Origin: a virus
IMG/VR virus record: IMGVR_UViG_3300032073_000045
Span: 1-51,769 of that record
DNA length: 51,769 nt
Reading direction: 5' to 3' (one strand)
This document shows positions 1 to 51,769 of the stretch, one piece after another. The notes under the pieces are model-generated. The model worked only from the letters and a program-made list of their open reading frames with translations, was not told the DNA's origin and ran no database searches. Position 1 is the stretch's first letter. Each line of letters opens with the position of its first letter. Position numbers and translations under genes: made by a program.

Positions 1-417
1 GTCAACTGCGTTCTGAGCTGCGAGGCTAGAAACGTCAACATCTAAATCTAAATCCTTAGCAGCTAAACTTGAAACGTCTGTACTTGATTCAGTATCCTGT
101 GCAGCCAGACTAGAAATGTCAGTAGAGTCAACTGCGTTCTGAGCCGCGAGGCTAGAAACGTCAACATCTAAATCTAAATCCTTAGCAGCTAAACTTGAAA
201 CGTCTGTACTTGATTCAGTATCCTGTGCAGCCAGACTAGAAATGTCAGTAGAGTCAACTGCGTTCTGAGCTGCGAGGCTAGAAACGTCAACATCTAAATC
301 TAAATCCTTGGCAGCTAAACTTGAAACGTCTGTAGAATCAATAGTATTCTGGGCTGCGAGGCTAGAAACATCTTCGTCTAGCGATACATCTTTAAACGCA
401 AGACTAGAAACATCTGA
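1..417 (-). repeat. 126-bp tandem repeat inside a coding region
   Basis: The unit beginning gtcaactgcg recurs at 1, 127 and 253, an exact 126-nt period (42 codons) with only a few substitutions between copies. Each unit holds three 14-codon sub-repeats. More diverged units continue to about 417. The near identity at DNA level suggests recent expansion or homogenisation. Confidence 0.95.
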
Positions 418-681
418 ATCGATATCTCTAACACCCGTAGCTTCTGCATTAACGCTTAATTCATATCCATCAAAATTTAAAGCGCTACCAAAATTAACAT
501 AAAAACCTGAAGAGGAGACTCCAGATACAATATAGGGAACAATCGCAGATGTTAAATCGTTATTTAATTCAGTAACTACTGAAGGAGTTTCCAAAAAAGA
601 TTCTGGAAATTCAATAAAATATAAATTAGATCCTTTTTGTAAAGGTTCTATAAATGAAACAACATCTGGATCGCCAGCCAT
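1..681 (-). CDS. tandem-repeat structural protein, partial (runs off the left edge)
   Basis: The minus-strand frame starting at ATG 681 stays open to base 1, giving 227 residues and no stop in the window. Residues 1-85 are non-repetitive. From about residue 88 the protein consists of 14-residue units built on the heptad DVSSLAA (variants DISSLAA, DVSSLAF), grouped into 42-residue super-units. Acidic alanine/serine-rich repeats of this kind are seen in elongated phage tail or fibre proteins, so a virion role is inferred. The gene follows the SAP-like gene with a 3-nt gap at the end of the head operon. The plus-strand frames across the repeats are shadows. Confidence 0.85.
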   Translation of the reverse strand, partial: MAGDPDVVSFIEPLQKGSNLYFIEFPESFLETPSVVTELNNDLTSAIVPYIVSGVSSSGFYVNFGSALNFDGYELSVNAEATGVRDIDSDVSSLAFKDVSLDEDVSSLAAQNTIDSTDVSSLAAKDLDLDVDVSSLAAQNAVDSTDISSLAAQDTESSTDVSSLAAKDLDLDVDVSSLAAQNAVDSTDISSLAAQDTESSTDVSSLAAKDLDLDVDVSSLAAQNAVD

Positions 682-684
682 ATA

Positions 685-1092
685 TTATCCTTTTAAATAG
701 TCTATAACCTCTTTATGCTTGGGGTTGCTTGGGTCTAATGTGATTGGTTGACCCATAACTTGAACGCTTCCTTGTCCATGCAAACTAGACTCAAAAGCCC
801 TTTTAATTTTGTTCTTTAATACAGTTTTATTTCCAGATGGAAATACTCCAACTTTTACTGCGAAAGCCTGAAGATCAGTTAAATTCATATCTTCAAGCAT
901 ATCTTTAAAGATTCTTTTATCGTTGGTTTTAAAAGGGTTTATCTTCGCGATACCCAAAATTTCTTCCAACTCCTTGGCTTTTTCTACTTGATCCTCGTAG
1001 CTCTTACCAGTTGTTTGATTGAGTTCTTCAAGCTTTGGGGCTTTTTTTGCCGTAGCCTTGCTCGTTTTTTTAGTTGTTTTTTTATTTGCCAT
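685..1092 (-). CDS. SAP/HeH-like small basic head protein
   Basis: 135 residues. The first 20 residues are lysine/threonine-rich (KKTTKKTSK). Residues about 50-110 form a helix-extended-helix segment (DMLEDMNLTDLQAFAVKVG ... NKTVLKNKIKRAF) that resembles SAP/HeH DNA-binding motifs. The ATG has an AAGG Shine-Dalgarno-like sequence about 8 nt upstream. The gene sits after the capsid terminator and before the repeat protein, with a GTGTAT motif about 30 nt upstream of the start. A DNA-binding or connector-associated role is inferred only. Confidence 0.75.
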   Translation of the reverse strand: MANKKTTKKTSKATAKKAPKLEELNQTTGKSYEDQVEKAKELEEILGIAKINPFKTNDKRIFKDMLEDMNLTDLQAFAVKVGVFPSGNKTVLKNKIKRAFESSLHGQGSVQVMGQPITLDPSNPKHKEVIDYLKG

Positions 1093-1111
1093 AATTGTAC
1101 CTTATTCCTTT

Positions 1112-1126
1112 GTATTTTAATACACT
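1112..1126 (-). promoter_or_regulatory. candidate late promoter motif
   Basis: On the minus strand the sequence reads ATAGTGTATTAAAATAC, a member of the GTGTAWAWW motif family found before other late genes. It lies between the capsid terminator and the SAP-like gene, where restarted transcription would be needed. Confidence 0.45.
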
Positions 1127-1144
1127 ATATAATAATGATTTTAA

Positions 1145-1176
1145 ATAAAAAATCCACCCCAGTTGCCTGAGGTGGA
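1145..1176 (-). terminator. intrinsic terminator after the capsid gene
   Basis: On the minus strand TCCACCTCAG and CTGGGGTGGA pair over 10 bp (one G-T wobble) around a GCAA tetraloop, followed directly by TTTTTTATTT. It lies about 30 nt past the capsid stop codon, so it should separate the capsid transcript from the SAP-like and repeat-protein genes. Confidence 0.93.
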
Positions 1177-1204
1177 CTTTTATAAAACGTTAATTCTATT
1201 TAAA

Positions 1205-2356
1205 TTAAACGATCAGACCAAGTAATACGCGGTCGTCGATGATCATACGTCCCTCTTCAAGAGAGCCGTAGTAACCAATCTTAGATTGACGTGTTACGAA
1301 TTGGTCGTCGGATACGAGAGAAAACTCATCTCCGGACTCGGAATCGGTAGCTACTGCGCGAATCATAGACTCACGGCTGAGATCAACGCCAACAAGGATT
1401 TGTTCATTTCCAGCAGAACCGTCAAATGCACGAATTCCTCCCCCGGTAGCGGAGTAGTTGTCGTCATAGTCGGTAGCACCTGCGGCTGCATCAAATACAT
1501 TATTCCACTTTTGATCGTTACCCATTTCATTGTACTCTTGAATGGATACGCCATAGAACTCAGGAATTCCAGCGCTATTGAAGATAGCATCGCGCATACT
1601 GTCTGTACCAGCGATCATGCCTTCTCCGTCTTTAAGACCTCCACCTTTAGAACCTACTGTATTAAGAGGGTTATAAGCTAAACCACGAATTTCTTCTACG
1701 ATTTCAGGAGAAACGAGAAGGTCTGTGATTCCGCGTCCGCGACGATCAGCAGGTGTTCCGCCAGTCCAAGAAGTATTAATTCTTTTGGCCTTAGTGAACA
1801 ACTTGTTGAGGTCGGAAAGCAAGAAACGTCCAGCTTGAGCAGAACGTATAACGTGCTGCTCAGTGTTTGTTGTCGCATTAGCCAATGCAGTCATGATCAT
1901 GCTTGCAGAAGTTTTTTCTTGTTTAAGAAGAACTTCTTGGGCCATGCGTGTGAAAGTCTTGCTTACAACGTCAAGTCTTGAACGAGAAGCGTAGCGCTTG
2001 TCGAAACTCAATGCACTGTCGAGAGTATAAGTTGTGAACTTAAGCTCGCTTTGTGAAGGAGCGACTTGGTTTGTTGGAAGACCTCCTGGAACGGATTGAC
2101 TCCAAATTTGGATGTAATCTTCATCAGTAATGTCGTGGTAAAGATCCAAAGGAATACTTGGACTCTCCTCGCTGTTGAACTGAAGGCTTGTAAACATGTT
2201 ACTTACTGTAGGAGCTGTGTTAACAACTTCTGCTAAAACTGGACCGATAAATTCAGCCAATGCAGTTTGAGCTTCGTAAGCGACTTCTCTGTTTTTTGAA
2301 GCCATAGCTTTGATAAGCTCGACTTGCTCGGGTGTTCTGTCTAAAGTAATTTTCAT
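1205..2356 (-). CDS. major capsid protein (HK97-fold type)
   Basis: 383 residues from ATG 2356. This start follows the decoration gene's stop codon and has AAGGAA upstream; the longer reading from 2419 would overlap the upstream gene by 44 nt. The N-terminal part is helical (EQVELIKAMASKNREVA), resembling a delta domain. The middle carries a typical capsid segment (residues about 110-160, a block beginning LDVVSKTFTRMAQEV). The C terminus, RQSKIGYYGSLEEGRMIIDD, resembles the final strand of large-phage HK97-like capsid proteins. The order protease-scaffold, decoration, capsid supports the call. A strong terminator follows. Confidence 0.88.
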   Translation of the reverse strand: MKITLDRTPEQVELIKAMASKNREVAYEAQTALAEFIGPVLAEVVNTAPTVSNMFTSLQFNSEESPSIPLDLYHDITDEDYIQIWSQSVPGGLPTNQVAPSQSELKFTTYTLDSALSFDKRYASRSRLDVVSKTFTRMAQEVLLKQEKTSASMIMTALANATTNTEQHVIRSAQAGRFLLSDLNKLFTKAKRINTSWTGGTPADRRGRGITDLLVSPEIVEEIRGLAYNPLNTVGSKGGGLKDGEGMIAGTDSMRDAIFNSAGIPEFYGVSIQEYNEMGNDQKWNNVFDAAAGATDYDDNYSATGGGIRAFDGSAGNEQILVGVDLSRESMIRAVATDSESGDEFSLVSDDQFVTRQSKIGYYGSLEEGRMIIDDRVLLGLIV

Positions 2357-2375
2357 TTTCTTAAATTTCCTTGTG

Positions 2376-2999
2376 TTAGAAGCTAATTTTGCAGAGATAT
2401 TTCTTTGCGCTCGAGTCATTACTTTCTTCTCCGATTGCGATTACAGAACCAACAACTGTTCCAGTTGTAGCTTTAACAAGCTTACCGGCTGTACTAGAAA
2501 CTTCGAGGTCGTCTCCTTGAGCAGGGGCTGAAGAAAAAGCCGATGCGGAAAGAAGTATTAATCCTTTAGTCAAAACAGGGACTGATTGACCAGGAAGTAC
2601 GCCTTGCGCTTCATCGAGTTTTTGTTTATAAGATAACATCTTTTCTCCGTTTTCGTCGAACGCTAAGGTTTCACGTAAAGTGATTCCAAGCGCACGTCCG
2701 GAGCCATTAGCAGGAGCAACAGTCATACCTGTATTAGCGGGGTATCCGTTGAATCCAATATGCGCACCGCTAAAACTAGCACCTAAATAATCACGAAGAT
2801 TATCAGGGGTTGAAGCGCGCAATTCGGAAACCTCACCAGGTAGAGCTCCCGCACTTACAGAAACAACAACGCCTGCGTCAAAATCACCTGTGCCGTTAGG
2901 AACGAAACTCGAAAGAGTTTTGCTTGAAACGTCAAGAGCGAATAAGTTAACAACGTCGTGTTCACTGTAGTCTCGGTATGGTAGTATTCTTTTTGCCAT
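2376..2999 (-). CDS. capsid decoration/stabilisation-like protein
   Basis: 207 residues, rich in Gly, Ala, Ser and Val with predicted beta structure, no membrane segment and no signal peptide. It lies between the protease-scaffold and capsid genes, the usual place for a head decoration protein. The C-terminal half has segments typical of small beta-rich phage head proteins (GQSVPVLTKGLILL ... TGTVVGSVIAIGEESN). The product call rests on position and composition rather than a diagnostic motif. Confidence 0.65.
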   Translation of the reverse strand: MAKRILPYRDYSEHDVVNLFALDVSSKTLSSFVPNGTGDFDAGVVVSVSAGALPGEVSELRASTPDNLRDYLGASFSGAHIGFNGYPANTGMTVAPANGSGRALGITLRETLAFDENGEKMLSYKQKLDEAQGVLPGQSVPVLTKGLILLSASAFSSAPAQGDDLEVSSTAGKLVKATTGTVVGSVIAIGEESNDSSAKKYLCKISF

Positions 3000-3018
3000 A
3001 ATTTTTTTCTTCTATATA

Positions 3019-4632
3019 TTAGTATGAAATTTTAACTGATTCTTTGAAGGTCTTCGCAAATCTATCGCGAAGAGATTCTCCTTCAGAAGAGCTTTCATTA
3101 TTGTTTACGATTGCAGCTTCTTCAACTTGAAGGCTGTCAAGAGCTTCTTCGACTTCGTCAGAAGAGTCTTCTTGTTCGGTTTGTGAAGCTTCAGCGACTT
3201 CAGCTACTTCGGGAGTTTCAGTGGAAACTTCTTCTGTTGCCTCTACTGTTTCAAGACGTTTAGCAACTTCTTGTGCCACGCGGTCTTCAAAAGCTTTTTG
3301 CTCAGTAGCAATAGTTTCTTTGTTTTTGTGCTTCCAAACCTTGGAAAGTTTTTCTTGATAATTTGCGAAGCTATCTTCTGTTTCGTCTAAATCAGAAAGA
3401 TCTGCGGCAAGTATCTTGCGGTCTTCATCATCAAGTTCATAAACTTCGCTTAAAGCTTCCATGCGGGAGTTAAAACGAACTTCTGCTTCGCGAGCAGAAT
3501 TTTCTTGCTCTAAAGCTGTAAGCTGCTCTTTAGTAGAATTAAGTTGCTCTTCGACTTCAAGCATTTTCTCTTGAAGAGAATTTTGAGCCTGAACAGCTTC
3601 TTCTTTTTCAGCTTTTGTTTTCTCGAGGTCAGAAAGGTATTGTTCACTTTTCTCTCTGATGGCTTCGATGAAAACTTTAGAAATGCTAGCAACGCTCTCT
3701 TCGGAGAAGTCTTGTTTGCCAAGCTTTTCGTCTAAAGCTGCTCGGAATTCATTGATGATTGTTTCTTTATCCATAATTATATTATTAGGTTCTTTGTTTA
3801 GTACATTTTCTTGAGAGGAATGGGAAGTTTTTTGATTATTTATAATAATCTTATCAATCGGTTCGTTTCTGCTAGATTCTGCCGTTTTGGGCGATCCAAC
3901 CTTTGTAATCAAGCCTTTTACGTCTGCCGCAGGGTTAGAAGTGAAACCAATTCCTAGCGGATAAATATCACCAACAATTAATCGATTAACTTTTCTTCCG
4001 TCTTTGAGAGTTCCTTTTCCTCCGAAAGATTTTAAATATGGGGTGTAAGCTTCCATTTCTTGTGGGTCAGAAATTAAAGAAGATTCGTGAAGATCATCTC
4101 CGCCAACAGCGATCACATAATCATTAAAGCCAACTTCCCAACTTGCAGAAACAGTATTGAAATAATCTCCAGATTCATCTGTTGAGCTTTCAACGAGATC
4201 TGCAAACTCCTTGCTGGCAGTGCGGTAAACTACAGCGGCAAGCGCTATATTATAAGGGCCTTCTTCGATAAGCGCCTGATCGTCGCTCATTAAATCCGAA
4301 GTATTATCATATCGAGAAAATCCAGCAGAAACAATATGACCAACGATTCTATCTCGATCATGTTCGATGTTTGTTGGTTTATGAACAAAGTAATCCTTGA
4401 CTGCAACTGCGGTTTCGCTATCGATACCGTCTCCATTTTTATTAAATTTATTTACAACAGCGGCGTTAAACGCCACTCCAACTAGGTCAATATTTTTATC
4501 CAGATCTATATTCGATGGAATCAAAGGTCTCAGCGACTCAAGAGAAGCGCGGCTAATATTTGAATCTTCTATCTGGCTCGAAGCGACGATGATATTATCA
4601 AAACTTGCTGTGTATTTATACGGTAAAGACAT
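3019..4632 (-). CDS. prohead protease fused to scaffold
   Basis: 537 residues. Residues 1-240 look like a Ser-His prohead protease: His91 in TNIEHDRDRIVGH and the serine motif VSASWEVGF at 161-169. Residues about 287-537 form a long, highly charged coiled coil (EKTKAEKEEAVQAQNSLQEK) with an acidic stretch at about 470-515, typical of a scaffold. An in-frame ATG at 3774 (Met287) could start a separate 251-residue scaffold, as in phages with nested protease/scaffold genes. A GTGTATATTTAAT motif precedes the start. Confidence 0.88.
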   Translation of the reverse strand: MSLPYKYTASFDNIIVASSQIEDSNISRASLESLRPLIPSNIDLDKNIDLVGVAFNAAVVNKFNKNGDGIDSETAVAVKDYFVHKPTNIEHDRDRIVGHIVSAGFSRYDNTSDLMSDDQALIEEGPYNIALAAVVYRTASKEFADLVESSTDESGDYFNTVSASWEVGFNDYVIAVGGDDLHESSLISDPQEMEAYTPYLKSFGGKGTLKDGRKVNRLIVGDIYPLGIGFTSNPAADVKGLITKVGSPKTAESSRNEPIDKIIINNQKTSHSSQENVLNKEPNNIIMDKETIINEFRAALDEKLGKQDFSEESVASISKVFIEAIREKSEQYLSDLEKTKAEKEEAVQAQNSLQEKMLEVEEQLNSTKEQLTALEQENSAREAEVRFNSRMEALSEVYELDDEDRKILAADLSDLDETEDSFANYQEKLSKVWKHKNKETIATEQKAFEDRVAQEVAKRLETVEATEEVSTETPEVAEVAEASQTEQEDSSDEVEEALDSLQVEEAAIVNNNESSSEGESLRDRFAKTFKESVKISY

Positions 4633-4635
4633 GTG

Positions 4636-4650
4636 AATTAAATATACACT
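4636..4650 (-). promoter_or_regulatory. candidate late promoter motif
   Basis: Minus-strand AAGTGTATATTTAAT ends a few nucleotides before the protease-scaffold ATG. It overlaps the last codon of the terminase gene, so transcription could restart here for the head genes. Confidence 0.5.
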
Positions 4651-6521
4651 TAGTTTATAAACATGGGAGTAAAGGTGGTAGCTACTGTTTCTACTTTAGA
4701 ATCCATCATATCATAATAAAGTTTTATCATCCAATTTCCAAGTACCAATGCAGAATAACTATCTTTTCTTGCTTTTTCTGGCCCAGTTTGCCTTTTTAAA
4801 CTTGGAGGTAAATCAAAATTTTGAGTGCCCGCTGAAGAGGTTGTGATTTGAATCAAAGAGCATTGTGTCTTGATCAAATTCATCATATCAAATTGATGCT
4901 CAACAAAGTCAATCATTTTTGCCTCTTTTGTTTGTCGCTCTCCAGATAAAGATGTTCGCAGAAAATTTATTTTATCGATTGGAATCTTTTGTCTTCGCTG
5001 AGTATTGTATTCATCATCAATCGCACGAGAAGCGAATGCAATTCTGCGGTGATCGAAATTAGATTGCAATAATTCGTTTGCTCGCCTTATCCATTGACTA
5101 GTAGGTTTTCGCAAATAACAAATTGTATTATTATCTAAATTATACTCGCGCTTACCTTCTATTAATTTTTGTTGATAATTTTCTATATCATCAAAGTTTG
5201 TATTGATAAACTTTATATTGATTTTATTCTCTTTAAACAAACTACTTTCATTCGCAGCATTCATAAACTGTACTCCACCATTATAATCGCCAACAATACT
5301 TACAATATTAAAATGTTTTAATAAATAATAAAAATAATAAATATGTTGTTTTAAATTTGCTCCAGACAATGCATAGCTGTGAACCACAGTACCAGTTTTC
5401 TTTTCGTCATTTAATTTTATAACCATCATTGCAAAGTCATCGCTGCTCTCACTCTCAGCCCAACTTGGGTCGAACGCAAGAATATACTTTGAATCTGGAG
5501 TGCCTTTAATTTCTGTTGTCGGAGATTCTCCATCTTTTAATGTGCAGGCTGCCATTTTTGAGGTCTTAAAATAACCAGAACTATCGTCAGTAAAAATAGC
5601 CCCAAACTCTCGATCAAACTGACTTTGACTCATGGTTGATTTTGCTTGATTGATCAAATTTTGATCGTACAGCTGCCTGGGAGCGCAATCATAACTAAAC
5701 TGCATTATAACTCGGTGGGCATCCGATTCCTTTTTTCCGCCAACCCGAATGAGCTCTTCAAATTGCTCGTAAGCTTTATACATATATTCAAACTTGTAAC
5801 TGGCAGAGGACAAAGCTATCAGTTTATTGTTTGGCCAAATATGGCGATCCTTTTCCTGCATTTTGCCTTGGCGTATAAGTTCTGTTTCGACATTATACAA
5901 ATCCTCACGCTGTGTTGGATTTTCAACAACACTCAAGAATGGTATAATAACCTCATTATAAATTCTTTCGGGCATCAAAGCAAACTCATCAATAATGATT
6001 CTGTGAAAACGAAATCCCCGAAGCTTCTCACCATCACCAAGAGGCAAGGCTCGTATTCTAGAACTTCCAATTTCTAGAAGCCACTCATCATTACTTTTAG
6101 ATTTGTGAGTTATGCACTGCGAAAGGTACATAGCTTCAGGCTTAGCGGCGATATCCTCAATTTTTTTGAAAATCATTTTTGCCTGACGAAAAGATTTAGA
6201 AAGAATACCAATCTCAACACCTTGATTCATTATCGCTTCTAAGTATGCATAAATAGCCGTAGTGAATGATTTACTCATTCCTCGACTCCAAACCCCCATA
6301 AAATAATCTGTTTCAAACATAGCCTTGATAGCCATATGCTGAAAAGGGAAAAGTTTGACGCCAGATATAAGATCCGTAGTAAAGGTTATATTTTCCCGCA
6401 GAAACTTGTATAAAAGAATTTTAGCCTCTTCCTCTTCTAAATACCCTTCTAGTTCAAACAATTTTTTATTAAAGTCTGGGTCAGCATTTCTGCTTACCTG
6501 ATTTCCTATTTCCCAAGCCAT
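4650..6521 (-). CDS. terminase large subunit
   Basis: 623 residues. The N-terminal ATPase has a deviant Walker A (SRGMSKS, 79-85) and Walker B RIIIDEF with Asp178-Glu179. The C-terminal RNase H-like nuclease shows Asp351 in ILAFDPSWAES and Asp412 in IVGDYNGG. Length and motif order fit the motor-nuclease that packages DNA into the prohead. The start shares TAATG with the stop of the ERCC4 nuclease gene. No recognised small terminase adjoins it; the 8.1-9.2 kb and 6.5-7.4 kb genes are the candidates for helper packaging functions. Confidence 0.95.
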   Translation of the reverse strand: MAWEIGNQVSRNADPDFNKKLFELEGYLEEEEAKILLYKFLRENITFTTDLISGVKLFPFQHMAIKAMFETDYFMGVWSRGMSKSFTTAIYAYLEAIMNQGVEIGILSKSFRQAKMIFKKIEDIAAKPEAMYLSQCITHKSKSNDEWLLEIGSSRIRALPLGDGEKLRGFRFHRIIIDEFALMPERIYNEVIIPFLSVVENPTQREDLYNVETELIRQGKMQEKDRHIWPNNKLIALSSASYKFEYMYKAYEQFEELIRVGGKKESDAHRVIMQFSYDCAPRQLYDQNLINQAKSTMSQSQFDREFGAIFTDDSSGYFKTSKMAACTLKDGESPTTEIKGTPDSKYILAFDPSWAESESSDDFAMMVIKLNDEKKTGTVVHSYALSGANLKQHIYYFYYLLKHFNIVSIVGDYNGGVQFMNAANESSLFKENKINIKFINTNFDDIENYQQKLIEGKREYNLDNNTICYLRKPTSQWIRRANELLQSNFDHRRIAFASRAIDDEYNTQRRQKIPIDKINFLRTSLSGERQTKEAKMIDFVEHQFDMMNLIKTQCSLIQITTSSAGTQNFDLPPSLKRQTGPEKARKDSYSALVLGNWMIKLYYDMMDSKVETVATTFTPMFIN

Positions 6522-7438
6522 TATATTAATTCCTTATCTATATAGTACTGCAGATCAACGTTCCACAATTTTTTTCCAAGTGTTAGTAATTTAGGTATCA
6601 TAGACTCAGACTTTTTACGGCTGCCAGTAAATATAAATTGGCAATGCCGATGAAACTGATGGTTAAGTACTCGCATGTTATGATAAATATATTTTAAATT
6701 AGATTTGTGCGCGCCGCGCCTATTATTCCGCTCTATCTGATCTATATCGCTTTCTACGACTACAAATAAATAACTATCAAAATCTTTTGTTCTTTGTAGT
6801 TCGTATTCAAATCTCTCAAGATTGTTTTTGCTGAGTGTGGACTTGAAGTCTTGCTCACCCTTTCGATCTACATAAGTATAATCGTAATTTTCTCCTCCTA
6901 CTGCATAATCCCCAAACTCTAATTTCATGGATTCTGAATTTGGAAAAACTAAAGGTTGCTGTTCACGCGTGTCTATAAATATTTTTATATTGGGGTCTAT
7001 ATTGTTTTTAAAAACTTCGGGTAATCTCTCACCAAACATTGGCTTTACGCCAGCAGCTTCGCAGGCGGCGGTGTATGAACCGCAATGATGCTGGAATATA
7101 TCAACGGTAGGTAGATCGTTGATCTTTAACTCTATATGACAGGGTGCGGTTTTCAAGTCTTTCGCGGCGACTCTCTTTTGCAGTAAATTAATTATATATT
7201 CTTTTACTTTTTTAGAATCTTCCTTTTCGCACCATTTTAACAGTTGATCTCTATTCGAAAAATCTTTATTAAAATAGTCATCCTTATTCTTAAATGGCAA
7301 TGGATCACCAGTATATAAATTATATCGAGGATAATATTTTGTATAATATTCTGCAAGCATAATTTTATGCGTTTTTAAATGCGCATGCAAACTCCTCTCG
7401 GAAGGAAATTCCTCTGAACATATTTTGCAGACGTTCAT
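6521..7438 (-). CDS. zinc-finger ERCC4-type nuclease
   Basis: 305 residues. The N terminus is a classical C2H2 finger (Cys4, Cys7, His20, His24). From about residue 150 an ERCC4/XPF-like nuclease core appears: FIDTRE (Asp156), GDYAV (Asp177) and VDRKGEQDF (Asp191-Arg192-Lys193, in place of the usual ERK), then helices to about 290. This family cuts branched or flap DNA. It is translationally coupled to the terminase (TAATG) and to the upstream beta-helix gene (ATGA), so a role in trimming replication intermediates for packaging is a reasonable inference. Confidence 0.85.
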   Translation of the reverse strand: MNVCKICSEEFPSERSLHAHLKTHKIMLAEYYTKYYPRYNLYTGDPLPFKNKDDYFNKDFSNRDQLLKWCEKEDSKKVKEYIINLLQKRVAAKDLKTAPCHIELKINDLPTVDIFQHHCGSYTAACEAAGVKPMFGERLPEVFKNNIDPNIKIFIDTREQQPLVFPNSESMKLEFGDYAVGGENYDYTYVDRKGEQDFKSTLSKNNLERFEYELQRTKDFDSYLFVVVESDIDQIERNNRRGAHKSNLKYIYHNMRVLNHQFHRHCQFIFTGSRKKSESMIPKLLTLGKKLWNVDLQYYIDKELI

Positions 7439-8109
7439 TTTTCGAAATCGTATATTTTAAGCCAAGATTCTGGAAACTTTCTTCTTACTCCCAGCCAGCC
7501 CCTTCTCTGCGCAGTCCAAAATAACTTGACAAACAAACGAGGCACTCGCAGACCAAATCCGTGGCAGTTTTCCACGGTGGGCGTCTCAGAAAACAACCTT
7601 CTATACAAAACACGAAAGCCAACCTTTTTCATTTTACAATCTTTTATCAATATATTTCTCATCATAGGACGATCAACATCATCGTAATCAGTCCAATTAC
7701 CTAAATCAATACATGCTCCATCATAAAACTTATAAAAAGAATTAACAAAAGTGCAATTATTAAAAGATAAATTTTTTACTCCACCTTTTGCAGTAATATG
7801 TTGTTTTGTATTTTGAGCAATAAAAACGCAATTATTGAAAGAAATATTTTCTCCACGAACAATGTCAACACAGTCCTCGTATCCGCCGCGAATAATACAA
7901 TCCTCCACCTCCACATTCCTGCAGAAAGATAGCTTCAAGCCCTCGGCAACACCGCGACCGTCAATTTCACACGATTTTATGCTTAAAGAGTACTCTTCTG
8001 AACCTGGCCTCCAAGAAAAACCTAAAGCGCTTGAGTCTTGGAATTTAGAATTAGGATTTCCAGTATCAGGATTAAAGAAAAATTCTTTTTTTATTTCTAT
8101 ATGCTTCAT
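7435..8109 (-). CDS. right-handed beta-helix protein
   Basis: 224 residues with repeated short strand-turn rungs (VEVEDCIIRGGYEDCVDIV, ISFNNCVFI, LSFNNCTFV, ILIKDCKMKKVG), the signature of a parallel beta-helix with Asn/Cys ladders. Such folds occur in phage tailspikes and in pectate-lyase-like proteins. There is no signal peptide and no obvious catalytic triad. It sits inside the packaging operon, overlapping the nuclease start by ATGA, which is an odd place for a receptor-binding protein. Function is open. Confidence 0.7.
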   Translation of the reverse strand: MKHIEIKKEFFFNPDTGNPNSKFQDSSALGFSWRPGSEEYSLSIKSCEIDGRGVAEGLKLSFCRNVEVEDCIIRGGYEDCVDIVRGENISFNNCVFIAQNTKQHITAKGGVKNLSFNNCTFVNSFYKFYDGACIDLGNWTDYDDVDRPMMRNILIKDCKMKKVGFRVLYRRLFSETPTVENCHGFGLRVPRLFVKLFWTAQRRGWLGVRRKFPESWLKIYDFEK

Positions 8110-8124
8110 GCGAAGAGGGGTTCA

Positions 8125-9177
8125 CTATACTATATCGTCTTTTGACACGCCCAACACCCTAGCCTTCCAGTCTGGCATAGACTCTATATTGTCCGCTTCT
8201 TTTTTTGCCGCTTTCTTTTGCATATCTGCGATTTTAATCATCACTTTTCTTTCCTCTTCTTCTTGAAAAAGTTGTACGAGCGCTAGAATACTAGCGTTTT
8301 GCTTGTGCTGTGAAGATATTCTTTTTGAGCGGTCACCCTGAAGCTTTTGAATCAGAGATTCCATTCTTTTTTCGCATTGATTATACTCTTCGCTTTTGGT
8401 TTTCAAAAGCTCTGCGAGTCGAACGGTCAAATCCTGCTGATCTTCCGCGTCGTCAAACATTCTGTTGAGTTTATTTATTGCTCCTTGTATGTTTTTTAGG
8501 TGGATATAATCCATGCACACATTAATATATAAATTAATCTCATCATTGCTTAAATCTGGCTTATCCCAAGTTGCTCTCACGAACTCAGCTTCGAATAAAT
8601 TTCTATCTTCCATACTATCATAGTTATTTATAACCTGAACGAGTCGAGGAGAAGATAAAAAACAACCAAGTGACTCGATCGATTTTCTTTCGCCAATGCT
8701 GAGCTTAGACTCTTCGATTTCCTTTTGGCAAGAATCATTTATTTTTTTTATAATTTTACTGACAGCCTTTGGTGAAGAATAACTCTTATTTACCGCATTT
8801 TCTGAAGGGTGAATAACGAGAGACTCTTGACTTTCTACATATTTAAGTACACAATCATACTCTTTTGAGTTTCTGGTTACTCTTATATCCGGAAACAATA
8901 CAATGGCTATTTGTAAGGCGCTCATTCCGTCTTGCGTTGAATTTGATGCAAACTCCTGCTGAACACTGGAGAGCTTGATTTCATCTTTTGGGTAAACATG
9001 TTTTGTTGCATAGTCAATCCCGCTTTCCAGCATAAAAGCTCGAACAGCCCTACCCTGCTTGCTTCTTCCGTCTATATTATCTATTTCTGGAAATGCCAAT
9101 TGAGTTAACTGAGTCAAGTCTGTAGTATTTTTACAGTTCTCAATTACAACTTGCTTTTGATCTTCCGTTAAATCCAT
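8125..9177 (-). CDS. unknown helical packaging-operon protein
   Basis: 350 residues, charged and mostly helical. Residues about 20-110 look like two short DNA-binding-like helical repeats (GRAVRAFMLESGIDYATK and SALQIAIVLF). The C-terminal 110 residues form a lysine/glutamate-rich coiled coil. No family is recognised. Its position upstream of the nuclease and terminase makes a small-terminase-like role conceivable, but it is longer than typical small terminases. It overlaps the sigma-like gene by 10 nt. Confidence 0.7.
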   Translation of the reverse strand: MDLTEDQKQVVIENCKNTTDLTQLTQLAFPEIDNIDGRSKQGRAVRAFMLESGIDYATKHVYPKDEIKLSSVQQEFASNSTQDGMSALQIAIVLFPDIRVTRNSKEYDCVLKYVESQESLVIHPSENAVNKSYSSPKAVSKIIKKINDSCQKEIEESKLSIGERKSIESLGCFLSSPRLVQVINNYDSMEDRNLFEAEFVRATWDKPDLSNDEINLYINVCMDYIHLKNIQGAINKLNRMFDDAEDQQDLTVRLAELLKTKSEEYNQCEKRMESLIQKLQGDRSKRISSQHKQNASILALVQLFQEEEERKVMIKIADMQKKAAKKEADNIESMPDWKARVLGVSKDDIV

Positions 9178-9956
9178 GCTATGGGAGCTTTTACAGATAT
9201 AATATCTTGAGTTTTTAAAATTTCTTGAGCTTTAGTTTTGAAAATCTTTTTTAAATTTTTAATCTGCTTGTAACCAGCCTTCCTACCCTTCTCTGACGTC
9301 TTATAGCCCATTTTTTTTGCAACCTCTTCTTCCTCTATATTTTTGATAAATAACAATTCATAAACAAGGTACTGTTTTTTTGATAATTCTTTTTTCATAG
9401 CTTGATTTAATTTACCTTGGGCAGTAAGCATGTCAAAACCTTCGTCTTGCATAACTCCAACTTCGTGAGCATGATTTTCTAACGCCAATGCCATCTTGAT
9501 TCCATACGCAGACTTTTTCGTTTTTTCCCATTTTGCATAAAGCGGGCAAGAGGAATCCTGCATGCCGCTCTTCGTAAAGCCGCAAAGAGATCCTGTTGCG
9601 GAGTCCTGAGATGCGCATGATTGATTAAATGGGCAATTAAGACATGGTCTTACGAAATTACTATAATTATTACGCAAGATATTTTTCATTTGATTGGTTA
9701 TGATTTTATTAATCCATGGCTTGAGCGATCTAGATTGATCCCATTGATCCCATTTTTTATGAATGTGAGCTTTTATGATTTGTTCTACATCTTCAAAATC
9801 AAACCACGCCAATGAATCTAAGAACCATTTTCCGCGTCTTTTTCTGACTTCTAAATCAATTTCGTCAGATTTGTCTTCGTATCTAAACTTAGGACTTTCT
9901 TGGTCTGCCACGTTTCTTAGGTTTTGGAGCTTCTTCCTGGAAATTTTCAAACTCAT
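9168..9956 (-). CDS. phage sigma-factor-like protein with cysteine cluster
   Basis: 262 residues. Residues about 50-98 resemble sigma70 region 2 (FEDVEQIIKAHIHKKW ... LKPWINKIITNQMKNILR). Residues about 190-245 resemble region 4 with a helix-turn-helix (ELSKKQYLVYELLFIKNIEE, then EVAKKMGY). Between them lies a five-cysteine cluster (Cys105, 108, 114, 125, 137) that should bind zinc or an iron-sulfur centre. It probably directs host RNA polymerase to late promoters. The ATG overlaps the zinc-ribbon gene by 68 nt; a GTG at 9905 is an alternative start. Confidence 0.78.
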   Translation of the reverse strand: MSLKISRKKLQNLRNVADQESPKFRYEDKSDEIDLEVRKRRGKWFLDSLAWFDFEDVEQIIKAHIHKKWDQWDQSRSLKPWINKIITNQMKNILRNNYSNFVRPCLNCPFNQSCASQDSATGSLCGFTKSGMQDSSCPLYAKWEKTKKSAYGIKMALALENHAHEVGVMQDEGFDMLTAQGKLNQAMKKELSKKQYLVYELLFIKNIEEEEVAKKMGYKTSEKGRKAGYKQIKNLKKIFKTKAQEILKTQDIISVKAPIAWI

Positions 9957-10266
9957 CTAAAGGAATTAAATCCTTAAGATTCATCTTGTTATTGTCTTGC
10001 TCAATGCTATAAGAAAAATTTGATATATCGGGAACCTCAAAAATATCAACGCCGTCAGGATCGAAATCCTCTGAAGACATAGGTCTACTTCGCTTGGGTG
10101 AAGATCCTAATTTCCTAGGCGCAGCCTTAGGGCTACCTAGGTTAGCGTTCGTTTGTTTTGCTGCCGACAATATGCTCAAACCTTCTCCGCAACCACCGCA
10201 AAATTTTGGTGCCTGCAAAGAGTACATATTTTTAAAACCACAATGAGGACAATAAGAAAAAGCCAT
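9889..10266 (-). CDS. zinc-ribbon protein with AT-hook-like tail
   Basis: 125 residues. Four cysteines form a zinc ribbon near the N terminus (Cys6, Cys9, Cys23, Cys26). The middle is a low-complexity Pro/Ser/Lys then acidic linker. The C terminus ends in KPKKRGRPRK, an AT-hook-like minor-groove-binding sequence. The gene lies just upstream of, and overlaps, the sigma-like gene, so an accessory role in late transcription is plausible. Confidence 0.75.
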   Translation of the reverse strand: MAFSYCPHCGFKNMYSLQAPKFCGGCGEGLSILSAAKQTNANLGSPKAAPRKLGSSPKRSRPMSSEDFDPDGVDIFEVPDISNFSYSIEQDNNKMNLKDLIPLDEFENFQEEAPKPKKRGRPRKS

Positions 10267-10293
10267 AATATCATATTATAGCTTAAAAAAAAA

Positions 10294-10884
10294 TTATATC
10301 AAATAACCGCTTATTACCCTAGCTTGTTTTTTTGTGAATTCTTCGGCTCCAGAACTCCACATTCTTTGATCCTTCACATATTCTAAACATATTACTCCTA
10401 TAATTTTACCATTTAAGGTTTTTATGGGGCGAGCGAAAAGACTTTTAACGCCCTTTGCTTGAAGAAATGACCTAAATGCCAGATCTTCATCATAAATTGA
10501 AATATCTTTGCACGCAAACGTTTTTTCTTGAGATATGCACTTAACTAATCCGTGAAAATTAGATATACGAATATTTTGGAGAGAATGCGCTTCCACACTA
10601 ATACCATCACCGACAACCTCATATGTACAACTCATTTTTTGTTGACTTCTTCCTGAGAAATAATGCTCTCCATTGTGAAACTCTAAAATAGATACTCGAT
10701 CTGCTTCAGTTTCTTCTTTTATATATTCTAATGCCGTAATCACATTACTGTGTAATTGCGGGTCATAATTCAATTGCTTATGCTTTTTTTCATCGAGCTT
10801 GACTTTTAGCCACATTCCGAATACTGCAGTCGCGGCAGACACAGCTCCAGTCAACACGGTTATAATATCTAAACCTAAATTCAT
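10294..10884 (-). CDS. membrane-anchored GAF-like protein
   Basis: 196 residues from ATG 10884, which overlaps the upstream stop as ATGA; a longer reading from 10953 is not needed. An N-terminal hydrophobic helix (about residues 5-25) is followed by a GAF-like domain from about 45 to the end (KEETEADRVSILEFHNGE, then a block beginning SLFARPI with GKIIGVICLEYV). GAF domains bind small ligands, but none can be named. It ends the cassette with the holin-like and spanin-like genes, so a lysis-timing role is a tentative idea. Confidence 0.65.
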   Translation of the reverse strand: MNLGLDIITVLTGAVSAATAVFGMWLKVKLDEKKHKQLNYDPQLHSNVITALEYIKEETEADRVSILEFHNGEHYFSGRSQQKMSCTYEVVGDGISVEAHSLQNIRISNFHGLVKCISQEKTFACKDISIYDEDLAFRSFLQAKGVKSLFARPIKTLNGKIIGVICLEYVKDQRMWSSGAEEFTKKQARVISGYLI

Positions 10885-11153
10885 ATTCTTTTTGTAAAAA
10901 ATGATAGCCCTACAGAAGTTGCAAAAACAAGAAATATTATAAATAAGAACCATTTTACAGGGGCTTGATTTTCATATGCATTGATCTGAGATTCCGAATA
11001 TTCCTCCATCGAGATTACTGAGTCTCGATTTACATCTACTTGTTCAAATTGCTTTGATTGTGCTGGGGCTGGATTTAACTTATTGTTTATTGGTTTATTT
11101 ATTGAGCACGACAAAATAAAAAATAAAGATAATATAAATAATATTTTATTCAT
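10881..11153 (-). CDS. candidate unimolecular spanin (lipoprotein with C-terminal TM)
   Basis: 90 residues. A lipoprotein signal ends in the lipobox ILSC with Cys16. A periplasmic linker (17-65) follows, then a C-terminal transmembrane helix (67-87) and basic tail KR. This is the architecture of u-spanins, which join inner and outer membranes at lysis. The linker carries a canonical EF-hand loop (residues 40-51, Asp40, Asn42, Asp44, Glu51) that could bind calcium, a feature I do not know from spanins. It is coupled by ATGA overlaps to the holin-like gene upstream and the GAF-like gene downstream. Confidence 0.65.
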   Translation of the reverse strand: MNKILFILSLFFILSCSINKPINNKLNPAPAQSKQFEQVDVNRDSVISMEEYSESQINAYENQAPVKWFLFIIFLVFATSVGLSFFTKRI

Positions 11154-11584
11154 CTTTTCTTACTAGGGATAGCGTAAAAGCCTACTACCATAAAACATAA
11201 ATCCATAAACGATGCAAGCATTAAACCTCCAGTCATTTGCACCATTTCCCAATCTTTACCTCCCAGAATCCAAGAAAAGAAACCCCATTTTGCTCCGTCA
11301 CCTTTTGGGACAATTAAATTGTAAGTTATATGAGGGTTCATTGCATAATAAATCATCAAAAAACACATAGTAAAAGTAATAGTCATAAAAAGTATTCTTC
11401 TTGTAACCTTAACAAATGAATCGCTTGCGTTTTTCTCTTGACTTTCGATTAACGCGCGCAGCATTTTTTCGTCCCTTGCGGCGAGCGCTAATTGATCCTG
11501 TCTTTTTTGTTCAAGCCAGGAGTTAAGTAGGTTGCAGCCTAATTTTATTCCCGCGCCAATTATCGTATTCAATATCGGTCCCAT
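11150..11584 (-). CDS. holin-like membrane protein
   Basis: 144 residues. An amphipathic N-terminal region and charged helix (12-55) precede two transmembrane helices at about 63-83 and 113-135, and the tail is SKKR. The two-helix layout and basic C terminus fit a holin, and the next gene has spanin architecture. No endolysin is found next to it in this window. A GTGTATATATA motif lies just before the ATG. Confidence 0.6.
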   Translation of the reverse strand: MGPILNTIIGAGIKLGCNLLNSWLEQKRQDQLALAARDEKMLRALIESQEKNASDSFVKVTRRILFMTITFTMCFLMIYYAMNPHITYNLIVPKGDGAKWGFFSWILGGKDWEMVQMTGGLMLASFMDLCFMVVGFYAIPSKKR

Positions 11585-11588
11585 AGCT

Positions 11589-11600
11589 ATATATACACCC
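11589..11600 (-). promoter_or_regulatory. candidate late promoter motif
   Basis: Minus-strand GGGTGTATATATAGCT is immediately followed by the ATG of the holin-like gene. It is the closest match to the GTGTATATAT consensus in the window. Confidence 0.5.
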
Positions 11601-11624
11601 TCAATATGAAAAAAAATAGTTTTT

Positions 11625-11637
11625 GTGTAATATATAT
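11625..11637 (+). promoter_or_regulatory. candidate late promoter motif, plus strand
   Basis: GTGTAATATATATTA ends just before the ATG of the DUF2384-like gene. The same motif type serves the opposite strand about 30 bp away, so this 55-bp gap would be a divergent late promoter pair. Confidence 0.5.
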
Positions 11638-11639
11638 TA

Positions 11640-11840
11640 ATGTCACACAGGAGAATTTTAGAAACGCTTAGTAAAAATTTAAATTCGTATCAATCAACCC
11701 GTTGGTTAAAAACAGAAAATGATCGATTAAATGGATCAACTCCAGCAGAATTAATGATGGAAGATCAACAAGATAAAGTATTTAAAATACTAGACGAAGA
11801 AATTAAAAGAATAAAAAGTAAAAAAGGTACTAATATTTAG
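11640..11840 (+). CDS. DUF2384 (MbcA/ParS/Xre toxin-binding)-like small protein
   Basis: 66 residues. The core RWLKTENDRLNGSTPAELMM with the following helix VFKILDEEIKRI closely resembles the C-terminal toxin-binding domain of Xre/MbcA/ParS antitoxins (pattern WL.tpn..L.G.tP.elL). The usual N-terminal DNA-binding part and a partner RES/toxin gene are both absent. It is one of three plus-strand genes inside the minus-strand late region and ends 1 nt before a convergent stop. It could be a phage-borne antitoxin countering a host toxin; this is inference. Confidence 0.7.
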   Translation: MSHRRILETLSKNLNSYQSTRWLKTENDRLNGSTPAELMMEDQQDKVFKILDEEIKRIKSKKGTNI

Positions 11841-11841
11841 A

Positions 11842-12393
11842 TTAAGCTTTTATATTAGCCTGCAATGTTGCAGATATAGTAAAGGAATTATAGACAAGCC
11901 GCCAACCACGACTAGACTTGCCGGATTCATAGGTAAGACTCTTCATATTCGAAATTTCTATAATATCATCATAAATTTTGATTGTTGCAGTTAATTTGAT
12001 TGGCTTATCACCCCCTCTTGGTCTGGGGAATTTTCCCGTCAGTATATCAACATTATTTGTTGTACTCGGTATTCCATAATTGGTGAAATTGGCAATTCCT
12101 GCAGATTTAGTTAGAGAAAATTTCCCGTCGAAACCGTTACCAGTAACTTGCACTAATGCTGCGCTATTTAACGATAATAGATTGTTATAGCTAAAGATTA
12201 TTTTTCCAGGGTTTTCTCCTGACGCAGCAGTTGTTTTGGTTTCTGTTTGAAATTCTCCTTGCGAAATTGAAGACAAGGCAGTGGCTGCCAGCATTTTGTA
12301 TGTTGCCCCATTAGGCTTTTGAATGATAATTAAATCTTGCGTGGGGTCAAAGTTGTTCGCGGGTAAATCTGGCAGGTCATTAATTTTGGTCAT
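11842..12393 (-). CDS. small structural/fibre-like protein
   Basis: 183 residues from ATG 12393 (MTKINDLPDLPA...). Longer upstream readings have no supporting signal, while a GTGTATGTATATAT motif stands just before this ATG. The N terminus (KINDLPDLPANNFDPTQDLI) resembles attachment peptides of phage fibre or adaptor proteins. The rest is beta-rich with Asn/Thr/Ser. It lies between the lectin-like and holin-like genes. A minor fibre or receptor-binding protein is the best guess. Confidence 0.6.
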   Translation of the reverse strand: MTKINDLPDLPANNFDPTQDLIIIQKPNGATYKMLAATALSSISQGEFQTETKTTAASGENPGKIIFSYNNLLSLNSAALVQVTGNGFDGKFSLTKSAGIANFTNYGIPSTTNNVDILTGKFPRPRGGDKPIKLTATIKIYDDIIEISNMKSLTYESGKSSRGWRLVYNSFTISATLQANIKA

Positions 12394-12396
12394 GAG

Positions 12397-12411
12397 ATAT
12401 ATACATACACT
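12397..12411 (-). promoter_or_regulatory. candidate late promoter motif
   Basis: Minus-strand AATAGTGTATGTATATAT stands 5-6 nt before the ATG at 12393. Confidence 0.45.
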
Positions 12412-12541
12412 ATTTCTAATTAAATAAAATATTTCTGCAGAAACTCTCTGCATTTTATTATTGTATAATACATATATTATTGAATATATTCTATTACAAA
12501 ACAATTTATAGAATATTACAACACACACTATATAATATAAT

Positions 12542-12766
12542 GTGAATCAGCCTTTAAGTATTGTTAGTTTGTTATTATTGATATTTTATTTAGGGTGGTT
12601 CGCATGGGAGCAAAGAGGATTACTACATGAGCAACAAAGAGAAATACAAAAATTAGAACAACAATTAATATTTCAATCTATAGTAATAGACGCTACGCTT
12701 CAAGAAAATAATTCACCACTGAATAAACAAAAATATAATTCGCCGCAAAAATACTTTAATTTTTAA
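12542..12766 (+). CDS. small membrane protein with coiled tail
   Basis: 74 residues from a GTG start. One transmembrane helix (residues 6-24) is followed by a Gln/Glu-rich coiled segment (LLHEQQREIQKLEQQL) and a polar tail. The upstream sequence ACTATATAATATAAT is A+T-rich and has no Shine-Dalgarno. The topology (N-terminal anchor, helical tail) resembles i-spanin or Rz-like proteins, but there is no partner. Function unknown. Confidence 0.55.
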   Translation: MNQPLSIVSLLLLIFYLGWFAWEQRGLLHEQQREIQKLEQQLIFQSIVIDATLQENNSPLNKQKYNSPQKYFNF

Positions 12767-12788
12767 CAATAACTTATAATATATACAT

Positions 12789-13079
12789 ATGACAACGGAA
12801 AATACAACATCTGAATCAAACGAAAACGTCGATCCTAAGCAAGAAGAAGCTACGGTTGCATTAGCAAATCAAATTCTTGCAAGAGTGAATGTATCTGAGG
12901 CATTGTCCATGATATCCTTGAGTGCTGTTCTGCAGTTAGTTCAAAATAAAGTTGTTGAACAAGCGCGCTCAGAGGTTGAGAAAATGGATGATGATCAAAT
13001 TGAAGATCTATTGAATCCTCCTGCTGAAACAGAAGACGTCGAAGACGATTCTGAAGAAGCTAGTAGCGAAGACTCCTGA
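12789..13079 (+). CDS. small acidic protein
   Basis: 96 residues. Both ends are strongly acidic (TEDVEDDSEEASSEDS at the C terminus) with a helical hydrophobic core at 22-60 (ALANQILARVNVSEALSMIS). No family recognised. CTTATAATATATACAT lies just before the ATG. The 3' end overlaps the convergent minus gene by 20 nt, and a strong plus-strand terminator lies 38 nt past its stop. Confidence 0.65.
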   Translation: MTTENTTSESNENVDPKQEEATVALANQILARVNVSEALSMISLSAVLQLVQNKVVEQARSEVEKMDDDQIEDLLNPPAETEDVEDDSEEASSEDS

Positions 13080-13374
13080 TCCAAGTCAGGATTTCATTCA
13101 TATTAGAATAATTTATACGATCCGTGGTGTAATTTGCGCCACGGGTCGTTTTTATTTTATGTCCAGATTGATTTTCTGTTTCTAGAATCATTTGCGATAC
13201 AAAATCATGTGCGCCATTAGATTTTAACCAATTCCAATATATTGCACGAGTTCCAGGTTGACACTCGACAAGAACATCTTCAAAAACAAATAATTTAGCA
13301 AATAATGTAACATCGCGAAAACATGTTACTTCACTGGGCGGTTCTGTTAAGCAAGATTCTATGATTAAAATCAT
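13060..13374 (-). CDS. unknown protein overlapping a convergent gene
   Basis: 104 residues, with no motif recognised and a mixed alpha/beta look. It follows the lectin-like gene with a 2-nt gap, so it is cotranscribed. Its last third encodes, on the other strand, the hairpin terminator of the acidic plus-strand gene; the codons TTRGANYTTDR are built from the stem. Confidence 0.6.
   Translation of the reverse strand: MILIIESCLTEPPSEVTCFRDVTLFAKLFVFEDVLVECQPGTRAIYWNWLKSNGAHDFVSQMILETENQSGHKIKTTRGANYTTDRINYSNMNEILTWIRSLRY
13117..13158 (+). terminator. intrinsic terminator for the plus-strand acidic gene, inside an antisense gene
   Basis: ACGATCCGTGG pairs with CCACGGGTCGT (11 bp, one wobble) around an 11-nt loop, followed by TTTTTATTTT. 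It lies 38 nt after the stop at 13079. The hairpin is fully inside the minus-strand coding sequence 13060-13374. Confidence 0.85.
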
Positions 13375-13376
13375 AA

Positions 13377-14324
13377 TTATGGAATTTCAGGAAATACATT
13401 AGATTCGGAAACAATATCCCATTTGTTTATTAAATAATTTGAAATTTGATCATCTGCACTGGTTGGAATACAAATCAATTCACCACAATCCATTTTTAAA
13501 TATTTTGCTGTTCCGCGATTAGAACCAATCAACATAAGAGATTGCGCCCAATAAGTTGTATTGGTTATGCTTGGCTCTCGATTAAAAGAGCCATTTTGCT
13601 TTGAGCGATATCTAATTTTGTTATGCATTATATTCTCATTTAAATTATATGTTTTATTATCTAACCAATCAGGAGAATCTGGATTAAGATAATCAACTGT
13701 TGAAATTGTTTCTGCACCATTGTCTATAGAATAATAAACATCACCATTAAAAAATTTAACTTTCAATAAATGCCAGCCAACTGTTGGGTCGATAAACCCA
13801 CTAGTTTTTACATAACTCATTTTATTATGATACGCTTTTTCGACAGTGCCAGAGTTAGTCAAGTATTGCATACTTCCACGAAAATCGCCAGCTGCACCTG
13901 ATCGCTGACTCGGATGTAAGGCACAATATTGCCAATCATTTGCGTGAGCAATAATTGAATCATTGATGTGATTTGCTCCATTAGCTGCAACGCGAAAAAC
14001 GCAATATACTGTGTTATTTTCGTAACTAAAATCCCAATTCGAAGCGAGATAACAATTTCCATTTAAAGATACATATTTTAATTGTTGATTTTTATTATTT
14101 GTATAATCATTAATTGTGCAATTATTTCCATGCACAGCATCGGAACTGGCATAAATATTATCTTTTCTTACCCTAAATGGATTTCCGCGAACAGATTTAT
14201 TGTATATCATTTTCACATAATTACCATCCATTCCAACTGTTACTGGGTCAGAAGGATCTAGCCAACCAACACCCCGCGCCGATAAATAAGCGTCAAGTAA
14301 AGAAAAGTTTCCCAAATAACTCAT
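13377..14324 (-). CDS. lectin-like (LamG/ConA-type) fibre protein
   Basis: 315 residues, beta-rich. The central segment (VGWHLLKVKFFNGDVYYSID) and the C-terminal CGELICIP ... SNYLINKW match the pattern of concanavalin-A-like carbohydrate-binding domains at the tips of phage fibres, where the final GE...IENYLxxKW helix is characteristic. No catalytic signature. It is probably a receptor-binding or head-fibre protein. The gene is preceded by an AAGTGTAAATTATAAC motif that overlaps the end of phoH. Confidence 0.72.
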   Translation of the reverse strand: MSYLGNFSLLDAYLSARGVGWLDPSDPVTVGMDGNYVKMIYNKSVRGNPFRVRKDNIYASSDAVHGNNCTINDYTNNKNQQLKYVSLNGNCYLASNWDFSYENNTVYCVFRVAANGANHINDSIIAHANDWQYCALHPSQRSGAAGDFRGSMQYLTNSGTVEKAYHNKMSYVKTSGFIDPTVGWHLLKVKFFNGDVYYSIDNGAETISTVDYLNPDSPDWLDNKTYNLNENIMHNKIRYRSKQNGSFNREPSITNTTYWAQSLMLIGSNRGTAKYLKMDCGELICIPTSADDQISNYLINKWDIVSESNVFPEIP

Positions 14325-14327
14325 GTT

Positions 14328-14339
14328 ATAATTTACACT
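14328..14339 (-). promoter_or_regulatory. candidate late promoter motif
   Basis: Minus-strand AAGTGTAAATTATAAC directly precedes the ATG of the lectin-like gene, within the last codons of the phoH gene. Confidence 0.45.
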
Positions 14340-15064
14340 TTCTTTTGTATTTTACTTATTACATATTTTAATATTTCACTTCTTTTTATATCTTCTGCTC
14401 CAAAATGAAATGTATGTATACCTTTTTCTTTACTTTGATCATCATTAAAAAGAGAATACATGTCTGCAAAGCCACTCTTTCCATTGATATCACTTTGCAT
14501 TGGATCACCACAAATAATTAATTTACTGCCGCGACCAAGTCGGGTCATGAGTGTGGTAAGCTCTTTGAATGTAAAATTCTGAGATTCATCAGCAATAACA
14601 ATTTCATTCATCCAACTTGCGCCGCGAAGATAATTTACAGGCATTCCTTTGACGATATTCTTCTCTTTTATGAGGCTGGCTTGGCCAGGAACCAAAAGTT
14701 CGTCCAACTTTTCATTCATAGGCATCATGTATGGATTGATTTTCTCGGCCATTTCTCCAGGTAGTGCGCCAAGGCTTTTTTCGCCACTCTCGGCGATTGT
14801 GCGGACATATGTGATGCCGCGATCATTATTCATATTGTATAATTGTAATGCTCCATATATTGCTACATATGTTTTACTTGTTCCAGCAGGTCCACTTATA
14901 AATATGATACTGGATTCTTTATCAAATATTATTTTTAATAAAGCTAGTTGCTTTTCTGTTAGGCTTATTTTTTTTAGCTTGATATTGCGTTTGTGGATTG
15001 ATGAAGCGATTTTGTCAATCTCGTTCTCATCCGTTATCTCGGGTTGTTTACGTTTTCGAGCCAT
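14333..15064 (-). CDS. phoH: PhoH-like ATPase
   Basis: 243 residues. Walker A FISGPAGTSKT (about residues 54-64) and Walker B IVIADESQNF (about 155-165), followed by the PhoH motif LTTLMTRLGRGSKLIICGDP, identify a PhoH/PhoL-type P-loop ATPase. These are common in large phages, where they are linked to phosphate stress or RNA metabolism without a settled function. It is the first minus-strand gene left of the divergent region, with a GTGTATAATATAAT motif upstream. Confidence 0.92.
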   Translation of the reverse strand: MARKRKQPEITDENEIDKIASSIHKRNIKLKKISLTEKQLALLKIIFDKESSIIFISGPAGTSKTYVAIYGALQLYNMNNDRGITYVRTIAESGEKSLGALPGEMAEKINPYMMPMNEKLDELLVPGQASLIKEKNIVKGMPVNYLRGASWMNEIVIADESQNFTFKELTTLMTRLGRGSKLIICGDPMQSDINGKSGFADMYSLFNDDQSKEKGIHTFHFGAEDIKRSEILKYVISKIQKKV

Positions 15065-15073
15065 TTTACTATT

Positions 15074-15085
15074 ATATTATACACT
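15074..15085 (-). promoter_or_regulatory. candidate late promoter motif upstream of phoH
   Basis: Minus-strand AAGTGTATAATATAATA lies about 10 nt before the phoH ATG. Confidence 0.5.
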
Positions 15086-15226
15086 TATTTAAGTTATTTT
15101 TATATAGTGGCCGGATTTTTTTTGAGTCGGGCAATATGTTATAATTTATTAGGTTGTATTTCATATTGAAAAAAGGCACCCCCGGCGTCTATTGCACAAT
15201 GCGATTGAAAAATGAATTCATTTAAT

Positions 15227-15251
15227 GGGTAGGGTCATAGGGGGTAGGGGG
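15227..15251 (+). other. G-quadruplex motif
   Basis: Four G runs (3, 3, 5 and 5) are separated by loops of 2, 5 and 2 nt, which satisfies the usual G4 rule. It stands out in an A+T-rich noncoding stretch. Confidence 0.75.
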
Positions 15252-15355
15252 TACAGAATAACTAATAAATAAAACTTTTTTTAACTTTTTTTTCTATGTT
15301 TCCATAAGTACTTCTTTATCATATACTTACAACACAAAGTTTTTTTGCGTTTAGC

Positions 15356-15384
15356 TTGACTTTTGTCGATTTATAGATTAGTTT
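15356..15384 (+). promoter_or_regulatory. sigma70-type promoter
   Basis: -35 TTGACT, 17-nt spacer, -10 TAGTTT. The ATG of the 48-residue gene follows 6 nt later, so the mRNA should be leaderless. Confidence 0.8.
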
Positions 15385-15390
15385 AATAGT

Positions 15391-15537
15391 ATGTTAGATA
15401 AGAAAATAGAACAATTCATTCAAGACAATGGTCTTGTCCGTATCCAAGCGAGCCCGATGTCCGAGGCTTTCGACCTTTGGGAGTGTGTGGGTGGTCATGT
15501 TTGGACTTTTGACATGATCAAGCAAGCAGTAAAATAA
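15391..15537 (+). CDS. small early protein (GLV..W.fD family)
   Basis: 48 residues, the first plus-strand early gene. The pattern NGLVRI ... LWECVGGHVWTFDMIKQA is echoed in the 57-residue protein at 18571 (KGLVKT ... GRGWSLDSILKA), so the two are probable paralogues. No known domain. The start is fixed by the promoter, whose -10 ends 6 nt before the ATG. Confidence 0.72.
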   Translation: MLDKKIEQFIQDNGLVRIQASPMSEAFDLWECVGGHVWTFDMIKQAVK

Positions 15538-15549
15538 TTCGCTTTTTGC

Positions 15550-15578
15550 TTGCAATTGCATAAAAAATAGTTTACTTT
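15550..15578 (+). promoter_or_regulatory. sigma70-type promoter
   Basis: -35 TTGCAA, 17 nt, -10 TACTTT; the ATG follows 8 nt later. Confidence 0.7.
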
Positions 15579-15586
15579 AAATATAT

Positions 15587-15865
15587 ATGATTAAGACAAA
15601 TAAAACAACATTCAAAGCAATCGTTCATGTGTTCTCTCTTGACGGAAATAAACTTCCTTTGTGGAATACGCACACAAACACTTTCATTGACATTGATAAA
15701 ACACATCACATCTTGGAAATTACTGCTGAAAACAAGCACGAAGTTCGTGCCAAGATCTCTCGCATGATGCCAACACTTCAACACAAAGTCCAATTTAAAA
15801 AAGGCTTTGAAACAAAAGAAGGCGACAACGCTACTTGGTACATTCAACAAATTTATACAAAATAA
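15587..15865 (+). CDS. early protein, paralogous family A
   Basis: 92 residues, beta-alpha in character. It shares most of its sequence with the 90-residue protein at 17685: HV.SLDG...LWN, then YIDIDKTHH-type, KHEVR.K..RM and KEGDNA..YIQQIY blocks. No named family. Near-leaderless start. Confidence 0.75.
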   Translation: MIKTNKTTFKAIVHVFSLDGNKLPLWNTHTNTFIDIDKTHHILEITAENKHEVRAKISRMMPTLQHKVQFKKGFETKEGDNATWYIQQIYTK

Positions 15866-15867
15866 GT

Positions 15868-15896
15868 TTGACACAATAAACAAAATACTTTAATCT
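15868..15896 (+). promoter_or_regulatory. sigma70-type promoter
   Basis: -35 TTGACA, 17 nt, -10 TAATCT; ATG 8 nt later. The -35 follows the stop codon of the previous gene. Confidence 0.75.
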
Positions 15897-15904
15897 ACTA
15901 TCAT

Positions 15905-16120
15905 ATGACAAATACATTAGAAGACAGATACCCAACTCTCGCAGTCGGGTTTGCAATGTCCAAAGCCGAAGGGAACTTGAAGTTTCTTGCTCAAGCTGAG
16001 TTGGCAACCTTTACGCAAGGTGAAGCTGTACTTGACGCATTGCACGCATTGCAAGAAGCACGCAAGGCATACGCCGAAGTCACAAGGGAGTTGAGCGAAT
16101 TAAGAGACAGCTTAAAATAA
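15905..16120 (+). CDS. early helical protein, paralogous family B
   Basis: 71 residues, all helical. The motif AEGNLKFLA ... TQGEAVLDALHALQEARKA recurs at 16638 (AEGNLNHLA ... TQGITILDALNAVQKARKA) and, more diverged, at 19871. Function unknown; possibly a small regulator of host processes. The stop shares TAATG with a 23-residue membrane peptide. Confidence 0.75.
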   Translation: MTNTLEDRYPTLAVGFAMSKAEGNLKFLAQAELATFTQGEAVLDALHALQEARKAYAEVTRELSELRDSLK

Positions 16121-16191
16121 TGCTTGACATAATCATTCTGTCTGTCATAATAGGAATCATAACAACAATGAAAGAATCATGCGAAAAGTAA
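16120..16191 (+). CDS. tiny membrane peptide (23 aa)
   Basis: MLDIIILSVIIGIITTMKES plus CEK: a single hydrophobic helix and a short charged tail. It starts in a TAATG overlap with the previous gene and overlaps the next start by 13 nt. It resembles other tiny peptides at 20850 and 27886 (IIxSxIIG pattern). The next gene's -35 TTGACA lies inside its second and third codons. Confidence 0.5.
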   Translation: MLDIIILSVIIGIITTMKESCEK

Positions 16192-16487
16192 CACAACAAA
16201 TTAAACAAGCATTTGAACGCGGCGAAGCTAAGACAGTTGGCAACACCACCACAGACGGCAACACCGTTTGGTTGCATGGTAACGCGATTGTCAAGCGTGA
16301 TGCTGACGGCTTGGTTAGGTGGTCGCTTGCAGGATGGAACACACCCACCACACGCGAACGCGTCAACGGCATAGCGAATGCAGATGTTTGCCAATTCAAA
16401 TTCGAGCCTATACTAAACGGGCAAGTAATTGACTCATCCGATTGGTTTGCATCGCCTAATTCATTACCCGATCCTCTTGTGTTCTAA
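16179..16487 (+). CDS. early protein with LPDPL tail
   Basis: 102 residues. A central segment (TVWLHGNAIVKRDADGLVRW) looks like a small beta domain. The C terminus ends SLPDPLVF, and the protein at 19238 ends PLPDPLIIVD. Another segment, EPILNGQVID, resembles VVFNGELID in the 17995 protein, so the short early proteins seem to share modules. Promoter TTGACA-17-ATAATA lies within the overlapping peptide gene. Confidence 0.7.
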   Translation: MRKVTQQIKQAFERGEAKTVGNTTTDGNTVWLHGNAIVKRDADGLVRWSLAGWNTPTTRERVNGIANADVCQFKFEPILNGQVIDSSDWFASPNSLPDPLVF

Positions 16488-16498
16488 GTAGCACAGAG

Positions 16499-16547
16499 TC
16501 AACGACTTAGGGCAAACCGCCCTAGCCGTTTTTGCGTAACTCGTTGA
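16499..16547 (+). repeat. 49-bp palindromic repeat, copy 1
   Basis: It begins TCAACGACTTAGGG and ends CGTAACTCGTTGA. The arms are nearly inverted repeats. It lies 12 nt after the stop at 16487 and is followed by a further half-site ccaacagcttac. Confidence 0.9.
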
Positions 16548-16602
16548 ATACCAACAGCTTACAACAAAATGAAAAAAAAGTTAAAAAAAATGAAAATAAT
16601 GC

Positions 16603-16631
16603 TTGACTTTTGCCGTTTTGTCTGATACATT
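16603..16631 (+). promoter_or_regulatory. sigma70-type promoter, extended -10
   Basis: -35 TTGACT, 17 nt, TGA-TACATT; ATG 6 nt after the -10, predicting a leaderless mRNA. Confidence 0.85.
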
Positions 16632-16637
16632 GTATAT

Positions 16638-16868
16638 ATGATTAAGAATAATAAAGTTGAACAAATAAGACAAGAATTAAATTTGGATCTCGACCTTGGC
16701 TTGGCATTGGCTGAAGCAGAAGGCAATCTCAATCACTTAGCCCGTGAGTCAAATTCTGCCGATTGGCAAGGTACAATCACGCAAGGCATAACAATTCTTG
16801 ACGCATTAAATGCAGTACAAAAAGCAAGAAAAGCATTTCAACAAATAAAGCAAAATAAATCAAAATAA
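16638..16868 (+). CDS. early helical protein, paralogous family B
   Basis: 76 residues, helical and rich in Ala, Leu and Asn/Gln. It is a clear paralogue of the 15905 gene over its second half (AEGNLNHLA, LDALNAVQKARKA). No named domain. Leaderless by promoter position. Confidence 0.75.
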   Translation: MIKNNKVEQIRQELNLDLDLGLALAEAEGNLNHLARESNSADWQGTITQGITILDALNAVQKARKAFQQIKQNKSK

Positions 16869-16871
16869 AGT

Positions 16872-16900
16872 TTGACTTTTGCAGATAATTCCATTAGATT
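16872..16900 (+). promoter_or_regulatory. sigma70-type promoter
   Basis: -35 TTGACT, 17 nt, -10 TAGATT; ATG 6 nt later. Confidence 0.85.
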
Positions 16901-16906
16901 ATATAT

Positions 16907-17104
16907 ATGATTAAGAATAATAAAATACAAGTTCGCATTAAAGAATGGTCAACCCATTGGTCAGTTAAGATCTTTGATCAAGGCACCGACTCACAAGGCA
17001 ATGATCGCCCACGAGTTCGCACGGCATCAAGCCAATCACATCTTAACAAGATCATGAGAGACGAAGGATTTAATCAATTCCGTTTCAATATTGTCTTTCA
17101 ATAA
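16907..17104 (+). CDS. small early protein
   Basis: 65 residues, beta-rich N terminus (KIQVRIKEWSTHWSVKIFDQ) and basic overall. It begins MIKNNK, like the neighbouring early proteins. The C-terminal QFRFNIVFQ resembles FKFEPIL of the 16179 protein. Function unknown. Confidence 0.7.
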   Translation: MIKNNKIQVRIKEWSTHWSVKIFDQGTDSQGNDRPRVRTASSQSHLNKIMRDEGFNQFRFNIVFQ

Positions 17105-17129
17105 TAAGAAAAAAAAAGTAAAATAAAGC

Positions 17130-17158
17130 TTGACTTTTAGGAAAAACTCTGATACATT
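17130..17158 (+). promoter_or_regulatory. sigma70-type promoter, extended -10
   Basis: -35 TTGACT, 17 nt, TGA-TACATT. Unlike most early promoters it leaves a leader of about 35 nt, A-rich, before the ATG. Confidence 0.8.
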
Positions 17159-17197
17159 ATACTTATAAATCAAAGATAATCTAACTCAAAAAAAATT

Positions 17198-17383
17198 ATG
17201 ACTAAATCCGAAATGCTCAAAGAAATCTCCATCCTTCACGAAACGCTGAAAGATTGCGTTCTTACTATCGCCGACAAGGTTGCGATTCGCAACGAAATCG
17301 GAGATCTTCAAGATAGGGTTTCCCTTCTTGACTTCGAAGAAGTTGAGGATATCGACTTCGGTCATCACTCCGAATGGGAGTAA
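17198..17383 (+). CDS. early coiled-coil protein, paralogous family C
   Basis: 61 residues. EISILHETLKDCVLTIADKV matches EISILRETIEDCVLTIAERV in the 18370 gene almost throughout, so they are paralogues; this one has an extra acidic tail (FEEVEDIDFG). Helical, likely a small dimer. It has a short A-rich leader without a Shine-Dalgarno. Confidence 0.75.
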   Translation: MTKSEMLKEISILHETLKDCVLTIADKVAIRNEIGDLQDRVSLLDFEEVEDIDFGHHSEWE

Positions 17384-17428
17384 AAATAATTAAAATAAAA
17401 TTTTACTTTTAAACAAAAATAGATTTGA

Positions 17429-17434
17429 TATACT
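17429..17434 (+). promoter_or_regulatory. extended -10 promoter element
   Basis: TGA-TATACT lies 8 nt before the ATG at 17443. The -35-like TTTACT is 21 nt away, too far for a standard promoter, so the extended -10 probably carries it. Confidence 0.5.
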
Positions 17435-17442
17435 TTATGCTT

Positions 17443-17631
17443 ATGAAAAAAATACTAAACACTCTTCACGATTCTATTGCTTGTCTTACCTTTGTAGGTC
17501 TTGGTTATGTCTCAGTCCTTGTCTTTCTCTTTCCCTTCTTTACTCACTTTTCAAATTGGCAATGCCTCTTTACTTTTCCTTTCCTTTGCTTCTTTGTGTT
17601 GGCAGGCTTTTGGCTCAACTCAAGAGGGTAA
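17443..17631 (+). CDS. small two-helix membrane protein
   Basis: 62 residues from ATG 17443 (MKKILNTLH...), chosen because the -10 element ends 8 nt earlier. Two hydrophobic helices (about 14-35 and 42-58) are separated by THFSNWQC. Early, membrane-targeted; possibly involved in superinfection exclusion or membrane remodelling, but only the topology is seen. Confidence 0.65.
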   Translation: MKKILNTLHDSIACLTFVGLGYVSVLVFLFPFFTHFSNWQCLFTFPFLCFFVLAGFWLNSRG

Positions 17632-17649
17632 AAATAATTAAAATAATAC

Positions 17650-17678
17650 TTGACTTTTAGTAAAAACTAGATTAGATT
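17650..17678 (+). promoter_or_regulatory. sigma70-type promoter
   Basis: -35 TTGACT, 17 nt, -10 TAGATT; ATG 6 nt later. Confidence 0.85.
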
Positions 17679-17684
17679 ATATAT

Positions 17685-17957
17685 ATGATTAAGAATAAAA
17701 CATTCATTGCAAGCGTTCATGTCTCTTCCCTCGATGGTGAAGCAATTTCCTTATGGAATAGCAATACCAAGTCGTACATCGACATTGACAAGACACACCA
17801 CGCAATCACTATCGAAGCTGAAGACAAGCACGAAGTAAGGCGAAAAGTCGCTCGCATGATTCGCACGCTTCAGCCTAAATGCCAATTTAAAACAGGCATC
17901 CAACGTAAAGAGGGCGATAATGCCCAATACTACATCCAACAAATTTATTCGAAATAA
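17685..17957 (+). CDS. early protein, paralogous family A
   Basis: 90 residues, paralogue of the 15587 protein over its whole length, sharing the IDIDKTHH, EVR.KV.RM and QFK.G blocks and the YIQQIY.K end. Conservation of two copies suggests related but distinct targets. The following promoter's -35 begins 2 nt after its stop. Confidence 0.75.
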   Translation: MIKNKTFIASVHVSSLDGEAISLWNSNTKSYIDIDKTHHAITIEAEDKHEVRRKVARMIRTLQPKCQFKTGIQRKEGDNAQYYIQQIYSK

Positions 17958-17959
17958 GT

Positions 17960-17988
17960 TTGACACGATCACAAAAATTTGCTTTAAT
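17960..17988 (+). promoter_or_regulatory. sigma70-type promoter
   Basis: -35 TTGACA, 17 nt, -10 TTTAAT; ATG 6 nt later. Confidence 0.75.
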
Positions 17989-17994
17989 AATAAA

Positions 17995-18150
17995 ATGATA
18001 AATGTATTCAGACACCCGAATTTTGCTAATTGGTTTAATGTCGTCTTTAATGGTGAGTTAATTGACGGAGCAAGAACGCACGCCCAAGCTATCGAAATAG
18101 CTAAAAAATTAAGCGTAAAGTACAACTCGCCAATACTTTCTTCTAAGTAA
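17995..18150 (+). CDS. small early protein
   Basis: 51 residues from ATG 17995, set by the promoter. Short beta-beta-alpha pattern: FNVVFNGELIDGARTHAQAI, then EIAKKLSVKYN. The NGELID segment resembles NGQVID of the 16179 protein. Followed 7 nt later by a palindromic repeat. Confidence 0.7.
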   Translation: MINVFRHPNFANWFNVVFNGELIDGARTHAQAIEIAKKLSVKYNSPILSSK

Positions 18151-18157
18151 CTGAAGG

Positions 18158-18206
18158 TCAACGACTTAGGGGAAACCGCCCTCCGGAGTTTTCCGCAACT
18201 CGTTGA
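18158..18206 (+). repeat. 49-bp palindromic repeat, copy 2
   Basis: It begins TCAACGACTTAGGG and ends TTTTCCGCAACTCGTTGA, with a GC-rich centre ccctccggag. It is the start of a 139-bp segment duplicated at 19455. Confidence 0.92.
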
Positions 18207-18296
18207 GCGGCAGAGACTTACAACAAAATCAATACAGATTCCGTGCCAACTTCGCAAGAAAATCGCAATAGGATTGTGCAAAAAGATAGTTGAAAG
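18158..18296 (+). repeat. 139-bp direct repeat, copy 1
   Basis: Identical to 19455-19593 except for one base in the first ten. It contains the palindrome plus 90 bp of downstream noncoding sequence ending in a small hairpin (gcaat-agg-attgtgc). The copies lie 1297 bp apart and flank four small genes. Confidence 0.95.
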
Positions 18297-18302
18297 TTTT
18301 TC

Positions 18303-18331
18303 TTGCTTTTTCTTGGTTTGTATGCTATATT
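18303..18331 (+). promoter_or_regulatory. sigma70-type promoter, extended -10
   Basis: -35 TTGCTT, 17 nt, TGC-TATATT; a leader of about 35 nt precedes the ATG at 18370. Confidence 0.75.
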
Positions 18332-18369
18332 GTATATATAAAGTTAAGATAATAAGAAAGAAAAAAGTT

Positions 18370-18495
18370 ATGAACCAAATCGAAATTGAAATCTCTATCC
18401 TTCGGGAAACCATCGAGGACTGCGTCCTCACCATCGCTGAGCGTGTAGCTCTTCGGGAGGAAATCTCCCAACTAGAAGCCAAGTTGGCTTCCTAA
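18370..18495 (+). CDS. early coiled-coil protein, paralogous family C
   Basis: 41 residues, a single helical segment (EISILRETIEDCVLTIAERV, then ALREEISQLEAKLAS). It is a shortened paralogue of the 17198 protein. A-rich leader (aagaaagaaaaaagtt) instead of a Shine-Dalgarno. Confidence 0.72.
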   Translation: MNQIEIEISILRETIEDCVLTIAERVALREEISQLEAKLAS

Positions 18496-18535
18496 GTGAT
18501 CAACCCTTTAAATCTACAAAAAAGCAAAATAAAAC

Positions 18536-18564
18536 TTGCAATTACCTAAAAAATCGCTTACATT
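18536..18564 (+). promoter_or_regulatory. sigma70-type promoter
   Basis: -35 TTGCAA, 17 nt, -10 TACATT; ATG 6 nt later. Confidence 0.8.
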
Positions 18565-18570
18565 ATACTT

Positions 18571-18744
18571 ATGAAAACAATAACAGACTTTCGCAATCAA
18601 ATCATCCTCGAAAAGGGTCTTGTTAAGACCTCTCTGTTCTTTTGGAGCGACTCTCAAGGTCGGGGTTGGAGTCTTGACAGTATCCTAAAAGCCACCACCA
18701 AAGACGGCAAACGGCTTGCCATCATGCACAAGAAAAAAAGATAA
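18571..18744 (+). CDS. small basic early protein (GLV..W.fD family)
   Basis: 57 residues, basic C terminus HKKKR. The pattern EKGLVKT ... GRGWSLDSILKA is shared with the 15391 protein, suggesting paralogy. No known domain; the basic tail may bind nucleic acid. Confidence 0.72.
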   Translation: MKTITDFRNQIILEKGLVKTSLFFWSDSQGRGWSLDSILKATTKDGKRLAIMHKKKR

Positions 18745-18752
18745 AGTTTTTC

Positions 18753-18781
18753 TTGACTTTTACCTTTAACTGCATTACTTT
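18753..18781 (+). promoter_or_regulatory. sigma70-type promoter
   Basis: -35 TTGACT, 17 nt, -10 TACTTT; ATG 6 nt later. Confidence 0.8.
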
Positions 18782-18787
18782 ATATAT

Positions 18788-18970
18788 ATGAAAACAAAAG
18801 AACAACTCCTCAAAGACCTTGCTTGGTGGCAAGACCAACTCAATCGCTCGCGCAAGGAATCGCTTCGTTCGATTCGTGCCGTTCACGTGCAACACTTGCA
18901 GAGCGAAATTCAAAAGCTTGACAAGCTCGTTTTGAAGTCTCTCGCAAGCTCAGAAGCTTCCGCTCGTTAG
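18788..18970 (+). CDS. small helical early protein
   Basis: 60 residues, an antiparallel coiled-coil-like pair of helices (EQLLKDLAWWQDQLNRSRKE and RAVHVQHLQSEIQKLDKLVL). General likeness to other short helical early proteins here, without clear homology. Confidence 0.7.
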   Translation: MKTKEQLLKDLAWWQDQLNRSRKESLRSIRAVHVQHLQSEIQKLDKLVLKSLASSEASAR

Positions 18971-19024
18971 GTGGCAACAAGCGCCCCCTCACGACAAGTC
19001 TTTTAAAATAGTTGAGCAAAACGC

Positions 19025-19052
19025 TTGACTTTACTCCATTTTCTGATACATT
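19025..19052 (+). promoter_or_regulatory. sigma70-type promoter, extended -10
   Basis: -35 TTGACT, 16 nt, TGA-TACATT; leader of about 35 nt, A-rich, before the ATG at 19091. Confidence 0.75.
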
Positions 19053-19090
19053 GTATATATAACATTAAATTAATATAACAAAAATAAATT

Positions 19091-19216
19091 ATGAATTACG
19101 ATATCTTACTTCTCTTAACTTTTATTCCTGCTTTCTTCTTTATGTATAAATCTATGACAGAAAAGAAAATTGATCTTTTTTCAGATGTGAGCAAAGAAAA
19201 GCTTGACACAAAATAA
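19091..19216 (+). CDS. tiny membrane protein (41 aa)
   Basis: MNYDILLLLTFIPAFFFMYK starts a single N-terminal transmembrane helix, followed by a charged tail (SMTEKKIDLFSDVSKEKLDT). Its last codons contain the -35 TTGACA of the next promoter. Confidence 0.6.
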   Translation: MNYDILLLLTFIPAFFFMYKSMTEKKIDLFSDVSKEKLDTK

Positions 19217-19230
19217 AATTACTATAATCT
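19203..19230 (+). promoter_or_regulatory. sigma70-type promoter overlapping a gene end
   Basis: -35 TTGACA lies in the last codons of the 41-residue gene; -10 TAATCT (or the overlapping TATAAT) follows; ATG 7 nt later. Confidence 0.65.
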
Positions 19231-19237
19231 TATACAT

Positions 19238-19438
19238 ATGACAGAAACACTACTACAAGAAAAAAGAAGGCTTCAAGCCATCATTGACGATAATAACGAC
19301 GATGCAGAAAATGGTTCTGCTTCAGCTAGAATGTGCGTGATCTCAGCTCAAGCAGATCTCGACAGAATTACTCGGAGTGAGCTTGCCGAGTTCGTCGCCC
19401 GCACTCCACTGCCTGACCCTCTCATAATAGTTGACTAG
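19238..19438 (+). CDS. small early protein with LPDPL tail
   Basis: 66 residues. Helical N-terminal half (LLQEKRRLQAIIDDNNDDAE), then TPLPDPLIIVD at the C terminus, matching the SLPDPLVF end of the 16179 protein. A shared tail on otherwise unrelated proteins suggests a common short interaction motif. Confidence 0.7.
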   Translation: MTETLLQEKRRLQAIIDDNNDDAENGSASARMCVISAQADLDRITRSELAEFVARTPLPDPLIIVD

Positions 19439-19454
19439 CGTAAAGCGTTAATAA

Positions 19455-19503
19455 TCAACAACTTAGGGGAAACCGCCCTCCGGAGTTTTCCGCAACTCGT
19501 TGA
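19455..19503 (+). repeat. 49-bp palindromic repeat, copy 3
   Basis: Begins TCAACAACTTAGGGG and ends CGCAACTCGTTGA; identical to copy 2 except one base. Confidence 0.92.
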
Positions 19504-19593
19504 GCGGCAGAGACTTACAACAAAATCAATACAGATTCCGTGCCAACTTCGCAAGAAAATCGCAATAGGATTGTGCAAAAAGATAGTTGAAAG
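19455..19593 (+). repeat. 139-bp direct repeat, copy 2
   Basis: Second copy of the 18158-18296 segment, one mismatch. It ends at gttgaaag, where the two loci diverge. Confidence 0.95.
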
Positions 19594-19609
19594 GTAAGTG
19601 AGAAAAAGC

Positions 19610-19638
19610 TTGTAATCTGTTAAGTTGTCTGCTAGATT
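19610..19638 (+). promoter_or_regulatory. sigma70-type promoter, extended -10
   Basis: -35 TTGTAA, 17 nt, TGC-TAGATT; ATG 6 nt later. Confidence 0.75.
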
Positions 19639-19644
19639 GTATAT

Positions 19645-19830
19645 ATGAATAAAGGAATTGAGATTCTCAAAAAGGTCAAAGCTGATCTTTTTTGGTGTGA
19701 ACGCAGGCTTCGGCTTTCAACCGATAGGGTCGAGAAGGAAATTCTCGAAAACCTAATCGAACAAAACAAGGCTTGGCTTGCCGAGTGGGATTTTCAAGAC
19801 AAGATTGCAATGAAAAATAATGTAAAATAA
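19645..19830 (+). CDS. small helical early protein
   Basis: 61 residues, helical throughout (EILKKVKADLFWCERRLRLS, then VEKEILENLIEQNKAWLAEW). No named family. Confidence 0.7.
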   Translation: MNKGIEILKKVKADLFWCERRLRLSTDRVEKEILENLIEQNKAWLAEWDFQDKIAMKNNVK

Positions 19831-19833
19831 AGC

Positions 19834-19862
19834 TTGCAATTTACGAAAAAATAGATTAGATT
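19834..19862 (+). promoter_or_regulatory. sigma70-type promoter
   Basis: -35 TTGCAA, 17 nt, -10 TAGATT; ATG 8 nt later. Confidence 0.75.
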
Positions 19863-19870
19863 ACTTATAT

Positions 19871-20074
19871 ATGATTAAGACAAAAGAAACAATAATAAAA
19901 GAAATCGACTTCGGAACTAAGCTCGCACAAATGGAGGGAGCAATCGACTTTCTTCATTATATGCAAACAGAAAAAAAAGATTCCGACAGAACCTTGACCG
20001 AAGAAATGACCACCAAAGGACTTCTCGAAAAGGTTCAAGAGCTTAGAAAAATATTCAAAGAATTACAAAAATAA
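19871..20074 (+). CDS. early helical protein, diverged family B
   Basis: 67 residues. GTKLAQMEGAIDFLHYMQ ... TTKGLLEKVQELRKIFKEL keeps the spacing of the A.AEGNL..LA...LDAL.A.Q.ARKA pattern of the 15905 and 16638 proteins, so it is probably a third, diverged member. Confidence 0.68.
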   Translation: MIKTKETIIKEIDFGTKLAQMEGAIDFLHYMQTEKKDSDRTLTEEMTTKGLLEKVQELRKIFKELQK

Positions 20075-20086
20075 TTCATTTTGTGC

Positions 20087-20115
20087 TTGCAATTTACGAA
20101 AAAATAGATTAAATT
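20087..20115 (+). promoter_or_regulatory. sigma70-type promoter
   Basis: -35 TTGCAA, 17 nt, -10 TAAATT; ATG 8 nt later. The spacer is the same sequence as in the previous promoter. Confidence 0.7.
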
Positions 20116-20123
20116 AAATACAT

Positions 20124-20312
20124 ATGATTAAGAAAACTAAATTCAACAAAGGCGATGTTCTCATCTCACGAGATAATAAAGTCTTTCAATTTATTCAAGC
20201 CACCAAGCACGACACGCTTGGAGTTATCGCAATGGTTCGCCCATACAGAACCAATCGCAAGGTTGGCATCCGATTTGAGGATGTAAAAATTCATCCACTT
20301 TTTGCAAAATAA
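20124..20312 (+). CDS. small basic beta-rich early protein
   Basis: 62 residues with a possible SH3-like barrel: FNKGDVLISRDNKVFQFIQA, then TLGVIAMVRPYRTNRKVGIR and a final FEDVKIH strand. Similar tiny barrels bind nucleic acid or peptides, but no family is recognised. Confidence 0.7.
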   Translation: MIKKTKFNKGDVLISRDNKVFQFIQATKHDTLGVIAMVRPYRTNRKVGIRFEDVKIHPLFAK

Positions 20313-20314
20313 GT

Positions 20315-20343
20315 TTGACAAACTCACATAATTAATCCATAAT
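20315..20343 (+). promoter_or_regulatory. sigma70-type promoter
   Basis: -35 TTGACA, 17 nt, -10 CATAAT; ATG 8 nt later. Confidence 0.75.
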
Positions 20344-20351
20344 ACTAAAAT

Positions 20352-20639
20352 ATGAATAACATTGATCTCATTCGCCAAGCAATCGAAAACGCAAAAGATG
20401 CACCTGTTTCTAAAGGTCTGTCTAGCTTCATTCAAGACATGAAAGCCGAAATTATGGCTGAGGAGTTGGTCGTTGAGCATGGCTTGCTCGAAGCAACTCA
20501 AAGAGATGTCGAGGATGAGGTTTCAGAATTGGCTTCATCCGAAGATAAAGCCGAAGAGGATGACGACTTCGACAATGACGAGAACCTCCACGATATGGAG
20601 TCAGTCAGCCCATCCATGCGAGCAATCTTTGAAGATTGA
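20352..20639 (+). CDS. acidic early protein
   Basis: 95 residues. The N-terminal half is helical; the C-terminal half is strongly acidic (SSEDKAEEDDDFDNDENLHD), as in DNA-mimic or polymerase-binding early phage proteins. Function unknown. Confidence 0.72.
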   Translation: MNNIDLIRQAIENAKDAPVSKGLSSFIQDMKAEIMAEELVVEHGLLEATQRDVEDEVSELASSEDKAEEDDDFDNDENLHDMESVSPSMRAIFED

Positions 20640-20641
20640 TC

Positions 20642-20670
20642 TCGACAAGTCGCCCTCAATATGGTATAAT
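20642..20670 (+). promoter_or_regulatory. sigma70-type promoter with consensus -10
   Basis: -35 TCGACA, 17 nt, -10 TATAAT; ATG 6 nt later, predicting a leaderless mRNA. Confidence 0.8.
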
Positions 20671-20676
20671 AATAGC

Positions 20677-20850
20677 ATGAACAAAGCAATAACAGAAAAA
20701 ATTGATACATTAATCAGCACGCTTCAAGCGTTGACAATTCAAAGAGTCAATGCCTTGAGGCTTGGCAAGCAAGAAGAAGCGAGCCAAATTCAAGCCGTGC
20801 AAATCGACATTGACAACAAAATCCAAGAGTTAGAAAGGTCAATGTCCTAG
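20677..20850 (+). CDS. small helical early protein
   Basis: 57 residues from ATG 20677, set by the promoter. Coiled-coil-like (ITEKIDTLISTLQALTIQRV, then IQAVQIDIDNKIQELERSMS), of the same general type as family C. Its TAG overlaps the GTG start of a 24-residue membrane peptide. Confidence 0.7.
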   Translation: MNKAITEKIDTLISTLQALTIQRVNALRLGKQEEASQIQAVQIDIDNKIQELERSMS

Positions 20851-20924
20851 TGGATTTGGTCACAATTATGATAATCGCATCGTTAATTGGAATCTTCAGG
20901 GGCTTAACTGATTGTGCTTTTTAA
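20850..20924 (+). CDS. tiny membrane peptide (24 aa)
   Basis: GTG start in a TAGTG overlap: (M)DLVTIMIIASLIGIFRGLT. Single hydrophobic helix ending in Arg. Sequence and start context match the 27-residue peptide at 27803-27886 (MDPTLIIVVSIILGLIRAAI), so both are likely real and homologous. Confidence 0.5.
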   Translation: MDLVTIMIIASLIGIFRGLTDCAF

Positions 20925-20939
20925 TTGCACAATCTCTTT
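20910..20939 (+). terminator. hairpin at the end of the plus-strand block
   Basis: GATTGTGC and GCACAATC pair perfectly (8 bp) around a T-rich loop, followed by TCTTTG. The U tract is weak, but it stands exactly where plus-strand transcription should end. Confidence 0.45.
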
Positions 20940-20982
20940 GTGAGGCAAGAGAAAAGTTTAGTTTTTCCTAAGTTACTGCAAG

Positions 20983-21031
20983 TCAATGACTTAGGGAAAA
21001 CCGCCCAAGGTGTTTTTTCGTAACTCGTTGA
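20983..21031 (+). repeat. 49-bp palindromic repeat, copy 4
   Basis: Begins TCAATGACTTAGGG and ends CGTAACTCGTTGA. First of a tandem pair with a 52-bp period, at the convergent junction of the two gene blocks. Confidence 0.9.
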
Positions 21032-21034
21032 GCA

Positions 21035-21083
21035 TTAAACACTTAGGGAAAACGATCCTAGGCCTTTTTTCGCAAGTCGTTGA
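21035..21083 (+). repeat. 49-bp palindromic repeat, copy 5
   Basis: Begins TTAAACACTTAGGG and ends CGCAAGTCGTTGA. It follows copy 4 in tandem, and a further half-site (ctcaacacattcgg) follows it. Confidence 0.85.
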
Positions 21084-21120
21084 TACTCAACACATTCGGA
21101 TTTCTTAGTTCAAATCATTA

Positions 21121-21200
21121 TTTATGTATTTGTATTTGTTATTTAAATATTTGGTATTTGAGTATTTAGTATTTGCTGCCCACAGAATTGTATTTGGTAT
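21121..21200 (+). repeat. TATTTG-rich degenerate tandem repeats
   Basis: The hexamer tatttg/tattta recurs about eight times at 6-10 nt spacing. Noncoding, A+T-rich, between the palindrome pair and the first minus-strand stop. Confidence 0.6.
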
Positions 21201-21362
21201 TTACATTTTTGCCGTTCGTTTGACCAATTCAATTGTATAAGGTGAATGTTCAGTTACTCGATCAAGATCTGATTCGAGATTACGAATGGCGTTGACAATA
21301 TAATCGAGCGTGCCAACAATTCCGGCAGGCTCTCCGTTTTTAAGTATTTGGTAACTAATCAT
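21201..21362 (-). CDS. small protein, last gene of the 21-22 kb minus operon
   Basis: 53 residues (MISYQILKNGEPAGIVGTLD...), alpha/beta. The ATG overlaps the previous stop by 8 nt (ATGATTAG). No family recognised. Confidence 0.65.
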   Translation of the reverse strand: MISYQILKNGEPAGIVGTLDYIVNAIRNLESDLDRVTEHSPYTIELVKRTAKM

Positions 21363-21720
21363 TGTTTACTCTTTCTTTGTGTTTTTCGTCTAGTTCGTTA
21401 TACCGATCTTGCTTGATTGAAAGCAAAAGTTTTTCGTGTTGCACTCCATCTTGTTGAAATTGACTCATCAACTTAGAAACTTGCATTCTATCCTGCCAAC
21501 CAAGAACATCGTCAAAAGGTTGCAATGGAACAAAATCTCCACGCTGATTAAAGATTGCAACTTCGTAAGTATCAGGGTGATTGCCATAGAAGCATTGACC
21601 TCCATCCACATTAGATACAACGCTAATAGCGTAACCATTATCGAAAGTTATACTTGCTTGGACTCCCAAATCTTTTGCACTTGGGTGAGAGTTAAAATTT
21701 AAGTCATCAAAGGTCTTCAT
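21355..21720 (-). CDS. conserved phage hypothetical protein
   Basis: 121 residues. The pattern MKTFDDLNFNSHPSAKDLGV ... FDNGYAISVVSN ... TYEVAIF ... DDVLGW is typical of a widespread phage protein of unknown function, here with an extra helical tail (QDRYNELDEKHKERV). Soluble. Confidence 0.75.
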   Translation of the reverse strand: MKTFDDLNFNSHPSAKDLGVQASITFDNGYAISVVSNVDGGQCFYGNHPDTYEVAIFNQRGDFVPLQPFDDVLGWQDRMQVSKLMSQFQQDGVQHEKLLLSIKQDRYNELDEKHKERVNND

Positions 21721-21907
21721 GGTAGATGTATATTGGATTGTTATTGTGTGTGAGTGTTGCGTGTTTTACGAATGTTTTGCTTGATATGTTTTTCTCGAAT
21801 GTTGCTTGCGAGATAAAGACATCGGTCTGTTCGGTCTTCTTCTCTGCTTTAATAAGGACAACACATCCGTCTTTACTTTTGGTGATTAGATGTTTTTCTT
21901 TGTTCAT
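21707..21907 (-). CDS. small basic protein
   Basis: 66 residues, beta-rich and basic; the ATG directly follows the stop of the upstream gene (TAAATG). No family recognised. Confidence 0.65.
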   Translation of the reverse strand: MNKEKHLITKSKDGCVVLIKAEKKTEQTDVFISQATFEKNISSKTFVKHATLTHNNNPIYIYHEDL

Positions 21908-22150
21908 TTAGTTTCGGTAAATAGATGAGTCTTGCGATTCTGTGAGAGTTTCGTAAGCGTGAGCTTTTTGAGCAATGCACTTTAACGCACTACCAACTAC
22001 ATTTAACATTGAAAGCTGATTGTTGTCAAGCATATTCTTGTCGGTCATCGGCTCGATCATATTGTCATGGATGAATGCCATAACTAATTCGTTTGCTTCG
22101 AGCGAGTCAACATCTTGGACTTGCAAGTGGTTTGGATCGTTAAGATACAT
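21908..22150 (-). CDS. small acidic helical protein
   Basis: 80 residues, helical, with no motif recognised. It overlaps the basic 41-residue gene upstream by 11 nt. Confidence 0.68.
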   Translation of the reverse strand: MYLNDPNHLQVQDVDSLEANELVMAFIHDNMIEPMTDKNMLDNNQLSMLNVVGSALKCIAQKAHAYETLTESQDSSIYRN

Positions 22151-22265
22151 AAGTCAATTTGGTTTTGTGTTTTAGTTTCCGATCAAGAATTTTGTTTTTC
22201 ATCTTGAAAGGGCGAGCTTTTGTAAAGAGAATGGATTGTCTTATCTTAATTTTTTTCGCTTTCAT
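22140..22265 (-). CDS. small highly basic protein
   Basis: 41 residues from ATG 22265 (MKAKKIKIRQSILFTKARPF...), chosen because a sigma70-type promoter ends 7 nt earlier. More than a third of residues are Lys/Arg. Probably binds nucleic acid. Confidence 0.65.
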   Translation of the reverse strand: MKAKKIKIRQSILFTKARPFKMKNKILDRKLKHKTKLTYVS

Positions 22266-22272
22266 AATTAAT

Positions 22273-22300
22273 AGTATGACAGAATTTTTTGTGAAGTCAA
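22273..22300 (-). promoter_or_regulatory. sigma70-type promoter, extended -10
   Basis: -35 TTGACT, 16 nt with TGT, -10 CATACT; ATG 7 nt later. Confidence 0.8.
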
Positions 22301-22329
22301 GTGTTTTTTTAGTGAATAATAAAATGATA

Positions 22330-22429
22330 CCAAACACGGAGGGAGTCGAACCCACAAGAGTATAATTAGGACTGCAATCCGCACCTCTCTTAATCACCAC
22401 TAATTTGCAGATTAGTTTGATCGTGTTGG
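22330..22429 (-). tRNA. tRNA-like gene, irregular (Cys-GCA-like)
   Basis: Minus-strand sequence shows a T-arm (GTGGG-TTCGACT-CCCTC, one mismatch), ends that pair (ACCAACACG with CGTGTTTGGT, one bulge) and two GCA-containing hairpins (ggaTTGCAGtcc and actaaTCTGCAAAttagt). At about 100 nt it is too long for a normal tRNA-Cys and has extra sequence where the D-arm should be. It has its own promoter starting at its 5' end. A degenerate or unusual tRNA is likely. Confidence 0.4.
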
Positions 22430-22437
22430 TAAGTATT

Positions 22438-22465
22438 AGTATGTCAGAATCTCAAACTAAGTCAA
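22438..22465 (-). promoter_or_regulatory. promoter of the tRNA-like gene
   Basis: -35 TTGACT, 16 nt, -10 CATACT. No ATG follows; the predicted start lies 1-3 nt before the pairing 5' end of the tRNA-like sequence. Confidence 0.75.
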
Positions 22466-22509
22466 CCCCTAAATGCAAAAAAATGAAAATAGTTGCAAGC
22501 TCTTGATGC

Positions 22510-22558
22510 TCAATGACTTGCGCGAAAACGCCCAGGGCTTTTTGCCCTAACTAGTTCA
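22510..22558 (+). repeat. 49-bp palindromic repeat, copy 6
   Basis: Begins TCAATGACTTGCGC and ends GCCCTAACTAGTTCA. Same orientation as copies 1-5 although the flanking genes are on the minus strand. Confidence 0.8.
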
Positions 22559-22651
22559 TAGCCAACAGTTTATGACATCTGCATAAATACATAATAAAAT
22601 GTATGCACTAAAGGTTAATAAAATTGATGTAAATAATAATGCTTTAATCAT
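22556..22651 (-). CDS. tiny membrane peptide (31 aa)
   Basis: MIKALLFTSILLTFSAYILL plus CIYADVINCWL: a single transmembrane helix. It starts 1 nt after the stop of the 55-residue gene and ends at the edge of palindrome copy 6. Confidence 0.5.
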   Translation of the reverse strand: MIKALLFTSILLTFSAYILLCIYADVINCWL

Positions 22652-22652
22652 T

Positions 22653-22820
22653 TTAATATCCTAACCATTCCAATACTTTTTGTGCGTTATACTCTTCTTT
22701 GTCGCCCATGTCCAAAATAAATTGATGAATATCTTGGCAACCATGTTTTGAGAGTTCTTCAAATGCTCTTGCTTGGCTAATCATTAAATCTTCGGCTGAA
22801 TCGTAATAAGTGTCTGTCAT
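22653..22820 (-). CDS. small acidic helical protein
   Basis: 55 residues (MTDTYYDSAEDLMISQARAF...KVLEWLGY), helical. ATGA overlap with the upstream gene. No family recognised. Confidence 0.68.
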   Translation of the reverse strand: MTDTYYDSAEDLMISQARAFEELSKHGCQDIHQFILDMGDKEEYNAQKVLEWLGY

Positions 22821-23026
22821 GCTTTAATAATAGTTGGAATGCTTTTGTTTGTCAATACTTCTTTGTAGTCTAATTGTTTCAATAAGTCAGTGAATTGCAA
22901 GTAATGCTCAAGATAAGTGAATTGAATTTGCTTTTCCACTCTTTCATTAACTTGGTAATCAATGATAAAAAAAGTTTTATTCTTTTGGTTGCAATGTTTT
23001 CTAACTGAATAAGTTTTTGCTTTCAT
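22817..23026 (-). CDS. small basic protein
   Basis: 69 residues, basic, beta then alpha. The start shares TAATG with the stop of the Gp88-like gene, so the two are translated together. Confidence 0.68.
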   Translation of the reverse strand: MKAKTYSVRKHCNQKNKTFFIIDYQVNERVEKQIQFTYLEHYLQFTDLLKQLDYKEVLTNKSIPTIIKA

Positions 23027-23769
23027 TATGAGTTTACCCCTTCTTGAACAAATCCCGTTGAGTCCTTCTTTGCCATGCCTTTTTCGATAAGCCCAACAAC
23101 AACACCTTTCTTATCAAGAAAGCGAAGGTCATTATCATCACCATTGACAACCTCAAAACCTTTCCATGTTTTAGGTAATTGATTGCGAAATACAACGGCA
23201 ACATTGCCACCCATTGAAAGAACCATCTCGCATTTTGTATCGTTTGTTTCCGAGCGACTAAAAGTCAAGTGGTAATTAGAGGGAAACTTTTCCTCGCCCT
23301 TAATAAAAGGCTTGTCGAGAAAAGAACACATTCTTTTAAATGATTTCGTATAATCATAAAACTGAACATCCGAAAATTTATCAAAGATTGACTTTGGCTG
23401 ATCTTCGTTAAAGAAAACAGATTCCCACATTACATCACTTGTGAGATTAAGTCGGAAAACCGATTTCATTCCTTTCTTCGTTGCACTCTTAATTGAATTA
23501 GAAATTTCTTTCGATAGCTTCGCAAGAAAGTCTAACTGATGATTGAAGAACAACTTTGTCTTGGCGACACGAGATTCTTGAATTGAATTCATTTGTCCAC
23601 GACCTGCCGTATTGAGGCAAGATGCCGTGCAACCTTTAGAACGCCAACGGCAAACTTCGAAGCCTGAAAGACTTGCTGGGGCAAAGTGAATGCCTTTCGT
23701 TATGTAACCTAATTTCTCGCCTTTGAGAATTTTTTGATTACCTGATGTGAGAAGTGTTGTCTTAATCAT
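23026..23769 (-). CDS. Gp88-like phage protein
   Basis: 247 residues from ATG 23769, fixed by a promoter whose -10 ends 7 nt earlier; longer readings start upstream of or inside that promoter. The N-terminal region has GIHFAPASLSG and three spaced cysteines (Cys40, Cys47, Cys51, C-x6-C-x3-C) before AGRGQ, as in the phage gene-product-88 family, whose biochemical role is unknown to me. The cysteines suggest metal or cluster binding. Confidence 0.75.
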   Translation of the reverse strand: MIKTTLLTSGNQKILKGEKLGYITKGIHFAPASLSGFEVCRWRSKGCTASCLNTAGRGQMNSIQESRVAKTKLFFNHQLDFLAKLSKEISNSIKSATKKGMKSVFRLNLTSDVMWESVFFNEDQPKSIFDKFSDVQFYDYTKSFKRMCSFLDKPFIKGEEKFPSNYHLTFSRSETNDTKCEMVLSMGGNVAVVFRNQLPKTWKGFEVVNGDDNDLRFLDKKGVVVGLIEKGMAKKDSTGFVQEGVNS

Positions 23770-23776
23770 GTATTCC

Positions 23777-23804
23777 ATTATGACAGAATAAGGTGCAAAG
23801 TCAA
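23777..23804 (-). promoter_or_regulatory. sigma70-type promoter
   Basis: -35 TTGACT, 16 nt, -10 CATAAT; ATG 7 nt later. Confidence 0.8.
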
Positions 23805-23845
23805 CCCCTAAATGCAAAAAAAGTAAAAAAAGTTTTGTTGCGGAT

Positions 23846-23921
23846 GTCGTTGATACGCAAAGGCTTACGAAAAAAAACCTAGGCCCGTTTTCCATAACTG
23901 CCTGGCCTGCAACGACTTACG
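23846..23921 (+). repeat. degenerate palindromic repeat, locus 7
   Basis: The end half-site gtcgttga (23846), a diverged unit (ggcttacgaaaaaaaacc ... cgttttccataactg) and a new start half-site caacgacttacg (23910) keep the spacing of the family. Same orientation as the others. Confidence 0.6.
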
Positions 23922-23940
23922 AAACAATAATTCAAGATGC

Positions 23941-23967
23941 AAAAAAGCCTCCCCGAAGGGAGGCTTT
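23941..23967 (-). terminator. intrinsic terminator
   Basis: AAAGCCTCCC-TTCG-GGGAGGCTTT on the minus strand, a 10-bp stem with a UUCG tetraloop ending in TTTTTT. It ends the DUF932 operon. Confidence 0.93.
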
Positions 23968-23992
23968 AGCCTACTCGTTTCCGAGCTTGCGA

Positions 23993-24223
23993 TTAACCAA
24001 CTGACCTCTTAAAAGATTTGTTAGCACAAGTCGCACGAAGAACATGGCGACGATTAACTCGACGATTTGCTCCATTCATGTCCGAAAACATAACATGACG
24101 AGAAGTCACGCTATTGACTTTAGCAGAGAAGACCTTGCGTTGCTCACCTTGCTTGACAAGAAGAGAAACGAAACGACCTTTGAGACTATCAACTACATTT
24201 TTGAGTTTTGCTTGATTTTTCAT
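23993..24223 (-). CDS. small basic barrel-like protein
   Basis: 76 residues, basic. Segments GRFVSLLVKQGEQRKVFSAK, VNSVTSRHVMFSDMNG and a final RRVNRRHVLRA suggest a small beta-barrel. It follows the DUF932 gene by 47 nt and precedes a terminator. Nucleic acid binding is possible. Confidence 0.7.
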   Translation of the reverse strand: MKNQAKLKNVVDSLKGRFVSLLVKQGEQRKVFSAKVNSVTSRHVMFSDMNGANRRVNRRHVLRATCANKSFKRSVG

Positions 24224-24270
24224 AATTTTAATTTTTGTTAGGTTTGTGTTTGGTTTGTGATTAAGAATGA

Positions 24271-25008
24271 TTACTTTACAAGTGCGACTTCGGAGTCAAG
24301 AACACCATGCAATGCGAGAGAACGATTTGGTAAGGCATGAACTCCACCTTTAAGGACATGAGTAAAGCCGTTATACAATGAGTGCATATTCCGAGCAGAA
24401 AAGTCATCATGTTCGGGTTTGTGCCATTGCTCGACTACATCAGCGATTTTGCCCTTGCTGATCGCACCATTTTGGTATGCACGGATAACAAGGTCATGAG
24501 CTTGCTCGTTGCCAAGTTCATACTCCTTGTATGCTTCGATGCGTTTCTCATCGCTTGCCCATGTCTCAGTCATCTTGCCGAGAGTGCGAGCGATAACTTG
24601 AGACAAGTCAGTCAAAATGTTTTTTGTGTGCCGTCTTGCAAGAGTCACTTCGTTAGTGAAGATAAGGTTGGAGCAAACAAATGGAGCATTGCCCATGCAC
24701 AAACCTGCTGGAAAGCATTTGTCGTGCGAGTTGCGAAGACCAAGAATTGTGCCACGATCATCAGAATCGGAACCTGTGTTCTTGATGTGAAAGAGACCGA
24801 AGTAACGCTGACCGAATCGGTGAAGAGAATGGTAAGTGTCAACAATTTCCCAACCATTGTCTTGGATTTGGTTTTGCACACGATCAACAAGGAACGCATG
24901 ACCGATTGGTTGCCAAGACTCAGTCTTTTCGGGAGTCTGTACGGACTTTACTTCGCTAAAGTCAATTCTTTTTGTGCCACATACGGAGAGATCAATTTTT
25001 TTATTCAT
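24271..25008 (-). CDS. DUF932 family protein
   Basis: 245 residues. The layout (WQPIGHAFLVDRVQNQIQ, HRFGQRYFGLFHI, LGLRNSHDKCFPAGLCMG, VCSNLIF, RHTKN) is typical of the DUF932/phage-plasmid-like family often carried by phages and mobile elements. Biochemical function unknown. It has a consensus promoter and a leader of about 30 nt. Confidence 0.85.
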   Translation of the reverse strand: MNKKIDLSVCGTKRIDFSEVKSVQTPEKTESWQPIGHAFLVDRVQNQIQDNGWEIVDTYHSLHRFGQRYFGLFHIKNTGSDSDDRGTILGLRNSHDKCFPAGLCMGNAPFVCSNLIFTNEVTLARRHTKNILTDLSQVIARTLGKMTETWASDEKRIEAYKEYELGNEQAHDLVIRAYQNGAISKGKIADVVEQWHKPEHDDFSARNMHSLYNGFTHVLKGGVHALPNRSLALHGVLDSEVALVK

Positions 25009-25044
25009 AATTTTTAGTGTTGGTTTATCGTCTTTGATGGGTTA

Positions 25045-25073
25045 ATTATACTAAAGTTTTTGGTTTTTGTCAA
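25045..25073 (-). promoter_or_regulatory. consensus sigma70 promoter
   Basis: -35 TTGACA, 17 nt, -10 TATAAT; leader of about 30 nt to the DUF932 ATG. Confidence 0.9.
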
Positions 25074-25148
25074 GCTTTTTTTTTCTTCGATTAAGTTTTT
25101 TTTGTTTCGACTAATTTTTTTTAAGTTCAGTTATCGTCTTGATGTATA

Positions 25149-25319
25149 CTAGTATGACAGAAAATGATGTAATGTCAAGCTTTTTTTTTCGATAATCTTT
25201 TGGGCTTTTTTGACACCTTCTTCTGTACCAAATTGACCAACTAAGCGTTTAAAGGTTTCCCAAGAAATTGTATTGGTGGGAAGTTTTTTCCATTCTTGCA
25301 TTCTTTCTTTAGCATTCAT
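25149..25319 (-). CDS. small basic helical protein
   Basis: 56 residues from ATG 25319 (MNAKERMQEWKKLPTNTISW...), fixed by a promoter ending 7 nt upstream. Helical, with no family. Its final 11 codons (ending TLHHFLSY) are also a complete promoter. Confidence 0.65.
   Translation of the reverse strand: MNAKERMQEWKKLPTNTISWETFKRLVGQFGTEEGVKKAQKIIEKKSLTLHHFLSY
25151..25178 (-). promoter_or_regulatory. promoter without a following start codon
   Basis: -35 TTGACA, 16 nt, -10 CATACT, inside the 3' end of the previous gene. Where other loci have an ATG this one has ATC, followed by nine sense codons and a stop; it may be a decayed gene or a promoter for the DUF932 operon. Confidence 0.65.
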
Positions 25320-25326
25320 AAATACA

Positions 25327-25354
25327 AGTATGACAGAAAATTCCGACAAGTCAA
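25327..25354 (-). promoter_or_regulatory. sigma70-type promoter
   Basis: -35 TTGACT, 16 nt, -10 CATACT; ATG 7 nt later. Confidence 0.8.
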
Positions 25355-25396
25355 CCTTTTTTTGATAAAGTTAAAGTTGTTGTAAGTTACTGAATA

Positions 25397-25445
25397 TCAA
25401 TGAGTTAGGGCAAACCGGCCAGGGCGATTTTCCGTAAGTCGTTGA
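25397..25445 (+). repeat. 49-bp palindromic repeat, copy 8
   Basis: Begins TCAATGAGTTAGGG and ends TTTTCCGTAAGTCGTTGA. It lies between minus-strand genes, still in plus orientation. Confidence 0.9.
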
Positions 25446-25459
25446 ATAGCAAAGGCTAA

Positions 25460-25487
25460 GGCGAGCTTGGGTTTTCCCAAGCCCGCC
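25460..25487 (-). terminator. strong hairpin, possible terminator
   Basis: GGCGAGCTTGGG and CCCAAGCCCGCC pair over 12 bp with one mismatch around TTTT. No real U tract follows on the minus strand, so the terminator role is uncertain. It stands just after the stop at 25495. Confidence 0.5.
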
Positions 25488-25494
25488 CCTTTAA

Positions 25495-25659
25495 CTATAC
25501 TCTTTTTTCGAGAGAGTAAAGTTCACCAAGAAGAAGGTTGTGAGCCAATTTCTTAGCAAACAATTCTTCTCCCCTCAAGCCTCGCAATTCAGCTTGAGCC
25601 AAAGCGTAGCCCATATTGCGAACTTTATTCCTAAGGTTTTCAATTCGAGAATTTCGCAT
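25495..25659 (-). CDS. small basic helical protein
   Basis: 54 residues (MRNSRIENLRNKVRNMGYAL...), helical and basic, starting 3 nt after the upstream stop. No family recognised. Confidence 0.65.
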   Translation of the reverse strand: MRNSRIENLRNKVRNMGYALAQAELRGLRGEELFAKKLAHNLLLGELYSLEKRV

Positions 25660-25662
25660 ATC

Positions 25663-25872
25663 TTATCCTTGGTTAGGTTGTGAATAGTGGTTGTAAGATT
25701 GTTCTGCTTCTTGGGCAGAGTCAAAACTTACTGCGATTAAATCCCTTGAGTCATAAGGATGCCAAGGCGTGGCAGACTCTTCAAAGTACAATTCCCATTG
25801 CTCTGAATCTTGGTTGAAACTTGGTTTGTCAAGAGGTTGTCCCTCGCATACTGCATCAATATATTCGTTCAT
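25663..25872 (-). CDS. small acidic protein
   Basis: 69 residues, Gln/Glu/Ser-rich with aromatic residues; no motif recognised. Cotranscribed with the neighbours. Confidence 0.65.
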   Translation of the reverse strand: MNEYIDAVCEGQPLDKPSFNQDSEQWELYFEESATPWHPYDSRDLIAVSFDSAQEAEQSYNHYSQPNQG

Positions 25873-25874
25873 CC

Positions 25875-26072
25875 TTATCCCTCCATGTGGTTGAGTAATT
25901 GGTCAAGAACAGATTGCTTGTTGCCCTTGAATCCGAATTCAGATTTTACAATCGAGTAGCAACTTCTACCTCTCGACATCTTTAGTCCATTCATTTCCAA
26001 TTTTATTCCTCTTGCGAGAGTCCGTAATCGGAATGCGTTAATTTGTTGTGGTGTTTCTAGTGTCATGCTCAT
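25875..26072 (-). CDS. small basic protein
   Basis: 65 residues. KLEMNGLKMSRGRSCYSIVK followed by QSVLDQLLNHMEG resembles a compact alpha/beta phage protein. It starts 6 nt after a promoter. Confidence 0.68.
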   Translation of the reverse strand: MSMTLETPQQINAFRLRTLARGIKLEMNGLKMSRGRSCYSIVKSEFGFKGNKQSVLDQLLNHMEG

Positions 26073-26078
26073 AATTTA

Positions 26079-26107
26079 TAGTTTGTCAGATTTTCAGCGA
26101 AAGTCAA
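26079..26107 (-). promoter_or_regulatory. sigma70-type promoter
   Basis: -35 TTGACT, 17 nt, -10 AAACTA; ATG 6 nt later. Confidence 0.65.
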
Positions 26108-26110
26108 GCC

Positions 26111-26518
26111 TTAATACCAAGAAGAGTAAAAAATTCTGTACTTCTTCTCAAGCATTTTTCTTGCTTCTTTGATGAATGCCAAGTCAGATTCTTTGTACCA
26201 ATAATCGTTATCGGCATGAGGTTCATCATTTTCGTCAGTCCAAAAATAAGAATCAGAACCAAAAAAGAATCCGTCTGTTTGGGGTAACTCAAAGTTAAGA
26301 ATCGCATCTTCAAGAGAATCAATATCTTCAGATGTGAGTGGTAATACTGCACAATTAAAATCACCATCTTCGTTAGCATTTGGGCAACCTTTGCTTTGCC
26401 AAAGGTCTTCCATCCAACCTTGTAAGCGATTGTGTTTTCTCCACTCGGCAACTTGAATATCGTTGTCTGAATTGCGTTTGCGTGGTGGTCGTGCGTATGC
26501 GTACTGATCTAATCCCAT
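26111..26518 (-). CDS. conserved phage protein (MGLDQYAYAR family)
   Basis: 135 residues. MGLDQYAYAR, AEWRKHNRLQGWMEDLW, FNC..LPLT.EDIDSLE and ELPQTDGFFFGSDSYF mark a very widespread phage protein, sometimes mislabelled phosphoglycerate kinase. It has no known activity. The sequence is typical and intact. Confidence 0.85.
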   Translation of the reverse strand: MGLDQYAYARPPRKRNSDNDIQVAEWRKHNRLQGWMEDLWQSKGCPNANEDGDFNCAVLPLTSEDIDSLEDAILNFELPQTDGFFFGSDSYFWTDENDEPHADNDYWYKESDLAFIKEARKMLEKKYRIFYSSWY

Positions 26519-26534
26519 GATTTTTTCCTTGTGT

Positions 26535-26768
26535 TTATAGTTGTGCTGATTGAAATGAAGACTCTATTCTAAGCTCATTTTGCAATGATGTCAAACTTAA
26601 AATGATGTCTTCTAAAACTTCTTCGGCTGATTGAAATGTACTTCCAAGTGGAAACTTTTCGGGGTGACGCTCGTTCTGCTCCAAGCAAACCTTGGACATT
26701 GGATCTGCGTATGCCATTTCTCCTCGAACGATGCTTAAAATGTTTTCTCTAATTTTTGCTTGTGTCAT
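26535..26768 (-). CDS. small acidic helical protein
   Basis: 77 residues from ATG 26768 (MTQAKIRENILSIVRG...). A start 15 nt earlier (26783) would overlap the upstream gene by 13 nt. Helical; no family recognised. Confidence 0.65.
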   Translation of the reverse strand: MTQAKIRENILSIVRGEMAYADPMSKVCLEQNERHPEKFPLGSTFQSAEEVLEDIILSLTSLQNELRIESSFQSAQL

Positions 26769-26770
26769 AA

Positions 26771-26920
26771 TTACTTGCTCCAATCTACTTCATCTAGTTG
26801 AACTTCTCCCATTCCGAAGATTAACTCGAAAATCACCATTAACTCTCTCGGACTTAAATAGTCAAATTGGTCAATAATCTCTTTTTGGATACTTGTTTTG
26901 GTCATTTGTGTTTCATTCAT
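26771..26920 (-). CDS. small acidic helical protein
   Basis: 49 residues (MNETQMTKTSIQKEIIDQFD...VDWSK). ATGA overlap with the upstream gene and a 2-nt gap to the next ATG support it as a real operon member. Confidence 0.68.
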   Translation of the reverse strand: MNETQMTKTSIQKEIIDQFDYLSPRELMVIFELIFGMGEVQLDEVDWSK

Positions 26921-27315
26921 AATACTGCTAATACTTGTTTGGGTTCTAATCTTACGGCAATAGCATAGTCTACCATTTGTTCCGTGTCCTTGTCAACAAA
27001 ATTCTCATACTTATATGGGTTGTATGAAACAGGTCGTGCGGTGGGATGAGATTCTCTCCAATCACCCATTTGCCAATTCTCTATATAACCCTCGATTCCT
27101 GCATGAACATTTTTACGCTGTTCTTTTAAAACTCTTTCTCGCCCACTCTTGCTAACCTTGAAAGTGCAACTATACATTGCCAATAATTTAGTGTGAGCCT
27201 TGACCAATCCGTTTTGCTTGATGCTCCAACATTTTTTGTGAAGATTTTTGTAAACAAAAACAGGACTACCAAAGTCAATCTTATATCTTTTTTCGTTAGG
27301 TTTAGTGCTGATCAT
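26917..27315 (-). CDS. conserved phage protein (NLHKKCWS family)
   Basis: 132 residues. YKNLHKKCWSIKQNGLVKAH, TFKVSKSGRERVLKEQRKNV, HAGIEG and YNPYKYENFVDKDT are hallmarks of a widespread phage protein of unknown function. Leaderless start by promoter position. Confidence 0.82.
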   Translation of the reverse strand: MISTKPNEKRYKIDFGSPVFVYKNLHKKCWSIKQNGLVKAHTKLLAMYSCTFKVSKSGRERVLKEQRKNVHAGIEGYIENWQMGDWRESHPTARPVSYNPYKYENFVDKDTEQMVDYAIAVRLEPKQVLAVL

Positions 27316-27322
27316 GTATATA

Positions 27323-27350
27323 AGTATGACAGATTTTTGCGTGTTGTCAA
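27323..27350 (-). promoter_or_regulatory. sigma70-type promoter overlapping a gene end
   Basis: -35 TTGACA includes the stop codon of the 52-residue gene; 16 nt, -10 CATACT; ATG 7 nt later. Confidence 0.8.
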
Positions 27351-27505
27351 CCCTCTTTTTTCAGATCGTCAACAAATTTAGCCAAACGCTTGAGTTCAGC
27401 AATAGCGTTTTGTTTGCAGGCATGACCTGCTTTTGGGCTTTGCAGAATTTCTACGCAAATAGAAACTGTTGCTTGCCATGAGGGAGTCATATCAATCGTT
27501 TTCAT
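27347..27505 (-). CDS. small helical protein
   Basis: 52 residues (MKTIDMTPSWQATVSICVEI...DDLKKEG). TPSWQATVSICVEIL and AIAELKRLAKFVDDL follow a pattern seen in small phage proteins of unknown function. The start is set by a promoter. Confidence 0.72.
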   Translation of the reverse strand: MKTIDMTPSWQATVSICVEILQSPKAGHACKQNAIAELKRLAKFVDDLKKEG

Positions 27506-27512
27506 AGTTATA

Positions 27513-27541
27513 ATTATGAACTAGTTAGTCACACCTGTCAA
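27513..27541 (-). promoter_or_regulatory. sigma70-type promoter
   Basis: -35 TTGACA, 17 nt, -10 CATAAT; ATG 7 nt later. Confidence 0.82.
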
Positions 27542-27587
27542 GACTTTTTTCAAAAAAAATTTATATAAGACGTAAAGCGTTGAACTT

Positions 27588-27636
27588 CAAATACTTATAG
27601 CAAACTGCCTAGGCGGATTTTCCGCAACTTGTTGAT
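27588..27636 (+). repeat. 49-bp palindromic repeat, copy 9
   Basis: Begins TTCAAATACTTATAGC (one base before the family start) and ends TTTTCCGCAACTTGTTGA. It is flanked by half-sites gcgttgaa (left) and caacgactta (right). Rightmost copy found. Confidence 0.82.
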
Positions 27637-27802
27637 ATACAACGACTTATGTAAATTATAATTTTATTCTTTTTTTTTCTGAATTTATTTTTATTTTATT
27701 TTCTTTATTTATTTGGATTGTTATTTGTTCCCCCCTTATTTGTAATATATATAATTGGTATTTGGTTGTGTTATTTGAACAAGGGAATATTTGCTTTGGG
27801 TT
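27637..27802. other. A+T-rich noncoding spacer
   Basis: Long T runs, several tatttg words as at 21.1 kb, and no gene or clear promoter. It separates the palindrome from the tiny membrane peptide. Confidence 0.5.
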
Positions 27803-27886
27803 TTAATAATCTTCGTTTTTATTTTCGATTGCTGCGCGGATGAGACCTAGGATTATTGAGACGACAATAATTAAAGTCGGATCCAC
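27803..27886 (-). CDS. tiny membrane peptide (27 aa)
   Basis: GTG start in a TAGTG overlap with the HhH-GPD stop: (M)DPTLIIVVSIILGLIRAAI then ENKNEDY. It is similar in sequence and start context to the 24-residue peptide at 20850. Confidence 0.5.
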   Translation of the reverse strand: MDPTLIIVVSIILGLIRAAIENKNEDY

Positions 27887-28461
27887 TATGCTGTGCCAGA
27901 ATACTTCTTCCAGATTTCTAAATCAAGATCAGTCACTGACTTACCTAGTTGTCGAGCAATACTCTTAAAGATGTTCGCGAAATAATGATAAGTGTTCTCG
28001 TTGGTCGGCGTGCTCTTTGGGGCGTCACTGTATCCTTGATCACGAAGGAACCTTAAGATATGTGTATCGAGCATTGGTTCGTCAAAGTCTTCGCGACTAT
28101 GAGAAAGAAAGAATCTTGCTGTTTTGAGCCCGATGCCAGCAACCTGTAGTAAACGGTTAAGAGTAACGGTTTGAAGGTCTTGAATCTTGGATACAGCAAC
28201 ATAAGAATTGTATCTTTGCTTGTATGGGCTAAGCTTTGCCCAATGCATGATCTCCTGCAACCGGCCCAATTTAATCAATTTTCTTATACAATTAAGTGGA
28301 GTAGTTTCTTTTGTTATATCTTTTGCTCTTTCAATAAACACTTCTAATTTAGGTGCTTCGATTGAACTTTTCTTTCCTGCTACATTAATACAAAATAAGA
28401 TAAATTCTTCTAATTCGTATTGTGTTCTATTATAGTTTGTTACTTCTGCTGGATTAATCAT
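27886..28461 (-). CDS. HhH-GPD (endonuclease III-like) protein
   Basis: 191 residues from ATG 28461. The hairpin LLQVAGIGLKTARFFL (104-119) and the LDTH motif with Asp132 match the helix-hairpin-helix and catalytic Asp of the EndoIII/AlkA superfamily. The iron-sulfur cluster cysteines of EndoIII are absent. Likely a base-excision glycosylase or an enzyme acting on modified bases. A second HhH-GPD protein lies at 40.7 kb. Confidence 0.78.
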   Translation of the reverse strand: MINPAEVTNYNRTQYELEEFILFCINVAGKKSSIEAPKLEVFIERAKDITKETTPLNCIRKLIKLGRLQEIMHWAKLSPYKQRYNSYVAVSKIQDLQTVTLNRLLQVAGIGLKTARFFLSHSREDFDEPMLDTHILRFLRDQGYSDAPKSTPTNENTYHYFANIFKSIARQLGKSVTDLDLEIWKKYSGTA

Positions 28462-28480
28462 ATGTTTTTTTTGTTTATGG

Positions 28481-28735
28481 TTATTGTGCAATGTGGAGTG
28501 TTGTGCGAAGATTGTCGCATTCTTTACTCGAGAAAAATACTTCTCTGCAATAGTCGACATCTCTATTTTCTACATCTTCGATGCGTTGAATTGCACGCCA
28601 AACAGGCATGCGTTCTCTTTGCATTCCGCCCCATTTGATTACTACTCTCATGTGTGGAAAGTGTTCGTTGAGTTCGGCGAGTTGTGGTTTGGTTATATAT
28701 CCGTAGTTCGCGAGAATGTTTTTTAATGTGTTCAT
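28481..28735 (-). CDS. small protein of unknown function
   Basis: 84 residues from ATG 28735 (MNTLKNILANYGYITKPQLA...), fixed by a promoter ending 7 nt upstream. KWGGMQRERMPVWRAIQRIE looks like a compact helical unit. Upstream partner of the HhH-GPD gene. Confidence 0.68.
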   Translation of the reverse strand: MNTLKNILANYGYITKPQLAELNEHFPHMRVVIKWGGMQRERMPVWRAIQRIEDVENRDVDYCREVFFSSKECDNLRTTLHIAQ

Positions 28736-28742
28736 GAGTACT

Positions 28743-28770
28743 AGTATGACAGATTTCGAATCATTGTCAA
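28743..28770 (-). promoter_or_regulatory. sigma70-type promoter
   Basis: -35 TTGACA, 16 nt, -10 CATACT; ATG 7 nt later. It lies just past the terminator of the RNA gene. Confidence 0.8.
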
Positions 28771-28772
28771 AC

Positions 28773-28807
28773 AAAAAAACCTACCCAAGGAATAAACCTT
28801 GAGTAGG
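28773..28807 (-). terminator. intrinsic terminator of the noncoding RNA
   Basis: CCTACTCAAGG and CCTTGGGTAGG pair over 11 bp around TTTATT, followed by TTTTTTT on the minus strand. Confidence 0.93.
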
Positions 28808-29168
28808 CTAGAATGCATGATTAAGAAAATGGTGTGGGGAAGGACTACTGTATACCTCCAATTTTTCGGCGTGAACATCAGTTCATTGTGTACCTACTTC
28901 AAACTACAGACTAGACATGGTATTGTCATTTGGCTCATTCGATTGAACTCTACCAACCCTACCACAGGGATCTGCATACTTTAGCCCGCTCACGACAGGC
29001 TTATTCGGTCACCCACAGGATGTCTCCGTCGAGAACATCCAAAGTTAAAACAAATTGAAATGAGAATGTAAACTCTGATCTACAGAATGACGTATTAAAC
29101 TCCAACTTGTTTTTAAAATGTAAAAGATCAATTATTTTATTTGATTGAGTTTATTTCTCAATTGTTAT
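28773..29168 (-). ncRNA. candidate structured noncoding RNA, about 390 nt
   Basis: A consensus promoter (TTGACT-17-TATAAT) fires into this segment and a perfect intrinsic terminator ends it, with no credible coding frame between. Most of it (28810-29045) is clearly richer in G+C than the flanks. Local hairpins are visible: ggatgt...acatcc (29018-29040), atccct...agggtt, agcc...ggct. TGTGGG at 29012-29017 could pair with CCCACA at 28833-28838, closing a large domain. I find no tmRNA, RNase P or 6S signature, so the class is unknown. Confidence 0.72.
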
Positions 29169-29174
29169 ACGAGT

Positions 29175-29203
29175 ATTATACTATATATTTGATTAAAAGT
29201 CAA
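29175..29203 (-). promoter_or_regulatory. consensus sigma70 promoter of the noncoding RNA
   Basis: -35 TTGACT, 17 nt, -10 TATAAT. Predicted start about 29168. Confidence 0.9.
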
Positions 29204-29211
29204 GTACTTTT

Positions 29212-29466
29212 TTATATATTTGTAATTTTATTATTTGCTAATCTATTTATTCTTAATAAGTCTTGTTGTATTTGATTGATGTATTTGTATGTATTATTTG
29301 CATCAATTATTTTATTGTTTGGATATTGTGTGCAATGATAAAGATCAGCAATAAATTCATTTAGCTTGGCGAGTTTAACATATACATATTCTTTTTCAGT
29401 TAGCTCGTTGCGAAGTTCTTGTTCTGTGGCGAACATCGAGGCTTTTGGGGATAGTGGCTTGATCAT
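29212..29466 (-). CDS. small helical protein
   Basis: 84 residues, helical (NELTEKEYVYVKLAKLNEFI ... INQIQQDLLRINRLANNK). ATGA overlap with the upstream gene. No family recognised. Confidence 0.68.
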   Translation of the reverse strand: MIKPLSPKASMFATEQELRNELTEKEYVYVKLAKLNEFIADLYHCTQYPNNKIIDANNTYKYINQIQQDLLRINRLANNKITNI

Positions 29467-29795
29467 CCTTGTTGAGCTAGAGTTGAATCATAGAAATCCT
29501 TGTCTACCTTTCCGTCATCATCACGAACCTCAAGCTCAGTGCATTCAGCAGGATAAACATGGCATTCAGCATCCTTTCCGTTTTGGCTAATGTACCAAGT
29601 CGGAGGATTAAGAGGCTTAACGAGCATTCCTATAAAGCCGTACTCTACGAAATACTTCTTGACGATTGATTCGCCAATTCCATTAATTTTTACATTCAAT
29701 TTAGTTCCGATAGCAGGAATCGCTTTGGTGCTTGCCCATGCGAGCTTTTGGAATTCAGTATAGGAACTAACAGGTTGTTCAATTTTTTTGTGCAT
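29463..29795 (-). CDS. soluble beta-rich protein
   Basis: 110 residues. GTKLNVKINGIGESIVKKYF, then FIGMLVKPLNPPTWYI and CHVYPAECTELE resemble a conserved small phage protein with an SH3-like fold. TTGACA about 30 nt upstream suggests a promoter. Function unknown. Confidence 0.72.
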   Translation of the reverse strand: MHKKIEQPVSSYTEFQKLAWASTKAIPAIGTKLNVKINGIGESIVKKYFVEYGFIGMLVKPLNPPTWYISQNGKDAECHVYPAECTELEVRDDDGKVDKDFYDSTLAQQG

Positions 29796-29831
29796 AATTA
29801 TAGTGTGTCAGATTTTAGATTAAATGTCAAG

Positions 29832-30053
29832 TTAAATAAAAATTCCTTTCAATCTTAATCTTGCTCGGCTTGCTTCGACTCGTGCAATGCGAACTGCATC
29901 TGCTTTTTGAGATAGTTTGGTGGAATAGTATATACTATCCTCGGCAACTGATCCATAATTTGCAAACTTACCTTGCTTGTTCGCAGGTGTGTGTTTACCA
30001 CTTTTAATATCTGCCATTACTTGGCTCGCTCTCGCATTTTTCGCAATACTCAT
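29832..30053 (-). CDS. small basic protein
   Basis: 73 residues, Ala/Lys/Arg-rich. Possible promoter TTGACA-16-TATACT (30101-30135 region) with a leader of about 50 nt. No family recognised. Confidence 0.65.
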   Translation of the reverse strand: MSIAKNARASQVMADIKSGKHTPANKQGKFANYGSVAEDSIYYSTKLSQKADAVRIARVEASRARLRLKGIFI

Positions 30054-30144
30054 AATTTTATATAATTTTTAGGTTAATTAGTTTTAGCAATTTGTTTTAT
30101 GTATTCTAGTATATCAGAATGTAATATATTGTCAAGTCTTTTTT

Positions 30145-30333
30145 TTAAGAAATGAATCCATATGTTGGAAGATCAAATTCATGATCGAACATTCCTACTT
30201 CATCCCATCCATAAAGAATCAATGCTTGATCGAGATCATCTTTCATTAAATACTTTCTGTCAATAACTGCGAGTTCGCTACCATTTGGTATCATGCCGTC
30301 AATATTTTTAATGTCGATTTCTTGAAATGTCAT
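30145..30333 (-). CDS. small acidic protein
   Basis: 62 residues, ATGA overlap with the upstream gene. No family recognised. Confidence 0.65.
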   Translation of the reverse strand: MTFQEIDIKNIDGMIPNGSELAVIDRKYLMKDDLDQALILYGWDEVGMFDHEFDLPTYGFIS

Positions 30334-30581
30334 AGTACTTTTCCTCCAACTCTATAAACAGACCATTGTTCTTGTCCTTGATAAGAAATGTATTGATTGT
30401 CATTCTCTGCCCAATCAACTGCACCTTTAAGTGAACGAAAATAAAGAGGCGATTCGCTCGGACTCGCATCGTCTACTAACATATATACTCCCTCTGCGAG
30501 ATCGCATGGACTGACATTCTTTTCTTTTTCTGCTTGAGCTTGCCACTCAAGATATTCTAGTTGTTCTTCGCAATAATTCAT
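30330..30581 (-). CDS. small acidic alpha/beta protein
   Basis: 83 residues. SPLYFRSLKGAVDWAENDNQ suggests a strand-helix pair typical of small phage proteins. The promoter is at the end of the upstream gene. Confidence 0.68.
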   Translation of the reverse strand: MNYCEEQLEYLEWQAQAEKEKNVSPCDLAEGVYMLVDDASPSESPLYFRSLKGAVDWAENDNQYISYQGQEQWSVYRVGGKVL

Positions 30582-30588
30582 AACCCTA

Positions 30589-30616
30589 AGTATATCAGAT
30601 TAGGATTTGTTGTCAA
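30589..30616 (-). promoter_or_regulatory. sigma70-type promoter overlapping a gene end
   Basis: -35 TTGACA lies in the last codons of the 49-residue gene; 16 nt, extended TGA-TATACT; ATG about 8 nt later. Confidence 0.78.
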
Positions 30617-30749
30617 GTCTTTTTTTGTTGAATTTACTTTTTCCCCCGAATGCTCCTGTTGGAGTAGCTTGTCCGCCCTTTGAGCCGAACATCCCTTTTC
30701 CACTTTTCTTTTTTCCAACTAAGTATTTATTTGAGTTTATTTGATTCAT
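30600..30749 (-). CDS. small basic Gly/Lys-rich protein
   Basis: 49 residues (MNQINSNKYLVGKKKSGKGM then FGSKGGQATPTGAFGGKSKF). Low-complexity and basic; probably binds nucleic acid or membranes. A-rich sequence precedes the ATG. Confidence 0.62.
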   Translation of the reverse strand: MNQINSNKYLVGKKKSGKGMFGSKGGQATPTGAFGGKSKFNKKRLDNKS

Positions 30750-30756
30750 AATTTTA

Positions 30757-30870
30757 TTAAATTTTATTTGCGATTAATCTATATGCTTTATCTACTGCAA
30801 AAGATATTAATGTTAGAATTGTTATTGCTCCTACGCAACTTACTATTGAATGTATTATTTCGTATATCAT
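30757..30870 (-). CDS. tiny membrane protein (37 aa)
   Basis: MIYEIIHSIVSCVGAITILT then LISFAVDKAYRLIANKI: one transmembrane helix with a basic C-terminal tail. It starts 8 nt upstream of the next ATG and has no recognised homologue. Confidence 0.55.
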   Translation of the reverse strand: MIYEIIHSIVSCVGAITILTLISFAVDKAYRLIANKI

Positions 30871-31019
30871 ATTCTATAATTTATTTTATATAATTAAGTG
30901 TTTATTTGAGTTGTATTGTTTTGCTTTTTATATCATGCAATTGTATTGTTTATTTAGTATATTATATTGTATAAGAGTAAATACTATAATAAAGCATTTT
31001 ATATCATGCAAAAATTTGT

Positions 31020-31229
31020 TTATTTATTTCTTATTATTTGAGCAATCAACATTAGTGTTTTATTTAAATCAGATAATTCTTTTCTTACATCATCTGCATA
31101 TCCATTTGAGATAGATATTTGATCAGTTAGTTTCTCCAAGGTAGAACTTACCTTTGCTACTTGATCTGCATTCGTACCGCCCATATCATAAATCGCATCT
31201 TCTATTCTATTCAAGTCGTTTTTCTTCAT
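31020..31229 (-). CDS. small coiled-coil protein
   Basis: 69 residues from ATG 31229, set by a promoter ending 7 nt upstream. Heptad-like helices (VSSTLEKLTDQISI ... VRKELSDLNKTLMLIAQII). No family recognised. Confidence 0.7.
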   Translation of the reverse strand: MKKNDLNRIEDAIYDMGGTNADQVAKVSSTLEKLTDQISISNGYADDVRKELSDLNKTLMLIAQIIRNK

Positions 31230-31236
31230 AATTACA

Positions 31237-31265
31237 AGTATGGCAGAAGATTTGGCGATTGTCAA
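31237..31265 (-). promoter_or_regulatory. sigma70-type promoter
   Basis: -35 TTGACA, 17 nt, -10 CATACT; ATG 7 nt later. It lies just downstream of the tRNA cluster. Confidence 0.8.
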
Positions 31266-31288
31266 GAACTAATTTTAAAAAAGTGGTG

Positions 31289-31371
31289 TGCCCAAGGAGG
31301 GACTTGAACCCTCACGCTATTACTAGCAACGGATTTTAAGTCCGTAGCGTCTACCATTCCGCCACTTAGGC
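31289..31371 (-). tRNA. tRNA-Leu(TAA)
   Basis: Acceptor GCCTAAG/CTTGGGC, anticodon loop with TAA (CTTAAAA), a long variable arm, T-arm GAGGG-TTCAAGT-CCCTC. CCA is not encoded. Confidence 0.93.
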
Positions 31372-31404
31372 AAATTATTTGGATTCTATAAATTCTTTTG
31401 TTAA

Positions 31405-31481
31405 TGGCGGGATAGACGAGACTCGAACTCGCGACCTTCTGCGTGACAGGCAGACACTCTAACCAACTGAGCTACTACCCC
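31405..31481 (-). tRNA. tRNA-Asp(GTC)
   Basis: Acceptor GGGGTAG/CTATCCC, anticodon loop with GTC (CCTGTCACG), T-arm around TTCGAGT, encoded CCA. Confidence 0.94.
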
Positions 31482-31513
31482 CATTATTTGATAAAAATAT
31501 TTGTATAATTAAG

Positions 31514-31606
31514 TGGCGGAGAAAGAGGGATTCGAACCCTCGGAAGAGTGTTAAACCCTTCAGCAGTTTAGCAAACTACCGCATTCGACCACTCTGCCAT
31601 TTCTCC
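31514..31606 (-). tRNA. tRNA-Ser(GCT)
   Basis: Acceptor GGAGAAA/TTTCTCC, anticodon GCT in TTTGCTAAA, a long variable arm, T-arm GAGGG-TTCGAAT-CCCTC, encoded CCA. Confidence 0.94.
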
Positions 31607-31624
31607 TCGAAATAACATTACACT

Positions 31625-31837
31625 TTATTTGTCGTAAATATTTGTACAATTAAATTCGGGCGAGTCAGTCCACATTCCTTTGGCATATTTGCCATCGTTT
31701 GTTTTGAGATTGATTGTTGCGTACAAGTGTTCAAGCATTGCCTTGTCATCTTCGCTTTCTTTATTTGATGTTTTATTTTTTGCAATTATTTCATTAACTT
31801 CATCTAATATATGATCTATTTCTCTTCGTGCGTGCAT
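31625..31837 (-). CDS. small charged helical protein
   Basis: 70 residues, helical N terminus (REIDHILDEVNEIIAKNK) and an acidic middle. It shares an overlapping TAATG-type junction with the next gene upstream. No family recognised. Confidence 0.65.
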   Translation of the reverse strand: MHARREIDHILDEVNEIIAKNKTSNKESEDDKAMLEHLYATINLKTNDGKYAKGMWTDSPEFNCTNIYDK

Positions 31838-32061
31838 TACTTATTATTGTTTTTTAATTTTATTAAATATTCTTTTAAATTAGTCGCTTCTATATATGCC
31901 CTATCTATATTATCATTACCTATATGAAATCCGATACTCTCATTACTTGTAATAACATTCTCTGTTTCTTCATCATCAAAACAAGAAATATTTTGTTCAA
32001 TTAATTGTATTATTTCATATGATAAATGTAATACATCTTCATCGGTATATTTATTTGCCAT
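31837..32061 (-). CDS. small acidic helical protein
   Basis: 74 residues. Its layout (helix, acidic loop, ITSNESIGFHIGNDNIDRAY then a helix ending in Lys) echoes the next gene (INLCNNSMNFYMELGEREKA), so the two may be paralogues. Confidence 0.65.
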   Translation of the reverse strand: MANKYTDEDVLHLSYEIIQLIEQNISCFDDEETENVITSNESIGFHIGNDNIDRAYIEATNLKEYLIKLKNNNK

Positions 32062-32257
32062 TGTTTACTATATTATTTAATAATTGTAATGTATATTTAG
32101 CTTCCCACAATGCTTTTTCTCGCTCGCCTAATTCCATGTAAAAATTCATGCTATTATTGCAGAGATTTATGGTTTCGGCATCATCAGTTGATAGTTTATT
32201 TATCTTTGTATTGAATATTTCTATTATTTCGGCACTTATCTTTTGTAATTCATCCAT
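32051..32257 (-). CDS. small acidic helical protein
   Basis: 68 residues from ATG 32257; an in-frame TTG lies 12 nt further upstream. Pattern shared with the 31837 gene (see there). Confidence 0.63.
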   Translation of the reverse strand: MDELQKISAEIIEIFNTKINKLSTDDAETINLCNNSMNFYMELGEREKALWEAKYTLQLLNNIVNNGK

Positions 32258-32291
32258 TTTTTTATGCAATTAAGTATATTTATTTATTATT

Positions 32292-32498
32292 TTATTTATT
32301 TTCTAGTGGTGGAACATCAATATCTTGCGTATTATGCAAACTAGACTCTGTTACATCCATGCTTTCTTCTAATTTACAACATTCTTTCTCTAAATCTTGC
32401 TTGATTTGTTGTGTTGGGGCAGTTTTCACCGCCTCTTTATACATCTGAAGCATTTTATCTTTGCTCATTGGCGGTGGACTATTAGTTTTCTCATTCAT
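32292..32498 (-). CDS. small charged protein
   Basis: 68 residues, Lys/Glu-rich helix (SKDKMLQMYKEAVKTA ... KQDLEKECCKLEESM) and a polar tail. Upstream TTGACT-17-TATAGT promoter. No family recognised. Confidence 0.63.
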   Translation of the reverse strand: MNEKTNSPPPMSKDKMLQMYKEAVKTAPTQQIKQDLEKECCKLEESMDVTESSLHNTQDIDVPPLENK

Positions 32499-32632
32499 AA
32501 TATACTATATACTATACAATATAATAAAAGACAAGTCAAGAATAAATGTAAATAATTATAAAATTTTGTAAATAATTGAAAGATAATGACTTATTATATT
32601 AATCTTTGTAAAGAGTTGGAAATCCATGAGAA

Positions 32633-33049
32633 TTACGCTTGATTGATTGCTTTCTTGGCGAGTTGCTCGACTTGATCCTCTTGATCCGCACAACTTGATA
32701 GAATATTTTGTTCAATAAACCTCTCATTATCAGCACTAATTTTATTAATTTTTTCATGTAATTGCGTTATTTTATTTATTATTTCTTGTATTGTATTAAT
32801 TTCTTCATCATTTGAAAGACAATCTTCGACCAATTTCTTTAAACAATAATCTAATGTAGAATAATATCCAATTAAATGCCACTTATATTGTACATTATTT
32901 GATGAATTATTTTGTGCGATTGGCTCGCTACCACTCTTGCCGTTCCTTCCATATGGATTTTTTGCTTGTTGTTTTTCTTTTTTTACTTCAACACACAAGT
33001 TTAAACTATCATATCTTCTAATTCTATAATTATTTATTTGTATTTGCAT
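32633..33049 (-). CDS. unknown protein with coiled-coil tail
   Basis: 138 residues. N-terminal beta strands (MQIQINNYRIRRYDSLNLCV, then KWHLIGYYSTLDYCLKKLVE) resemble a conserved small phage protein in which RYDSLN..V and GYY.TL are typical; the rest is a long helix (INTIQEIINKITQLHEKINK). Confidence 0.7.
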   Translation of the reverse strand: MQIQINNYRIRRYDSLNLCVEVKKEKQQAKNPYGRNGKSGSEPIAQNNSSNNVQYKWHLIGYYSTLDYCLKKLVEDCLSNDEEINTIQEIINKITQLHEKINKISADNERFIEQNILSSCADQEDQVEQLAKKAINQA

Positions 33050-33368
33050 TATTTTTCTTTTGTTATTAAGTTATAATCGAATGTTTTATTTTATATATTT
33101 AAGTCGGGCAACCCACTATCACCCATTTTACCCCACATTTTAATAATTTTATTTATATTTTTATTTTATATTTTAATCTATTATTTACTATACTAATATT
33201 CTTATTATATTGTATTGTTTTCCTTATATAGAATGGTATATGGTGTTATAGTATATAGGGATGATTAATAGGGTATCTTACGAGGTTTCTATGAGGCATT
33301 CCTTGGTATGCTTGTTTATAGTTGTTTGATATGTTGGCTTATATGTAACATATATGTTTAACATATGT
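33050..33368. other. A+T-rich intergenic stretch before the ligase stop
   Basis: About 320 bp with no convincing gene. It contains a small palindrome (aacatatatgtt) and repeated tat words. A 31-codon frame that overlaps the ligase stop by 8 nt is the only short reading frame noticed and is too weak to call. Confidence 0.5.
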
Positions 33369-34559
33369 TTATTCATAATTTCTAAAACCTATTGCATAAG
33401 GAAACCTTGGAATTCCATCGGGAGTAAGTTGGAAATACTTAATGGTTGCTAACTGACCAATATAATCTTTGCGATTATCATAGATTTCTTTGAGGTATTC
33501 AAATGAACCTTTAATATTAGAATTGAATGTGGTATTTGTTTTCGGACAATAACACACTAAATGTTTTGCAGTTCCACTACGATTGCCATTTCCAATATTA
33601 ATATCTACAACTTTATATTCTGCATCAATAAATTCTTTTCTTTTTAATAATGATGTACTTCTTTTGTTATCATATTTAGATAGTGATTTGCGAACCATTT
33701 GTCCTTCGTATCCTTGTTCAAGATATTGTTCATACAAACTATTTAGATTGCCGAGAGAATATACTTCATTTGTTTCAACTAATATAATATGTTTGTTTGT
33801 CATTAGTTTAGCTTTTAGTTCATCCATTCTAAAATCAAACGATTGGTTTTCATTTACAACATCATTGATCTTTGGTGCATCATATACATGATATTGAATA
33901 GTATCTTCTGCTTCTGCGAGTCGTTCTTGATATTCAGTTTGCTTTTTGGCAAATGCTTTATCAGTCATACTTGCTGACTTGGTTGGTCTTTGCTTGCGAA
34001 CAAGTGATGTAATCTTGTTGAAGTTTTCACGCAAATCATGGTTGTATAGTTCACCATCGAGAATAGCGTTTGGATGAGCGAGAAAGAACCCATTTAGGCT
34101 TTTAAGGATATGAGGTATGCACTCTATCTCCTTACCATTGCGAGTTCGTCCTACGAGTTCTCCATCTTCTTTGCGAACAACACAACGAATGCCATCTAGC
34201 TTTGGTTGCGAAAAATGAGGATACTTACCAACCAATTCGTCTTGACGATCTTTAAAATTGTGTGCAAGCATTGGCTCATAAAACTTTTTTTTCTGTGCAT
34301 CTATCTCGTTGAGGGCATACCCACTATCCAATTTCTTTTGGAATTTAGCTTGAGCTTGCAATTCTGCTTGACCTTCGGGAGTTGTTTCATTACTTCGCCC
34401 AACATTCTTGGCGATTGTGGTTGTAGCTTTATCTTGGGTCTTCTTGCCCTCAACCAAGCCTTTAACTGCATAAAAGGATGCACCATCGATGTGCATCGTC
34501 CACTCACGCAATTTTCCTTTAGTATCTACTTTATATAATGTCTGCAATGTTTTCGTCAT
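33369..34559 (-). CDS. ATP-dependent DNA ligase with WGR-like domain
   Basis: 396 residues. The N terminus (about 5-80: LYKVDTKGKLREWTMHIDG ... KNVGRSNETTPEGQAELQAQ) matches WGR-like domains found on some phage ligases. The core has motif I QPKLDGIR with Lys120, motif III ILDGEL (Asp168), motif IV GYEGQMVR and motif V LLKRKEF. It seals nicks in replication and repair. Leaderless start from the promoter. Confidence 0.94.
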   Translation of the reverse strand: MTKTLQTLYKVDTKGKLREWTMHIDGASFYAVKGLVEGKKTQDKATTTIAKNVGRSNETTPEGQAELQAQAKFQKKLDSGYALNEIDAQKKKFYEPMLAHNFKDRQDELVGKYPHFSQPKLDGIRCVVRKEDGELVGRTRNGKEIECIPHILKSLNGFFLAHPNAILDGELYNHDLRENFNKITSLVRKQRPTKSASMTDKAFAKKQTEYQERLAEAEDTIQYHVYDAPKINDVVNENQSFDFRMDELKAKLMTNKHIILVETNEVYSLGNLNSLYEQYLEQGYEGQMVRKSLSKYDNKRSTSLLKRKEFIDAEYKVVDINIGNGNRSGTAKHLVCYCPKTNTTFNSNIKGSFEYLKEIYDNRKDYIGQLATIKYFQLTPDGIPRFPYAIGFRNYE

Positions 34560-34566
34560 GGTTATA

Positions 34567-34595
34567 ATAATACGAAATTTTTAGCTTGATGTCAA
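34567..34595 (-). promoter_or_regulatory. sigma70-type promoter of the ligase gene
   Basis: -35 TTGACA, 17 nt, -10 TATTAT; ATG 7 nt later. Confidence 0.82.
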
Positions 34596-34599
34596 GCAT

Positions 34600-34803
34600 T
34601 TAAATTAGTTTTTGTAAGATTTTTAATTCTTTGATTCCCAAGTGTTTAGATAAATACAAGCAAAAATCTATTAAATTAGCCCGATTTGAAAATACAATGT
34701 CATGTCGAATATAGTCTGCGACTTGAGCATATTGTCCATCTTGCCAACGCTCTGTTAATTGTAAAAATAAATTACTTTGATTGTCTTCTGCGATCTTGGG
34801 CAT
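34600..34803 (-). CDS. small helical protein
   Basis: 67 residues, helical, no family recognised. Overlaps the next gene by 32 nt. Confidence 0.62.
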   Translation of the reverse strand: MPKIAEDNQSNLFLQLTERWQDGQYAQVADYIRHDIVFSNRANLIDFCLYLSKHLGIKELKILQKLI

Positions 34804-34954
34804 TGCGAACCTTTTGAGTGACCATTACATTCGGCATATCAATGTGTGGCACAAGAGGCTTTGCACCCGAATGCGAAACCTTTTTTGAGACTTCATGTAA
34901 TTTTGCACTTTGTTCTTTTGAAGTGTTTCTTCTTGTGGTTGCTTTTTTGCTCAT
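34772..34954 (-). CDS. small basic protein
   Basis: 60 residues with a strongly basic N terminus (KKATTRRNTSKEQSAK) and tail (QDRRRQSK). Nucleic-acid binding is likely from composition alone. Confidence 0.62.
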   Translation of the reverse strand: MSKKATTRRNTSKEQSAKLHEVSKKVSHSGAKPLVPHIDMPNVMVTQKVRNAQDRRRQSK

Positions 34955-34976
34955 GTTATTTTATAGTTTTTTTTGT

Positions 34977-35150
34977 TTAATTAGCTTTGGTTGTTTGTAG
35001 ATGATCCCAAGGAAATCCTTCAATTTGATCTAAAATTTCGTTCAGACAACTTAATTCTGAAATGTATGCTTGTTCTTCCTCTTGGCAAAGTGTGTGTGCG
35101 TTTGCACAAAATTCCATACGCTCGTATATTTTATTTATTATTTCTTGCAT
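34977..35150 (-). CDS. small acidic helical protein
   Basis: 57 residues (MQEIINKIYERMEFCANAHT...TTKAN), helical, starting 1 nt before the next stop. Very short spacing supports it as an operon member. Confidence 0.65.
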   Translation of the reverse strand: MQEIINKIYERMEFCANAHTLCQEEEQAYISELSCLNEILDQIEGFPWDHLQTTKAN

Positions 35151-35333
35151 TTATTTTTTTCTCCATATAGTTTGTTTTAATGAAAGTTTGATTGTTTTGA
35201 AATTCAAGTAAACATGATTTAATGTATTTAAATAATTTATGTTTTTATTTAAGTAGGTAATCATGTTCTTCTCTGTATGAAAGTTTATTTGTTTGTCTTC
35301 TTCGTTATCCTTGTATGAAATGTTATACTTCAA
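35151..35333 (-). CDS. small basic protein with TTG start
   Basis: 60 residues. The only start near the end of the upstream gene is a TTG overlapping its stop (TTGA). Lys/Asn-rich; an internal Met at 24 is an alternative. Confidence 0.5.
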   Translation of the reverse strand: MKYNISYKDNEEDKQINFHTEKNMITYLNKNINYLNTLNHVYLNFKTIKLSLKQTIWRKK

Positions 35334-35626
35334 AATGGAATCTCGTCTCTTGGGTCTTGTTTGAAACTTCTAATATCTTTCTTTTTCTTCATCTTCTGTG
35401 CGAATGTTCGCTCGTTATGTTTAATATAGCACTTATCGCCATTCTCGTCAAGTTTATTATACGCAATCGCAAAACCTAAAGATTTAAGTGATTCAAGATC
35501 AACCTCATCAAGACTTTTCTTGCGAGTCATATTGTTAATTGCTTGTGCGTGAACAGAAGTAACTACATAAAGAGGTTCGCTTCTATTGCTTAAAATTTTA
35601 TGTTCAACTAAGATTTCGTCTTTCAT
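35330..35626 (-). CDS. small basic protein
   Basis: 98 residues; ATGA overlap with the previous gene. RTFAQKMKKKKDIRSF is strongly basic. No family recognised. Confidence 0.65.
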   Translation of the reverse strand: MKDEILVEHKILSNRSEPLYVVTSVHAQAINNMTRKKSLDEVDLESLKSLGFAIAYNKLDENGDKCYIKHNERTFAQKMKKKKDIRSFKQDPRDEIPF

Positions 35627-35883
35627 TTTGATCCGCCATTTATATCTTTAAGGTAATTTTCTCTAGCTTGATTTCTTTTAGCTTCATTAATTTCTTCTTG
35701 CAATAAAGTATTGATTCTGTCCATGTCTTCAATATAAATTTCTTCGTAATGCTTTTCTATTACATTTGCAATTTCTTCTGTGCAGTTGTAGAATCTTTCC
35801 ATTGTCTTATCGTGATCTTCTTTTTGAATCGGCAAATCTGAACTTTGCCTAATACAACCTTCTATTATTGAGTAATCGCACAT
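35623..35883 (-). CDS. acidic helical protein
   Basis: 86 residues, helical (TEEIANVIEKHYEEIYIEDM, then a Glu/Lys segment). ATGA overlap at its end; overlaps the next gene by 19 nt. Confidence 0.65.
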   Translation of the reverse strand: MCDYSIIEGCIRQSSDLPIQKEDHDKTMERFYNCTEEIANVIEKHYEEIYIEDMDRINTLLQEEINEAKRNQARENYLKDINGGSK

Positions 35884-36440
35884 TTTTCTTTATTCATTAA
35901 ATTTTTAATTTGTTCTTTAGTTTCGCTCCAATGTTTATCTGTATCTTTACTTATTCTGATTATGCTATAATTATACCATACATCACATATTCTGTCAATG
36001 TTTTTATCATCGGCTTTTACTTTAAAATGATTCCAATTTTTTTCTCCATCAATTATTTCTTGTTCAATCCATTCAGAAGGGAAACCAAAAGGAAAATACA
36101 TTAAATTATAATCTAACGCAAATTTTTGTGCAACTGAAACAAAACTTCCCTCTGTTTTATGGCATTCATAATAGTTTGAATCATCGCCCCAAGACTCGTA
36201 AACGCTGATATAGAATTGAAAACTATCTTTTATTGCAACATCTTCTTGTTGCCATTTTTGTAACTCTTCATCACCATGCTCAATTAATTGAACACTATAT
36301 AGTTTGCCATACCATTTCATGTGAGACATGATCTTCTTGTTGGAATAAACTAAATCTTGAAACTTGCAAAGAAGTTCATTATTCGATTCTTTAGTCTGAC
36401 TTGTTCTTCTAAAACTTACTGATAATCCTTCGCCACTCAT
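35865..36440 (-). CDS. duplicated gene family with the right-edge gene
   Basis: 191 residues. The segment QQEDVAIKDSFQFYISVYES through SEWIEQEIIDGEKNWNHF recurs, with about the same spacing, in the partial gene at 51364-51769, a clear paralogue. Mixed alpha/beta with Trp/Tyr-rich surface patterns; no known domain. Function unknown. Confidence 0.75.
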   Translation of the reverse strand: MSGEGLSVSFRRTSQTKESNNELLCKFQDLVYSNKKIMSHMKWYGKLYSVQLIEHGDEELQKWQQEDVAIKDSFQFYISVYESWGDDSNYYECHKTEGSFVSVAQKFALDYNLMYFPFGFPSEWIEQEIIDGEKNWNHFKVKADDKNIDRICDVWYNYSIIRISKDTDKHWSETKEQIKNLMNKEKCAITQ

Positions 36441-36443
36441 CTT

Positions 36444-36671
36444 TTATTCTCCTCTGATATACTTTCCAAACTCATCATTATCCATACTAGATGTTCCACC
36501 AAGAGGTTCGCAATATGAAACTTCTGCATTTTGCTTCCATGCTTTACTAATCTCCCAATCTCCATCCATTTGTGATAAAGCCAATTCTTGAGCCTTTTTT
36601 GGTGATTTAGCTTTTACTTCGTATGTGCGATATGTCGTACTTGCAATTTCTACTTCAAATGTTTTGTTCAT
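36444..36671 (-). CDS. small acidic alpha/beta protein
   Basis: 75 residues from ATG 36671, fixed by a promoter ending 6 nt upstream. YEVKAKSPKKAQELALSQ followed by DWEISKAWKQN looks like a DpnD/PcfM-type strand-helix fold, but this is tentative. Confidence 0.68.
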   Translation of the reverse strand: MNKTFEVEIASTTYRTYEVKAKSPKKAQELALSQMDGDWEISKAWKQNAEVSYCEPLGGTSSMDNDEFGKYIRGE

Positions 36672-36677
36672 AATTAA

Positions 36678-36706
36678 AGAATAAAGCAAATTCTAGTTCT
36701 TGTCAA
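36678..36706 (-). promoter_or_regulatory. sigma70-type promoter
   Basis: -35 TTGACA, 17 nt, -10 TATTCT; ATG 6 nt later. Confidence 0.8.
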
Positions 36707-36711
36707 GCCTT

Positions 36712-36792
36712 TTATTTTCTAATATAGAAATCAATTATGAATGCGAGCATAATACAACAAATAAATATTGTCGATAAAGTTAAATCATTCAT
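36712..36792 (-). CDS. tiny membrane peptide (26 aa)
   Basis: MNDLTLSTIFICCIMLAFII then DFYIRK: one transmembrane helix with a short basic tail. It starts 8 nt inside the end of the upstream gene. Confidence 0.5.
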   Translation of the reverse strand: MNDLTLSTIFICCIMLAFIIDFYIRK

Positions 36793-37048
36793 TTGAATAT
36801 TTTTTAATTTCGTTGTTTTTTAAGTTTAATTCTCTTTCTATTTCCTTGGCGACATTTTCACCAACAGATATTTCGTGATCTTTTGAAAGGGAATCTAATA
36901 ATTCTACTAAATTTTTTCCTATTTTAATTCTCTCTTCATCTCCAACTAAAAATAAGTTATTTGCATTTATAAGCATAAGATCATCTATTTTGACGATAAT
37001 ATGATTGATTGCATCTGTGCTTCCTCGTATTCCTAATTTTATTTTCAT
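36785..37048 (-). CDS. small charged protein
   Basis: 87 residues; INHIIVKIDDLMLINANNLF and a charged helical C terminus. No family recognised. Confidence 0.65.
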   Translation of the reverse strand: MKIKLGIRGSTDAINHIIVKIDDLMLINANNLFLVGDEERIKIGKNLVELLDSLSKDHEISVGENVAKEIERELNLKNNEIKKYSNE

Positions 37049-37227
37049 ATTTTAAATATTTGCACGGAGAGTATCCGTGACTAACTCCAATATAGTAGTA
37101 ATCGAATTACTTGCTAGTCTTTTTCTGCTGATCGGACATGGTAGATCTTGCTCATTCAATAAGATCAAGTTACTAGTAAACTATCACGAATTACTGAAAT
37201 CACTCACATTAAGAGGTGAACCTATTT
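37049..37227. other. noncoding spacer with hairpins
   Basis: About 180 bp. On the minus strand it has three hairpins: gatctt...aagatc, gtaat-tcg-attac and cacgga-tactc-tccgtg near the downstream ATG. No clear promoter or terminator is seen; it could be a leader or a small RNA. Confidence 0.45.
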
Positions 37228-37341
37228 TTAATCTCCAAAAGAATTTGTTATGATTAACATAAAAAGTAAGGCAACTCCACAAGCAATTAAAACATTAATT
37301 GCATAAAAAACATCGGGTAAATTATAAATTAAATTGTTCAT
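37228..37341 (-). CDS. tiny membrane protein (37 aa)
   Basis: MNNLIYNLPDVFYAINVLIA then CGVALLFMLIITNSFGD: one transmembrane helix. It starts in an ATGA overlap with the upstream gene, which argues that it is translated. Confidence 0.58.
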   Translation of the reverse strand: MNNLIYNLPDVFYAINVLIACGVALLFMLIITNSFGD

Positions 37342-37574
37342 AAAGAATTTCCATGTTCGTCATCACATATTGTATTTAAATGTTGGTTCGATCCTTTATC
37401 GTGACATTCATACTCTTCTTCGTATTCGTTTAACGCTTTTTCAATAACGCTTGCTAAGACAATACTTTCGCCATATTCTAAATTGCTATATCCTTCGCCA
37501 ACAAAAATAGAACGATTTTCACATTCAACATAAATTTCTGCTCCACCTTTTCGAGTTTCTGTTTTCCACTTCAT
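37338..37574 (-). CDS. acidic protein
   Basis: 78 residues, acidic C-terminal half. Linked by ATGA overlaps to the genes on both sides. Confidence 0.65.
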   Translation of the reverse strand: MKWKTETRKGGAEIYVECENRSIFVGEGYSNLEYGESIVLASVIEKALNEYEEEYECHDKGSNQHLNTICDDEHGNSL

Positions 37575-37678
37575 TTTTTAATTTGTTTAATTTCTTTAAG
37601 TTTATATCGTTTTGCGAATTCAATATCTGATTTTTGATTCGACATTAATATCATATCTGATCGAACAAAAATTCTCAT
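37571..37678 (-). CDS. small basic peptide (35 aa)
   Basis: MRIFVRSDMILMSNQKSDIE then FAKRYKLKEIKQIKK, basic C terminus. ATGA overlaps at both ends (with 37675 and 37338 genes) make a coupled chain. Confidence 0.58.
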   Translation of the reverse strand: MRIFVRSDMILMSNQKSDIEFAKRYKLKEIKQIKK

Positions 37679-38265
37679 GCAACTAACTCTATACCTTGTT
37701 GATGAGGAACTAAAACTTCAAAAAGAAATCTGCGAACTGATTCTGTTATATCTAATAACTCAGAAAATTCGTTGTAACTAAGTGAATTGCTATCTCCTTG
37801 TCCTCCATAACAAATTCTGTAACCTTCTTCAAGAGGGCAAATATTCTGACCTCGATGCTTGGTATAGTTTCCATGCTGATCTCTCTTCCACTCCCATTCG
37901 CAATGAAATGAATTTATGTAAATCAATATATTAACTCGCCCAAGATTATTACCAACGCTATCTTTTCTGTGAGTGCAATCAACAAAGTCAACATTCGCAC
38001 TAGGAAATTCTGACTTAACATCTTTAAGTTGCACATGAACTGCACGATAATTCTCACTTCCATGATATGAGCCATTGTTCCATGAACTCGTATGCAATTT
38101 GCCGTTCGTCTTTTTGCACATCTGTGCATCACGATCACTCTTGCTTTTATAGCTTAACACATTTTCTTGTGGCATTAACTTTTTAATAACATTATTACTT
38201 TTGAATATAATGTCTTCGGGACTCCATGTGTTCCAATTTACTTTCGCATTTTTAAAATAATTCAT
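37675..38265 (-). CDS. unknown larger protein
   Basis: 196 residues, mixed fold, with a conserved-looking central block (SSWNNGSYHGSENYRAVHVQ then DFVDCTHRKDSVGN). No named domain recognised. A promoter ends about 35 nt before the ATG. Confidence 0.65.
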   Translation of the reverse strand: MNYFKNAKVNWNTWSPEDIIFKSNNVIKKLMPQENVLSYKSKSDRDAQMCKKTNGKLHTSSWNNGSYHGSENYRAVHVQLKDVKSEFPSANVDFVDCTHRKDSVGNNLGRVNILIYINSFHCEWEWKRDQHGNYTKHRGQNICPLEEGYRICYGGQGDSNSLSYNEFSELLDITESVRRFLFEVLVPHQQGIELVA

Positions 38266-38299
38266 TTTTTCAATTTGGTTTTTATTGTTTATTCTTTAT

Positions 38300-38328
38300 A
38301 TACTAGACTATAGATTATAATGTGTCAA
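38300..38328 (-). promoter_or_regulatory. sigma70-type promoter
   Basis: -35 TTGACA, 17 nt, -10 TAGTAT; leader of about 34 nt. It overlaps the end of the upstream gene. Confidence 0.7.
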
Positions 38329-38647
38329 TCTTTTTTTGTTCTAATCTTGTTAGATTGTATTCTTCTTCTGTTATGTAACTATAACTTGATAAAAATTCTT
38401 CTTTACTTAACTCGTTAAAGTCTTTCATCTTTTCTTCATCGTCTATAAAATCTGCATGATTGTGATGATGGCAGTCAAATTCATTTATTGAGAAATTCTT
38501 GAAATGCTTGCCGTGATTATCATAGAAATCTCGCACAACATCTAATGCTTCCATAACTCTCTTGCTATTTGGATTCTCTTCGCAATCTCCAACGGCAGAT
38601 GTTTCTGCTTCATTCAATACTAATTCTATTGCTTCAGATAACTTCAT
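38315..38647 (-). CDS. acidic protein
   Basis: 110 residues, strongly acidic with a His-rich patch (FDCHHHNHADF). ATGA overlap upstream. No family recognised. Confidence 0.65.
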   Translation of the reverse strand: MKLSEAIELVLNEAETSAVGDCEENPNSKRVMEALDVVRDFYDNHGKHFKNFSINEFDCHHHNHADFIDDEEKMKDFNELSKEEFLSSYSYITEEEYNLTRLEQKKIDTL

Positions 38648-38874
38648 AACTCTTCGTCTTCTTCACCTTCTTCTCTTGTGCCAACAACTAAAAGTTTAAT
38701 GTCTTTGCCGTCTCCACTCAATCCGAAAAGTTTTACTGCATCGTTATATATAATTCCATCTTCTGAATCTATACTGATCCAAGAGCAATTCTGAATTTCT
38801 CCATCAGTCTCACTTTCAACTACATCCCAACCGAATTCCAACATTCTTGCTTTTTGATATTTTGTTAATCTCAT
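38644..38874 (-). CDS. acidic alpha/beta protein
   Basis: 76 residues, acidic tail (EEGEEDEEL). No family recognised. Confidence 0.63.
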   Translation of the reverse strand: MRLTKYQKARMLEFGWDVVESETDGEIQNCSWISIDSEDGIIYNDAVKLFGLSGDGKDIKLLVVGTREEGEEDEEL

Positions 38875-38886
38875 ATTAAATTTTAT

Positions 38887-39102
38887 TTAATTATACTCTT
38901 TCCACACTTCATCAAATCCAACTAATGCTTCGGTATCTCCACCGATATAGTCTCCATCGAATCCATTTTTATTTTCAACTATCAACGCTCCTCTTGATTG
39001 AATCTGCTTTACTTTTCCACATTGCTCAATGTCGGATTTGAATCCTACCCAATCACCAACATTTACTTCAAAGGTTTCTTCCCATTTGTTTGTAATTTTC
39101 AT
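38887..39102 (-). CDS. SH3-like small phage protein
   Basis: 71 residues. FEVNVGDWVGFKSDIEQCGK, then VKQIQSRGALIVENKNGFDG and GDYIGG give the strand pattern of a conserved small barrel protein common in phages. ATGA overlap upstream. Confidence 0.7.
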   Translation of the reverse strand: MKITNKWEETFEVNVGDWVGFKSDIEQCGKVKQIQSRGALIVENKNGFDGDYIGGDTEALVGFDEVWKEYN

Positions 39103-39257
39103 TCTATAAAGTTTTCTACATTTACATGAAATAATTCTTCATCTTTATCCATAATAGCACAAAGGTCATCATAGACATAACTCATCAAATCATCTAAGTC
39201 CATATCGTCTACAATTTTTTGTGAAACTAACTCTATATTATCATCTGTATAATTCAT
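39099..39257 (-). CDS. small acidic protein
   Basis: 52 residues (MNYTDDNIELVSQKIVDDMD...), very acidic. ATGA overlaps at both ends. Confidence 0.65.
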   Translation of the reverse strand: MNYTDDNIELVSQKIVDDMDLDDLMSYVYDDLCAIMDKDEELFHVNVENFIE

Positions 39258-39445
39258 AAATCCCACTCTCCATTTTTTACATTGTCAATGTCTTGCATTG
39301 CTTTGTCGTATGCAGTCTCACTACTATGATCTTCAACTTCGTCATCATACAATTCAATTATGTCTTTTGCATGATTAACATTAAATGATTCTTGTTTAAC
39401 CAATCTTTGTAACTCTTCTGTTAGTGCTTGTCTATATGTTTGCAT
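39254..39445 (-). CDS. small acidic helical protein
   Basis: 63 residues, helical; starts 7 nt after a promoter. No family recognised. Confidence 0.65.
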   Translation of the reverse strand: MQTYRQALTEELQRLVKQESFNVNHAKDIIELYDDEVEDHSSETAYDKAMQDIDNVKNGEWDL

Positions 39446-39452
39446 GAGTATA

Positions 39453-39481
39453 AGTATGTACTATGTTTTAATCTTTGTCAA
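39453..39481 (-). promoter_or_regulatory. sigma70-type promoter overlapping a gene end
   Basis: -35 TTGACA, 17 nt, -10 CATACT; ATG 7 nt later. The -35 lies in the last codons of the upstream gene. Confidence 0.8.
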
Positions 39482-39671
39482 CCTTAAAATAATAATCCCA
39501 CTCATCTTTCACTTCAATGTCGGGCATTTCATCTAATCCTTGAATTCCATTAATAAGAATTTCTATAATTTCGCTTACACCCATATTCATTGCTTCTCTT
39601 TCAGCAAGATCATAACGCATATCATCGATGGTTGGTTCTTCGTCTCTTTTTTGTTGTTCAGTTGTTCTCAT
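39468..39671 (-). CDS. small acidic protein
   Basis: 67 residues, acidic, no family recognised. Overlaps the next gene by 14 nt. Confidence 0.62.
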   Translation of the reverse strand: MRTTEQQKRDEEPTIDDMRYDLAEREAMNMGVSEIIEILINGIQGLDEMPDIEVKDEWDYYFKVDKD

Positions 39672-39858
39672 CGCTAATTTTATCTAATTTTTCGTATAAT
39701 TCGTCTATCGACTTTTCTAAGCTAGAAATATATTTTATTTCATCGGGTTCTCTTGAGTACATAAATTCAAGTTCCATTTCTAAATCTTTGATTGATTTAA
39801 TTAAATCAATTTTTTCTTCTTGTTGTTCTTGCACTTTACTTAGAATTTTGTGATTCAT
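39658..39858 (-). CDS. small coiled-coil protein
   Basis: 66 residues, heptad-rich (KVQEQQEEKIDLIKSIKDLE, then LEKSIDELYEKLDKI). No family recognised. Confidence 0.65.
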   Translation of the reverse strand: MNHKILSKVQEQQEEKIDLIKSIKDLEMELEFMYSREPDEIKYISSLEKSIDELYEKLDKISDENN

Positions 39859-40048
39859 GTTCTTCGATTAGTTGTTCGTAGGTTGGGTAATCGTCTCCTA
39901 TAATCGGAGGAGACTTATCATCACCCAATCGTTCAAGAAGAGATTCGTTTTTATTGATAACTTCACCAATTAATTCGTTCATTTGTTTTTTACTCAACTT
40001 TGGAGTTGGTTTAAACACATTAAAAATTTTAGAAAATAAACTCATCAT
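39836..40048 (-). CDS. small protein
   Basis: 70 residues from MMSLFSKIFNVF (ATG pair at 40048/40045). A longer start at 40150 would overlap the upstream gene by over 120 nt. Amphipathic N terminus followed by an acidic polar region. Confidence 0.58.
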   Translation of the reverse strand: MMSLFSKIFNVFKPTPKLSKKQMNELIGEVINKNESLLERLGDDKSPPIIGDDYPTYEQLIEEHESQNSK

Positions 40049-40319
40049 ACATGAAAATAGGTTTGTTTTTGTCTTCCATGCCATTAAATGTTCCAAGGGT
40101 ATTAAACTCAAACCATTCAAGTGCTTCTTGTTCGTCCATATCATCTTCATCCATCAATGCACGAATGATCTTGGTTACTGAATATACAATTCTGCAATCA
40201 GTATCACTTCCGATAATCGCACGATTAAAAGTGGAGCGAGGCTCAAGTATAATCGCATCTTCGTTAATATCTGACAACTCTTCTAGGATTTGATCTCCTT
40301 CTGTAATTTCGTTTTGCAT
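40029..40319 (-). CDS. acidic protein
   Basis: 96 residues, acidic (MDEDDMDEQEALEWF). No family recognised. Its end overlaps the next start by about 20 nt. Confidence 0.65.
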   Translation of the reverse strand: MQNEITEGDQILEELSDINEDAIILEPRSTFNRAIIGSDTDCRIVYSVTKIIRALMDEDDMDEQEALEWFEFNTLGTFNGMEDKNKPIFMYDEFIF

Positions 40320-40331
40320 AATAATATCCTA

Positions 40332-40538
40332 TTAAACTTCTGCGAGATTGTCAACACTTAAATTCATAGAATCTGATAATGGCACATCATCTCTTGAGTG
40401 ATGAATGTGAACGCTGACTCGATCCTTGTATTCAGTATCCTCTGTTGGAATAAAGTTAAATGTACAAATTTCTCCATCCAATAAACTTTGAATCTCTTCT
40501 TCTCCTAAAACTAATTTTATATTATATTCTTTTTTCAT
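40332..40538 (-). CDS. small acidic beta-rich protein
   Basis: 68 residues with alternating strands (YNIKLVLGEEEIQSLLDGEI then DRVSVHIHHSRDD). No family recognised. Confidence 0.65.
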   Translation of the reverse strand: MKKEYNIKLVLGEEEIQSLLDGEICTFNFIPTEDTEYKDRVSVHIHHSRDDVPLSDSMNLSVDNLAEV

Positions 40539-40539
40539 A

Positions 40540-40698
40540 TTACTTAATTCTATCTAGAAAACTTTTCATTAATTTTACATGATAGTGCATTAACACTAAC
40601 TCCGATTGATCGTACTGATCTCTTATGTGTCCAATTAATAGATAATGTTCTGTGCAGTCAATTAAATCTTGCAAGGCTAGTTTTTCTTTGTTGTTCAT
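40540..40698 (-). CDS. small helical protein
   Basis: 52 residues from ATG 40698 (MNNKEKLALQDLIDCTEHYL...), in an ATGA overlap with the HhH-GPD gene. Confidence 0.62.
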   Translation of the reverse strand: MNNKEKLALQDLIDCTEHYLLIGHIRDQYDQSELVLMHYHVKLMKSFLDRIK

Positions 40699-41456
40699 GC
40701 TTCTAAGCAGTAACTCCAATAACGAGAATTTCTTCTGCCTTGAACCTTGTTCCAATACATTTCTCTTGCGACATTTGGCGAAATGCCATACTTGTTGCAA
40801 CGAGCAAGCCACTCATTCTCCATCTCCTCATAGACCTTGAGACTACTTGCATGACCTTTCTTGAGGTCGTGACCCATGAACCGCAACAAGTGAACATCCA
40901 AGCAACAAAGTTGCGATTCTGTTGGATAACTAAGAGAAAGAGCATAAGTTGTCTTTGCGTTACCTAATCCATAAATTGTTCCGATTAAACGATTGCGACA
41001 TTCTTGCCATGTCTCTTCATCTTGCTTCTTGAACTGATCGGGGTTTTCACGAAACTTAGTAACTAAATCCCACAATCCACGCTCTCTACGCTCATATAAG
41101 CCGACTTTAGCCTTGACGATCATCTGCTTGAGCTTATCCTTGGATAAAGTCCAAGAAAGATCGCTCATGGCAATCTCGTAGCCTCGCACATTACTTTCCC
41201 AAGTTGTGTGAACGCTCATAATTGCGAATACCCAACGAGCAAACATTTCTGCATCGTCTTTGGGAATTAAGTTTGTCCAATAATCAGTCTCGCTTTTGAC
41301 TGCACCAAATTTAAGGTTGTCGAAAAACTTATCAACATTCCTAAAGGGGTCAACTTGTATTGTAGGTTTTGACTCCTCAACAAGTTGGTTGATAGGAGCG
41401 ATAGCGTTTTCTAATAACAGAATTTGTTTATTCAATGTGTCTTTTGCAATGTTCAT
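40695..41456 (-). CDS. second HhH-GPD protein
   Basis: 253 residues from ATG 41456. GTIYGLGNAKTTYALSLS (159-176) and CLDVHLLRF with Asp187 give the hairpin and catalytic-Asp pattern, as in the 27.9 kb protein. An N-terminal helical extension (1-150) and a C-terminal region (SPNVAREMYWNKVQGRRNSR) differ. Likely a base-modifying or excision enzyme; the long N terminus is unusual. Confidence 0.7.
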   Translation of the reverse strand: MNIAKDTLNKQILLLENAIAPINQLVEESKPTIQVDPFRNVDKFFDNLKFGAVKSETDYWTNLIPKDDAEMFARWVFAIMSVHTTWESNVRGYEIAMSDLSWTLSKDKLKQMIVKAKVGLYERRERGLWDLVTKFRENPDQFKKQDEETWQECRNRLIGTIYGLGNAKTTYALSLSYPTESQLCCLDVHLLRFMGHDLKKGHASSLKVYEEMENEWLARCNKYGISPNVAREMYWNKVQGRRNSRYWSYCLEA

Positions 41457-41463
41457 GTTTATA

Positions 41464-41491
41464 AGTATGACATAATCATAAGAAATGTCAA
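41464..41491 (-). promoter_or_regulatory. sigma70-type promoter
   Basis: -35 TTGACA, 16 nt, -10 CATACT; ATG 7 nt later. Confidence 0.8.
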
Positions 41492-41544
41492 GAGTTTTTT
41501 TTGTTTTTTGTTTTTTTTGTTTTAAGTATGTGGTATTCAGTAAT

Positions 41545-41952
41545 TTAAACTTCGCAAAAATCAAATATAATAGGACAATTATCTATTGCTCCACAATTTT
41601 GAGGATTAATGTCAAGTCTCTCGCAGATGTTTATACCTAATTTGTTTAATATTTTTTTGTAATTATCTTTTGAGCTTTTGGTATTTGCTTTTTTTTGTAT
41701 TACAATTTTTTCGTCAATATAATATGGTTTAATATAATAGTTTTTTATTTCGCTTGGAACATTCGCAAATTCATCGTTGAGGGAGTTGGCTACTTTTATA
41801 ACATAACCTAACTTTTTTTTAGAGTAAACTGACTTGTAACTTCCAATGCCAATTTGCTCAAACCCTCTAACGATAATTTGCTGAATGAATTTTTCTGTAT
41901 TCTTTTCTAGTTCCAAGTAAAGATCAACAATCTTAGACTTGGTTTGCCTCAT
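41545..41952 (-). CDS. miniature protein-kinase-like protein
   Basis: 135 residues. A glycine loop (EQIGIGSYKSVYS, 32-44), a lysine (VIKVAN, Lys53), a catalytic-loop-like RLDINPQN (Asp114, Asn119) and an IIFDF motif (Asp131, where kinases have DFG) appear in kinase order. It lacks most of the C-lobe, so it is less than half a usual kinase. It may be a minimal active kinase or a pseudokinase decoy. Host or phage targets are unknown. Confidence 0.6.
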   Translation of the reverse strand: MRQTKSKIVDLYLELEKNTEKFIQQIIVRGFEQIGIGSYKSVYSKKKLGYVIKVANSLNDEFANVPSEIKNYYIKPYYIDEKIVIQKKANTKSSKDNYKKILNKLGINICERLDINPQNCGAIDNCPIIFDFCEV

Positions 41953-41954
41953 TG

Positions 41955-42206
41955 TTATGAGACTCCAATTAAAGCATCATGTATTAGATGTCGAGTCTTA
42001 TAGTCTAATATTCGCCCTTCTTCATCTTGAGGAAGACTACCAAGCATATTTTCAAAATCTTGATTCAAGACTTCGCACATACAAGCAACCTTCCGATAGA
42101 TTCCGATTTCTTTATATTTAAGTATTGCCCACATCGAGTCTACTTGAGCCTCGTTCGCTTGAGAAATTTTTTCAAGCAACTCTATTTGTTCTGTTTCTGT
42201 ATTCAT
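41955..42206 (-). CDS. acidic helical protein
   Basis: 83 residues, helical and acidic, immediately upstream of the kinase-like gene (2-nt gap). No family recognised. Confidence 0.65.
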   Translation of the reverse strand: MNTETEQIELLEKISQANEAQVDSMWAILKYKEIGIYRKVACMCEVLNQDFENMLGSLPQDEEGRILDYKTRHLIHDALIGVS

Positions 42207-42226
42207 AATTGTATTAAATTAATTGT

Positions 42227-43384
42227 TTAATTAAACTCAACTCTCCACATGGATCGAGGCAAGTCTTCATCTTCAAAAATGTCATATCCAAGATCAATTA
42301 CTATATCTTGTATTTCTCCACAAGTCAACTCTGAACCTTTCATTCTGCTTTGAATTTGTTTGAGCATTGGACATTCTCCATCTTCATGCTTGTTTTCAAT
42401 GTAATTTCTGATTGAAAGATAATCGTTGGGCATATCTTCTAATGGCTCATTGTAATCATCATCATCATAATTTTCGGGAAGAGTAACTTTTGGTTCTCCG
42501 TATTCGTCAAGATCATAATTATCGTCATCAGACAAATCACAATCGTAGTCGCAATTATCATCTTCACAACAATCATCTGAATCTGATCCATAGATAGGCT
42601 TATTAGCCTCGTAGATGGGCTTATCAATCTCTTTGCGAGTGTCAGTAATGTCAGACACTACCTTGTACTTTGAAACCCTAAGTTTCTGAAAGTTGCAATC
42701 AGTAGGAACGCTAACTGCATCTGATGGATCAAATTCAACAACAAGTAATTTGCCGTCTGATCCCGCCCATTCGTTAGCGTAATCGTAACTACCCACATGA
42801 AGACCAAAAGAACAATGATGATCCTTGTTGTCATCCACACATCTACGAGCAACTTCAATCGTTGTACCAACTTCATTGAGAATTTGATGCCTACCATTAG
42901 TCTCCCCTTGCAATACGATTGTATCTGCATTACCTGTTTGTGACCAATAATCTCCTTGAACTCCCTTATACCCCAATACTTTTCCTTCGGGAGTATTTGG
43001 CAGAGATTTATAACTCAAGAAAGAATACAATTCATTTACAGAATTTGCACTTGGATTGGATTGCAAGCGAGTAATAAAGTTTACAAGAGGAGCAGAATCT
43101 TTCATTCCACTACGAAGCATTTCTAGCAACTTGTCAACAACAACTCCATGCAGACGATTGTTCTTGTAGTAAACAACTTCGTCACGCACTTCAATGTCTC
43201 CTTCGATAAAGTTTTCGACTGACTTTTTGATGTCAATGAGATCGCCAAGATCATCATATCTTGCATCAAATAATGCCTTGCGTACAAGTTGAAAATTTGG
43301 ATGGTCACTACGAAGAGTGTATGGCTTGCCATCCCAAAAGATCGTTACTGAATTTTCGCTTAATGTATATGGTACTTTTTTCAT
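42227..43384 (-). CDS. rIIB: rIIB-like protein
   Basis: 385 residues. The N-terminal region (FLSYKSLPNTPEGKVLGYKG) and the cysteine/glycine block HCSFGLHVGSYDYANEWAG correspond to the conserved core of phage rIIB proteins. A very acidic stretch (DDDNYDLDEYGEP region, about 280-315) follows. In T4 rIIA/rIIB counter the Rex exclusion system and affect lysis. The gene lies just after rIIA in the same direction. Leaderless start from the promoter. Confidence 0.85.
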   Translation of the reverse strand: MKKVPYTLSENSVTIFWDGKPYTLRSDHPNFQLVRKALFDARYDDLGDLIDIKKSVENFIEGDIEVRDEVVYYKNNRLHGVVVDKLLEMLRSGMKDSAPLVNFITRLQSNPSANSVNELYSFLSYKSLPNTPEGKVLGYKGVQGDYWSQTGNADTIVLQGETNGRHQILNEVGTTIEVARRCVDDNKDHHCSFGLHVGSYDYANEWAGSDGKLLVVEFDPSDAVSVPTDCNFQKLRVSKYKVVSDITDTRKEIDKPIYEANKPIYGSDSDDCCEDDNCDYDCDLSDDDNYDLDEYGEPKVTLPENYDDDDYNEPLEDMPNDYLSIRNYIENKHEDGECPMLKQIQSRMKGSELTCGEIQDIVIDLGYDIFEDEDLPRSMWRVEFN

Positions 43385-43390
43385 TATTCT

Positions 43391-43419
43391 AATATAATAT
43401 ATTTTTGTTTGTTTGTCAA
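43391..43419 (-). promoter_or_regulatory. sigma70-type promoter of rIIB
   Basis: -35 TTGACA, 17 nt, -10 TATATT; ATG 6 nt later, predicting a leaderless mRNA. It lies at the very end of rIIA. Confidence 0.8.
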
Positions 43420-43420
43420 G

Positions 43421-45709
43421 TTAATTTTTATCACAGAGTAAAATATAATCTATAATATCTTTAAAAAGTTTTTCATCTGCTCTATATGAATTTACACTAT
43501 TTGATACATAATCGAGGAAAGAATACTTTTCTCTAATTGTATCTATATCTTTTGCGAATTGCTTCGCAGAGAATCCATTGTCAAGATTGAATTTGAGCCA
43601 ATCTTTATCGAACTTAGAAATGAATGCGATTGCAGAATTACATTGAGGGCAAGCACCTTCATTGATAACGATCTGAAAGTTATCTCTGATCTTGCGTACC
43701 AAATTATCTTTTGGTAATTTGTCGAACTTAATTCGAGTTGAATTCATAATGTATGCAAGATTGTATCTGCAATCAGCAATAGACTTCTGAATATCCGTAT
43801 CATCGTGATGAAGAGAGTCTACGCTAAACTTAATGTAAGATTTTTTCGCTTCAGTTAAGTTTGAGAGTAAATAATCTTTAGAGTTTTGAAGAAGAAAATC
43901 TTCAAAAGAAATCCAAGAATCTGAATCTAACTTAGATACATCTCCACTACGAATTCCAAACAAGCGAAACTTTTTCGCATCTGATTTGTCATCTGATCTT
44001 CTACGCACTCTATCGCATAAACTATATACCTTGCCGAGATCATAGTCATCACTATCAATCTTGTAATTCTTGATTTTTACATATACAAGTTTGCCATCAA
44101 TAGCACCATCAGTATCATCTTGGATTTTGTCAATATCTTCTTTGACATTTTTCCAATAATCTATGTTGCGGTAGCTAGGTCTTTCTTGAACCATTTCAAA
44201 TAATGGAATGTTTGCACGACTACCATTAGATTTGCGTACTCCATTGTATTGAATTTTTTCTTTAACTACATTTGATGTAAGTCGAATATGTTTCTTGTCT
44301 ACAAGATCAAAATTCCATTCATTTTTGATATAACTTTTAGCTAATTTAGTCAATGGATTAATAAAGAATATATTATTCAGTTTTTCGTTTTCATTAAATA
44401 TAGTTCTTGCACGAAGATTGTTGCCATGTGAAGATTCTATATCTTGCATAAGAAAAATTGTCTCATCATCACAATGAATTCGGGCAACTTTGTTCGAGCG
44501 AACTTTAAATCCATTTCTTGCAGAAGAATCGTGATCCCTAGTTGTTTGAGTAAGAATTAAATCATCATACATTTTATGATCTCGATGAAATGTTGCTGAT
44601 TGAATCTTGATGCCGTTCCACTCGAAAGCGTTTTCAAAAATTTGCCTCATGTTATATGGCATAGAATTAACTATTCTTGCATAGTTACTTTTTGCCTCAA
44701 AAAGATCATTTGAGTCTGCGAGTTTTTCTTTAGCAATTTCTTGCACTTCATCGCAAGCCTTTAACATTGCACCAATAATCTTTTGTTGAGTAGCTTTGTT
44801 GTACTCTAATGACTCTCTACTATGATGCAATTTGACTGCACCTAATGGTAATCGCAAATAAAAATTTGTTTGACCAAGTAGGTTGTAGATAATATCTTTC
44901 TTTCTCGAACTCTCTACAAAATTATCAACTTGAACAGAGTTTTTATCTAGTGGATAAGCAACTCTTCCCATGATAATGTGAGCATTATAACTTCTTTGAC
45001 TATAATAAGAATCATTGCGTTCATCTTCCAAGAAAAACCAAGAACCATTCTTCGATTCAATAACCTTACTTCTGTTTCTAATAAAAGTTCCATCGTCACC
45101 AATAAACTTTGGCATTTCTTTGTCAGAAAAGAACTCAAAAAAGTTTTTAATTATCTTGCGAAAATCATCCACATCTGATTCTGAAACCGCAACTTCAATG
45201 CAAAGACCACTTGGTTCATTGCTTGGTTCGGGTTCTTGCAGTTCTACAATTTTTGTGTCATCATTGTCATTAACAAAGACATTATATGAACTTTTGAGTC
45301 CACCATTATAGGAAACGCAAGTGAAATTGTCTCCATAGGAAAGCGGAGCAAATTTACCAATACCAAATGCACCAATATAATTGTTCGATTGCCTTTTGGT
45401 ACTCTTGCCATACTTGGAGTATAAGCCGAATACATCTTCTTTACTTAGTCCACCGCCAAAGTCACGAACTCTAAAAGTAGGACTTAGCTTGCTAGGAATT
45501 GAGATTTCAATCGGTCGAGTTTCGTTAGCTTCAACATTCGCATCTAGTGCATTAGCACTAATCTCACGAACGACTGCAAGCCGAGTGTTGGAGTAATTGT
45601 TTCGCAAGAGCGAAGCAACATAACGCATATCTTCGGCATCAATCGTACAATTTACGGAATCAAAATCGTGCGACTGCACAATGGTTTTTTTATCTTTTTC
45701 AATTATCAT
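43421..45709 (-). CDS. rIIA: rIIA-like protein (GHKL ATPase)
   Basis: 762 residues. A GHKL ATPase N terminus has VVREISANALDAN with Glu49, Asn53 and Asp56, then RDFGGG (Asp83) and GAFGIGKF (113-120). This is the layout of phage rIIA proteins. The long C-terminal half is helical and charged with two cysteines (CPQC). It probably acts with rIIB against host exclusion. It starts from a consensus promoter with a leader of about 35 nt. Confidence 0.88.
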   Translation of the reverse strand: MIIEKDKKTIVQSHDFDSVNCTIDAEDMRYVASLLRNNYSNTRLAVVREISANALDANVEANETRPIEISIPSKLSPTFRVRDFGGGLSKEDVFGLYSKYGKSTKRQSNNYIGAFGIGKFAPLSYGDNFTCVSYNGGLKSSYNVFVNDNDDTKIVELQEPEPSNEPSGLCIEVAVSESDVDDFRKIIKNFFEFFSDKEMPKFIGDDGTFIRNRSKVIESKNGSWFFLEDERNDSYYSQRSYNAHIIMGRVAYPLDKNSVQVDNFVESSRKKDIIYNLLGQTNFYLRLPLGAVKLHHSRESLEYNKATQQKIIGAMLKACDEVQEIAKEKLADSNDLFEAKSNYARIVNSMPYNMRQIFENAFEWNGIKIQSATFHRDHKMYDDLILTQTTRDHDSSARNGFKVRSNKVARIHCDDETIFLMQDIESSHGNNLRARTIFNENEKLNNIFFINPLTKLAKSYIKNEWNFDLVDKKHIRLTSNVVKEKIQYNGVRKSNGSRANIPLFEMVQERPSYRNIDYWKNVKEDIDKIQDDTDGAIDGKLVYVKIKNYKIDSDDYDLGKVYSLCDRVRRRSDDKSDAKKFRLFGIRSGDVSKLDSDSWISFEDFLLQNSKDYLLSNLTEAKKSYIKFSVDSLHHDDTDIQKSIADCRYNLAYIMNSTRIKFDKLPKDNLVRKIRDNFQIVINEGACPQCNSAIAFISKFDKDWLKFNLDNGFSAKQFAKDIDTIREKYSFLDYVSNSVNSYRADEKLFKDIIDYILLCDKN

Positions 45710-45744
45710 TTTTATTCAATTAGTTTTGTTTTAAGTAAGACTCT

Positions 45745-45773
45745 ATTATAATATAGGTTTTAAAGTTTGTCAA
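45745..45773 (-). promoter_or_regulatory. consensus sigma70 promoter of rIIA
   Basis: -35 TTGACA, 17 nt, -10 TATAAT; leader of about 35 nt. Confidence 0.9.
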
Positions 45774-45781
45774 GAAAAAAG

Positions 45782-46006
45782 TTATTGCCGTCTTCCATTG
45801 CCATCTAAAACATTACGCAAGCAACTTGATTGCCCTTTCCTAGAGGAAATTGATTTAGCTTGGTTGAAGCTATCTGCACTAGCGTACTGCACTAAAATTG
45901 GAGTGCTTTTATCTAAATATACCATCATGCCCTTGCGAGGTTGTGAGGCTAACTCTTTTTCGTGCTTCTTGATTGAAGCGTTCATGTCTGCAATAAAATC
46001 TATCAT
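45782..46006 (-). CDS. small basic protein
   Basis: 74 residues from ATG 46006 (MIDFIADMNASIKKHEKELA...), set by a promoter ending 6 nt upstream; a start at 46024 lies inside the -10. Basic C terminus (CLRNVLDGNGRRQ). No family recognised. Confidence 0.65.
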   Translation of the reverse strand: MIDFIADMNASIKKHEKELASQPRKGMMVYLDKSTPILVQYASADSFNQAKSISSRKGQSSCLRNVLDGNGRRQ

Positions 46007-46012
46007 TCCTAA

Positions 46013-46041
46013 AGTATGACACAAAAACGAAATTGTGTCAA
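46013..46041 (-). promoter_or_regulatory. sigma70-type promoter
   Basis: -35 TTGACA, 17 nt, -10 CATACT; ATG 6 nt later. Confidence 0.8.
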
Positions 46042-46066
46042 GGCTTTTTGCAAAAATATTTCTAAG

Positions 46067-46333
46067 TTATTGCTCTTGAGTTATTTGAGTAAGAATATCA
46101 CTCTCATCAACCCATCTGTGCTTTGATGCGTATGGAGAGAAAGTTTTTCTTTCGAGGGTCACTAATTCTATTTCCCAATGTTTGTGATCCATCATTTCGA
46201 GTTGATACTCGATTGCTTTCTTAGCGTTTTCTGCAAGATAATAATGGTAGTTATGACCTCTTGAATTTCTGCTAATGTATTTTATTCTGTACTCAAATAG
46301 TTTTGGATATTTATTTGAGTTTTTTTTGTTCAT
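46067..46333 (-). CDS. small basic alpha/beta protein
   Basis: 88 residues. FEYRIKYISRNSRGHNYHYY, then LAENAKKAIEYQLEM has a strand-helix pattern like small phage regulatory proteins. 1-nt gap to the upstream gene. Confidence 0.65.
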   Translation of the reverse strand: MNKKNSNKYPKLFEYRIKYISRNSRGHNYHYYLAENAKKAIEYQLEMMDHKHWEIELVTLERKTFSPYASKHRWVDESDILTQITQEQ

Positions 46334-46334
46334 T

Positions 46335-46793
46335 CTATTTTAAATCTTCTATGTCTAGTTCTTCTACTTCTTTTACTGCTTTATTTAATCCTTTTCTGCC
46401 TTCAGTTATCTTCTCTCTACTGAAACCCCAAAATGTTATTTCCCATAATATATGAGCAACAATAGTGGTTTGATTAAACGCTTTTGGGGCAACAACTTGG
46501 CAGTCAATTATTTCTCCCCAATCCATAAAGTCTAAACCATAATGTTCATCTTCACTATCATCGTAAAAACATACATCTATTATTTGCTCTTCTTCGTTTT
46601 CTACTTCATTTAAAACAACTAAATTTTCTGTTTTATTCTGTTGTTCGATAGACTTTAACTCTTTGAACGCTTGTTGAAATTTTATTGAAAACTCTACAAC
46701 CTTATCTTGAGTGCGATCTTTTAAAAAAGTTTTATATATAACATTGAAAATATTTTTATATGATTTTCTATACAATAATTCTCTTAATGTCAT
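46335..46793 (-). CDS. acidic protein
   Basis: 152 residues, acidic middle (NEVENEEEQIIDVCFYDDSE), mixed fold. Uniquely for this arm, the start is preceded by a late-type GGTGTATATACAT motif. No family recognised. Confidence 0.66.
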   Translation of the reverse strand: MTLRELLYRKSYKNIFNVIYKTFLKDRTQDKVVEFSIKFQQAFKELKSIEQQNKTENLVVLNEVENEEEQIIDVCFYDDSEDEHYGLDFMDWGEIIDCQVVAPKAFNQTTIVAHILWEITFWGFSREKITEGRKGLNKAVKEVEELDIEDLK

Positions 46794-46796
46794 ATA

Positions 46797-46808
46797 TGTA
46801 TATACACC
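46797..46808 (-). promoter_or_regulatory. late-type motif in the early arm
   Basis: Minus-strand AAGGTGTATATACATAT ends at the ATG at 46793, matching the late consensus rather than sigma70. Confidence 0.45.
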
Positions 46809-46812
46809 TTAT

Positions 46813-47025
46813 TTAATATAGATTTTCGTCAGTCCAATATATATTTGAGAATAATACAAGGTCAACGCTATTCGCCTCTTCAATCTCTATTCCTATTGCA
46901 TCTCCTTCGGGGACGACTTTATTTGTATCTTCATAAAAAAATTCTTCTACATCAGAAGCACAAGTTATCTGCCAATTATTTACATTTCTCACATTTTTTT
47001 TGTTCCAATTATTTGTATTGTTCAT
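46813..47025 (-). CDS. acidic protein
   Basis: 70 residues with a basic Asn-rich start (NNTNNWNKKNVRNVNNW) and an acidic remainder. No family recognised. Confidence 0.62.
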   Translation of the reverse strand: MNNTNNWNKKNVRNVNNWQITCASDVEEFFYEDTNKVVPEGDAIGIEIEEANSVDLVLFSNIYWTDENLY

Positions 47026-47028
47026 ATA

Positions 47029-47292
47029 TTAAAAATCTTGATCGAATTCATCTTCGTCTAGGTTGTCTAGTTCTAGGAATTTATAAAGCCAAGTAGAAAA
47101 CTCTTGCAAGTCATATAAAAATCTTTTTGTGTTATTATTTGCTACCCAAAACATTTGTTGTTGCAATAGCATCCCATGTCTTTCTGAGATTTCTTCTAAT
47201 TTAGAAACAGGTAAGTCTTCTGTACAAGTTTCATACATTAAATTTATAGCTTCCATTTTTCTAGCAATTTCTTCGTCATAATCTTCTTGCAT
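47029..47292 (-). CDS. acidic helical protein
   Basis: 87 residues, helical and acidic (FLELDNLDEDEFDQDF). No family recognised. Confidence 0.65.
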   Translation of the reverse strand: MQEDYDEEIARKMEAINLMYETCTEDLPVSKLEEISERHGMLLQQQMFWVANNNTKRFLYDLQEFSTWLYKFLELDNLDEDEFDQDF

Positions 47293-47294
47293 AT

Positions 47295-47450
47295 CTACGA
47301 TCCGATGGTTACTAATTCTATTATTTCACGAACATGAGTTTGCAATTCAGTTTCTAGCCTATTTGCTAATATTTCTCTTGCACTTTCGCTTTTGATATTT
47401 AATTGTGAGTCTTGCAACTCCTCTAGAACTTTAAGGATTATTTCTTTCAT
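47295..47450 (-). CDS. small helical protein
   Basis: 51 residues (MKEIILKVLEELQDSQLNIK...), helical; starts 7 nt after a promoter, ends 2 nt before the next start. Confidence 0.68.
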   Translation of the reverse strand: MKEIILKVLEELQDSQLNIKSESAREILANRLETELQTHVREIIELVTIGS

Positions 47451-47457
47451 AAGAATA

Positions 47458-47486
47458 AGTATAGCATATTATTTGCGGTCAGTCAA
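47458..47486 (-). promoter_or_regulatory. sigma70-type promoter
   Basis: -35 TTGACT, 17 nt, extended TGC-TATACT; ATG 7 nt later. Confidence 0.85.
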
Positions 47487-47494
47487 GTAAAAAA

Positions 47495-47725
47495 TTAATT
47501 TTCAGATTCATAGTCATCGAATTCATTTGAATTTGGGTCGAAAATTGGAAATAAATAACTTATTTGAGTTCCATCTTTTTCTTCTTCCATAACTGCTTCG
47601 TATCTTATTTCTCCACTCGCTTCATGCCACAAACCATCTACTATCACTCGCTCTTGAAAGATTGGGCGGAATGTATTATCCATGTGAAAACTCACATATT
47701 TTTTACTTCTCTCCCCTATGTCCAT
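47495..47725 (-). CDS. acidic beta-rich protein
   Basis: 76 residues; VIVDGLWHEASGEIRYEAVM suggests a strand pair. Overlaps the next gene by 23 nt. No family recognised. Confidence 0.65.
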   Translation of the reverse strand: MDIGERSKKYVSFHMDNTFRPIFQERVIVDGLWHEASGEIRYEAVMEEEKDGTQISYLFPIFDPNSNEFDDYESEN

Positions 47726-48017
47726 CAGACTCTTTCAAGCATAAAGCTAAAGATTCTAAATCGAATCGAGATTGAGTGCAAGAATGGAAGCAACTTCTAT
47801 TGTCCATTTGCAACCACACTTGTTTGCATAAAGAAATTTTTTCAATTAAGTTAAGGTCTTTCATTTTATCTACAATACCCTTCCAAAATGAATATGACAC
47901 TCTGCTCCTTATTTGTTTTTCTTTGTGGAACAATTTTATGTTATTTGCTTCAATTAAATCTTCAAAATCTAAATATTTAAAAGTACAAAGTTTGTTATCT
48001 AATAAAACTTCTCTCAT
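47703..48017 (-). CDS. unknown protein
   Basis: 104 residues, mixed fold with several cysteines (C12, C74 ...). ATGA overlap upstream. No family recognised. Confidence 0.63.
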   Translation of the reverse strand: MREVLLDNKLCTFKYLDFEDLIEANNIKLFHKEKQIRSRVSYSFWKGIVDKMKDLNLIEKISLCKQVWLQMDNRSCFHSCTQSRFDLESLALCLKESDGHRGEK

Positions 48018-48352
48018 AGTCGCTCAAATTTTACTTCGCCATTTTTATAGCTAAATAATAATTTTTCTATATCTGTATTTATTTGATGATGTTCGTTTTC
48101 TTCATTGGGTGGATCAACATGATATGCCGAACAAAACCATTCGTAACCATCAAAGTCATCATATTTTTCTCCAAAGTTTGCCTCATGGATATTATAGTCG
48201 ATAAAATTTCCATTATTTAATGGAACGCTATTCCAATAGTCAAAATTATCTCCATCAGTTTCGATGTCAGGGTTAACTTCAACTTTTTTTATGTGCGATA
48301 AACCTTTGTCAATTATTAATAATTCAACTTCTTTATCTATTTCTAATAACAT
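48014..48352 (-). CDS. acidic protein
   Basis: 112 residues, acidic; FDYWNSVPLNNGNFIDYNIH resembles small phage proteins of unknown function. No family recognised. Confidence 0.65.
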   Translation of the reverse strand: MLLEIDKEVELLIIDKGLSHIKKVEVNPDIETDGDNFDYWNSVPLNNGNFIDYNIHEANFGEKYDDFDGYEWFCSAYHVDPPNEENEHHQINTDIEKLLFSYKNGEVKFERL

Positions 48353-48356
48353 TCTC

Positions 48357-48584
48357 TTATTTATCCTTATTTGCTATTGTTCCATTTTTAATTAACTGCT
48401 CAAACACATTCCACATTTTTTGATAGCGAGTGTCATGTAATTGTTTCATGCCAATCAACATATTTAATAGTTGATCTTCAGTATGTTTGATTGGGGAATC
48501 TCCAATCGCATATATAATTGTTTCTATGTCTTCGCCTATTTGGTGAAGATTACTCATTGCGTCTTCTAATTCAAATCTGTTCAT
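48357..48584 (-). CDS. small helical protein
   Basis: 75 residues, helical. Leaderless start by promoter position (6 nt). Confidence 0.65.
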   Translation of the reverse strand: MNRFELEDAMSNLHQIGEDIETIIYAIGDSPIKHTEDQLLNMLIGMKQLHDTRYQKMWNVFEQLIKNGTIANKDK

Positions 48585-48590
48585 GCAAAT

Positions 48591-48619
48591 ACAATACGAT
48601 ATTTTTAAAACTTTGTCAA
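48591..48619 (-). promoter_or_regulatory. sigma70-type promoter
   Basis: -35 TTGACA, 17 nt, -10 TATTGT; ATG 6 nt later. Confidence 0.8.
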
Positions 48620-48621
48620 GC

Positions 48622-48810
48622 CTAATCTTCTGTTGACTTTATTATTTTTGAAATTGATGCAGTATATAATCTTTTTCTGTCCATTAACTGCTTGTATTTT
48701 TTCTTGGCTTTATCTAGCGAATTAAATATTCGCCACTCATTAATGTGCAAGGGACTTTGCTTGATAGTTAAAGACCATGCAACAACATACTTTTGATTAT
48801 TGGCTGACAT
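48622..48810 (-). CDS. small basic protein
   Basis: 62 residues, basic helix (LDKAKKKYKQLMDRKRLYTA). No family recognised. Confidence 0.62.
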   Translation of the reverse strand: MSANNQKYVVAWSLTIKQSPLHINEWRIFNSLDKAKKKYKQLMDRKRLYTASISKIIKSTED

Positions 48811-48816
48811 AAACTT

Positions 48817-49038
48817 TTATATATCGAGTTGATCTTTAGTTAATCTGTGCAAGGTTTCAAGCCTATCTTCTGCATCTGCAAGTAAAGATAGGGCTTCTTC
48901 TGCGTTTTTATAAAAATCTTCGGTGGAATGATCTCCGATGCCAACTGCATTTGAACCTAGTAAATCTAGGCTCAACTTGGCTTTGGCTACATCTGCTTTT
49001 GCGGATGTTTTTAACATTTGATATAAATTATTATTCAT
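48817..49038 (-). CDS. small helical protein
   Basis: 73 residues from ATG 49038, which overlaps the tiny membrane gene by 8 nt (ATGAATAA). Helical, Ala/Leu/Asp-rich (NAEEALSLLADAEDRLETLH). Confidence 0.62.
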   Translation of the reverse strand: MNNNLYQMLKTSAKADVAKAKLSLDLLGSNAVGIGDHSTEDFYKNAEEALSLLADAEDRLETLHRLTKDQLDI

Positions 49039-49138
49039 CTTCATTTGTAAATAGTAACATAAAACTTGCCCAAATGCAATAACAAAGTATGCCAATCGCT
49101 AAAAAAGTTCCTTTAATCCAATCTAAAAATTTATTCAT
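49031..49138 (-). CDS. tiny membrane protein (35 aa)
   Basis: MNKFLDWIKGTFLAIGILCY then CIWASFMLLFTNEDE: one transmembrane helix, basic-to-acidic orientation. ATGAATAA overlaps with both the upstream and downstream genes, a reliable coupling pattern here. Confidence 0.6.
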   Translation of the reverse strand: MNKFLDWIKGTFLAIGILCYCIWASFMLLFTNEDE

Positions 49139-49406
49139 TTAAATAAGGTTTTACATCTCCGTTTTGAACGATTTTGGCTTCTTCATAGCCCCCGATTTTT
49201 CTTCTGTATATTTCCATTTTAGCACATTCTAAAGCCCCAATGACATCATTAAATGTTTGGTATGATTCTTTATTTTGCGAAATATATTGTGCAATTATTT
49301 GATGAATTGCGTAATTCAAAGCTCCCGAATCTTTAAGTTCTGATAAATTTAGAGCGATTAAGCCTCGATCTACTTTTTCTTTTTCTGATGTTGGTATATA
49401 TGGCAT
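49131..49406 (-). CDS. small helical protein
   Basis: 91 residues, mixed charge. Leaderless by promoter position (6 nt). No family recognised. Confidence 0.65.
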   Translation of the reverse strand: MPYIPTSEKEKVDRGLIALNLSELKDSGALNYAIHQIIAQYISQNKESYQTFNDVIGALECAKMEIYRRKIGGYEEAKIVQNGDVKPYLNE

Positions 49407-49412
49407 GGCGAT

Positions 49413-49441
49413 ATTATATTTGATCTATTTAAAAATGTCAA
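49413..49441 (-). promoter_or_regulatory. sigma70-type promoter with consensus -10
   Basis: -35 TTGACA, 17 nt, -10 TATAAT; ATG 6 nt later. Confidence 0.88.
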
Positions 49442-49444
49442 GCG

Positions 49445-50092
49445 TTATTTATTTGATTGTTTATAAATGCTATATTTGTGCGTTTTTGAAAATGCGTTTT
49501 TGAAGTATGTAAAAAACTCTGCTTCTCTAGCGTGAATATTGTAACCATCGTTATCGAATATTCTGTATAATGATGTTTTAAATCTCATAGGTAGATAAAA
49601 ATTTTCTTTTATACATTTCTTGATAAATATAACTGCATGATCTAATACCTTTCGGGATATTTTATTTGCTTTAAATTTGTTTTTAATAAAAACTAAATAT
49701 TCTTTTGCTTCTTTAAATGCTTGTTCTTTTTGGTATTCTTCGTATGTAGGTTCTCTTCCTGCGATGTCTCTCCCAACATCTTGTGCTGTTGTGAATTTTT
49801 TAGCAGTTTTTTTTTCGCTTATTTTATTTCGGCATTCTATATTTGACTTATACATTTCTGCTTGCCGTTTTAATTCGAGATCATTGTCTTGCATTTTAGC
49901 TATGGCTTTGTTTTCGGTCATTCTTCCGTCAAGCACCTCTCTAACGCAAATTTGCACTATACTTGTTGTAACTCTGTAAGGATAATTTCTGCAAATGAAT
50001 TTATAAAACTTACCACTTATTTTGCCGTGATTTAATTGTTTATGCAAAAATCTTCTGTAGTTGCAATTTTTTGTATTATGTAAAGTTTTCAT
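49445..50092 (-). CDS. basic protein of unknown function
   Basis: 215 residues, strongly basic and helical; the middle (EPTYEEYQKEQAFKEAKEYL) and C-terminal lysine-rich helices suggest nucleic-acid binding. An A+T-rich sequence precedes the ATG. No family recognised. Confidence 0.68.
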   Translation of the reverse strand: MKTLHNTKNCNYRRFLHKQLNHGKISGKFYKFICRNYPYRVTTSIVQICVREVLDGRMTENKAIAKMQDNDLELKRQAEMYKSNIECRNKISEKKTAKKFTTAQDVGRDIAGREPTYEEYQKEQAFKEAKEYLVFIKNKFKANKISRKVLDHAVIFIKKCIKENFYLPMRFKTSLYRIFDNDGYNIHAREAEFFTYFKNAFSKTHKYSIYKQSNK

Positions 50093-50155
50093 ATATGTAC
50101 ATATTTTTAAGTTTTATCGACATATTTTAAAAATGTGTCGATATTGTAAACATGA

Positions 50156-50452
50156 TTAGCTAATGGGTTCTTTCATTTTATTGATTTGAAATTTAGTTTC
50201 TTCAAAAAATTCTCTATCTGCGTCAACTCTCCACTCTGCATCTTCACCTTCGGGGTAATCAATATAGCAATAATGAGTAACATCTCCTGTTAAGAATCCT
50301 ACATTGCTACCAAATACATGGTCATTTGAATCGGGATAGTCTTCGTCTCTACCATAGTAAAAACCTGTCCATACTCCTGTGCCTTCAAAGAAGTAAAGCA
50401 ATCTCTTTCCCTCTTCGGGGATTTCGTCTGAAATTTTAATCCAATTAATCAT
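50156..50452 (-). CDS. DUF551-like protein
   Basis: 98 residues. INWIKISDEIPEEGKRLLYF, a tryptophan/glycine repeat region and GFLTGDVTHYCYI resemble the DUF551 domain (WI..sd..Pe.g ... gdVThW). Function unknown. Confidence 0.72.
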   Translation of the reverse strand: MINWIKISDEIPEEGKRLLYFFEGTGVWTGFYYGRDEDYPDSNDHVFGSNVGFLTGDVTHYCYIDYPEGEDAEWRVDADREFFEETKFQINKMKEPIS

Positions 50453-50652
50453 TTTTTATCTCCCCAAAAGCCACAAACGCATGGTTTATTATCTTTTTGA
50501 TTTGCTCCTTCTTGGTAGCCTTTGTCGTATGATTCTGTTTGGGATTTAAGTAAAACTTTTTCAAATTTTTTAGAAATATGTTGCATTGCATCAGAATAAC
50601 CTTTATCATAACCTTTTTGATAATTTATTTCTTCAGTCATTTGTTCTATCAT
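50449..50652 (-). CDS. small protein with YDKGY repeats
   Basis: 67 residues with two similar segments, KGYDKGYSDAM and ESYDKGYQEGA, then CVCGFWGDKK. The ATG follows a promoter by 7 nt. Confidence 0.65.
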   Translation of the reverse strand: MIEQMTEEINYQKGYDKGYSDAMQHISKKFEKVLLKSQTESYDKGYQEGANQKDNKPCVCGFWGDKK

Positions 50653-50659
50653 TATTTAT

Positions 50660-50688
50660 ATAATACAATTTAAACAATCAAAAGTCAA
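50660..50688 (-). promoter_or_regulatory. sigma70-type promoter
   Basis: -35 TTGACT, 17 nt, -10 TATTAT; ATG 7 nt later. Confidence 0.82.
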
Positions 50689-50690
50689 GT

Positions 50691-50987
50691 TTAATTCCAA
50701 TCAAAATCAGCAGAAATAGCAAAAGCTAATCTATCTTTCCAAGGGAATCCATATTTATCCATTTGGGTTGGGTCAGTAATTCTAATTATAATATTTGCAC
50801 CCCAAGCATTTAACTCTTCTCCATCTGTCCAATATTCACAATCAATATTTAAGGTGGAAGTTTGCTCAATATGAACATCCTCTTTGTAGTCCAAGAACCA
50901 AACAGGTACAGACATACCTTCCTCAACTAAATCATCTCTAATTGTTAAGTGGCTATTCATTGACGCTAATTTTTCATCTACACTCAT
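50691..50987 (-). CDS. acidic protein
   Basis: 98 residues, mixed fold; no family recognised. 1-nt gap to the upstream gene. Confidence 0.65.
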   Translation of the reverse strand: MSVDEKLASMNSHLTIRDDLVEEGMSVPVWFLDYKEDVHIEQTSTLNIDCEYWTDGEELNAWGANIIIRITDPTQMDKYGFPWKDRLAFAISADFDWN

Positions 50988-50988
50988 T

Positions 50989-51180
50989 TTATTTATTTTT
51001 TTTATTTACATTCTTTAAAGTTAATCCAAGCTCTTCTCTGACATATTTTTTCTTCTCGCCATTTAATAGCATTTGCTTGTTCAAATTAAACGCTTCCCAT
51101 TTTGTTAATAGAATTGGTCTTTTAGGTAAAATTGGATTTGGCTTATCCCAATCAACTGCAATATAAGATGTAAGGCTCAT
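50989..51180 (-). CDS. small basic protein
   Basis: 63 residues, basic C terminus (VREELGLTLKNVNKKNK); ATGA overlap upstream. Confidence 0.63.
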   Translation of the reverse strand: MSLTSYIAVDWDKPNPILPKRPILLTKWEAFNLNKQMLLNGEKKKYVREELGLTLKNVNKKNK

Positions 51181-51386
51181 TTTGCTATATACATTGCATC
51201 AATTTCTTCAAGCTCATCTCCATAGGGATATACTCTGACTCTTAACTCATCAGCATCGTCTACGATCTGAAGAGAATAATCTCCGACTTTAAGCCAAGCA
51301 AAGTGGCTAGTCATTTCAAAATCCTCACCTTTATCGTTGCTAGGTACAATATTGTACATTTTACTATCTTGCATACTCACATTCAT
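51177..51386 (-). CDS. small acidic beta-rich protein
   Basis: 69 residues; FAWLKVGDYSLQIVDDADEL followed by RVRVYPYGDELEEIDAMYIA matches a common small phage protein of unknown function. Confidence 0.68.
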   Translation of the reverse strand: MNVSMQDSKMYNIVPSNDKGEDFEMTSHFAWLKVGDYSLQIVDDADELRVRVYPYGDELEEIDAMYIAK

Positions 51387-51769
51387 TTTTATTCTCCATT
51401 AATTCTTTAATTTCATCTCTAGCATTGTACCAAAGTTCTTTAGAATCATTTTGTAATTTTTTCATGCCATATTTATAGTATATTTCGCATATCTTGTCAA
51501 TGTTTTTATCATTGGGTTTTACTATAAAATGATTCCAATTTTTTTCTCCATCAATTATTTCTTGCTCAATCCATTCAGCAGGATAACCATCGGGAAAATA
51601 CATTAGATTATTGTCTTCGGCAAATTTCCTAGCAAAAGAAACAAAGCTATCTTCTCTCTTATGAGATTCATATAGGTCTGCATCTTGATACCAAGACTCG
51701 TAAACACTAATCTCAAATTGAAAGGTATCTTTAATCGCAACATATTCTTGTTGAAACTTTGGTCGATTG
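51364..51769 (-). CDS. partial paralogue of the 35865-36440 gene
   Basis: The frame stays open to the right edge (135 codons visible; the start is outside). QEYVAIKDTFQFEISVYESW, EDSFVSFARKFAEDNNLMYF and EWIEQEIIDGEKNWNHFIVK repeat the same blocks as the 36.4 kb gene. Reading only from the internal Met at 51603 would wrongly truncate it. Function unknown. Confidence 0.78.
   Translation of the reverse strand, partial: NRPKFQQEYVAIKDTFQFEISVYESWYQDADLYESHKREDSFVSFARKFAEDNNLMYFPDGYPAEWIEQEIIDGEKNWNHFIVKPNDKNIDKICEIYYKYGMKKLQNDSKELWYNARDEIKELMENKNECEYAR

Follow-up and report, generated by a model that had tools for sequence, protein, structure and literature searches.

The manA RNA motif was described almost exclusively from marine metagenomes and T4-like cyanophages, with two gamma-proteobacterial cases, and was proposed as a candidate riboswitch placed before sugar and nucleotide metabolism genes, the ibpA chaperone gene and photosynthesis genes (Weinberg et al. 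2010, PMC2864571). Rfam files the family (RF01745) under the type Cis-reg. A copy is also carried by S-CREM1 (PMC9964418), and another by the Bifidobacterium megaplasmid pMP7017, where a tmRNA and an array of tRNAs were reported with it (PMC10832533). No ligand or function of manA was reported in the literature we searched.

Here we analysed the viral record IMGVR_UViG_3300032073_000045 from IMG/VR over its whole length of 51,769 nt (the window). A preliminary description, made from the letters alone, had proposed a strongly expressed, structured RNA of about 390 nt and of unknown class. The observation was confirmed and its interpretation partly supported: the RNA family is a known one, but its configuration and surroundings are new.

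Identification of the window RNA

Using cmscan with Rfam 15, we recovered a match to manA at 28829–29040 on the minus strand (89.4 bits, E 1.2e-21) that spans model positions 1–192. The match is full length and lies far above the gathering score of 55.2 bits, so the "unknown class" fails by the test that the preliminary description had itself named, an Rfam hit to a known class. Across the whole window, manA and three tRNAs were the sole structured RNAs matched, and besides manA a permissive search of 28600–29300 with 4227 families gave no match up to E = 1, neither to GOLLD and ROOL nor to tmRNA, 6S or RNase P. ARAGORN also found no tmRNA or tRNA inside the RNA, which agrees with the earlier remark that hallmarks of tmRNA, RNase P, 6S and tRNA are missing.

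The conserved manA segments GUGACUGAAUAA and GGUAUACAGUAAUCC are present in the window RNA as GUGACCGAAUAA and GGUAUACAGUAGUCC. Together with the model score and the covariation-supported P1, multibranched domain and pseudoknot (see below), they make its membership in the manA family close to certain. A new class unrelated to manA would fit the scores of the window RNA and its nearest relatives (class B below), which are about half of those of cyanophage manA. Such a class is hardly credible and was rejected on the RF01745 match, which runs end to end at E 1e-21; moreover, the segments GUGACYGAAUAA and GGUAUACAGUARUCC are common to manA, and the pseudoknot is the same and in the same register.

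The other properties noticed at the beginning held up. On the minus strand, the segment is not covered by any ORF of 60 aa or longer, and the G+C content of 28829–29040 is 47 % against 35 % in the window, with only 1.7 % of 212-nt windows being that high. The segment is predicted to fold with an MFE of -107.6 kcal/mol (z = -3.45), a value as low as which was not seen in any of 100 shuffles. The predicted transcript, from 29168 to approximately 28778, has the proposed length of about 390 nt: the 212-nt manA core is preceded by an antitermination leader, which includes a variable hairpin, and followed by a terminator.

Two classes of manA

Pattern scans of IMG/VR yielded more than 80 contigs with candidate relatives, and 40 of the 47 fetched records scored over the manA cut-off with the covariance model. 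L236 and L238 were dropped, as the DNA pattern matched and the manA model did not. Two kinds of manA separate cleanly. Class A is the cyanophage kind, with a core of 148–154 nt and 158–187 bits in the copies scored. Class B has a core of mostly 166–168 nt (three members of 159–160 nt) and scores of 70–89 bits, and it is to this divergent phage subclass that the window RNA belongs by its sequence. The class-B set comprises 22 non-redundant members, which are not fully independent samples because class-B phages share synteny.

Other searches were less productive. The blastn search of the window RNA against phages and plasmids gave nothing useful, the first pattern scan of genome contigs returned mostly chance 15-mers, and manA was not found in 395 genomes of one order, a search run without a positive control. 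Among the genome-contig loci fetched, only L179 (NZIN01000056.1, Rickettsiales MAG MED606) matched manA; its 11.5-kb contig is probably viral DNA binned with a bacterium. Neither of the two proteins tested, the terminase and rIIA, had a close relative among 50,697 phage records. The window carries rIIA/rIIB-like genes, a distant terminase and an ATP-dependent DNA ligase (42227–45709, 4650–6521 and 33369–34559, respectively), and two of its proteins (27886–28560 and 40695–41564) show weak matches to the Pfam family Ogg-HhH (8-oxoguanine DNA glycosylase; E ~1e-5 and 1e-6).

Covariation and the pseudoknot

On the minus strand of the window the core opens with the P1 hairpin GGATGT...ACATCC (29018–29040), followed by the 5′ strand of the pseudoknot, TGTGGG (29012–29017); the 3′ strand, CCCACA, lies at 28833–28838. 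This long-range pairing had been suggested as possible, and it coincides exactly with the pseudoknot in the Rfam model of manA. The proposed covariation check on collected homologues was also positive. The alignment of 22 class-B sequences contains 51 pairs, 26 of which changed on both sides, and 97.9 % of the cells are paired; in P1, four of the seven pairs show double changes. None of 500 shuffles reached any of the five measures used, and sliding the partners dropped pairing to 39–50 %, with about 50 % left after a shift of one column.

The pseudoknot is invariant within class B (TGTGGG/CCCACA) and therefore gives no covariation signal there. Between the classes, GUGGG/CCCAC (B) is replaced by GGGAG/CUCCC (A), which amounts to two compensatory changes, and P-HM1 and MED4-213 display a further double change (GGGUG/CACCC). 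The discovery paper marked the manA pseudoknot with a question mark (PMC2864571); given these changes between and within the classes, the sequences provide clear compensatory support and the question mark can be removed.

Promoter and boxA leader

The putative promoter of the RNA gene, TTGACT-17-TATAAT, is located at 29175–29203 (minus strand) with a predicted start near 29168. It was originally called perfect; the elements are there as described, but they match 11 of the 12 consensus bases, so near-perfect is more accurate. Strong expression of the RNA is a prediction drawn from this promoter. Promoter-like sites are not commoner in the window than expected (18 against 16.6 from shuffles). 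A sigma70-type promoter is found at the same place in all 21 class-B relatives bearing a boxA (see below), with a 17-bp spacer in nearly all, and L209 is the only one of the 22 members without its own upstream promoter.

Between the promoter and manA, every promoter-bearing class-B leader contains a block similar to TGATCTTTAACATTTTAA. In the window it includes TGATCTTTTACA (29119–29130, minus strand), which agrees with the E. coli rrn boxA TGCTCTTTAACA in 10 of 12 positions, and this is also the only exact occurrence of TCTTTWACATT in the window. The boxA is matched at 10/12 or better in 20 of the 22 leaders and at 9/12 in L081, the exception being L209, while the background is 0.0115 expected matches per leader at 10/12 or better, and across the 477,000 remaining positions of that DNA no match of 11/12 occurs. 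When leaders are anchored on boxA, the 18-nt block is 84–86 % identical between them and the flanks 31–49 %. The result was replicated independently in manA loci collected through a neighbouring protein of 84 aa (see below), where 38 of 39 have a boxA of at least 9/12. In eight genomes, boxA was found only ahead of manA, in a MAG contig.

BoxA, bound by NusB-S10, is both required and sufficient for formation of the rrn antitermination complex, which resists Rho and may assist folding (PMC10250234). Outside rRNA, boxA occurs at suhB, and the gamma-proteobacterial consensus is GYTCTTTAANA (PMC5725501); a further source, citing Stringer et al. 2020, also places boxA elements ahead of CRISPR arrays and long noncoding RNAs (PMC7862264). 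In view of these roles, we read the leader boxA as a signature of a long untranslated transcript, and it would bind the host factors NusB-S10. The window boxA departs from that of E. coli at two positions (GATCTTTTACA), and GYTCTTTAANA is matched exactly in only four class-B loci.

Just 5′ of boxA, in a boxB-like position, lies the hairpin TTGAG-AAATAAA-CTCAA (29145–29161, minus strand). A TTGAG...CTCAA hairpin precedes boxA in 17 of the 22 leaders, with compensatory variants TTAAG/CTTAA in L024 and TCGAG/CTCGA in L081. The E. coli rrnB leader, CGCCGCTGAGAAAAAGCGAAGCGGC-ACTGCTCTTTAACAATTTA, displays the same order, a boxB hairpin and then boxA. In approximately half of the class-B leaders, pairing between the loop and the bases preceding boxA is clear (GGAT/ATCC, GGGC/GCCC, GAGGC/GCCTC, AGCT/AGCT). 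Overall this signal is only moderate, with values as high as that observed in 108 of 5000 permutations, and the pairing is suggestive.

Ten of the 22 class-B leaders, including the window (29047–29113, minus strand, folding with z = -3.4), contain an extra hairpin insert at the same point between boxA and manA, with unrelated sequences. The inserts measure about 50–200 nt, usually have complementary ends and always lie between boxA and manA P1. They were considered as hidden tRNAs or known RNAs, but gave no Rfam match in five loci and appear as variable hairpins instead; they possibly serve as a processing stem or as a place where cargo RNA is inserted. The three tRNAs of the window (Ser-GCT, Asp-GTC and Leu-TAA) form a cluster at 31288–31606 on the same strand, 2.2 kb upstream of manA, and have no boxA. 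An association with tRNA islands as in GOLLD/ROOL proved weak, tRNAs being present in 11 of 23 records and mostly far away.

The conservation of boxA far above its flanks could also mean that the activity resides in the leader itself, with an abundant phage RNA titrating host NusB-S10 and so lowering host rRNA synthesis. We consider this highly improbable, with one boxA per transcript and with the promoter of cyanophage manA sitting directly at P1. Because this leaves no room for boxA there, the conserved function should reside in the manA core.

Transcript end and the downstream gene

The strong intrinsic terminator predicted at 28778–28809 (minus strand) consists of 13 pairs followed by TTTTTGTTTG. 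With the promoter upstream it completes a noncoding transcription unit on the minus strand (29203–28778), as had been proposed. A terminator follows manA in about 18 of the 22 class-B loci (14 found automatically and those of L034, L045, L050 and L218 by eye). These terminators have unrelated sequences and lie at distances of 20–190 nt. None was found in L007, L035, L209 and L237, and in three of these four a gene starts 30–41 nt after the motif. In L179 (1482–1692), L259 and L260, the interval between manA and the terminator holds a second conserved-looking noncoding segment, GGCAAATATGCGGAGG...GTAACTCAATAAAAGCC, and another one, GGTTG(C/T)ATTTGGACTGAAACG, is located 3′ of manA and before the terminator in L289 and L290; both may be another structured RNA on the same transcript.

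Past the terminator, the next gene (28481–28735, minus strand), encoding a protein of 84 aa (P0001), has a putative promoter of its own, TTGACA-16-CATACT (28743–28770), whose -10 box ends 7 nt before the ATG. TTGACA-type promoters 3′ of the terminator occur in about 16 of the 22 class-B loci including the window, and the next gene is often leaderless. Promoters whose -10 box ends 6–7 nt before an ATG are seen at 28770–28735 and 31265–31231 of the window and in many class-B loci, which implies leaderless mRNAs in this phage group.

These data bear on the published view of manA as a cis-regulatory riboswitch, by which the RNA would sense a metabolite and control the 84-aa gene through the terminator at 28809–28778. 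It has the Rfam type and the discovery paper (PMC2864571) behind it, the gene lies on the same strand and is paired with manA in most loci (see below), and many cyanophage copies have a gene 50–65 nt downstream with no terminator between. At the window and in most relatives, however, a terminator and then a promoter (28770–28743) stand between the RNA and the gene, so that the two do not seem to share one transcript with manA in its 5′ UTR; a gene 30–41 nt downstream without a terminator was seen in 3 of the 22 loci. An attenuator with an antiterminator was rejected, as the complementarity of terminator 5′ arms to the manA core in 14 loci was no better than that of shuffled arms. The downstream genes of class B fall into nine groups, eleven loci sharing the 84-aa family, and a boxA leader would be unusual for an attenuator.

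The class-A copies point in a similar direction. Most of those examined have a consensus promoter at P1, and their neighbours vary: manA follows gp23 in P-HM1, P-RSM4 and MED4-213 and pstS in P-SSM3 and P-SSM4, in these cases with small genes next to it, and precedes talC in P-RSM6, purL/hsp20 in P-SSM2 and a carbamoyltransferase gene in P-SSM7. Neighbours this varied are explained by a movable, independent RNA no less well than by a single metabolite switch, but cis-regulation may still apply to the many class-A copies that sit tightly in a 5′ UTR. For the window RNA we regard a riboswitch as unlikely, and prefer transcription of manA as a gene of its own. In the cyanophage-type loci L019, L039, L080 and L205, the terminator hairpin of the gene upstream (AGGGTGTTGACACCCTCTTTTTTT) contains the -35 element of the promoter of manA. 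Many class-A copies have a T run directly after the pseudoknot strand, which suggests that manA may end itself.

The 84-aa protein

Through the 84-aa protein rather than the RNA we collected 43 loci, two of which were cut by the contig end. In 39 of the 41 testable loci manA lies upstream of the gene (25 detected by pattern and 14 by Rfam). P0001 had no relative in Pfam, PHROG or PDB. Its predicted model is confident (pLDDT 93), with a compact alpha/beta fold; a structure search with this model matched nothing in PDB at E<=0.001 and, in BFVD, a single unnamed viral protein (4e-4). Part of the linkage is explained by general synteny, as 28 of 32 non-redundant loci retain a gene similar to L5 gp82, whereas immediate neighbours are kept only in 3–17. 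The 84-aa protein is the best candidate for a partner of the RNA.

In type III toxin-antitoxin units, an RNA gene is followed by a terminator and a small protein gene. The same order at the window, the linkage in 39 of 41 loci and the compact, confident fold of P0001 could thus be explained by an RNA that binds or neutralises the protein. However, the RNA has no repeats, the protein gene has its own promoter, no toxin fold was recognised for P0001 in PDB or Pfam, cyanophage manA has no 84-aa partner, and the synteny already noted accounts for part of the linkage. A type III-like pair is improbable, and we retain the 84-aa protein as a possible partner in the model below.

A probable stand-alone RNA gene with an rRNA-type leader

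Stand-alone transcription of the window manA is likely. We propose that host sigma70 RNA polymerase would start near 29168 and that the nascent leader hairpin and boxA would recruit host NusB-S10 together with the remaining Nus factors, as happens on rRNA operons. On the untranslated RNA the elongation complex would then resist Rho, and it may help the RNA to fold into P1, the multibranched domain and the closing pseudoknot UGUGGG/CCCACA. Transcription would end at 28778, with the next gene starting from its own promoter, and the released RNA would act in trans, possibly with the adjacent 84-aa protein. For the window RNA, the balance tips in favour of this mechanism as a whole, antitermination and trans action included. 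Sequence and comparison establish the family, the structure with its pseudoknot, the conserved boxA, the promoter, the terminator and the separate promoter downstream, whereas NusB-S10 binding, high expression and trans action are what we infer rather than read from the locus. Against it stand the four loci where no terminator was found, three of them with a gene shortly after the motif, and the many cyanophage copies directly upstream of genes. The 84-aa gene could still be controlled through a terminator that leaks, the boxA is a variant at two positions with respect to E. coli and exact to the consensus in only four loci, and shared synteny makes the class-B loci less than independent.

More tentatively, and just short of an even balance, we suggest that manA does more than act as a riboswitch, or does not act as one at all. 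In a large group of marine phages it would be a free-standing, trans-acting, rRNA-style RNA with a linked 84-aa protein, and this RNA or ribonucleoprotein system would exploit the antitermination machinery that serves rRNA synthesis in the host. If the phage copies do stand alone with an rRNA-type leader, the experiment they call for is not a search for a ligand-controlled gene, and a phage noncoding RNA would join the short list of boxA-driven transcripts (rRNA, suhB, CRISPR arrays).

Comparison with known systems

The window RNA shares with the published manA motif (PMC2864571) the full-length model match, the conserved segments, P1, the pseudoknot and its occurrence in marine phage DNA. It differs in belonging to the subclass with the longer core (166–168 against 148–154 nt), in having the pseudoknot UGUGGG/CCCACA instead of GGGAG/CUCCC, and in its putative promoter, boxA leader and terminator, where the published motif has a plain 5′ UTR position. 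Cyanophage copies (P-SSM2, P-SSM4, P-HM1, P-RSM6, S-CREM1 etc.) are of the same family and most of those examined have their own TTGACA/TATAAT promoter; unlike in the window, this promoter abuts P1, there is no boxA leader and no 84-aa gene, and a gene often follows 50–65 nt downstream. The pMP7017 copy, like that of the window, resides on a mobile element.

GOLLD and ROOL (PMC12286853) are likewise free-standing structured phage RNAs of unknown function, but with other sequences and structures, and the adjacency to tRNAs is weak in class B. The E. coli rrnB leader shows the promoter, hairpin, boxA and then a structured noncoding RNA in the same order as here. In the window, however, these elements form a phage gene for one small RNA with a variant boxA, and in some class-B leaders, unlike rrnB, the loop of the hairpin may base-pair just ahead of boxA.
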